Below are positions 1 through 44,897 of a DNA stretch of 44,897 nt, one piece after another; positions within the stretch are counted from its first letter, which is position 1; the number at the start of each line of letters is the position of its first letter. Source of the stretch: an uncultured Alcaligenaceae bacterium (GTDB lineage Bacteria > Pseudomonadota > Gammaproteobacteria > Burkholderiales > Burkholderiaceae_B); the NCBI GenBank assembly GCA_937896225.1, contig CALBMZ010000202.1, positions 1 through 44,897 on the forward strand, written 5' to 3'. The notes under the pieces are model-generated. The model was not told where the DNA came from. It searched no databases and was given only the letters and a program-made list of their open reading frames with translations. The translations under genes and the position numbers were made by a program.

Positions 1-513
1 GTAATTGAACAATAGATTGAGCTATAGATTGAATTTTTTCTGAGAATTGACCAGTCAAAGAACCTGCTGCAGCTTTGGCAGCAGCAACAGACGTTGCATC
101 AATTAAATCTGCAATAGCTTCTGCTTGTGTTAAATCAATTTTATCGTTAAGAAATGCTCTTAATGAAAACTCACCCGGTTGTGCAAGACGGACACCCTCT
201 GTTTTTCCAACTTCAATGACTCTGGCTAAAAGTCGCTGTAAAACGGCGCTACCACCGTGTCCTTGAAGTTCTAGAACGTCTTCACCAGTATATGAGTGAG
301 GCGATACAAAAAATAATGCAAGACCAACATCGATCGCTACGCCATCGGAATCGTTAAAAGGTAGGTAGTGCGCCATTCTTGGTGTCAAGGGTTGACCCAG
401 TAACCTTTCGATTAAATTCTTGAGGTTTGGTCCAGATATACGAATTACACCAATGCCACCACGCCCAGGTGCAGTAGCGATGGCTGCAATGGGTGCGGAG
501 TCAAAGTCGCTCA
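1..513 (-). CDS. mnmE: tRNA uridine-5-carboxymethylaminomethyl modification GTPase MnmE, N-terminal part (runs off left edge)
   Basis: Reverse strand from the ATG at 513 reads [29 protein letters not shown]...[16 protein letters not shown]..., the MnmE N-terminal domain. It follows yidC in the conserved order. Confidence 0.95.
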
Positions 514-514
514 T

Positions 515-2200
515 TTAACGATGTACAACAGCTTGAGCTTTAGTGATTTTTTGGGTTATGTACCACTGTTGTGCAATCGATAGAATGTTGTTAACACACC
601 AATAAAGTACTAAACCAGCAGGGAAAAAGAACATCATGCCGCCAAAAATAACAGGCATAAACATCATGACTTTGGCTTGCATAGGATCAGGTGGTTTAGG
701 GTTGAGGCTCATTTGTAAGAACATGGTTGCCATCATGACTGCCGGTAAAATAAAGAAGGGATCACGAACAGATAAGTCGTCAACCCATAGTACCCATTGA
801 GCACCACGCATTTCTACGCTGGCAAGTAATACCCAGTATAGGGAAATAAAGACGGGTATTTGAACCACAATGGGTAAACAACCACCCAGTGGGTTAATTT
901 TTTCCGTTTTATACATTTCCATCATGGCCATGTTGAGCTTTTGCTTATCGCCACCAAACTTTTCACGAAGTGCAGTCAAGCGGGGTGCAACTTGCTTCAT
1001 TTTTGCCATTGACTTGTAACTAGCGGCTGACAATGGGTAAAAAATTGCTTTAACAACAACCGTTAAGGCGACGATTGTCCAGCCCCAATTGCCTAAAATG
1101 CTATGAAGCCAAGTCATTAAAATAAATAAAGGTTTAGCAATAATTGTGAGCCAGCCATAGTCAACCACTAAATCTAATCCTGGGGCAAGTGCTTCCAATG
1201 ATGATTGATCTTGTGGGCCGACCCATAATGACGACTTAACCGTCACAGGGTTAGAGGGCTCAACTGTTCCAACAGGTTCTATTGCGCGTACTGCAAAAAC
1301 ATCTTTTTGGACTTCCGCCATGTCGTAGTAACGTTGCTGACCTTGTACAGGTACCCAAGCCGTAACAAAATAATGTTGAATCATAGCGATCCAACCATTG
1401 TCAGCTTGTTTCACAAATTCAGTTTTATTTTTTTCAATATCTGAAAATGATATTTTTTGAAATTTACCTGCTTCGGTATAAACCGCAGGACCTGTAAACG
1501 TATGATAAAAACTAGACGTATTTTCAGGGTCACGACCGTCACGACTGATTTGTAAATAAACAGAAGGACTAATACCTGCTGCGGTTAAGTTTTCAATTTT
1601 ATGATCAACATCAATAGCATACGTGCCACGATGAAGTGTAAAAGTTTTGGTTAATCGAACGCCATCAGACTCAGCTACAAATGAAACAGGCAATGTGTCG
1701 CCTGTCATTTCAGTTTCAGAGGTTATAGGTGTAAAAGAGCTAAGATGTGTTGGATAGCTTTGTCCCTCGGGTGCACCCGTCAGGCCTGTTTGAACAACGT
1801 AGGTGTGAGCAGGTGTTTGCTCTAGTAAAAGAGTTGGTTTTGATTTATCTTCAGTGGATGGAAACTTTAATAATTCAGCTTGAACAATTTGTGCACCGAT
1901 TAAATCAAAAGTCAGTTGTAGAACATCAGTTTTAACAATAAACGGTTTAGAAAGTGCAGTGGTTGGTGGAACAATTAATGCGGGAGCAGATTGGGAGCCT
2001 TGGTTCATAACGGGGGCTTGTGGAACCCCGTTAGGCGTGTTTGCTGAAGATTGCGGTGTTTGTGCAATAGGCTTGTTAGTTGATGACGTAGTAGATGTAT
2101 CAAACAGAGAACCATTACCGCTTTCCAACTGCCAGTTGTTCCATAGCATGAGCAGAGAAAAAGCAAAAATCATCAATAAGATGGTGCGACGGATATCCAT
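515..2200 (-). CDS. yidC: Membrane protein insertase YidC (ORF opens at 2215; MDIRRTILL start at 2200 more likely)
   Basis: MDIRRTILLMIFAFSLLMLWNNWQ N-terminus, large periplasmic domain, and C-terminal NPLGGCLPIVVQIPVFISLYWVL / GLVLYWCVNNILSIAQQ motifs. Confidence 0.97.
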   Translation of the reverse strand: MDIRRTILLMIFAFSLLMLWNNWQLESGNGSLFDTSTTSSTNKPIAQTPQSSANTPNGVPQAPVMNQGSQSAPALIVPPTTALSKPFIVKTDVLQLTFDLIGAQIVQAELLKFPSTEDKSKPTLLLEQTPAHTYVVQTGLTGAPEGQSYPTHLSSFTPITSETEMTGDTLPVSFVAESDGVRLTKTFTLHRGTYAIDVDHKIENLTAAGISPSVYLQISRDGRDPENTSSFYHTFTGPAVYTEAGKFQKISFSDIEKNKTEFVKQADNGWIAMIQHYFVTAWVPVQGQQRYYDMAEVQKDVFAVRAIEPVGTVEPSNPVTVKSSLWVGPQDQSSLEALAPGLDLVVDYGWLTIIAKPLFILMTWLHSILGNWGWTIVALTVVVKAIFYPLSAASYKSMAKMKQVAPRLTALREKFGGDKQKLNMAMMEMYKTEKINPLGGCLPIVVQIPVFISLYWVLLASVEMRGAQWVLWVDDLSVRDPFFILPAVMMATMFLQMSLNPKPPDPMQAKVMMFMPVIFGGMMFFFPAGLVLYWCVNNILSIAQQWYITQKITKAQAVVHR

Positions 2201-2314
2201 GCGAGCCCAATTCAAAAATTCAATAAAAACCGATGCAAATGCACCGAATGACAGCCATATAGTTTAACGTTAAACCGAATAACCTAAAGTCTTATTGTTA
2301 TAAAAACACAGCCC

Positions 2315-2551
2315 CTAAGCTTTACTTTTAAAAGATGGAACGGGATCGTGCCCACCATGACACCATGGGTTGCAACGACCAACTCTTTTTATACACAACC
2401 AACCCCCTTTTACTGGACCCCAGATGCGTATAGCTTCCAATGAGTAATTTGAGCAGGACGGTGTAAAACGGCAAGACTGACCAAGCCATGGGCTTAAAAA
2501 ATACTGATACCCACGAATAAGTTTTAGCATTAAAAAAGATAAAACCTTCAA
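2315..2551 (-). CDS. yidD: Membrane protein insertion efficiency factor YidD
   Basis: LIRGYQYFLSP..GQSCRFTPSCSNYSLEAI..WGPVKGGWLCIKRVGRCNPW..GGHDPVP signature; start overlaps the rnpA stop. Confidence 0.96.
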   Translation of the reverse strand: MKVLSFLMLKLIRGYQYFLSPWLGQSCRFTPSCSNYSLEAIRIWGPVKGGWLCIKRVGRCNPWCHGGHDPVPSFKSKA

Positions 2552-2904
2552 TGAAATTGCCCCAATAAGCGATCAGCCTCTTGTCGAACAGTTTTTTTTA
2601 GTTCAACAAGTGTGAAATTGCGTGCATTCGCTTGAAGACGAATGACGTAATCGCCAAGTTTGAGTTGTGTTCGTTCTAAGCGAAATGCTTCTCTGATAAC
2701 ACGTTTAACAGCATTTCGAGTAACGGCCAAAGGTGCTTGACGTTTACCCACAACCAAACCTAATCTGGCAGGATTGGTATGTGAGGGTAACCATGAAATG
2801 GTTAGAAACTTGCCACGGGCAGACGGACGCATTTTTAAAACCGCAGCAAATTCCTCTGGGCGGTGTAGGCGAGTTTCAGGGGGCAGAGTGGCGCAATTGC
2901 GCAT
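2548..2904 (-). CDS. rnpA: Ribonuclease P protein component
   Basis: RLGLVVGKRQAPLAVTRNAVKRVIREAFR RnpA motif; located between rpmH and yidD. Confidence 0.95.
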   Translation of the reverse strand: MRNCATLPPETRLHRPEEFAAVLKMRPSARGKFLTISWLPSHTNPARLGLVVGKRQAPLAVTRNAVKRVIREAFRLERTQLKLGDYVIRLQANARNFTLVELKKTVRQEADRLLGQFH

Positions 2905-3025
2905 TAATTAACGCCTAATCGTCGAAAGCAGAAAAATAAAGGTGAGGAAATAAAGGCGCCATAGACCCCACCTTACATTAAATGGCTAAATAGCTAGACT
3001 GTTAAACAATTAAAAGATCTAACAA

Positions 3026-3160
3026 TTAAACGGCTAAACGTTTACGACCTTTAGCACGACGGGCACTGATGACAGCACGACCGCCACGCGTTTTCATGCG
3101 AACACGGAAACCGTGTGTACGTTTACGGCGGGTAACGGATGGTTGATAAGTACGTTTCAT
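3026..3160 (-). CDS. rpmH: 50S ribosomal protein L34 (absent from the supplied ORF track because it is short)
   Basis: Reverse strand translates [44 protein letters not shown]. Confidence 0.97.
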
Positions 3161-3390
3161 AATGGCAAGCTCACAAGGACAAATATAATAAAAAACGAAC
3201 TAAACAGCGTAGAGCCAACCGGTAAAGAACGATCACCCACGCAATAGATATTCGGGAAAGCCCTCTATTTCATCAAAAAATCCGAGTTACGTCAAATGGT
3301 TAGCACGAAAAAACAGGGTTAAAGCACAAATACCCTGTGGATAACTTTCTGTCGAACAGGGTAGAATTGGGGTTTAGTCGATAAAATCTA
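3161..3390. promoter_or_regulatory. rpmH-dnaA intergenic region: putative oriC / divergent dnaA and rpmH promoters
   Basis: Divergent rpmH/dnaA junction with a strand switch. It contains one perfect consensus DnaA box on the minus strand (TGTGGATAA, 3336-3344) inside an inverted repeat. Confidence 0.6.
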
Positions 3391-4872
3391 ATGAAAGAAT
3401 TTTGGCAATCATGTCTGCTTAAGTTTGAGCAGGAACTACCACCCCAGCAATTAAACGCCTGGATCAAACCTTTGACGCCTGTTGAAATTAACGCGTCAAA
3501 AGGTCAACTGCGTCTGCTCGTGCCAAACCGTCATAAATTAGAATGGGTAAAGAAAAACTTTTTAAATCAAATTGAACAACTTGCAACAGATTGGTATGGT
3601 CAACCCATTGCGGTCTTGCTAGAAATTGCCCCAATAGCTGTTAATCCAGTTGAGCCTACTCCTTTATCTCAGCCCGTCTTAAAAGCTGATGTTAATAACC
3701 CAAACGGTTTAGGGTCAAACCATTTAAGTGCAACAAATAATCAGTCCGCTCAAGCGACAAACGAAGCAATGTTGTGGCGTGCATCAACAGAAACTGTTGC
3801 GACGACAGAGCCCATTGGGGTTGCTTCAATGGCTTCTAATCATAACGCTTCACGTCTCCACACAGACCTAACCTTTGACAATTTTGTAACGGGAAAGGCT
3901 AATCAGTTGGCACGCGCAGCGGCACTTCAAGTGGCAGAAAACCCTGGTATTTCTTATAATCCTTTATTTTTATATGGCGGAGTGGGTTTAGGTAAAACCC
4001 ATTTAATTCATGCGATAGGTAACGCTTTACTTTCCAAACATAATGGGGCGGTTCAGGTTAGATATGTTCATGCTGACCAATATGTGTCAGATGTAGTTAA
4101 GGCGTATCAACGTAAAGCATTTGACGAATTCAAACGGTATTACCATTCATTAGATTTATTATTAATTGACGATATTCAATTTTTCTCTGGAAAAAGCCGT
4201 ACACAAGAAGAGTTTTTCTATGCTTTTGAAGCGATGGTGGCTCAACGCAAACAAATCATCATTACTAGCGACACCTACCCTAAAGAGCTTGATGGCATAG
4301 ACGAGCGTTTAATTTCAAGATTCGATTCAGGCTTAACGGTGGCGATTGAGCCCCCTGAGCTTGAAATGCGCGTGGCAATATTGCTACGAAAAGCTGAAGC
4401 TGAAAACGTTCAAATGCCAGAAGAGGTGGCGTTTTTCATAGCTAAACATTTGCGTAGTAATGTGAGAGAGTTAGAGGGTGCATTACATAAAGTGTTGGCG
4501 TATGCCCGCTTTCATGGGCGTCAAGAATTAACGCTTGAGTTCTGTCGAGATGCGTTAAAAGATTTGTTATCTAAGTCAAATGGGCAAATTAGTGTTGAAA
4601 ATATACAAAAAACAGTTGCCGATTTTTATAAAATAAAGGTCGCTGACATGTATTCGAAACGTAGGCCTGCCAATATTGCTATGCCACGGCAGGTTGCCAT
4701 GTATTTAGCTAAAGAACTTACTCAAAAAAGTTTGCCAGAAATTGGTGACTTATTTGGTGGTCGTGACCACACGACAGTTTTACATGCCGTTCGTAAAATT
4801 GCAGATTTAAGGTCAAAACAAAACGATTTAAACCACACACTACACGTTTTAGAGCAAACACTTAAAGGGTAA
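3391..4872 (+). CDS. dnaA: Chromosomal replication initiator protein DnaA
   Basis: [22 protein letters not shown] Walker [13 protein letters not shown] Walker B, C-terminal [16 protein letters not shown] DnaA-box binding motif. Confidence 0.99.
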
Positions 4873-4886
4873 TAAAGGGGCATTTT

Positions 4887-8452
<3,566 letters not shown>

Positions 8453-8457
8453 CAACC

Positions 8458-8802
8458 CTACCAGCCTGAGCCCGCTTCCCATAAAACAGGAGTTTTCGTG
8501 GCTTGGGCTTTTTTCATCATATGTAAAAGCGGGTAAGCACGTTGACCCAACCTAACGTGCTCACTTAATGGGTGCGGCTTAAGCTCGTCTAGGTCGTCTA
8601 TATCAAGTATGGGTTGAGACGTTTCAGCCTCAATGGCCATTTCGATTTTATGAATGGCGTCGGGTAGTTGTTCCGCTGAAAAAACGCCACGCTCAGGTAT
8701 GCCACCCTCTATATTTTTACCCGCAACACTTAAAACAGCTTTGGCGTGATCACCCAACATTAAAATATCTGCATCAACTTTACTACTAAACGTGACTAAC
8801 AT
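8458..8802 (-). CDS. DUF1840 family protein
   Basis: MLVTFSSKVDADILMLGDHAKAVLSVAGK..RGVFSAEQLPDAIHKIE architecture typical of the DUF1840 family. Confidence 0.8.
   Translation of the reverse strand: MLVTFSSKVDADILMLGDHAKAVLSVAGKNIEGGIPERGVFSAEQLPDAIHKIEMAIEAETSQPILDIDDLDELKPHPLSEHVRLGQRAYPLLHMMKKAQATKTPVLWEAGSGW
8469..8514 (+). terminator. Candidate gyrB terminator inside the convergent DUF1840 3' coding end
   Basis: AGCCC(8469-8473)...GGGCT(8505-8509) outer stem with inner AAAAC-AGGA-GTTTT stem (8483-8496), followed by a T-run. Confidence 0.4.
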
Positions 8803-8885
8803 CGTAAGACTCCGCTATGACAACTTTATGTTTGGGTTCAAGCACTTGACCCATTAACTGTCAGTATTCCTCAAAAAGGAATGCA

Positions 8886-10097
8886 ATGGTTAATTTTAAA
8901 CACGGTTCGTTATTTATATTTTGCTTGATTTGTTTACCTTTGGCACAGGGTTCTGATGCGTGTTGGCCTCCGTCTTTAAAGCCGATTGCAATTCGAAAAT
9001 TACCGATTTATAAGCCTACTACCCTTGTGGCTGAGTCAGCGATAGCACCATGTCCGCAAGCTAATGGGCCCTTGCATGGCAAACCCGTTAAGCAGTTTGG
9101 TGATGCCCCAGCCCCCTTAAAACGTATGCTGTTTGCTTTTGATGGAACAGGTAATGATGCCTCGTCGCTGACCAACGTGTGGCGATTTGCACAGGGTTAC
9201 CGAAATGGTGTCGTTCATTATTTGCCGGGTCCTGGTCGAGCAATCGGCGTGAATCAAGAGGTTGACGAAACAGATGTCGCGCTTGCTTGGTCGGCGGGTC
9301 AGCGGGTAGCAATTCAATGGCAAAGATTATTAGAAGATTTGTCAGACAAAAAAAACCACATGACTTCAATTGATGTAGTGGGTTTTTCAAGGGGGGCGGC
9401 TTTGGCCCGTCACTTTGTAAATAAAATTGTTAAACACGTCAAAAATGGTCGTTTTTGGTTGCAGCACCCTACTATGGGTAAGGTGACAGCGTGTGTCGAT
9501 TTAAGGTTTATGGGTCTGTTTGATACGGTTGCTCAATTTCATTTACTGGGCATAACTGACCAAACATATGATTTAAAGATTCCTAAGCCGTGGCGCCATG
9601 TGTCACATGCTGTCGCGCTACACGAGTATCGTTGGGCTTTTCCGTTGACGGCTGCTGTCGGTGATCAGGTGAGCGAACAAGCGTTTATTGGTGCGCATGC
9701 TGATATTGGTGGAGGCTATTTAACACCATCTACCTCACCAGGTTCAACCCCCAGTGATTTGTCTGAAGTGACATTGAGGTGGATGGTTATCCAAGCCATT
9801 AAGGCAGGCGTTGAAATAGAAGATCCAAAAGGGGCTCAATTACTTGAAACGGTTAGTCAAAACCCCGTGTTGCATACAGAGAGTCATCAATACTGGGGTG
9901 CAATGTCAGCTAAAGATCGAAAGGTGGGCAATCAGCTTCAAGGGCAGCTGGCTCACATGGGTGATCAAATGCGGGCTAATGTGGAAGGCTTGATTCGGCG
10001 CCCTGTACCGGGTGCAACCGTGGCAACAGACGTAGCAGGTTGGGTAAATATGTCACCTTATGCTGCGTGGCTTAAAGCGCACGCCATCATGCCTTAA
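8886..10097 (+). CDS. DUF2235 family alpha/beta-hydrolase (phospholipase-like) with N-terminal export signal
   Basis: Hydrophobic N-terminus (SLFIFCLICLPLAQGSDAC), FAFDGTGND block, nucleophile elbow VGFSRGAALAR, then GAHADIGGGY. Confidence 0.8.
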   Translation: MVNFKHGSLFIFCLICLPLAQGSDACWPPSLKPIAIRKLPIYKPTTLVAESAIAPCPQANGPLHGKPVKQFGDAPAPLKRMLFAFDGTGNDASSLTNVWRFAQGYRNGVVHYLPGPGRAIGVNQEVDETDVALAWSAGQRVAIQWQRLLEDLSDKKNHMTSIDVVGFSRGAALARHFVNKIVKHVKNGRFWLQHPTMGKVTACVDLRFMGLFDTVAQFHLLGITDQTYDLKIPKPWRHVSHAVALHEYRWAFPLTAAVGDQVSEQAFIGAHADIGGGYLTPSTSPGSTPSDLSEVTLRWMVIQAIKAGVEIEDPKGAQLLETVSQNPVLHTESHQYWGAMSAKDRKVGNQLQGQLAHMGDQMRANVEGLIRRPVPGATVATDVAGWVNMSPYAAWLKAHAIMP

Positions 10098-10207
10098 AGG
10101 CTGCTAGAAGATTGTTGGGGCTCATTATGGCTTATTGTGCGTCACGGTAAATCTCTTGGGCTGATTCAGGCTATGATTGAAGCCCTATACATTATGCTTT
10201 TTTATCT

Positions 10208-11893
10208 ATGCTTGTCGAGCAAAAACAAACCCTTATTGAATGCCTGAACGCAGCTGTTAAGCAGATTCTGCCAGATGCTGAATTTAATATTTTGCTTGAG
10301 CGCCCAAAGGTTGCTCAGCACGGTGATGTGGCTTCAAATGTTGCCATGCAACTGGCTAAATCAGTAGGCATGGCACCTCGAGTGTTGGCGCAATCAATCG
10401 TTGATTTACTCATGGCAAACCCGCAAGCAAAAAGCTTGATTGCCAGTGCCGAGTTGGCGGGCCCTGGGTTTATAAACTTTAGGTTGTCACATGTAGCACG
10501 ATGCGCAGTGCTTGATAGTGTTAGAGACCAAGGCAGTGATTATGGGCGTCAAGCTCGCTTGGGTAAAAAGGTGCTGGTTGAGTTTGTGTCGGCCAACCCA
10601 ACCGGGCCTTTACACGTTGGTCATGCTAGACAAGCCGCTTTGGGTGATGCAATTTGTCACATGTTTGATGCCGTGGGTTACTCAGTGAGTCGCGAGTTTT
10701 ATTACAACGACGCTGGTAATCAAATTGAAAACCTTGCAATCAGTGTACAAGCGCGTGCGCGAGGAATAGACCCTGATCATCCTGATTTTCCGCTAGAGGG
10801 GTACAAAGGCGATTACGTACTCGACGTGGCGCGTGATTACCTTGATAAAAAAACAGTTCAAGCCAGCGATGGCGTCGCGGTCGTGGGCGCCGGTGACCCC
10901 GAAGATAAAGAGGCGATTCGTCGTTTTGCGGTGGCTTATTTGCGACGCGAACAAGACACCGATTTAAACGCCTTCGGTTTAAAGTTTGATCAATACTTTT
11001 TAGAAAGTTCGCTATATACAAGCGGCCAGGTTGAGCAAACCGTTGAAAAATTGGTTAAAAGCGGCCACACTTATGAGCTCGACGGAGCCCTTTGGTTGCG
11101 TACGACTGAGCTCGGTACGGGTGACGATAAAGACCGTGTCATGCGCAAAAGTGAAGGCGGTTATACCTATTTTGTGCCAGATGTCGCGTATCACGTTAAC
11201 AAATGGTCGCGGGGTTACACGCATGCTGTCAACATACAGGGTAGCGATCATCACGGTACAGTCGCGCGGGTGCGGGCTGGTTTGCAGGCATTAAATGTTG
11301 GCATTCCGAAAGACTACCCATCTTATATTTTGCATAAAATGGTCAAGGTTGTAAGGGGTGGGGCTGAGGTAAAAATCTCTAAACGAGCAGGCAGTTATGT
11401 CACGTTAAGTGACTTAATTGATTGGGTTGGGCGAGATGCCGTACGTTTTTTCTTGATACAACGGCGTGCCGATACAGAATTTGTCTTTGATATTGACTTG
11501 GCCCGTTCTAAAAGTGAAGAAAACCCTGTCTACTACGTCCAGTATGCCCACGCTCGTATCTTTTCAATGATTTCACAAGCAGGTTTGTCACACGAACAGG
11601 TTGCGCATGCATCGCCGATGTGTTTGGTAGCACCAACAGAAATTGTTCTCATGCAACGATTAGCCGAGTTTGGACCAACCATAGCCTCAGCAGCGCAAGA
11701 GCTTTCACCTCACATCTTAGCGTTTTGGTTGCGTGATTGTGCAGCCGACTTTCATGCTTGGTATAACGCCGAAAGAGTACTGGTTGATGATATTGAGTTA
11801 AAGGCTGCTCGACTGAGGTTGGCCGCTGCGACGCGTCAAGTTTTAGCAAATGGTTTGGGTTTATTGGGTGTGTCTGCCCCTGATCGGATGTAA
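10208..11893 (+). CDS. argS: Arginine--tRNA ligase
   Basis: [39 protein letters not shown]; class I aaRS HIGH-type motif. Confidence 0.98.
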
Positions 11894-11901
11894 TATTTCA
11901 T

Positions 11902-12507
11902 ATGGTTAAAAGAAAAACATCAGGTGGCAGTACGTTTAAATCGGTCGTAATCGGTTTATTTATTGGTTTGGCCTTGGCTGCGGTTGTTGTGTTTATGGTA
12001 ATGCGCTCACCCTCACCCTTTGTTGATCGAGCCAGTCGCACGACCACCAGTTCAAGTGAAAATTCAGCAGACCCCCGCGTGGCACCTGACCCTAATGCAG
12101 CTTTGGGCGGAGGTTCATCGGCACCCAGCCCAATTAGCCCCCCTACAAAAGATGAAATTGGTGCATTAATTGCTACCTTGCCCATCGAGGTAAATAAACC
12201 ACCAAAATTGCCACCACCGCCGGTGGCTAAGCCATTACCCCCTGCTCCCGAGTCGGCTAAGCAAGAATCCAAAGATATTCGCAGTTATTATTTACAGGTC
12301 GGTGCTTTTAGAGTTTTAGAAGACGCTGAAGCATTACGTGCCCGGTTGCTGCTGTTAGGCTTACCGGTTGAAATTCAACGCGCTGAGGTTAATGGCATGC
12401 AGGTTAATCGCGTACGTGCCGGCCCGTTTGCTAAGCTAGATGAAATGAATCGAGCGCGCACGAGGTTAAGCGAAGAAAAAATCGTGAGTACGATTATTCG
12501 GCAATAG
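11902..12507 (+). CDS. SPOR domain-containing membrane protein
   Basis: N-terminal TM, proline-rich linker, C-terminal YYLQVGAFRVLEDAEALRARLLLLGL..VNRVRAGPFAKLDEMNRARTRL SPOR domain. Confidence 0.88.
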   Translation: MVKRKTSGGSTFKSVVIGLFIGLALAAVVVFMVMRSPSPFVDRASRTTTSSSENSADPRVAPDPNAALGGGSSAPSPISPPTKDEIGALIATLPIEVNKPPKLPPPPVAKPLPPAPESAKQESKDIRSYYLQVGAFRVLEDAEALRARLLLLGLPVEIQRAEVNGMQVNRVRAGPFAKLDEMNRARTRLSEEKIVSTIIRQ

Positions 12508-12531
12508 TTTTGACATTAAGGATCTTTAAAT

Positions 12532-13158
12532 ATGCAACACTGGCAAAAGTTTTTATCTGTAGCAGTTTTGTCTTTTTTCGCTTGGGGCAACCCAGTTTTG
12601 GCACAAACTTCTTCAGCATCAAGTCCAAAGTTCGTTAACGTGAACCCACCTCAACCGACTGAACCCGGCAAAATTGAAGTGCTTGAGTTTTTCTCGTATG
12701 GCTGCCCACATTGTGCCGTGCTTGAGCCGATGGTTCAAACTTGGCGTAAAACGCTACCGTCAGATGTTGCGTTTTATGGCGTGCCGGTCGCATTTAATGC
12801 GGGTATGAAGCCATTGCAGTATTTGTATTATGCACTCGATGCAGTGGGGCGTTCTGACTTGCACGCTCAGGTGTTTAAAACGATTCATGATGATAAAAAA
12901 CGTATTTTTACGGAATCAGCAATTATTGATTGGGCCGCAAGTCAAGGTATTGACCGGGCTAAATTTGAGTCAGCTTTTAAGTCATTTGGTGTTAAATCAA
13001 AAGCTACGCGTGCTGATCAGTTGGCGCAAGCGTATGGCTTACAAGGTACACCTTCTATTGCAGTTGCTGGTCGTTTTATGACATCACCTACTGAGGCGGG
13101 AGGTTATCAGCAAACGGTTGATGAAGCTAACCGTTTGGTCTCACAAGTGAGAAATTAA
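12532..13158 (+). CDS. dsbA: Thiol:disulfide interchange protein DsbA/DsbL
   Basis: Signal peptide, EFFSYGCPHCAVLEP with CPHC active site, QGTPSIAVAGRF cis-Pro region. Confidence 0.93.
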   Translation: MQHWQKFLSVAVLSFFAWGNPVLAQTSSASSPKFVNVNPPQPTEPGKIEVLEFFSYGCPHCAVLEPMVQTWRKTLPSDVAFYGVPVAFNAGMKPLQYLYYALDAVGRSDLHAQVFKTIHDDKKRIFTESAIIDWAASQGIDRAKFESAFKSFGVKSKATRADQLAQAYGLQGTPSIAVAGRFMTSPTEAGGYQQTVDEANRLVSQVRN

Positions 13159-13193
13159 TAGCTGAATAAATGAATAACATCACTCAGCGTCGT

Positions 13194-15047
13194 TTAAATC
13201 GGTGCTGGAGTGTTGGGGTTTAAGCGGCACTCAGGGCCATAGGGTAAGCGGTCTTCAATGCGCCCCTGTGCCACACGCTCTCGACATTTTTGCCACCACT
13301 GCGGTGTCAGTAAGTCTGCATGATGTGACTTAAACACCTGACGTATAACTGGGTCACCTAATAAAAACGTTGCAAATTCCTCTGGAAAGACGTCGTTAGG
13401 GCCCACCGCATACCAAGGTTCACTGGCCATTTCAGCTTCTTCATTGGGTGCAGGCGGAATAGTACGAAAATTCATTTCAGTCATGCGTTGAATTTCGTCA
13501 TAATCGTAAAAAACCACTCTTCCCAATCGTGTCACACCAAAGTTTTTATATAGCATATCGCCCGGAAAAATATTAGCGGCTGCTAATTGCTTAATGGCGT
13601 CTCCATATTGAATAATTGCTTTGTTACGAAGGTCGGCAGGCGCCCCTTGTAGATAAATATTAAGAGGTGTCATGCGTCTTTCAATATATAAATGTTTGAA
13701 AACCAGAGTGTTTTCAAACTCTTCAACGACGTTTGGTGCCACCTCTCTGAGTTCTTTTAACAACACATTAGAAAACCGTCTTTTGGGCAGCGCAACGTGT
13801 GAGTATTCCCATGTATCAGATAGTCGACCGACTCGGTCATGTAGTTTTACCATCTGATATTTAGACCTAACAATTGAGTGGGTCATGCCATCTTTAGCGA
13901 TTTTGTCTTTAATTAATTTAAAAACATAGGGATATGACGGAAGGGTAAAAACACCCATCACCATGCCCTTTATGCCTGGTGCGATATCAAATTGGTCTGT
14001 TGAATGGGCCAAATGCTGAAGAAAATCTCTGTAAAAAAGTGTTTTACCTTGTTTTTGCAGGCCCAACATGGTGTAGATTTCGGCTTTCGGTTTTCGAGGT
14101 AACAAGGTGCTAATAAATTGAACATAGGCAGCGGGTACTTCCATATCAACTAAAAAATAGGCGCGTGTAAAACTAAATAATGTTGTTAATTCCGCCTCTT
14201 GGCACAACAATGCATCGAGTTTTATTTGACCAGGTGTGTTTCGAACCAAGGGTATGGAAAATGGGTACAGCGCACCTTGGTTAATTAACCGCCCGACAAT
14301 ATAAGCGGCTTTATTTCTAAAAAATAATGACCCCAACACTTGTATTTGGCAATCGGCCGATATGCGTGGGCCGCTCGTTCGCGTGACAACTTGATTGAGT
14401 TGATGGCAGGCCATACGGGCTAAAAGCCTAGCATCACGAGGCAGGTCTTCAAAACCAGCCGCCAAGCCAAAGTCGGCGACCAGTCGAATGAGTGTTTTAC
14501 GTAAACCTTGCGTTGAAGGATAATAAACTCGATATGCAGGCATTTCGCTGTCAAGATAGTCGGTTGCTACAGCAGGGCGAACAAATAAGAAATCGTTGTG
14601 AAAATAGTCGCGATGTAAGACTCGGCATGAAACGGAATTAAAGAATGTTTCGGCACATTCAGGTTGACGATTGTCGACCAACAAGTTAACGAATGCTAGC
14701 TTGGTTGATTGCCAAAATTCACGCTGTGTCGTTGACATGGGTGTGTCATCAAACTCAACATCAGCCAAACTTTTACTTTGCTTACTTTGATCTTTAGCTA
14801 ACGCAGGTTCGAGCCTGGCAATACACTCTCTTACTCGCATATCGTAATACTCTATTCGCTCTCTAGACAGTTGCTGTATCGATTGCCAATCACCTGACTC
14901 AAATAGCGCCTTAGCGCGTTGAGCACCGTAGCGAAACAACGCATAATGTCGATCAAACGCTGCCAATATAATTTTTGCAACGGCTTCGGGCGTGAGCACT
15001 TGTGACGGCAAGGGTTCTATTTTCTGAACATCGGTCAGTTGAATCAT
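13194..15047 (-). CDS. aceK: Isocitrate dehydrogenase kinase/phosphatase
   Basis: Full-length AceK-like protein (617 aa): KGMVMGVFTLPSYPYVFKLIKD, NFGVTRLGRVVFYDYDEI. Confidence 0.96.
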   Translation of the reverse strand: MIQLTDVQKIEPLPSQVLTPEAVAKIILAAFDRHYALFRYGAQRAKALFESGDWQSIQQLSRERIEYYDMRVRECIARLEPALAKDQSKQSKSLADVEFDDTPMSTTQREFWQSTKLAFVNLLVDNRQPECAETFFNSVSCRVLHRDYFHNDFLFVRPAVATDYLDSEMPAYRVYYPSTQGLRKTLIRLVADFGLAAGFEDLPRDARLLARMACHQLNQVVTRTSGPRISADCQIQVLGSLFFRNKAAYIVGRLINQGALYPFSIPLVRNTPGQIKLDALLCQEAELTTLFSFTRAYFLVDMEVPAAYVQFISTLLPRKPKAEIYTMLGLQKQGKTLFYRDFLQHLAHSTDQFDIAPGIKGMVMGVFTLPSYPYVFKLIKDKIAKDGMTHSIVRSKYQMVKLHDRVGRLSDTWEYSHVALPKRRFSNVLLKELREVAPNVVEEFENTLVFKHLYIERRMTPLNIYLQGAPADLRNKAIIQYGDAIKQLAAANIFPGDMLYKNFGVTRLGRVVFYDYDEIQRMTEMNFRTIPPAPNEEAEMASEPWYAVGPNDVFPEEFATFLLGDPVIRQVFKSHHADLLTPQWWQKCRERVAQGRIEDRLPYGPECRLNPNTPAPI

Positions 15048-15136
15048 GATCTCGTCTTATTTCTGCAGGGTAATTAGCCGTAAATTACAGTTATGATAAT
15101 TAATAATTAGTGAAAATGTTTAGGTGATCTCAATAT

Positions 15137-16201
15137 ATGAATGTACAAGAGCACAAATTACGTTACCCGCTAGGTGATAGCTTGCCCGAATCAGGCCATA
15201 GCTTAGAAGTGGCGCCTGGTGTGAAATGGGTGCGCATGCCTCTACCCTTTGCCCTTGATCACATTAACCTTTGGCTATTACGTGATCGCTTTGATGGCCG
15301 CGAAGGCTGGACCATTGTTGATGCGGGCATCTGTCGTGATGAGGTTAAAGCAACATGGGAAGCTGTTTTTGAGAGTGAGCTTGAAGGGTTACCTGTTTTA
15401 CGATTGATTGTCACCCATATGCACCCCGATCACATTGGCCTTGCCCACTGGTTGTGTGAACGTTGGAAGGTGCCTTTATGGATGAGCATGACCGATTACA
15501 TGACGGCAAAACTTTGGGCGGTGCACAACAGTACTAGCGGCGCGGGTGGTCAGGGCGCGATGCAACACTTTGCAAACCATGGCATGACAGACCCTGAGTC
15601 GCTTGCAAAAGTGCATGCTCGTGCTAATTATTACGTGAATTTAGTGCCACAAGTGCCTGAGTGTTTTTATCGGCTGATGCACGGTGATCGCGTTCAAATT
15701 GGCAGCCCGCCTTGCAGTTGGGAAGTCATCACGGGTTACGGTCATGCGCCTGAGCATCTTTCACTATATTGTGCAGATAAAGGCGTATTGATTGCAGGGG
15801 ATATGGTGTTGCCTCGTATCTCAACAAATGTAAGTGTATTTAGTTACGAACCCTTGGCCAACCCACTACCCCTGTATTTAAACTCACTCAACGCCTACAA
15901 ACCATTACCCGCTAACACCTTAGTTTTACCTTCACACGGCAAACCGTTTGTGGGTTTACATGAACGCATTGCGCAACAGCATGCACACCACAAAGATCGT
16001 TTACAAGAGGTTTTAGATGCGTGTGACTACCCCAAAACAACAATGGAAATTGTGCCCATACTGTTTAAGCGTTCGCTTGATTTGCATCAAATGACTTTTG
16101 CAATGGGTGAAGCCATTGCTCACTTGCATGCCTTATATTTTGATAACAAAATTCGACGAATGGTTGACCAAGAGGGTATCATTCGGTTCCAAAAATTATG
16201 A
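15137..16201 (+). CDS. MBL-fold metallo-hydrolase
   Basis: VTHMHPDHIGLAHWL (HxHxDH), TGYGHAPEHLSLYC, LIAGDMVLP, LPSHGKPF. Confidence 0.9.
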   Translation: MNVQEHKLRYPLGDSLPESGHSLEVAPGVKWVRMPLPFALDHINLWLLRDRFDGREGWTIVDAGICRDEVKATWEAVFESELEGLPVLRLIVTHMHPDHIGLAHWLCERWKVPLWMSMTDYMTAKLWAVHNSTSGAGGQGAMQHFANHGMTDPESLAKVHARANYYVNLVPQVPECFYRLMHGDRVQIGSPPCSWEVITGYGHAPEHLSLYCADKGVLIAGDMVLPRISTNVSVFSYEPLANPLPLYLNSLNAYKPLPANTLVLPSHGKPFVGLHERIAQQHAHHKDRLQEVLDACDYPKTTMEIVPILFKRSLDLHQMTFAMGEAIAHLHALYFDNKIRRMVDQEGIIRFQKL

Positions 16202-17382
16202 CACATCACATAGACACATCATTAGTACACATTGGCAGTGGTGCATTTGACCCGATCACTCAAACCGCTGCAGTCAGTTTGCCAGCGGTGCGAACAAGCA
16301 CGGTTCGATTTAAAAATCTTGAGGTGTTAGAGGCAGCTCAAACGCAGCGGGCTCAAGGTTTGCGACCTGTCATGTATGGTATTTCAGGGTTAGAAACTCA
16401 CCGTGCACTTGAAGAGGTGTTTAACACCTTAGAAGGTGGAAATTATTGCATGCTGTCGCCATCAGGTTTGGCTTCTATACATTTGCTGTTCATGAGTACC
16501 CTGCAAACAGGTGATCATGCTTTGGTGTCAGATGGTGTGTATGGGCCGATGCGAACGTTTGATCAAGACTTACTCAAAGGCTTGGGCATAGAGGTGAGTT
16601 ATTTTTCACCAAATCATGATGATTTAGAGTCGTTGATTCGCCCCAATACAAAGCTCATTTATGTTGAGTCGCCCAGTTCGTTGTTGTTTGAAATGCTTGA
16701 TTTGCCCGCTTTGTCGCGTGTGGCTAAGCATCACAATATTCCACTCGCCATAGACAACACATGGGGTTCAAGCCACATTTACAAACCCCTTGCGTTGGGT
16801 GCCGATATCTCGCTGGTTGCGGGCACGAAATATATTGCTGGCCATTCTGATTTGCTCATGGGCGCACTCATTACCAATCGCGACGATTTAGCGACTCGCA
16901 TTCATCGCACTCAATACGCGATCGGCAACTCAGTGAGTGCTGACGACGTATGGTTAGCCTTGCGTGGGGTGCGAACCATGGCGGTTCGTATGCCCCATCA
17001 TGCCCAAAGTGCGTTGAGTGTGTGTGCGTTCTTAGCTACCCACCCCAAGGTGGTGCGCATTTATCACCCCGCTTGGCCAGAAGACCCAGGCTACGGCCTT
17101 TGGCAGCGAGATTGCTCAGGTTCAAATGGCATGCTGAGTGTCGAATTTAACTGCACCGCAGAACAACTCAAGCCTGTTGTAAATGCTTTGACGCTGTTTG
17201 GTATCGGCTTTTCATGGGGTGGGTTTGAAAGTTTGGTGCAGTGGGTCAACCCATCGGCACTTATGCCTCACCAAACTTGGCAAGGTCAAGATCATGGGGT
17301 GTTAAGGTTGCATATTGGCCTAGAGTCGATAGACGATTTAATTGCAGATTTAAAGCAAGCGTTAACATTCATCAGCAAGTGA
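16198..17382 (+). CDS. metC: Cystathionine beta-lyase (Cys/Met metabolism PLP enzyme)
   Basis: YGISGLETHRALEEVFNTLEGG, DNTWGSSHIYKPLALGADISLVAGTKYIAGHSD (PLP lysine), C-terminal SWGGFESLV. ATGA overlap with the MBL gene. Confidence 0.92.
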   Translation: MTHHIDTSLVHIGSGAFDPITQTAAVSLPAVRTSTVRFKNLEVLEAAQTQRAQGLRPVMYGISGLETHRALEEVFNTLEGGNYCMLSPSGLASIHLLFMSTLQTGDHALVSDGVYGPMRTFDQDLLKGLGIEVSYFSPNHDDLESLIRPNTKLIYVESPSSLLFEMLDLPALSRVAKHHNIPLAIDNTWGSSHIYKPLALGADISLVAGTKYIAGHSDLLMGALITNRDDLATRIHRTQYAIGNSVSADDVWLALRGVRTMAVRMPHHAQSALSVCAFLATHPKVVRIYHPAWPEDPGYGLWQRDCSGSNGMLSVEFNCTAEQLKPVVNALTLFGIGFSWGGFESLVQWVNPSALMPHQTWQGQDHGVLRLHIGLESIDDLIADLKQALTFISK

Positions 17383-17554
17383 TTCCTCGTGAAGTCAGTT
17401 GAGCTTTATATTGGTTGAGACAAAAGACTTGGGCTGGAATATGGTCTAAAACCCCTTAAAATAAGGGCAAGATTGTCGGAATTATGATTTCAGCGTAAAT
17501 TAACGTTGAAAGACGCATTTTTTTATAGTCGATTCAACAGGGGAGACCGCGATT

Positions 17555-18013
17555 ATGTTCGACATTTTGGTTTACCTGTTTAAGAACTACTACACGCCGC
17601 AAGCGTGCCCAACAGCTGATGTGTTGGCAAAACGTTTAGCTGCAGCTGGTTTTGAGTACGACGATATTGATGAAGCCATACGGTGGCTACTCGGCTTAGC
17701 TGAAACGACTGAGCATTGTGTCAATCTTGAACAAACGCAAAGTAAAGGCGTGCGCATTTATGTCGAATTTGAACAGCAACAGTTGGGCCCTGAAGTAATA
17801 GGGTTTATTAGTTTTTTAGAAACCACCAATGTGTTACCACCCCCGCTTCGTGAAATCGTGATTGAGCGTGCCTTGGCCTGTGCTGACACAACCGTTTCGT
17901 TGGAGCGCGTTAAGGTCATTGCCCTAATGGTGCTCTGGAGCCAAGAAGCGGATATTGACTACTTAATACTTGAAGAATTGTTGCGTCACGATAGCGACCC
18001 CCTTCTTCATTAA
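17555..18013 (+). CDS. smg: Smg / DUF494 family protein
   Basis: MFDILVYLFKNYYTPQACPTADVLAKRLAAAGFE..DIDEAIRWLLGL characteristic of the Smg family. Confidence 0.9.
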   Translation: MFDILVYLFKNYYTPQACPTADVLAKRLAAAGFEYDDIDEAIRWLLGLAETTEHCVNLEQTQSKGVRIYVEFEQQQLGPEVIGFISFLETTNVLPPPLREIVIERALACADTTVSLERVKVIALMVLWSQEADIDYLILEELLRHDSDPLLH

Positions 18014-18017
18014 GCCC

Positions 18018-18989
18018 TTGTCTTCACCCTACGTAGGTCGCTTTGCTCCCAGCCCAAGTGGCCCGTTACACGCGGGTTCACTGGTTGCAGCGGTTGCCAG
18101 TTATGTTGATGCTCTTGCTGCAAAGGGCACTTGGCTTGTACGCATAGAAGATCTAGATACCCCGCGTAGGGTTGAGGGTGCATCGCAGACGATTATTCAA
18201 CAACTGTCAGCTTTGGGTATGCATGCTGTCCAACCCGTGCTGTATCAGTCTGAGCGTTTGGCGGCATATCAAGTTGCTTTTGATAAATTGCAATCAAAGG
18301 GTTTGGTTTACCCCTGTGGGTGTACCCGACAAGAAATTGCAGATTCGGTTCGAGTCTCTCAAGCGCCTCAAGCAACCCAAGCAACGCACGTTATCCATAG
18401 CACTGAGGAAACCGCGACTCACGCTAATATGACAGGTGTTACGGGTGGATTCGGCCAGATTTTGGTTGCACCTAAACCCTACCCAGGTACATGCCGCCAT
18501 GGCTTGCCCCCCAACAGAACGGCCCGGGCATGGCGATTTACAGTGCCAAAGCAAACCGTAACGTTTCATGATCGTTGGTGCGGTCAGCAGTCACAAAATG
18601 TGAGTAACGAAGTGGGTGATTTTGTATTAAAACGTGCTGATGGCATTTGGTCTTATCAATTAGCGGTTGTGGTTGACGATGCGTTTCAGGGCGTTACAGA
18701 CGTGGTGAGAGGTCAAGACTTGCTCGATAGCACGGCCCGTCAGCACCTGCTAGCTCATGCGCTTGGCTACAACGCCCCAAACACCTTACATGTACCCGTG
18801 TTGTATGATGAGTTTGGCCTGAAACTTTCAAAACAAAACCACGCTCAGGCGTTAAACCTAGAACAACCGTTAGAATGTCTCACGTCATCATGGGTATCTT
18901 TAGGTTTTGCCCCATTATCGGTTAACCATGTCACAGCGTTTTGGTACGAAGCAACGCTTATGTGGCGCAATCGTTTTTTTAAGGGTTAA
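18018..18989 (+). CDS. gluQ: Glutamyl-Q tRNA(Asp) synthetase (ORF opens at ATG 17970; in-frame TTG at 18018 gives (M)SSPYVGRFAPSPSG)
   Basis: YVGRFAPSPSGPLHAGSLVAA, VRIEDLDTPR, CGCTRQEI...YPGTCRHGL zinc site, KLSKQNHA. Confidence 0.92.
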   Translation: MSSPYVGRFAPSPSGPLHAGSLVAAVASYVDALAAKGTWLVRIEDLDTPRRVEGASQTIIQQLSALGMHAVQPVLYQSERLAAYQVAFDKLQSKGLVYPCGCTRQEIADSVRVSQAPQATQATHVIHSTEETATHANMTGVTGGFGQILVAPKPYPGTCRHGLPPNRTARAWRFTVPKQTVTFHDRWCGQQSQNVSNEVGDFVLKRADGIWSYQLAVVVDDAFQGVTDVVRGQDLLDSTARQHLLAHALGYNAPNTLHVPVLYDEFGLKLSKQNHAQALNLEQPLECLTSSWVSLGFAPLSVNHVTAFWYEATLMWRNRFFKG

Positions 18990-19058
18990 CTTGCACCTTT
19001 TAAACAATAAAACGTATGATTCGAGCTATTACGGTGTAATTGCCTTTCCAGGAAAAGA

Positions 19059-21731
19059 ATGTCTAAAACATTAATCATTGCAGAGAAACCTTCCGTCGCC
19101 CTTGATTTGTCTCGGGTGCTAGGTGGCTTTAAGCGCGAAGGTGATTATTTTGAAAGTGACCAATACGTTTTGTCTTCAAGCGTGGGCCACCTATTGAGCT
19201 TGATTGCCCCCAATGACCCAGTAAAGGGAAAGTGGAGCTTTAATAATTTACCGGTTATACCCCCGCGGTTTGACATTGTGCCAAGTGACAAGCGTTCAAC
19301 AGACCGTTTGAAAATGCTGGTAAAACTGATTAAACGTAAAGATGTCACCGAGCTTATCAATGCCTGTGACGCTGGGCGCGAAGGCGAGCTCATTTTTAAA
19401 TACATTTTGCAATATGCAGGCGTTAAAAAGCCTGTCAAGCGGCTTTGGCTGCAATCGATGACGCCCACTTCAATTCGTGAAGCCTTTACAAACTTGCGCA
19501 GTGATGATGCCTTGAAACCATTAGAGCAGGCCGCACGCTCACGCGCTGAGGCTGACTGGTTGGTGGGCATCAATGGTACCCGAGCCATGACGGCCTTTAA
19601 TAGCAAAGACGGCGGCTTCTTTAAAACCCCAGTGGGTCGTGTACAAACGCCCACATTGGCTATTGTGGCCGAGCGTGAAGAGCGCATTCGTACGTTTGTC
19701 CCTAAAAACTATTGGGAAGTGCACGCCACGTTTATAGCGGCTGCCGGTATTTACGAAGCCAAGTGGTTTGACCCAAAGTTTAAAAAAGACCCTCTCGATT
19801 CAGAAAAGCGCGATACCCGTTTATGGGGTGAACCCGCCGCTAAAACCATTCAGGCCGCTTGTCGACAACAGCCGGGTCGAGTAACCGATGAGTCAAAACC
19901 GGCGACCCAACTGTCACCTCTACTTTACGATTTAACGTCATTGCAACGTGAGGCCAATGGGCGTTTTGGTTTTTCTGCAAAAGCAACGCTGTCTCTGGCG
20001 CAAAGCTTATACGAGCGTCATAAAGCTTTAACCTACCCTCGAACAGACTCTCGTTACTTGCCAGAAGACTATATTGCAACGGTGCAAGAAACGATCGCGG
20101 CGATTGCGGGTGGCCAAGATACGGTGGCGCGTAATGTTTCAATTCATGCTGCAAAAGTGATTAAAGAAAAGTGGGTGAAGCCTAATCGCCGTATATTTGA
20201 CAATAAAAAAGTGTCTGATCACTTTGCGATTATTCCCACCTTACAAGTCCCTAAAGATCTAAGCGAACCTGAAGCGAAACTTTACGATTTGGTGCTCAAG
20301 CGCTTTTTGGCGGTTTTCTTTCCAGCGGCTGAGTTTCGAGTCACCACTCGCATCACCGAGGTGCAAAATTACTTTTTTCGTACCGATGGCAAAGTATTGG
20401 TGAACCCGGGCTGGATGGCTGTTTATGGCCGTGATGCACAGCAAGACGAAGCCAACTTAGTGGTGGTTGCTGTAGGCGAAACCGTGCGTACCGAGTCGGT
20501 TGAATCGATTTCATTAGCCACTAAACCACCACCACGTTATTCTGAAGCGACGTTGCTGTCAGCCATGGAAGGGGCTGGTAAATTGGTTGACGATGAAGAG
20601 TTGCGCGAAGCCATGTCAGAGCGTGGTTTAGGAACGCCTGCGACGCGTGCGTCAATTATTGAAGGGCTGATTACAGAAACCTATTTACGCCGGGAAGGGC
20701 GCGAGTTGGTCGCAACGGCTAAGACGAAGCAATTGATGACATTGCTAAGTGGTTTAGGGGTGAAAGAGTTGACCTCACCTGAGCTTACGGGCGAGTGGGA
20801 GCATAAACTCAAGCAAATAGAGCAAGGTACGCTTGAGCGCGAAAAATTTATGCAAGAAATTGCACAAATCACCCAGGTGATTGTGAAACGCACCAAAGAG
20901 TATGACCGCGACACCATTCCCGGTGATTACGTCACGTTAACCACACCTTGCCCCAAGTGCGGCCAAGTGGTCAAAGAAAACTATCGTCGTTTTGCGTGTA
21001 TAGCGTGTGACTTCTCTATTTCTAAGCATCCCGGTGGGCGAACTTTTGAGCCGGTTGAGGTCGAAGAACTGTTACACGAGCGGCAAATTGGGCCAATGCA
21101 AGGTTTTATTAGCAAAATGGGCCGTCCTTTTGCTGCGATTTTGCGTATTGATGGAGATCACAAGTTAGAGTTTGATTTCGGTCAACGTGACGAAGATAAT
21201 TTAGAACCGGTTGATTTTTCTCAGTCTACCCGCTTGGGCGCTTGCCCTAAGTGCGGTTCAAGCGTGTTTGAACATGGCATGAGTTACTTATGTGAAAAAT
21301 CGGTTGGCCCTGAAAAATCATGTGATTTCAAATCGGGTAAAGTGATTTTGCAACAAGACATTTCGCCTGAGCAAATGACAAAATTACTTGAAACGGGTCG
21401 AACCGATTTGCTTGAGGGTTTCATTTCAAGCCGCACGCGACGCAAATTTAAAGCGTATCTCTCGCGAGGGTCAGACGGTAAAGTGTCGTTTGAATTCGAG
21501 CCACGCCCTGAGAAAAAAGGTAAAGCGCCAACTAAGTCTGCATCCCGTAAAAAAACCGTTGAAGGCGTTGAGGCTGCACCTAAAAAGGCGGTTAAAAAAG
21601 TTGCGGTTAAAAAAGTTGCGGTTAAAAAAGTTGCGGCTAAAAAGTCGGTTGCTAAAAAAGTTGTAGCTAAAAAAGCTGTGAAAAAAGCGACTAAAAAAGT
21701 GACTAAAACAGCCGCTATAAAAGCAACCTAA
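19059..21731 (+). CDS. topB: DNA topoisomerase III with lysine-rich repetitive C-terminal tail
   Basis: MSKTLIIAEKPSVALDLSRVLGG, INACDAGREGELIFKYI, ALTYPRTDSRYLPED, Zn-finger cysteine motifs, then KKAVKKVAVKKVAVKKVAAKKS... Confidence 0.95.
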   Translation: MSKTLIIAEKPSVALDLSRVLGGFKREGDYFESDQYVLSSSVGHLLSLIAPNDPVKGKWSFNNLPVIPPRFDIVPSDKRSTDRLKMLVKLIKRKDVTELINACDAGREGELIFKYILQYAGVKKPVKRLWLQSMTPTSIREAFTNLRSDDALKPLEQAARSRAEADWLVGINGTRAMTAFNSKDGGFFKTPVGRVQTPTLAIVAEREERIRTFVPKNYWEVHATFIAAAGIYEAKWFDPKFKKDPLDSEKRDTRLWGEPAAKTIQAACRQQPGRVTDESKPATQLSPLLYDLTSLQREANGRFGFSAKATLSLAQSLYERHKALTYPRTDSRYLPEDYIATVQETIAAIAGGQDTVARNVSIHAAKVIKEKWVKPNRRIFDNKKVSDHFAIIPTLQVPKDLSEPEAKLYDLVLKRFLAVFFPAAEFRVTTRITEVQNYFFRTDGKVLVNPGWMAVYGRDAQQDEANLVVVAVGETVRTESVESISLATKPPPRYSEATLLSAMEGAGKLVDDEELREAMSERGLGTPATRASIIEGLITETYLRREGRELVATAKTKQLMTLLSGLGVKELTSPELTGEWEHKLKQIEQGTLEREKFMQEIAQITQVIVKRTKEYDRDTIPGDYVTLTTPCPKCGQVVKENYRRFACIACDFSISKHPGGRTFEPVEVEELLHERQIGPMQGFISKMGRPFAAILRIDGDHKLEFDFGQRDEDNLEPVDFSQSTRLGACPKCGSSVFEHGMSYLCEKSVGPEKSCDFKSGKVILQQDISPEQMTKLLETGRTDLLEGFISSRTRRKFKAYLSRGSDGKVSFEFEPRPEKKGKAPTKSASRKKTVEGVEAAPKKAVKKVAVKKVAVKKVAAKKSVAKKVVAKKAVKKATKKVTKTAAIKAT
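21591..21635 (+). repeat. Three perfect copies of a 15-bp in-frame tandem repeat (gttaaaaaagttgcg, VKKVA) encoding the TopB tail, followed by degenerate copies
   Basis: Copies at 21591-21605, 21606-21620 and 21621-21635 read directly. Confidence 0.97.
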
Positions 21732-21781
21732 CCCTGATTTCAACGTTAAAGTCATAACAGGCGTCATCGGAGAATGAGAAC

Positions 21782-22603
21782 ATGAGCGTCCACACAGATA
21801 TTAAACGCATCACCGTTCCGCAATTGCTGGCCATGAAAAATAAGCAGAAAATTGTGTCCCTTACCGCGCACAGCACTGCAATGGCTCGCTTGCTTGACCC
21901 ATATGTAGATTTCTTGTTGATGGGTGATTCAACTGCAATGGTGGCTTATGGCTTACCCAACACCCTATCGTTCACTTTAGAGCAAGTCGCTGCACATACT
22001 GCTGCGGTGGTACGCGGTACCCAACGTGCTTGCGTGATCGCCGACATGCCCTTTGGCAGTTATCACGAGTCACCTCAGCAAGCATTTAAAAATGCGGCTT
22101 ACCTCATTGCTCATGGTGGGGCAGATGCGGTTAAGTTAGAAGGTGGTGAAGTGATGGCGTCCACTATTGAATTTTTGGTTAAACGGGGTATTCCGGTTTT
22201 GGGTCATGTTGGTTTGATGCCCCAATCGGTAAATGTGATGGGTGGTTACAAGGCCCAAGGCATGAACGAAGACAGTGCCCGTCAAGTTGAAAAAGATGCT
22301 TATGCGGTTCAAGAGGCTGGCGCATTTGGCATCGTGCTCGAAGGTGTGGCTGAAGCGGTTGCAGCAAAAATTACACGCGAATTAAGTGCTGTCACCATTG
22401 GTATAGGTGCTTCGCCGAGTTGCGATGGTCAGGTGTTGGTGACCGAAGACATGTTGGGCATTAATGGCGACAAAGTGCCCAAATTTGTTAAACGTTTTGC
22501 CAGTTTAAATACCGACATAGAACATGCGGTTCAAAGCTATGCAAACGAAGTGCGCGCCACAACATTTCCTGAAATGAAACATTGTTTTGGTGTTAAGAAA
22601 TGA
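21782..22603 (+). CDS. panB: 3-methyl-2-oxobutanoate hydroxymethyltransferase
   Basis: KIVSLTAHSTAMARLLDPYVDFLLMGDSTAMVAYG, VIADMPFGSYHESP, AVKLEGG, GHVGLMPQSVNVMGGYKAQG. Confidence 0.96.
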   Translation: MSVHTDIKRITVPQLLAMKNKQKIVSLTAHSTAMARLLDPYVDFLLMGDSTAMVAYGLPNTLSFTLEQVAAHTAAVVRGTQRACVIADMPFGSYHESPQQAFKNAAYLIAHGGADAVKLEGGEVMASTIEFLVKRGIPVLGHVGLMPQSVNVMGGYKAQGMNEDSARQVEKDAYAVQEAGAFGIVLEGVAEAVAAKITRELSAVTIGIGASPSCDGQVLVTEDMLGINGDKVPKFVKRFASLNTDIEHAVQSYANEVRATTFPEMKHCFGVKK

Positions 22604-23106
22604 TCACTTGGCACGTTGTACGCACCTCACCGATTCATGGTAATGGTGTTTTTGCGAAACGAAAAATTCCAGTTGGCACACGTATTATTGAATATGACGG
22701 TGCGCGTATCAGCAATAAAGAGGCCGATCGGCGCCACCCGACAAACCCTGACGACCCTTTTCACACATTTTTCTTTGTGTTGTCGTCGGGCAAAGTGATT
22801 GATGGCGACGACCACGGCAACGATGCCCGCTGGATCAACCATGCCTGCGCACCCAATTGTGATAGTGAAGAAGGTCGTGCAGGTAAACGGGTTTATATCG
22901 TCGCCAATCGTGACATTGCCCGCGGTGAAGAATTGAATTACGACTATGGTTTAGTCATGGACGACGAAATTACACAAACCATACGCGATCAATACGCTTG
23001 CCGTTGCGGTGCTTCGACTTGCCGCGGCACCATGCTTTCTGTACCGAAAAAGAAGAAGTCAAAAAAAACGTCTAAAAAAACGTCTAAAAAGAGTGGTCAG
23101 GGTTAA
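22600..23106 (+). CDS. SET-domain protein-lysine methyltransferase-like protein with post-SET cysteines and Lys/Ser tail
   Basis: SPIHGNGVFAKRKIPVGTRIIEYDG, RWINHACAPNCDSEE, GEELNYDYG, post-SET CRCGASTCRGTM. Tail KKKKSKKTSKKTSKKSGQG. Confidence 0.93.
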   Translation: MITWHVVRTSPIHGNGVFAKRKIPVGTRIIEYDGARISNKEADRRHPTNPDDPFHTFFFVLSSGKVIDGDDHGNDARWINHACAPNCDSEEGRAGKRVYIVANRDIARGEELNYDYGLVMDDEITQTIRDQYACRCGASTCRGTMLSVPKKKKSKKTSKKTSKKSGQG

Positions 23107-23121
23107 GCCACAGTCAAACCG

Positions 23122-23592
23122 TCAAACCAATAGCCACCAGGCTATACACAGGGCGCTCAATACCCCAGCTGTCAAGACGCTGCGCAGCATAAAAACCCAA
23201 GGGGGAAATAAAGTTGGATGTTTCTTGCTTAAAAACGCATCAAGTACCCATTGAACTAAAAAGCCTATAGTCAACATTAATACCCCTAAGTCGGGGGCGG
23301 TTAAGGTGGCAAGCCAGCCGATTAAAGCGGGTATGACGCTCCAAATAAACAGCCCACTACGTGGCGTGCCTACGGGGGCGTGAATGGCAACACCCCACCA
23401 TATAGCCCCTACAAAGCTTAAAATCACCGCCCCATAAGTAACCATACCCAGAAGGGCGATGACAGGTGGCAATCCGAGTGCGGCGTAGTTTGAAAGTGCT
23501 AAAACATAAAAAGGTATTAAACCCAAAATACCGGGTATGAAGGCAGCCTTTGGCATGCGCATAGAATAAGATGTGTTCATAAGCTTGATCAT
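23122..23592 (-). CDS. DUF3429-like integral membrane protein
   Basis: Multiple TM helices, FVGAIWWGVAIHAP and IPALIGWLATL motif typical of the family. Confidence 0.7.
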   Translation of the reverse strand: MIKLMNTSYSMRMPKAAFIPGILGLIPFYVLALSNYAALGLPPVIALLGMVTYGAVILSFVGAIWWGVAIHAPVGTPRSGLFIWSVIPALIGWLATLTAPDLGVLMLTIGFLVQWVLDAFLSKKHPTLFPPWVFMLRSVLTAGVLSALCIAWWLLV

Positions 23593-23637
23593 ATCAAGTC
23601 AATCGCGTAGATTAAAGATCAACCCCTATTTTTACCT

Positions 23638-24456
23638 ATGATTTCAGTGACTAAAAATCTTCAACCCTTCATAAACGCGGCTTATTTGGCATGGCTTGAG
23701 TCTGACCCCATTGTAAAGTGCGAAATGGTTAAGGCGTTGAGTGCAGATGCTGTCTCCACAACCGTTCAACCATCAGCAGAAATGTTAATACCGCCCAACC
23801 AACCTGGGCGCCCTGTTCGGCCCAAGTTAGTTGACCCATTAAGCTTGAGTTCTAGACGTGTTCACACCGCTGAAGGCTTGGCAGCATTGATTCATGCCGT
23901 GGCGCACATTGAATTTAATGCTATCAACCTGGGTTTAGATGCCATTTGGCGATTTACTGATATGCCAGATACGTTCTATCTCGATTGGTTAAAGGTTTCA
24001 CAAGAAGAGGCCATTCATTTCACTTTATTAACGCAACACCTTCAATCATTAGGTTTTACCTACGGTGACTTTGCAGCCCATGATGGCCTTTGGGAAATGG
24101 CTTTCCGAACTGCTGATGACGTTTTGGCGCGCATGGCATTGGTGCCCCGCACGCTAGAAGCGCGTGGTTTAGACGCTTGCCCAGCTGTTCGGCATAAACT
24201 CTTAAGTGCGGGTGACCCCAGAGGTGCCGCTATCATTGATCGCATATTGCAAGATGAAATTGGTCATGTGGCCATTGGTAATCATTGGTATCGTTGGCTT
24301 TGTGATGGCCGTAAACTAGATCCGATATTAACGTACCGAAGTCTGTCAAAAACCTATCGAGCCCCAAAATTAAAAGCGCCCTTCAATATTGAAGCTCGCC
24401 TTGCAGCAGGGTTTGAGCAGCAAGAGCTAGATGACTTGTACGATAAAGTGCTATAG
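23638..24456 (+). CDS. DUF455 ferritin-like protein
   Basis: HAVAHIEFNAINLGLDAIWRF, SQEEAIHFTLL, LQDEIGHVAIGNHWY metal-ligand-like E/H motifs. Confidence 0.88.
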   Translation: MISVTKNLQPFINAAYLAWLESDPIVKCEMVKALSADAVSTTVQPSAEMLIPPNQPGRPVRPKLVDPLSLSSRRVHTAEGLAALIHAVAHIEFNAINLGLDAIWRFTDMPDTFYLDWLKVSQEEAIHFTLLTQHLQSLGFTYGDFAAHDGLWEMAFRTADDVLARMALVPRTLEARGLDACPAVRHKLLSAGDPRGAAIIDRILQDEIGHVAIGNHWYRWLCDGRKLDPILTYRSLSKTYRAPKLKAPFNIEARLAAGFEQQELDDLYDKVL

Positions 24457-24555
24457 CGGTGGGTTACCATCAAGACAATCGTTAAATGTCTATAGGTTAA
24501 TAGCCATTGTCGTTAAAAATTACGAGCATTTTTAATAAATTTAAAGAGTGAGAAC

Positions 24556-25131
24556 ATGAGCGTACCGAAGCGAATAATTGTGGCTATAACGGGTGCGTCA
24601 GGTACAGTCTATGGCGTGCGCTTATTAGAAACACTAAAAACCTTAGACGTTGAAACCCATTTGGTCATGAGCGATTCAGCCAAAATTACGATGGCAGCAG
24701 AAACAGATTACACGCCTGCTTTTGTGGAATCGTTGGCCACTGAAAAACATGCCTATAAAAACGTTGGCGCCTCAATTGCCTCAGGTTCTTTTCTAAGTTT
24801 GGGTATGATTGTTGCACCCTGTTCAGTCAATACCATGTCTGAAATAGCATGGGGTACGACACGCAATTTAATATCAAGAGCAGCAGATGTTATGCTGAAA
24901 GAGCGTCGACGATTGGTTTTATTATTTAGAGAAACGCCATTACATGCGGGGCATATAAAAAGTATGGCGCAGGTTACCGAAAACGGTGCCATCGTTATGC
25001 CACCCGTGCCAGCTCTTTATGCCAAGCCGCAATCAGTTGATGACATTATCAATCACACTGTGGGTCGTGCGCTTGATTTATATGGATTGGAACACAACCT
25101 CATTACGCGTTGGAATGGATTGGGAAAATAA
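24556..25131 (+). CDS. ubiX: Flavin prenyltransferase UbiX
   Basis: KRIIVAITGASGTVYGVRLLETL, MIVAPCSVNTMSEIAWGTTRNLISRAADVMLKERRRLVLLFRETPLH. Confidence 0.96.
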   Translation: MSVPKRIIVAITGASGTVYGVRLLETLKTLDVETHLVMSDSAKITMAAETDYTPAFVESLATEKHAYKNVGASIASGSFLSLGMIVAPCSVNTMSEIAWGTTRNLISRAADVMLKERRRLVLLFRETPLHAGHIKSMAQVTENGAIVMPPVPALYAKPQSVDDIINHTVGRALDLYGLEHNLITRWNGLGK

Positions 25132-25132
25132 T

Positions 25133-25459
25133 ATGTACGTTTATGTTTACTATAAATTTGTGCCCAGTACGAATGAGGCGATTGCTCAACTCAAGAACAA
25201 TGTAGCAGCGTTGCAGTTAGACGTTTTAAAAGCGTTTCCGGGTGTGCAGGGTCAATTATTTAAACGCCCCAAACACGACCAAGAAGGCCGTGAAACTTGG
25301 ATGGAAGTCTACAACCTAGAAGTGTTAAATATTGAAGACCCTCAACCGTTTATAGATCATTTGATTCAACTTGCTCAGCAAAAATCGCTACCACAGCCTC
25401 GTGCTAACGAGATCTTTATCGCGATCAATACCAAACCAGAGCAACTTATAGATTGTTAA
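25133..25459 (+). CDS. DUF4936-like small protein
   Basis: MYVYVYYKFVPSTNEAIAQLKNNVAALQLDVLKAFPGVQGQLFKRP..WMEVYNL; starts 1 nt after the ubiX stop. The ORF-track start at 24986 overlaps ubiX and is unlikely. Confidence 0.75.
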   Translation: MYVYVYYKFVPSTNEAIAQLKNNVAALQLDVLKAFPGVQGQLFKRPKHDQEGRETWMEVYNLEVLNIEDPQPFIDHLIQLAQQKSLPQPRANEIFIAINTKPEQLIDC

Positions 25460-25476
25460 GTTGCTCTAAGCTTTTT
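25438..25476 (+). terminator. Rho-independent terminator overlapping the DUF4936 stop codon
   Basis: AGAGCAACTTA(25438-25448) / TAAGTTGCTCT(25457-25467), an 11-bp perfect stem, followed by AAGCTTTTT. Confidence 0.75.
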
Positions 25477-25532
25477 GTATCAGTTTCATAATGAGTAGAT
25501 AACGTTTAATCAGTGAACAACGTCTAATGGGT

Positions 25533-27200
25533 TTACTGCGCAAGTTGTCGATTGATGGCGCTTAACACTGCTTTGAACGAAGCGGTAACAATATCGCGAT
25601 CAGTGGCGACACCAAAGCCTGAGGGGTGTTCACCCATTTTGACTTCTACATAGCAAGCTGCTCGCGTGTCGGTACCTGAACCGATGGCGTGCTCGTGATA
25701 ATCAACAATACGCAACGGCACGCCTAAGCTGTTTACAAAAGCTGAAATGGCGCCATCACCAAAGCCCTGCAAGGTTTTTTTCTCACCATTTACTTCAAAT
25801 TCAGCGTCAATCGAAAAGGTTTGGCCATCAGACCCGTTTGGGTTGCCTGTAATGCTATGTTTAATCAATTTCCAAGGGTGTGTTTGCGATAAATATTCTT
25901 TTTCAAAAATACTAAAAACCGCACCCCCATTTACTTCTTTACCGGTGTCGTCGGTGACGCGTTGAATTGCGCGACTAAACTCGATTTGTAAACGGCGTGG
26001 CAAAACCATGCCATGCTCTTGCTCAAGTAAGTACGATACCCCACCCTTACCAGATTGGCTGTTGACACGAATGACCGCATCATAATTACGACCAACATCG
26101 GCGGGGTCAATGGGTAAATAAGGTACTTCCCAAATGCCATCTGGCTTTTGAATGGCGAAGCCTTTTTTGATGGCATCTTGGTGTGAACCTGAAAAAGCCG
26201 TAAACACTAAATCGCCTGCGTAAGGGTGGCGGGGGTGAACTGGCAATTGATTGCAATATTCAACGCCACGAACCACTTCATCTATGTCAGAGAAATTTAA
26301 ACCAGGGTGAATGCCCTGCGTGTATAAATTTAAAGCAAGCGTCACCAAGTCGACGTTGCCGGTGCGCTCACCGTTTCCAAACAAGCACCCTTCAACTCTG
26401 TCAGCCCCAGCCATAATGGCTAATTCTGCTGCCGCGACAGCTGTACCGCGGTCGTTGTGGGGGTGAACACTCACCACGACACAATCGCGCTTGTTCAAAT
26501 GGGTATGCATGTATTCAATTTGATCCGCATACATATTGGGGGTAGTGGCCTCAATGGTGGCGGGCAAATTAAAAACAATTTTTTTGTCGGTTGTTGGCTG
26601 CCACGTTTCAGTTACTGCGTTACACACTGCGAGTGCAAAATCGGGCTCAGTGGTGCTGAACACTTCAGGTGAATATTGATAACGCCAATCGGTTTGTGGG
26701 TAGCGCTTGACGCTTTCTTTAACAAAACGTGTGCCGTCAGTGGCCACTTTAATGACTTGTTCGCGTGACATATTAAAAACAATTTTGCGGAAAGACGGCG
26801 CCGTCGCGTTGTAGACATGAATCATGGCACGCTTAGCGCCCGCTGCTGCATCAACAGTACGATCAATTAAATCAGCACGCGCCTGCGTGAGCGCAATAAT
26901 GGTTACGTCGTCAGGTATGCGGTTTTCATCGACCAGTTTGCGAACAAAATCAAAGTCAGTTTGCGACGCAGAGGGAAACCCCACTTCAATTTCTTTAAAG
27001 CCAATGCGTAACAAGAGGTTAAAAAAACGTAATTTACGCTCAACACTCATGGGTTCAATGAGTGACTGGTTGCCATCGCGCAAATCAGTACTCATCCAGA
27101 TAGGGGGGTGCGTAATACGTTTGCTGGGCCACGTGCGCGCGCTAAAGTCGTGCTCAAAAGGCTTGAATGGAATATATTTTTTAGCTGGGTTTGAAAGCAT
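25533..27200 (-). CDS. leuA: 2-isopropylmalate synthase
   Basis: [88 protein letters not shown]. Confidence 0.97.
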
Positions 27201-27293
27201 TTTCTAAAACCTCATATCGTGTATATCAGACAAAAAAATCAATTTTTTTATCATGCCGTGATATTTAAAAATTAGGTGGGTACAAAATAATAA

Positions 27294-27476
27294 GACTAAA
27301 CAGCAGTGGCAGAGGGTTGCCGGACGGCCACGTCAGCGCGAGGCCCAGCAACCGATCGTTAGGTTTAGTCGAAGCAGCGCAGAGGCGCTAACCGCTATTT
27401 TAGACGCGCCAACACAGCTACCCATGACATGGGTAGTGTTAAACGGTGCGAGATGAGGTAAGTTGCTCATAACCAT
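27294..27476 (-). promoter_or_regulatory. Putative leuA leader/attenuator: Leu-rich uORF (27476-27333) plus nested stem structure
   Basis: uORF MVMSNLPHLAPFNTTHVMGSCVGASKIAVSASALLRLNLTIGCWASR*. Outer stem 27363-27370/27294-27301 (GACTAAAC/GTTTAGTC), inner stem 27348-27353/27315-27320 (GGTTGC/GCAACC), then a T-rich TTATTATTTT downstream on the minus strand. Confidence 0.55.
27418..27436. repeat. Perfect inverted repeat CTACCCATG-A-CATGGGTAG
   Basis: 9-bp arms separated by 1 nt, read directly; lies in the leuA upstream region. Confidence 0.95.
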
Positions 27477-27508
27477 AGAAGACCATAAATTAAACCATTC
27501 TGCAAGTC

Positions 27509-28165
27509 TTATTGCCGAATGAAGACCGATTCGGCCTTCATTTGTGGCTCAGGAAATATGTTTTGAGTATCATTTGTGGCTTGAGTGGCAGGCCCAGATG
27601 AGGGCTGAAAGAGGGGTTGCGTAACAGATTCAGATAGGGCGTTTTTAATTAGAAGTGCTTGTGCACGTGCCAACTTGAGTTGAGCTGCTTTACCACCACG
27701 CGCCAATTTTGCAGCACGTTGTAAATCACCCACGGTTAATGGGCTATGTTCGGCATTCCAAACCCATTTAATGACATCTAACGTATCGTTAGAAACGCTT
27801 GACACAATGAGTCGAGTGTCTAGTATTGAAACGATGGTTGATTTGCCTGCAGCCAAGCTGTGTTCATAACCGCGCCGCAGCCATAACAGCATTATGAGTA
27901 CACCCACCATGACAACTGCCCACCAAATGTAGGGATTGATGCGGGTCAGCACAGATAAAACTTGAGGGCCAAGGGTTTCAAAGCCCGCATAGCTGACTTG
28001 CGCGCCAAAATTAAGCACCCATTTAGCGAGGATAAAACCTAGACAAAGACTGGCAATTAGCACTAAGGCACGCCAAGCCAGACGAACCCATAGAAGTCGT
28101 GTGACCAAAGATGCAAGAAATCTTGAGTCTTGTTGTACAGTTGTATATCGCGTTGCAGCATTCAT
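27509..28165 (-). CDS. Hypothetical membrane protein (two predicted TM segments); start at MNAATRYTT (28165) favoured over 28192
   Basis: Long ORF with hydrophobic segments LAWRALVLIASLCLGFILAKWVL and IWWAVVMVGVLIMLLWL; divergent from rpoN. Confidence 0.6.
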   Translation of the reverse strand: MNAATRYTTVQQDSRFLASLVTRLLWVRLAWRALVLIASLCLGFILAKWVLNFGAQVSYAGFETLGPQVLSVLTRINPYIWWAVVMVGVLIMLLWLRRGYEHSLAAGKSTIVSILDTRLIVSSVSNDTLDVIKWVWNAEHSPLTVGDLQRAAKLARGGKAAQLKLARAQALLIKNALSESVTQPLFQPSSGPATQATNDTQNIFPEPQMKAESVFIRQ

Positions 28166-28180
28166 ACTTATATTGTACCC

Positions 28181-29551
28181 ATGGGCAGCCAATTTTTAGA
28201 ACTTCGAACCAGTCAAAGTTTGACTTTGACACCTGCTTTGCAACAATCTCTCAAGGTTTTGCAGCTGTCGGCGCTCGACCTCGATGAGGAAATCATCAAA
28301 ATTTTAGATGAAAACCCCATGCTAGAGCGCGCAGAAGCACCGCCAATCACAGCAAACCTCTCAAGTTCGACGCGTCTTCAACAGGATGATGAGTCAAACG
28401 ATAGGTCTGATGCAGCGCAGAAAATCAGTTTGCGCGACCATTTATTTGAACAACTGGGCGTGATACGCAACCTAAGCGAATCCGAATCGCTACTGGTCAA
28501 AATATTAATTGAAAACCTGGATGAGTCAGGTTGGTTGTCGTCAGACTTGGAAGAAATCGTTGAAATGGTTTCCCCCTTTGTTGACGAGCCTGCTTTAGCG
28601 ACACAAAGCGCTCTAAAACGTTTACAAACCTTCGACCCATGTGGGGTAGGTGCACGAGATTTAGCCGAGTGTTTAGCGTTACAGCTGACCTACTGGGTGC
28701 CCGAGCGTTGGCCAGACTGGGTGGGTAGCCCAGAACTTGAACTGGCACATGAACTGTGCCGTGAGTACTTACCTGTTTTAGCAACGGGCAATACCAGTCG
28801 ATTAGCCAGTTTGTTACAAACTGACGAGGCTACCGTTAGACGAATTCATGCTTTATTACTGAAGCTCAACCCAAGGCCTGCCAGCCAGTGGACTACGCCA
28901 GAAGCCGATTACGCTATACCTGATGTCATTGTGAGAAAAATCAAGGGTACCTGGGTGCCTATGTTGAATGAGGCCGTGATGCCTAAGTTACGCATTAATA
29001 CCGAGTATGCCCACATATTGGCTGAAAGCAAACGTGGTCTACACACTGAATTGAATCTAAAAGTTCAACATGCAAAAGGGTTGATTAAAAGCATTGGGCA
29101 ACGATTTGATACCATGTTGCGCGTAGCGAAAGTCGTGGTGGCGCATCAGCAATTGTTTTTCGAGCAAGGTTGGGGTGCTGTACGACCCCTCACGTTACGT
29201 GAGGTCGCTACCGAGTTGGGCATGCATGAATCAACTATTTCTCGCGCTACCACTCAGAAATTTATTTTGACGCCATTGGGTACGGTTGAATTAAAAAAGT
29301 TTTTTTCAACTGTTATGCATACTGATGATGGTCAAAATACCTCTTCAACGGCAATTCAATCGCGCATTACTCAATTGATTGATAGAGAAAATACAAAAAA
29401 ACCATTGTCTGATTCTCAGCTGACCTTTTTGCTTGGAAAAGAAGGCGTCAAAGTGGCACGCCGTACCGTTGCAAAATATCGAGAGGGTTTGCGCATACCC
29501 GTGGCCGCTTTGCGTAAATCGCAAGCAGACGCCAATAGCATCAAGAGTTAA
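28181..29551 (+). CDS. rpoN: RNA polymerase sigma-54 factor
   Basis: QFLELRTSQSLTLTPALQQSLKVLQLSALDLDEEI, HESTISRATTQKFILTPLGTVELKKFFS, RpoN box VARRTVAKYREGL. ATG at 28181 is in frame with the ORF. Confidence 0.97.
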   Translation: MGSQFLELRTSQSLTLTPALQQSLKVLQLSALDLDEEIIKILDENPMLERAEAPPITANLSSSTRLQQDDESNDRSDAAQKISLRDHLFEQLGVIRNLSESESLLVKILIENLDESGWLSSDLEEIVEMVSPFVDEPALATQSALKRLQTFDPCGVGARDLAECLALQLTYWVPERWPDWVGSPELELAHELCREYLPVLATGNTSRLASLLQTDEATVRRIHALLLKLNPRPASQWTTPEADYAIPDVIVRKIKGTWVPMLNEAVMPKLRINTEYAHILAESKRGLHTELNLKVQHAKGLIKSIGQRFDTMLRVAKVVVAHQQLFFEQGWGAVRPLTLREVATELGMHESTISRATTQKFILTPLGTVELKKFFSTVMHTDDGQNTSSTAIQSRITQLIDRENTKKPLSDSQLTFLLGKEGVKVARRTVAKYREGLRIPVAALRKSQADANSIKS

Positions 29552-29581
29552 TAATCGTCTTTGGGGTCAGGCTGCAGCGTG

Positions 29582-30193
29582 TTAACGTGCTGGGCAAAGT
29601 GGGTATCGACCCCAACCTTGGTTGGGTGTGCAGAATTTTTCACGCGCTTTCTCTAGGCAGTTTGGGCGACCAAAGAAGCTTCCTGCTTCGCATGTTTCAA
29701 CCGCCGCTTTAAGTTGATCTTGCCAAGATTGAGAGGCTTTTTCGGGGGCGGTAATGGGCACCGTAGCGGTGACGCTGGCAACGGATGGTGAGGTGACATC
29801 TAACGTTTGAATATCAGTTGGGCCTTGAGGTAAGTCTTGGCCTGCCTGAGACAGCATATCGCCCACTGTGTAAGACTGGCCTTCTCTAGAAATAATGACC
29901 ATGGGGTCAATGAACCCATCAAACAGTGATTGAGCTTGTAGTTCCCACAGCTGTCCTTGAGCGGGTTGTGGCACACCTAATCTACCGTCTATTAGAGGCT
30001 GGGGTGGTTCAGGAATAATGGTGCGCCCCGATGCGTCAGTTTGAGGTTGAAGCGTGGCCACGGGTAAGTTGGTGCGGGTGGTGTCTGAGGCGCCGGGTGC
30101 TTGACTGACTAACCAATCACCCAGGCCAAAACCTGCAAAGCCTGCAACGGCTAGCATGATAACTATAAAAGAGATTAAAAATCGCCAAGACAT
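29582..30193 (-). CDS. Hypothetical protein, N-terminal TM, Cys-containing C-terminus
   Basis: Long ORF; MSWRFLISFIVIMLAVAGFAGFGLGDWLV TM; CEAGSFFGRPNCLEKAREKFC...PLC pattern. Confidence 0.65.
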   Translation of the reverse strand: MSWRFLISFIVIMLAVAGFAGFGLGDWLVSQAPGASDTTRTNLPVATLQPQTDASGRTIIPEPPQPLIDGRLGVPQPAQGQLWELQAQSLFDGFIDPMVIISREGQSYTVGDMLSQAGQDLPQGPTDIQTLDVTSPSVASVTATVPITAPEKASQSWQDQLKAAVETCEAGSFFGRPNCLEKAREKFCTPNQGWGRYPLCPAR

Positions 30194-30243
30194 AATCTGA
30201 ATTGTAGTGAAACCTTACGTTCTTTGTTGAAATCAAACATTTT

Positions 30244-31872
30244 TTAATGTGATTTTTCTGCAGATACCTGACCACCATGCTCACGCATCGTATGAAAATG
30301 AACATCGGGGTGACGTTCTTGTGCCACCCTTAGTTGCGCGGAGGATGTTGCCATAAAAGCGGGGGCATCAATCACGTCATAGGCAATATTAGGGCCATTC
30401 ACATCAAGAAACGCTTTGAGCACCTTGGGGTCTGTCGCACTGACCCAACGCGCCATACTGTAGCGTGACGGCATCAAGCGTGCCTCAACACCATACTCGG
30501 ACTTTAGGCGATGTGCGACCACTTCAAATTGCAATTGCCCAACTGCACCAAGCAACATCGCCCCACCTGCTGCCACGGGCCTAAAGACTTGAATCGCGCC
30601 TTCTTCACCAAGTTGGGTTAGGCCAATGCGCAATTGTTTAACGCGTAGAGGGTCTTTGACCTCAACGGCTTGAAACAGCTCAGGGGCAAAAAACGGCAGG
30701 CCTTTAAAGTGCAAAGTTTCGCCTTCAGTGAGCACATCACCCAAATGCAAAATACCGTGGTTAGGAATGCCAATGACATCTCCAGCAAATGCTTCATCAA
30801 CCAGTTCACGCCGTTGAGACAAAAACGAAACGACGTTATTGGGTCTAATTTCTTTATTATTTCGGCTTACCTTAAGGCGCATGCCCCGCTCAAAACGGCC
30901 AGAACTGACGCGCACAAAAGCAACCCGATCACGGTGCGCGGGGTCCATGTTCGCTTGCACTTTAAAGACTACCCCAGAAAACTTAGGTTCAGTGGGCTCG
31001 ATTAAACGCTCAAGCGATTCGCGTGGGCCAGGTGATGGTGCGTGTTCAACCAAGGTGTCAAGTACTTCTTGAATACCAAAGTTATTAATAGCCGAGCCAA
31101 ATAAAACAGGCGTTTGTTTACCTGCTAAAAAAGCATTGCGATCAAACGGCGGAACTGCAGCTTGAATGAGTTCAATTTCAGACTTTGCTTGGGTAAAAAA
31201 CTCACCGAAACGCGTGGCAATGGACGGGTTGTTTAAGCCCTCAATAATTTCATCTGTTTCATCATCGCGGCGCGCTTGACCAGGCTTAAACACTCGCATT
31301 TGATTACGTTGCAAATCGAATACGCCTCCAAATGACTTACCCATACCGATTGGCCATGAAAATGGTACGGTGTCCATACCTAGGTGCTGTTCAATTTCCG
31401 ACAACAACTCAAGCGGTTCACGTACCTCACGATCAAGCTTATTAATAAACGTGATGATGGGTGTATTGCGAGCTCGACAGACTTGAAGCAAGCGAATGGT
31501 TTGTGGTTCCACACCGTTGGCAGCATCAATCACCATCAGTGCGGCATCAACCGCAGTCAATACACGGTAGGTGTCTTCAGAAAAGTCTTGGTGGCCTGGG
31601 GTATCGAGCAAATTAATTACGCAGTCGCGATATTCAATTTGCATCACAGATGATGCAACCGAAATGCCACGTTGCTTTTCAATTTCCATCCAGTCAGAAG
31701 CGGCATGCCGCGACGCTTTGCGAGCTTTTACACTACCCGCAATTTGAATCGCCCCTGCAAACAGCAGAATCTTTTCGGTCAGCGTGGTTTTACCCGCGTC
31801 TGGGTGAGAAATGATCGCAAACGTTCTGCGACGCTTAACTTCTTGAGAGATTGAGGAATTTGACATCGACAA
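30244..31872 (-). CDS. prfC: Peptide chain release factor 3
   Basis: RRRTFAIISHPDAGKTTLTEKILLFAGAIQ, DWMEIEKQRGISVASSVMQ, DTPGHQDFSEDTYR; RF3 length and C-terminal domain. Confidence 0.97.
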   Translation of the reverse strand: MSMSNSSISQEVKRRRTFAIISHPDAGKTTLTEKILLFAGAIQIAGSVKARKASRHAASDWMEIEKQRGISVASSVMQIEYRDCVINLLDTPGHQDFSEDTYRVLTAVDAALMVIDAANGVEPQTIRLLQVCRARNTPIITFINKLDREVREPLELLSEIEQHLGMDTVPFSWPIGMGKSFGGVFDLQRNQMRVFKPGQARRDDETDEIIEGLNNPSIATRFGEFFTQAKSEIELIQAAVPPFDRNAFLAGKQTPVLFGSAINNFGIQEVLDTLVEHAPSPGPRESLERLIEPTEPKFSGVVFKVQANMDPAHRDRVAFVRVSSGRFERGMRLKVSRNNKEIRPNNVVSFLSQRRELVDEAFAGDVIGIPNHGILHLGDVLTEGETLHFKGLPFFAPELFQAVEVKDPLRVKQLRIGLTQLGEEGAIQVFRPVAAGGAMLLGAVGQLQFEVVAHRLKSEYGVEARLMPSRYSMARWVSATDPKVLKAFLDVNGPNIAYDVIDAPAFMATSSAQLRVAQERHPDVHFHTMREHGGQVSAEKSH

Positions 31873-31953
31873 TGTGCTTAAAGAAAATGAGTCAGATATG
31901 AAAGATGAGGGACTTCTTTCAAGTATTTTAAAAGTAACCCCTCACCAGTCAAT

Positions 31954-33429
<1,476 letters not shown>

Positions 33430-33632
33430 AAAAGTCTCCGTAGGCGCACCGACTGTCTAGTAGACAGATCCAATCAAGGTGGGCCAAAGGCTGGAGTGGT
33501 TACGTCTAAAGCATTAAAACAATGCTTGACGAGATGCGGTCGCGAGGACTGGAACGTTGCGACGCTGTGTGCATAGTGTAACGCAGTTACAGGGTAAACG
33601 TGAAGGGTAAACTTAAGTGGTTAAGTGGTCAC

Positions 33633-35135
33633 TTAGATGAGTTGAGCGTTAGATCCAAAGTTTTCAGTCAAAGCCGCGACAGCCTTATCTCTTGCGGCAG
33701 AGGTATTAGATTGGCTTTGTAATGACGACCACTCAGGGTGTTGGCGTGCTAGCCGAAGCAACTGTGAAAAAGCTTTGGTTTGCGTGGCGATTACGGTCTG
33801 GGTATGGCACGTTACATTTGTTCCTAATGAATTTGGAGTATTGGGTATATTAGGTACGATGGGTATGTTTTCATGGTGTTGGTTTTGCACAGAAACGGGG
33901 GTAATGGCGGCATGCCCACGTCGATCTAGGGCTTGTAAAAGCTTTAGTTGCCGAACAGCCAAAAGCTTCAAAATGGAGTCGTCAAGGGTGAGCTCGCGAT
34001 ACCCCCTGACTCGCCCCAATAGTCGAACACCCCAGCGTTCGAGACCTTGCCACCCTGCACCCGTTGCAGCACCAATTACGGTGCCTGTGCCCAAACTAAG
34101 ACCCCCTGTCATGACATCGACGGCTGCACCCGCCAGTGCCCCTGCTGCTGCACCTTTAGACAGTTCAATGCCCACTTCACGTAGCGCTTCAGGGGCAAAT
34201 AAGTCGGTTTGCCACCGTCCGTCTGTCATCGCTAAGGGCATATTCAGGACGTCATGACGATTAAACGCATACGTTAACAACAGACCATCAATACACTGTT
34301 GCTCGCGTGTTCGGGCGCGCGTTTGTTGGGTATGTTGAGCTTCTGTTCGCGCCACACCATTATTTGCTGTGGGTAAGCGCCAAGCAGCAAGATCAATCAT
34401 CATGTCAGCTATCAGTTCAAAGGCACGCGTGCGTCGAGCGTGTCGGGCAATTTCTGTTTGCTCTATTAAATCGGTGAACAACGCACGATGTTTGGGAAGC
34501 ACCTGCGTTAGGGCCTCAAATAAATCACGTTCAGCATCTAATGCAGGGCTAACCGTATCAAACAACACATGAACGTGTAGCGCCTGACGTGCCAAAGCGT
34601 TGAGCCATTCCTCGACATTTGAGGCACGACCATCAAGCGTAGGGGCTGTGAAATTTAAAACGGCAATGACAGGTTTTGCGCAAGATGACAAGAGCGAAAG
34701 CTCATCGCGATGCTTGGCCAGCACGGGGTCGCGCGCATCAATCACATACAGGGCTGCATCACTTGATAAAACCTTTTCAAGTACGCGCGCTTCTTGTTCA
34801 AAGCGATGGTGAGCGGATGGCGACTCTAAAAATCGTTGTATTTTTTGAGGACCATCGAGTCGGGTTGAACCATGCGAAGCGAGCGGTGTTTGTGGTTCAG
34901 GTGATTCAACCCAATCAAAAAGTGCCACGCTGTCTTCTAGGCCTGGGGTATCGAACCAAACCAATGCAATAACCTCATGCAACCAATGGGCTGCCCCTGT
35001 CACTTGTCTGGTCGTGCCAGGTGCATTGTCAACCAAACCAAACTGCGTATCGCGCGTTAGGGTTCTAAGCAGTGATGTTTTGCCAGTATTTGTGTGGCCA
35101 ACCACCGCGATATTTAGTGGGTTGCGTTGAGCCAT
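33633..35135 (-). CDS. GTPase with DUF3482 domain (start at MAQRNPLNIAVVGHTNTGKTS, 35135, favoured)
   Basis: G1 VVGHTNTGKTSLLRTL, GTTRQVTG, WFDTPGLEDS (G3), hydrophobic glycine/alanine-rich C-terminal stretch. Confidence 0.85.
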   Translation of the reverse strand: MAQRNPLNIAVVGHTNTGKTSLLRTLTRDTQFGLVDNAPGTTRQVTGAAHWLHEVIALVWFDTPGLEDSVALFDWVESPEPQTPLASHGSTRLDGPQKIQRFLESPSAHHRFEQEARVLEKVLSSDAALYVIDARDPVLAKHRDELSLLSSCAKPVIAVLNFTAPTLDGRASNVEEWLNALARQALHVHVLFDTVSPALDAERDLFEALTQVLPKHRALFTDLIEQTEIARHARRTRAFELIADMMIDLAAWRLPTANNGVARTEAQHTQQTRARTREQQCIDGLLLTYAFNRHDVLNMPLAMTDGRWQTDLFAPEALREVGIELSKGAAAGALAGAAVDVMTGGLSLGTGTVIGAATGAGWQGLERWGVRLLGRVRGYRELTLDDSILKLLAVRQLKLLQALDRRGHAAITPVSVQNQHHENIPIVPNIPNTPNSLGTNVTCHTQTVIATQTKAFSQLLRLARQHPEWSSLQSQSNTSAARDKAVAALTENFGSNAQLI

Positions 35136-36499
35136 TGGGTTGCATCTTGTTCGGAAGAATGAATGATGGATAAGCCCATTTTTGCTAGACTTTTTTGCCA
35201 TATTTGAGTGTGTGGTCCTTCGTTTGCATGCATTAAAAATACCTGATTATGCCGAGCAAATTTTTGTAAATTATCAATCAACCTTAAGGTGCCTCGGTCT
35301 GGTGTCTGCAAGGCGTCGCAATAAATTAACAGTTTGTTTGGGGGGCGCTCGGTGAGCATCTGTAAAACAGCTTCACGAGAAGATTGGTTGTCAACTATTC
35401 CGAGTGAGGTCCAATGCTTTGCCCAATCAGGTAAGGCACGAAGCTCAATGCCGAGCACCACGGCATCAAGCGAGGTGTGCGGTAACGCTATCGCTTGCGT
35501 AGTTGAGCGCCATGTATCGGGCAAACCTGGCTCAGCTTCTGGTTCACGGCGTGCTTGTGCTCGCTTTAGTCGCGCTAAACAGGCGAGTGCATAGGCATCG
35601 GTTGTGCTGGGTGTTAGGTCAGCGGTGGTTTGGTGCCAACGCCAAGCGCTCAATATAAAAAAGAAAAGTCGGGGCAATACCCCCCAAACTAAAATCACAG
35701 CAATCAGCCAACGTGCCCAGAGCGAACGAGCTTGCCAGGCATCAACTGCCACATTGCCGCTTTGTGATATTAATGCTTGATCTGGCATGGCTATATTTAA
35801 TTTTGCTGGAATAACGCTTAAAAACGATGCGATTTGAACAAATGTTTGTGGGTCAAGCCATGTGGTTTCCCACAAAAAAACATAATGTTTAACGCTAAAC
35901 GCAATCGCCATACTGAACACTGAAAAGCTCAGTGCCACAAGCCAAAAACCGTGCGTCAACATACTGAATAGCCAGCGTTGCGCACCCGAGGCCGAGGTTG
36001 TTTGATGCCAGGCTTGCCAAAATAATTCAATATGTGGAGTGTGCGTGAATCGCTTGAGTAGACCTTGTACAAAACGGCCTAAAAGGCCGCCGCCCTCAGA
36101 AGATCGTTTGCCCAGCAACATTGCGCATGCCCAGATTAACAATGACAAGGTGGGTATGCCTAATAGGCTCAGTACGACCCATAAAAGGTTAACGGGCGTA
36201 TTGGCAGAACCCAACACGCTCAAGCCGGCTAAAAAACCACCTACTGCACAGACTAACCATAAGGTTACGTTGGACCACAAGACTGTTGAGCGAATGGCTG
36301 TTAGAGGGTCAGTAAAGTGTGCTTGATCGCTCAGTATCTGCGCACGCGTGAGCAACCATTGATTAGGTGTTTTTGCTTGTGAAACTGCTAAAAGATTGGC
36401 AGCGCTATCGTCAAGCCAACCCCGTTGGGTTTCGGCTTGCTCGATCGTTTTGTAAAGCAAATAAGGTTTCAAACCACGCATAGGGTGATTGTATGTCAC
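35114..36499 (-). CDS. DUF2868-type integral membrane protein
   Basis: Multiple TM segments (LWLVCAVGGFLAGLSVLG; WVVLSLLGIPTLSLLIWACAMLL; FWLVALSFSVFSMAIAFSV). Overlaps the GTPase gene start by 22 bp. Confidence 0.8.
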   Translation of the reverse strand: MTYNHPMRGLKPYLLYKTIEQAETQRGWLDDSAANLLAVSQAKTPNQWLLTRAQILSDQAHFTDPLTAIRSTVLWSNVTLWLVCAVGGFLAGLSVLGSANTPVNLLWVVLSLLGIPTLSLLIWACAMLLGKRSSEGGGLLGRFVQGLLKRFTHTPHIELFWQAWHQTTSASGAQRWLFSMLTHGFWLVALSFSVFSMAIAFSVKHYVFLWETTWLDPQTFVQIASFLSVIPAKLNIAMPDQALISQSGNVAVDAWQARSLWARWLIAVILVWGVLPRLFFFILSAWRWHQTTADLTPSTTDAYALACLARLKRAQARREPEAEPGLPDTWRSTTQAIALPHTSLDAVVLGIELRALPDWAKHWTSLGIVDNQSSREAVLQMLTERPPNKLLIYCDALQTPDRGTLRLIDNLQKFARHNQVFLMHANEGPHTQIWQKSLAKMGLSIIHSSEQDATQWLNATH

Positions 36500-36508
36500 A
36501 GCAAGACG

Positions 36509-37471
36509 TTATTTTTCGTCTACCTCAACCAGTGGCAACAAAAAATGCTGACTGATTGAACCGCTTAAACGATTAATTCGATAAAGGTAGTCAGTCAGAA
36601 ATTCATGTATGCCTTGTTCAAATATTTCGTCGATGGTGAGATCTCTTAGCTGAGACAATAAACTGTGTGCGTCATGTTCAATCGCACCTGACTGTGCATT
36701 TTTAATTCGATTTAAAACGCTCACCACATTAGATACGCTAGAAACTAAAGATCTTGGGTTACTTAAACTCAGAATCATCAGTTCTGCGACGCGCTTTGGT
36801 TTAATGGCATCACGATAAACTTTACGATAATTTTCAAAAGCAGAGGCCGACCTTAATATGGCTGCCCAATAATAAAACTCATCAACGTCGGTCAGTAAAT
36901 CGCCTTCGTATTCATTTGCCGCAACAAATTTGACATCAAGCAATCGTGCCATGTTGTCAGCCCGCTCAAGGTAAAGACCTAAGCCAATAAAGTAATAGAC
37001 CTCATCGCGTAACATGGTGCCAATATGCACACCACGAGACTGGTGAGATCTAAATTTTACCCACTCAAAAAAATCAGTAGGTGCCACATTTAAGGTGCCT
37101 TGTTTGATTTTCTTTTGTGCCTCTAGCCACGTGGTGTTGATGCTTTCCCACAAATCAGTTGTCATGGTGCCACGCACAGCCCGGGCGTTTTCGCGGGCAG
37201 ATTGTAAACAGCAAATAATAGAAGAGGGGTTTTTAGTGCTTTGCACCATGTAGGCCATAACAAGAGAGGGTGTGATGACGTCATGATGACTTAAATAGTC
37301 ATTTGTTAATTCAAACAAATCAAGTAGTGCACGCCACGATGCTTCAACCGCCTTGTCTGATTGTGGCATCAATGACATTTGATAATTTACATCAAGCATA
37401 CGCGCAGTATTTTCTGCCCGTTCGGTGTAACGAGACATCCAAAATAAATGATCAGCTGTTCTTGAAAGCAT
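36509..37471 (-). CDS. Alpha-E domain-containing protein (DUF403)
   Basis: MLSRTADHLFWMSRYTERAENTARMLDVNYQM, YYFIGLGLYLERADNMARLLDVK. Confidence 0.93.
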   Translation of the reverse strand: MLSRTADHLFWMSRYTERAENTARMLDVNYQMSLMPQSDKAVEASWRALLDLFELTNDYLSHHDVITPSLVMAYMVQSTKNPSSIICCLQSARENARAVRGTMTTDLWESINTTWLEAQKKIKQGTLNVAPTDFFEWVKFRSHQSRGVHIGTMLRDEVYYFIGLGLYLERADNMARLLDVKFVAANEYEGDLLTDVDEFYYWAAILRSASAFENYRKVYRDAIKPKRVAELMILSLSNPRSLVSSVSNVVSVLNRIKNAQSGAIEHDAHSLLSQLRDLTIDEIFEQGIHEFLTDYLYRINRLSGSISQHFLLPLVEVDEK

Positions 37472-37488
37472 GATGAATTAATTCCTTG

Positions 37489-38958
37489 TTAACCGATGAC
37501 CCAGGTATCTTTTGTGCCGCCACCTTGTGACGAGTTTACGACCAGTGAACCCTCTGTGAGCGCAACGCGGGTGAGGCCGCCCGCGACAAGCCGCACTTCT
37601 TTGCCTGACAACACGAAAGGTCGTAAATCTATGTGTCGAGGGGCAATGCCCGACTCGACTAAAGTGGGGCAAGTTGATAAAGATAACGTCGGTTGTGCAA
37701 TGTAATTGTTCGGGTTGGCTCGCACGCGTGCTTTAAAAGATTCGATTTCGGATTGACTGGCGGCAGGCCCAATGAGCATGCCATAGCCACCCGCACCGTG
37801 CACTTCTTTAACCACTAATTTATGAATATTGGTTAAAACGTAATCGAGCTCTTTAGGGCGTCTACACAAGAAAGTAGGAACGTTTGCCAAGATAGGTTCT
37901 TCGCTTAAATAATAGCGAATCATGTCAGGTACATAAGGGTAAATTGACTTGTCGTCAGCGACACCCGTGCCGATGGCATTACAGATGGTGACATTGCCTG
38001 CTTGGTATGCGCGCAAAAGGCCGGCTGGGCCTAATGTTGAGTCAGATTTAAATGCCTCAGGGTCTAAATAATCGTCGTCAACACGACGGTAAATGACGTC
38101 GACTTTACGCAAACCTTGAGTGGTGCGCATAAATACTGTGTCGTCTTTTACAACGAGGTCACTGCCTTCAACCAACTCAACGCCCATTTGTTGCGCTAAA
38201 AAGGCGTGCTCAAAATAGGCTGAGTTATACATGCCAGGGGTCAAGACCACGACGTTTACGTAGGCGTCATGTTGTGGCGAGGCTTGGTGCAACGTATTGA
38301 GTAGTAGGCTTGGGTAATGCTCAACGGGTCTGACGCGATGTTTGGCAATTAAGTCAGGGAATAATCGCATCATCATTTTGCGATTTTCAATCATGTATGA
38401 CACGCCAGACGGCACGCGTAAGTTGTCTTCTAGAACAAAACATTCACCCGCTTCCGCGCCGTGTGTGGCTCGCACAATGTCGATACCAGCGATATGAGCA
38501 TAAATATCATTTTTTACGTTTACGCCCTGCATTTGGGGGCGGTATTGCGCATTATTTAAAATTTGCTCAGCCGGTACAATTTTGTCTTGAATGATGCGTT
38601 GATCATGGTAAACATCATGTAAAAACATATTCAGTGCGCGAACCCGTTGTTGCACACCCGCTTGAATATGTTGCCATTCTTTTGCCGTGAATATTCGGGG
38701 CAAAATATCAAAGGGGATGGTGCGTTCCGTGCCGTCGTCATTTCCATAAACGGCAAAGGTGATGCCCACGCGCCGGAATAATAATTCAGCTTCGTCGTGT
38801 CGCGCACGAAGGGCGGAGTCTTGTTGCTCTTTCAACCAATTTGCAATAATTTCATAGTGCCGTCGAACCCCACCAGGCTGGTTAATTGCATGTGCGACAC
38901 TTTCTGTCGCATTGTTTACCATTTCATCAAAAGCAACTGTTTCGGTAGACGTAACCAT
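37489..38958 (-). CDS. Circularly permuted type 2 ATP-grasp protein (stand-alone)
   Basis: RTIPFDILPRIFTAKEWQHIQAGVQQRVRALNMFLHDVYHDQ, SYMIENRKMMMRLFPDL, LVVKEVHGAGGYGMLIGP, HIDLRPFVLSG. Confidence 0.94.
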   Translation of the reverse strand: MVTSTETVAFDEMVNNATESVAHAINQPGGVRRHYEIIANWLKEQQDSALRARHDEAELLFRRVGITFAVYGNDDGTERTIPFDILPRIFTAKEWQHIQAGVQQRVRALNMFLHDVYHDQRIIQDKIVPAEQILNNAQYRPQMQGVNVKNDIYAHIAGIDIVRATHGAEAGECFVLEDNLRVPSGVSYMIENRKMMMRLFPDLIAKHRVRPVEHYPSLLLNTLHQASPQHDAYVNVVVLTPGMYNSAYFEHAFLAQQMGVELVEGSDLVVKDDTVFMRTTQGLRKVDVIYRRVDDDYLDPEAFKSDSTLGPAGLLRAYQAGNVTICNAIGTGVADDKSIYPYVPDMIRYYLSEEPILANVPTFLCRRPKELDYVLTNIHKLVVKEVHGAGGYGMLIGPAASQSEIESFKARVRANPNNYIAQPTLSLSTCPTLVESGIAPRHIDLRPFVLSGKEVRLVAGGLTRVALTEGSLVVNSSQGGGTKDTWVIG

Positions 38959-39043
38959 GAAATTGTTCTCACATACTCAAGAAGCTCAGTTTCGACTTAA
39001 ACTGCACCATATTCAATTCGATAATACCAGTGCATTTAAAACT

Positions 39044-41581
39044 ATGTCTGTCACTACGCCAATGGTTCAAACATCTCAAGATTCTAGTCAAGTCAATGAT
39101 GACGTGATTGCACAAGTCATGCAACGGGCTCGACCGGTTCAAAGCGGCCATTTTGATGAGTTGCGTGATGAAAATGGAAACATACGTTCAGTTTGGCAAA
39201 GTTTTTTTCACGATATGGGTGCAACGGGTCTGCAAGGCCTGAACGATTGCACCGAAACGGTGAATCAGCTCATTGAACAAAATGGTATTACTTATAACGT
39301 TTATGCTGATATGCAATTGTCACGGCCCTGGTCTTTGAATGCCATGCCGATGCTGATTGGCCCAAAAGAGTGGTCTCATATTAGTCGTGGCCTCGCTCAA
39401 AGGGCGCAGTTATTAAATGCTATTTTGCAAGACGTTTATGGTGAGCGCTCGTTATTAAAGGGCAATTATTTACCGAGCGCGCTGGTTTTGGGTAACCCTG
39501 GTTATTTGCACGCCATGTGTGGGGTGAAACCCCTAAACGGCACGTATCTGCATGCGGTGGCGTTTGACATTGCTCGGGGCCCAGATGGTCAATGGTGGGT
39601 AGTGGGCCAGCGAACCCAATCACCGTCAGGTTTGGGTTACATACTTGAAAATAGATTAATTTCGTCAAGGTTGTTTCCTGACACCTATCGCAACATGCAA
39701 GTGCAACATATTGGTGCAAGTTATCGCAGGTTGCTTGACTCATTAGAGGCTGCTGCCAGCGCCATTGCTCAAGGGGTGCCACGCTTTGCATTGCTTACGC
39801 CCGGCCCTTTTAATGAAACGTATTTTGAACATGCTTATTTAGCACGATATTTAGGTATACCTTTGGTTCAAGGGGCAGACTTAACCGTTCGTGACGAAAA
39901 ATTATATTTAAAAACACTGCAGGGCTTGCAACGCATTCATGGCTTAATTCGACGTTTAGACGATGATTTTTGTGATCCAGTTGAGCTCAGAGCTGACTCG
40001 GCTTTGGGTATACCTGGCTTGTTACAAGCGGTTCGGGCAGGGCAGGTTGTGATGGCTAATGCGCTGGGCACCAGCTTTTTAGAGTCGCCCGCGATTCAAG
40101 GCTTTTTACCTGCCATCAGTGAGCACTTGTTAGGTAGTCCATTAGAGATGCCTTCGCTACACAGTTGGTGGTGTGGCGAACCGGCAGCATGGCAAAATAT
40201 TTCACCTATGCTCAATACGCTTGTGATCAAGCCCACCTTTGTACCCAGAGCCGCCGCGCAACATTTTGACCCTGCGATTGGTGCTTTGCTTAACGCCGAG
40301 CAATTAGAAAGCTGGCGGCAACGCATTAACGCTCAGCCCTCAATTTATACCACTCAAGCCTATTTACCTTTTTCTCAGGTGCCCACTTGGAGCAACGGTG
40401 AAATGGTTCCTCGTACGGCGATGTTGAGGTTTTATGCGATTGCGGGTGCCGATGGCACTTGGCAAGTGATGCCAGGCGGTATGACCCGAGTGGCCACGCT
40501 TGATCCACATCTTGTGTCGATGCGAAGTGGTGGCAGTACGTTAGACACTTGGGTCATTTCAAAAGATCATGTGAATACTTATTCCATGCTACCTAATCGT
40601 AGCGCTCGCCCACGTTGGCAAGCTGAAAATGAACTGGTCTCAAGCCGATCTGCAGAAAGCTTATTTTGGATGGGGCGCTATACCGAGCGACTTGAAAACA
40701 CCATCAGAGCTGCGCGCGAGTCACTGGTTTTGCTGAGTACCAATCAACAAGATACCCAACATGCTTTGGGTGAAGCCATGAGTGATCTGGCAGCTGTAAT
40801 GGGTTTGGTGCCCTTTCAAACGCCCAGCATTGCGTCTTCACCTTTGGTCTTTGGTGAAGCCATGGTTTCACAAATTTATACGCGTGGTGCATATGGTTTA
40901 TTTGACACCGTCGATGCACTAGAAAATGCGATACGTACGGTACGTGATAGGTTGCCACCCGAGCATGTTGAAATACCGGCTCGCATCAAAAATAAGCTGA
41001 TGCAACGTTCAAACACCTTGCAAACGAATGATGTATTGAATTTACGGCGATCAGTTGGCGTTATACAAATGCTGGATGATGTTGAAATTTATTTGGCAGC
41101 TTTAGTGGGTTATCAATCAGATCGTATGACACGTGATTTAGGTTGGCATGTGTTAATGATTGGCCGCTATGTTGAAAGGCTTTCAACCATGTCAAATATT
41201 TTAAAGACCTTTTATCATTATGAGGCGGTTCAAACGACGCGTGGCTTTGATGCGCTGTTGGTGCTATTTGATAGCGTCATTACCTTTCGCAGCCGTTATC
41301 AAAGGCAACAAGAAAACGTGGCTTTGTTAGACTTATTAATTGTTGATAAAACCAACCCACGTGCGATCAATTGTATTGTTGAGCAGCTGAATAATGAGCT
41401 CATACATTTGCCTTCGCATACGCAAATTCCTGACAAATTAAATTTAATTCCAACAAGCGCAACGGATGACCTCTCTTTGTTAGCTTACGCCACCAGTATG
41501 CAACAGATTAGTAATCAAATTTCAGAACAAATCACAAGGCGTTTTTTTGTGCACGCAGAAGAAAGGTTTTTTGCGTCATGA
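39044..41581 (+). CDS. Fused circularly permuted ATP-grasp + alpha-E protein (ORF opens at 38912; ATG 38957 or 39044 possible)
   Basis: N-terminal ATP-grasp-like region (WSLNAMPMLIGPKEWSHISRGLAQRAQLLNAILQDVYGE; GYILENRLISSRLFPDT) plus C-terminal SRSAESLFWMGRYTERLENTIRAARES ... HVLMIGRYVERLSTMSN alpha-E domain. Confidence 0.9.
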   Translation: MSVTTPMVQTSQDSSQVNDDVIAQVMQRARPVQSGHFDELRDENGNIRSVWQSFFHDMGATGLQGLNDCTETVNQLIEQNGITYNVYADMQLSRPWSLNAMPMLIGPKEWSHISRGLAQRAQLLNAILQDVYGERSLLKGNYLPSALVLGNPGYLHAMCGVKPLNGTYLHAVAFDIARGPDGQWWVVGQRTQSPSGLGYILENRLISSRLFPDTYRNMQVQHIGASYRRLLDSLEAAASAIAQGVPRFALLTPGPFNETYFEHAYLARYLGIPLVQGADLTVRDEKLYLKTLQGLQRIHGLIRRLDDDFCDPVELRADSALGIPGLLQAVRAGQVVMANALGTSFLESPAIQGFLPAISEHLLGSPLEMPSLHSWWCGEPAAWQNISPMLNTLVIKPTFVPRAAAQHFDPAIGALLNAEQLESWRQRINAQPSIYTTQAYLPFSQVPTWSNGEMVPRTAMLRFYAIAGADGTWQVMPGGMTRVATLDPHLVSMRSGGSTLDTWVISKDHVNTYSMLPNRSARPRWQAENELVSSRSAESLFWMGRYTERLENTIRAARESLVLLSTNQQDTQHALGEAMSDLAAVMGLVPFQTPSIASSPLVFGEAMVSQIYTRGAYGLFDTVDALENAIRTVRDRLPPEHVEIPARIKNKLMQRSNTLQTNDVLNLRRSVGVIQMLDDVEIYLAALVGYQSDRMTRDLGWHVLMIGRYVERLSTMSNILKTFYHYEAVQTTRGFDALLVLFDSVITFRSRYQRQQENVALLDLLIVDKTNPRAINCIVEQLNNELIHLPSHTQIPDKLNLIPTSATDDLSLLAYATSMQQISNQISEQITRRFFVHAEERFFAS

Positions 41582-42471
41582 TGCATATTCAAGTTGAACA
41601 CGACACCATTTATCAGTACTACCAGCCCGTAGAGCTTGCTCATCACTTGGCCTACTTGCAGCCGCCCAGTAAAGGCTGGCAGCAAGTGATTTACTCAAAT
41701 TTAAAAATTACCCCTACACCCGATTTTCAAGTGGTCAACGATGATGCGTTTGGTAACAAGCGTCATTTTTTTAATTTTGTAAAACCACATCAAGAACTTA
41801 TTGTGCGATCAACCTGCCAGGTCATCAGCAAACCTCGCTACACCGCCTTCGATGTATCGCATACCCCTTCCTGGTTAAATGTCAGAGACGATATGGTTTA
41901 CTCACTTGAACAGCCCTATGCACCCGCATCAGAGTTTGTATGGCCCAGCCCTTTTGTGCCGTGGTTACGCGATTTGTATGACTATGCTTTGCAATCTTTT
42001 ACGATTAATCGAAGCATTGGCGAGGCTCTCGTAGAGTTGAATCAACGTATTTATCAAGATTTCGTTTACAACGCGCAAGCCACAGAAATTCATACGCCTT
42101 TATCAGAGATTTTTACGCAACGTGCGGGGGTATGCCAAGATTTTTCACACATCATGGTGGGTTGTTTGCGTGCTATTGGTTTGCCTGCACAGTACGTGAG
42201 TGGTTACTTGTTAACCAAACCGCCAGAGGGTCAGCCTAAGTTACGCGGTGCGGATGCCTCGCACGCTTGGGTGAGTGCCTATTGTCCAGGTGCCGCTGGG
42301 GGTTGGTTAGAGCTTGACCCCACCAATCAAGCGATTGCCGACTTAGGTTATGTGCGGTTGGCTTATGGTCGAGATTTTGGTGATGTGTCACCACTACGGG
42401 GCTTAATTCGGGGGGGCGGTGCACACTCTTTAAAAATTGAAGTCACCTCACAAGAGATTAAATTGACATGA
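41578..42471 (+). CDS. Transglutaminase-like (papain-fold) protein with bacterial transglutaminase-like N-terminal region
   Basis: RAGVCQDFSHIMVGCLRAIGLPAQYVSGYL (Cys), DASHAWVSAY (His), WLELDPTNQ (Asp). ATGATG overlap with upstream gene. Confidence 0.94.
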   Translation: MMHIQVEHDTIYQYYQPVELAHHLAYLQPPSKGWQQVIYSNLKITPTPDFQVVNDDAFGNKRHFFNFVKPHQELIVRSTCQVISKPRYTAFDVSHTPSWLNVRDDMVYSLEQPYAPASEFVWPSPFVPWLRDLYDYALQSFTINRSIGEALVELNQRIYQDFVYNAQATEIHTPLSEIFTQRAGVCQDFSHIMVGCLRAIGLPAQYVSGYLLTKPPEGQPKLRGADASHAWVSAYCPGAAGGWLELDPTNQAIADLGYVRLAYGRDFGDVSPLRGLIRGGGAHSLKIEVTSQEIKLT

Positions 42472-42809
42472 TAAATATCACTCGTCGCTGGTGTGGTCTC
42501 ATGACGATTAGTCTTTTCAGTATGCTGGTTTTGGGTTGTCAAAACGATGTTTACTACCATCAGTCAGACAAGCGTCATGTGATTATTTTAGAAGGGCAGC
42601 GTATCAGTGTTTTAAAACTTAACGATGGCTCATGGGAAGCCGCCGGTGGTCACGAAACATGGTCAGAAAAAGCGCAGGCCTTAATCGATCGTCAGCGACA
42701 GGCCATCACACTGGTGTCAGGTTGTGCCGTGGTGAAGTTAACCCCATTTGAAGCGGTTGACGGCAAACCGCCAAGACTCATTGCACAGGTAAAGTGTAAA
42801 AATGATTGA
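42468..42809 (+). CDS. Small hypothetical lipoprotein
   Basis: Signal peptide with lipobox-like LVLG-C; ATGA overlap with the transglutaminase stop. Confidence 0.65.
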   Translation: MINITRRWCGLMTISLFSMLVLGCQNDVYYHQSDKRHVIILEGQRISVLKLNDGSWEAAGGHETWSEKAQALIDRQRQAITLVSGCAVVKLTPFEAVDGKPPRLIAQVKCKND

Positions 42810-42824
42810 GCGGGCACATACATT

Positions 42825-43133
42825 GTGAATGACGACAGACAGATATTTGTACCGTCTTCTTTTATTGCATTATTTGTTCCTTCTGGCAAAATTAAACCTA
42901 TTATTTCACGCGAAGAAATTGAAACGCGTTATGACTATTGTGAAGACTTATCACAACTGTTGTTTGACCAAATGTGCGACAAAATGGCAGAGTTAGGTCT
43001 ACCCGTTGATATGGCTCTACAACGCATATCAGTTATCGTGACTGAAACTGATTTAAATTTAAATGACGCCGAATCTGTCTGGGTGTTATCGCGTTTAACC
43101 GAATTATCGGAGCCCTATTCATCATGCCCTTAA
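42825..43133 (+). CDS. Hypothetical small acidic protein (GTG start likely)
   Basis: 102-codon [49 protein letters not shown]; overlaps start of next gene. Confidence 0.6.
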
Positions 43134-44197
43134 ATCAACGTATTTGGGTCGATCAAGCCGTCAAACAAATTGAAGCCGACTATTTGCGATCAGCCGATAC
43201 GCACTTAGTGCCCATTCAGCTGCCTGTGCCCCTGCATCAGCCAAATGTTGATATTTACCTAAAAGATGAGTCTACTCACCCAACCGGTAGTTTGAAACAT
43301 CGTTTGGCGCGTTCGTTGTTTTTGTATGCGCTTTGCAACGGCTGGATCAATCAATACACCACTGTGGTTGAGGCTTCATCAGGGTCAACGGCAATCAGTG
43401 AAGCTTACTTTGCGCGTTTACTTGGGCTACCCTTTATCGCCGTCGTACCCAAAGCGACTGCGCAACATAAATGTGACTTGATACGTTTTTATGGTGGGCA
43501 AGTGCACTTCGTCGCGCATGCTAACCAAGTGCATGAAGCCGCCACGACCCTGGCTCAAGATGCAGGTGGGCATTTTATGAATCAATTTCTATATGCTGAG
43601 AGAGCGACTGATTGGCGCGGTAATAACAATATTGCCGAATCAGTCTTTGCACAAATGCGTGGTGAACGTTTTCCGATACCGAGTTGGGTGGTCGTGGGGG
43701 CGGGCACAGGCGGCACCTCAGCCACCTTCGGGCGCTTTGTTCGCTACCAACGTTATGCCACCCAAGTCGCTGTGGTTGACCCTGAATTTTCGGTGTTTGA
43801 GCCATACCATCGCAGTGGCGATGCCTCACTTAAATCTGAGTTCGGTAGCCGTATTGAAGGCATTGGTAGGCCTTGTGTTGAAGCGTCGTTCATGCGCCAT
43901 GTGATCGATCGGGTTTTACCCATACCTGATATAGATTCTATTGCAGCCATGCGGGTGCTCTCAGCTTGGCTAGGCCGTCGCGTCGGGCCTTCAACCGGTA
44001 CAAATTTAGTAGGTGTGTTACGGTTAATCCGTGAAATGGCTCAGCAGGGTGAACAAGGTAGCATCGTGACCTTGTTATGCGATGCTGGTGACCGCTACGA
44101 GCACCTTTACGATGATGCCTGGGTCGAACAAACCTTTGGGTCAGGCCTGCAAGCCCATATGAACGCCCTACTGGCCGGGGTCAGCCAAGCATATTGA
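43124..44197 (+). CDS. PLP-dependent cysteine synthase-family protein
   Basis: [22 protein letters not shown] (PLP lysine), [54 protein letters not shown]. Confidence 0.9.
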
Positions 44198-44244
44198 GGG
44201 TTTAAAAGGTCACCATCCGTATGCGTCGTCGCACAAGCACGACA

Positions 44245-44295
44245 GAAGCGCGACAGATTGCGCGACACTATTTGTCGCGCAATCTGTCGCGCTTC
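44245..44295. terminator. Perfect 23-bp inverted repeat with 5-nt loop between convergent genes; possible bidirectional terminator or protein-binding element
   Basis: GAAGCGCGACAGATTGCGCGACA (44245-44267) - CTATT - TGTCGCGCAATCTGTCGCGCTTC (44273-44295), arms exactly complementary. Confidence 0.7.
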
Positions 44296-44326
44296 AACTC
44301 AATAGGGTCACACAGCAGTCAGTAAT

Positions 44327-44897
44327 TTAAGTATTTCCAGTAGCAATCTCCGCATTAGGTTGTGCACACCACTCGCTCCAAGAGCCAGGGTAGAGTTGCG
44401 CACCCGTGATACCGGCCACTTCAAAAGCCAGTAAATTATGGCACGCCGACACACCTGAGCCGCATTGCATGATGACGTCGGCCCCAGAAAGATTGCCTAT
44501 TAAGGTTCTAAAAGTAGCGTGCAGCGCCTCAGGTGATTTAAACAAACCTTTGTCATCAACGCTTTGATTAAATACGTGGTTTACAGCACCGGGAATATGG
44601 CCGCCGATTGGGTCAAGGGTTTCGTTTTCACCTCTGAACCGATCAGCTCCCCTTGCATCAATCACCAGATGACGTTTGGTGTCTAAATTGGCTTTGACAT
44701 CAGCATAGTTAACGGTTGCTACCAGCGGGGGGCGAGCTGAAAAAGTACCCTTCTGTGGTGCACTGGGGTTTATATCTGTGCAAGGTAGACCCGCCGCTTG
44801 CCAGGCTTGAATGCCCCCATCAAGCACTGCAACCGCACCATGACCGAGCCACCGCATCAGCCACCAAAGACGCGCCGCATACATGCCGCCCCCATTG
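44327..44897 (-). CDS. Rhodanese-type sulfurtransferase (3-mercaptopyruvate sulfurtransferase-like), runs off right edge
   Basis: LVIDARGADRFRGENETLDPIGGHIPGAVN, active loop MQCGSGVSACHNLLA, PGSWSEWC; upstream frame stays open to the window edge. Confidence 0.9.
   Translation of the reverse strand, partial: NGGGMYAARLWWLMRWLGHGAVAVLDGGIQAWQAAGLPCTDINPSAPQKGTFSARPPLVATVNYADVKANLDTKRHLVIDARGADRFRGENETLDPIGGHIPGAVNHVFNQSVDDKGLFKSPEALHATFRTLIGNLSGADVIMQCGSGVSACHNLLAFEVAGITGAQLYPGSWSEWCAQPNAEIATGNT

Follow-up and report, generated by a model that had tools for sequence, protein, structure and literature searches.

A leucine-codon leader and a conserved pseudoknot upstream of leuA in Burkholderiales: a probable proteobacterial version of the actinobacterial LEU element

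How expression of leuA might be coupled to leucine supply is the question raised by the region upstream of this gene in an uncultured Alcaligenaceae bacterium. The window analysed here, by which is meant the whole stretch of 44,897 nt, covers forward strand positions 1-44,897 of contig CALBMZ010000202.1 (assembly GCA_937896225.1). A sequence-only reading had proposed a leucine attenuator on the minus strand, in which a short open reading frame rich in leucine codons would govern the folding of an outer and a nested stem ahead of leuA. The underlying letters are as described. The open reading frame (27476-27333) runs for 47 codons up to its stop, and GCG CTG CTT CGA CTA AAC CTA is among them; the two sides of the outer stem are perfectly complementary, with TTATTATTTT following the second; and GGTTGC (27353-27348) and GCAACC (27320-27315), the nested stem, are complementary and flank the TGA. 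For comparison approximately 110 leuA upstream regions were assembled, of which 79 distinct ones were aligned, and leader, terminator and codon counts were made in 86 relatives. Among the named genomes searched, an Alcaligenaceae MAG is the closest relative by LeuA, with 95% identity. The features discussed below are collected in Table 1.

Table 1. Features of the leuA leader region, in positions of the window
Feature	Position	Strand	Remarks
Predicted -35 box (TTGCAG), leuA leader promoter	27500..27505	-	In almost all relatives TTGC.. keeps this distance to the leader ATG
Predicted -10 (TCTTCT)	27477..27482	-	Promoter-region alignment; spacing 17 nt to the -35 and 6 nt to the leader ATG
Leader ORF, probably leaderless, 45 codons + TGA; MSNLPHLAPFNTTHVMGSCVGASKIAVSASALLRLNLTIGCWASR	27333..27470	-	ATG-started open frame conserved
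Leu codon run CTG CTT CGA CTA AAC CTA	27360..27377	-	Invariant codon: final CTA (27362-27360), 6 nt ahead of P1
Outer stem of the sequence-only reading, 5' side GACTAAAC	27363..27370	-	Not conserved
P1 5' arm GGTTGCTGGGC	27343..27353	-	11 pairs with 27325-27315; covariation
Leader stop TGA	27333..27335	-	6 codons after the start of P1
P2 5' arm GTGGC, within the P1 loop	27327..27331	-	Pairs with 27310-27306; covaries in divergent leuA leaders
P1 3' arm GTCCGGCAACC	27315..27325	-	Pairs with the P1 5' arm
P2 3' arm GCCAC, closes the H-type pseudoknot	27306..27310	-	Pairs with 27331-27327
Outer stem of the sequence-only reading, 3' side GTTTAGTC	27294..27301	-	Not conserved
AGGTTTTAG at the leuA ribosome-binding site	27204..27212	-	Might pair weakly with CTAAACCT of the Leu run
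leuA, 2-isopropylmalate synthase (555 aa)	25533..27200	-	Start at 27200

Alignment of the promoter regions places TTGACT or TCGACT at the -10 position in most relatives, and TATAGT in L096. The leader ATG follows the -10 element by approximately 6-7 nt, and the predicted promoter therefore sets the leader AUG at about +1. A Shine-Dalgarno-like sequence was seen ahead of the ATG in only 2 of the 82 leaders in which this was counted. Together with the position of the AUG this suggests that the leader is translated without an untranslated region in front of it (leaderless translation). By the position of the promoter and the alignment of starts in relatives, the window leader probably begins at the second ATG (27470). 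A leuA transcription start downstream of 27294, which had been named as an observation that would speak against a leader, is not indicated by this prediction, the predicted promoter lying upstream of the leader.

The frame that runs through the Leu codons is open over a median of 52 codons in the relatives. The codon lying 6 nt before the conserved stem P1 is CTA in all 86 relatives, and at codons -8 to -3 before P1 CTA makes up 263 of 367 Leu codons (72%), compared with 31 of 3286 (0.9%) in the LeuA genes. The leader stop is TAG four codons past the start of P1 in 83 of the 86 relatives, the window being among the three exceptions (Table 1). Outside the family its position shifts, with TGA just before P1 in L125 (..PPLAL stop) and the stop lying past the knot in L126. 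The stop thus moves between lineages, which indicates that what is kept is the Leu codon at its distance from the knot and not the end of the peptide, and this points to the codons and the RNA, rather than an arrest peptide, as the conserved entity. An arrest peptide was rejected on these grounds and because the residues after the Leu codons vary. In several leaders from outside the Alcaligenaceae (L126, L128, L132, L135, L176 and L182) an extra, earlier Leu-rich short ORF, such as ..LGLRLLRVARI stop or ..LGLLLRFARI stop, is found before the pseudoknot leader or alone; where both occur they are possibly tandem leucine leaders.

The nested stem of the sequence-only reading proved to be conserved in all 79 distinct aligned sequences and at the same time to be incomplete, being the outer half of an 11-bp helix, P1. 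The common motif of the 79-sequence alignment can be written as CTA CTA CTA CCG ATC GGTTGCCGGGC CTAGCGTCCC GTGGC A GTTCGGCAGCC n4-9 GCCAC, in which GGTTGCCGGGC and GTTCGGCAGCC form P1 and GTGGC and GCCAC form a second helix, P2, that crosses P1 and so gives an H-type pseudoknot. In the 79 distinct sequences 99.7% of P1 cells are paired and double changes exceed those in all of 500 shuffles. Over the 79-sequence alignment 99.8% of cells pair, compared with 99.0% when shuffled, and a shift of the partner by 1-3 columns lowers the figure to 25-50%; 17 cells are double-changed compared with 0.4 in shuffles. In a wider set of 43 sequences 99.0% of cells are paired and double changes occur in 8 of 16 pairs (33 cells), the maximum among 1000 shuffles being 6 pairs and 15 cells. 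P2 is found as GTGGC/GCCAC, GCGGC/GCCGC, GCGAC/GTCGC and CTGGC/GCCAG (GCTGGC/GCCAGC), with the divergent members altered on both sides; the arms in these divergent sequences were placed by eye. Independent support for P2 came from a partner-permutation test that took the whole loop and the whole downstream stretches, in which P2 partners from the same sequence outperformed permuted ones (P 0.0002), with several individual sequences not significant alone and L120 being without P2. The 96-nt region of the window has a folding z of -3.1. Primary conservation is also strong and extends to an unpaired CnnGnG after P1, which is kept even where no stop codon is present there.

The covariation comparison that the sequence-only reading had suggested therefore came out in its favour, in that the Leu run is kept in relatives and the inner stem covaries. 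The idea of a leucine leader is upheld in so far as a leader that looks translated and whose Leu codons are selected lies beside a conserved stem and is linked to leuA; what had been missed is the second helix, GTGGC/GCCAC. A 4-nt loop leaves little room to span the 11-bp P1 with both helices formed at once, and P1 and P2 may for that reason partly alternate. Four Bordetella sequences (L077, L079, L092 and L095) have a longer loop, of 31-34 nt, between P1 and P2 and still retain GCCAC; the extra stretch in L092 (AGACG..CGTCT) and that in L095 can fold into a hairpin.

All covariance-model matches in approximately 880 genome scans, in which some genomes were drawn twice, lie directly upstream of leuA. 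A first model built on P1 and sequence gave matches in 22 of 299 Burkholderiales genomes, each directly upstream of a LeuA homologue, and a second model brought in one further Burkholderiales genome and four from other families within the same class, again all upstream of leuA. Named matches include Cupriavidus (82.6 bits) and a more degenerate copy in Ralstonia (48 bits). Searches with Rfam 15 returned no match at gathering score in the window or in thirteen relatives, and with relaxed thresholds nine further loci and the local region yielded a single sub-threshold and biologically irrelevant match (E 0.86); no Rfam 15 family matched at or near gathering score. That the element is real, conserved and specific to leuA we regard as very likely.

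The proposal that the outer stem acts as a terminator/antiterminator switch was not borne out by the comparison. Classical attenuation, with the outer stem followed by TTATTATTTT serving as an intrinsic terminator and perhaps specific to the lineage of the window, can draw on a perfect 8-bp stem with a T-rich tail that is present in the predicted minimum-energy fold of the local region. Another Burkholderiales family (f49; L158, L161 and L165) does carry SLALLL-type leuA leaders followed by a GC-rich hairpin and a T run, that is classical attenuators, which offer a natural contrast within the same order to the terminator-less pseudoknot. However, the stem reaches 8 bp in the window alone, the longest Watson-Crick match being 5 bp in the nearest relative (L002) and 3-7 bp in others; approximately 1.2% of shuffles produce such a stem, and it does not appear when the whole leader is folded. 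A simple terminator scan of the window found none on the minus strand, and no intrinsic terminator with a U run was found before leuA in any of the 86 relatives. A mutually exclusive antiterminator was likewise rejected, as the conserved helices P1 and P2 cross as a pseudoknot and share no bases (in the window and in alignment A1) and so do not compete. Classical attenuation by the outer stem is accordingly considered highly improbable. Hardly more credible is a knot that binds a protein or small molecule with the leader playing a secondary part, a protein ligand being what Seliverstov et al. (2005) preferred for the actinobacterial LEU element while leaving the mechanism open. The strong primary conservation, including the unpaired CnnGnG, would suit such a ligand, but it would leave unexplained why a rare CUA is held at one fixed codon position, and a fixed rare codon near the knot points to decoding of the leader and not to a protein ligand.

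Control at the level of leuA translation deserves more weight, although we think it rather unlikely as the general explanation. According to this proposal the Leu run pairs with the leuA ribosome-binding site, the knot holds both, and stalling of a ribosome within the Leu run sets the site free. A base stem of this type, between Leu run and leuA ribosome-binding site, is described for Actinobacteria in the same account (PMC1262725). The pairing is very strong in Achromobacter and Bordetella (L068, -27.3 kcal/mol, z -4.9; also L095, L072 and L079). Where a codon other than Leu precedes the last CTA, 11 of the 16 cases have NAC or CGC there (AAC, GAC, CAC, TAC, CGC), a change found in Achromobacter and Bordetella; this gives ACCU or GCCU to match AGGU while the amino acid varies. 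Ribosome-binding sites from the same locus pair slightly better than swapped ones (P 0.008). Against this, the mean pairing z over all 86 is about 0, and in the window the pairing of AGGTTTTAG with CTAAACCT (8 bp with one bulge) is no better than in shuffles (z -0.4). Blocking the Leu run changed the mean modelled accessibility of the site only from 0.23 to 0.24 in constrained folding that ignored pseudoknots, and the distance from P1 down to the site is roughly 75-210 nt. General sequestration of the site by the Leu run was therefore rejected, being strong only in Achromobacter and Bordetella, and so was pairing of the knot core with the site, which was no better than permuted. Between the knot and the ribosome-binding site, L024, L068, L092 and L095 of the same two genera carry an inverted repeat, GAATCC .. 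GGGATTC, that might bring the Leu run near the start site.

The explanation we prefer, and hold to be likely as a whole with the direction of sensing included, is that ribosome stalling against the pseudoknot senses leucyl-tRNA. The comparison supports the leader, the codon choice, the fixed spacing, P1, P2 and the linkage to leuA; from these we infer the direction of sensing and the output. Transcription would begin at or next to the leader AUG, and ribosomes would load on the leaderless mRNA and trail RNA polymerase. When charged tRNA-Leu for the rare CUA is short, a ribosome would wait at the CUA 6 nt before P1. Given the known dimensions of the ribosome, a stem that begins 6 nt past the A-site codon lies approximately at the mRNA entry, so that a ribosome holding the last CUA in its A site would abut P1 and the pseudoknot would stay folded. 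When leucine is plentiful, the ribosome would instead reach the stop inside or just past the 5' arm of P1, where it would cover the 5' arms of both P1 and P2 and the knot would be opened. Since leucine starvation must switch leuA on, the folded knot corresponds to the on state in this model and the opened knot to the off state. As there is no intrinsic terminator, the likeliest output is Rho-dependent termination downstream, the alternative being an effect on leuA translation; in Achromobacter and Bordetella the Leu run may instead bring about the off step by pairing with the leuA ribosome-binding site. The richness in C over G expected of Rho sites is only moderate after the knot (median 79th percentile within the locus); in the window this stretch is AT-rich, and the leader ORF is also C-rich.

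A leucine leader upstream of leuA is known from the enterobacterial leuL attenuator (Leucine operon leader in Rfam), which works by classical terminator/antiterminator attenuation. The element described here, referred to below as the beta element, shares with leuL a Leu leader with CUA codons upstream of leuA and differs in having a conserved pseudoknot in place of the terminator/antiterminator pair and no Rfam match. In the Rho-dependent uORF of Salmonella speF (PMC6386406), alternative mRNA conformations are likewise set by an amino acid signal, while signal, fold and gene are different and a role for Rho in the beta element is a proposal. The leuA leaders of L162, L163, L167, L169, L170, L173 and L174 end in ..LRLTRP stop, and that of L140 (Sphingomonas) in LRLIRP; in these the stop codon is spanned by a long GC-rich hairpin of the kind GCCCTTAGGCG/CGCCTAAGGGC, a T run is lacking and P2 is not evident, and they are a further type of leuA leader.

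The closest likeness is to the LEU element, which Seliverstov et al. (2005) named upstream of actinobacterial leuA (PMC1262725) and which consists of a Leu-run leader and a pseudoknot and includes an alternative hairpin that shares the base stem. According to the summary given there, mutations in the Streptomyces leader did not fit classical attenuation. The leuA leader of S. lividans (LeuL1, MRFGLLLLSCRGEGL) is leaderless and without an intrinsic terminator (PMC8079986). The LEU element has thus posed a puzzle since 2005, having a pseudoknot and a Leu leader, no terminator, and mutations that do not fit attenuation. A proteobacterial layout in which a rare codon is held 6 nt ahead of the knot provides a much larger comparative data set for this puzzle and opens tests in tractable hosts, for example Cupriavidus; the leuA leaders of Bordetella, Achromobacter, Cupriavidus and their relatives also make up a prospective Rfam family. 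In the literature searched, in which coverage of subscription journals was incomplete, LEU-type elements have been published for Actinobacteria only and no description of a proteobacterial one was found, and its occurrence in Proteobacteria appears on that basis to be new.

Like the LEU element, the beta element is specific to leuA and combines a Leu-run leader with a pseudoknot at the leader end and no intrinsic terminator, and LeuL1 of S. lividans, itself leaderless, may be set beside beta leaders ending ..LLLPIGCRA. Unlike the actinobacterial element, it has a nearly fixed CUA, a 6-nt spacing and a leuA start far downstream; its leaders are of approximately 40-45 codons compared with about 15, and outside Achromobacter and Bordetella there is no clear base stem with the leuA ribosome-binding site. 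In the Tsukamurella leader (VQWRALLLGCRGGV) an 11-bp P1 begins 5 nt past the last Leu codon, and P2 (CGGCT/AGCCG) follows after a 4-nt third loop with the arms in the same order as in the beta element. In Nonomuraea (L138) the leader and P1 are present, and P2 was not confirmed by the pattern used. Rhizobiales leuA leaders (..LLLLGLIGDRRVR, ..LLLLGLTRGCRVR) have an 11-bp P1 and, as P2, AAGGAGC/GCTCCTT or GAGGAGCG/CGCTCCTC. The covariance models score the actinobacterial (L137 and L138) and alphaproteobacterial elements no higher than noise, and their assignment rests on the checked helices together with the shared layout and LLL..GCR. With the architecture present in Betaproteobacteria, Rhizobiales and Tsukamurella, the layout is common to three groups. 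The beta element is, in our judgement, quite probably a leucine-sensing leader of the LEU kind in a proteobacterial version. More tentatively, LEU-type leaders may well form one RNA class common to Actinobacteria, Rhizobiales and Burkholderiales. The leucine sensor of such a class would be the ribosome itself, loaded on a leaderless mRNA and waiting at a rare Leu codon that lies 5-6 nt ahead of an 11-bp pseudoknot stem, and attenuation would proceed without an intrinsic terminator.
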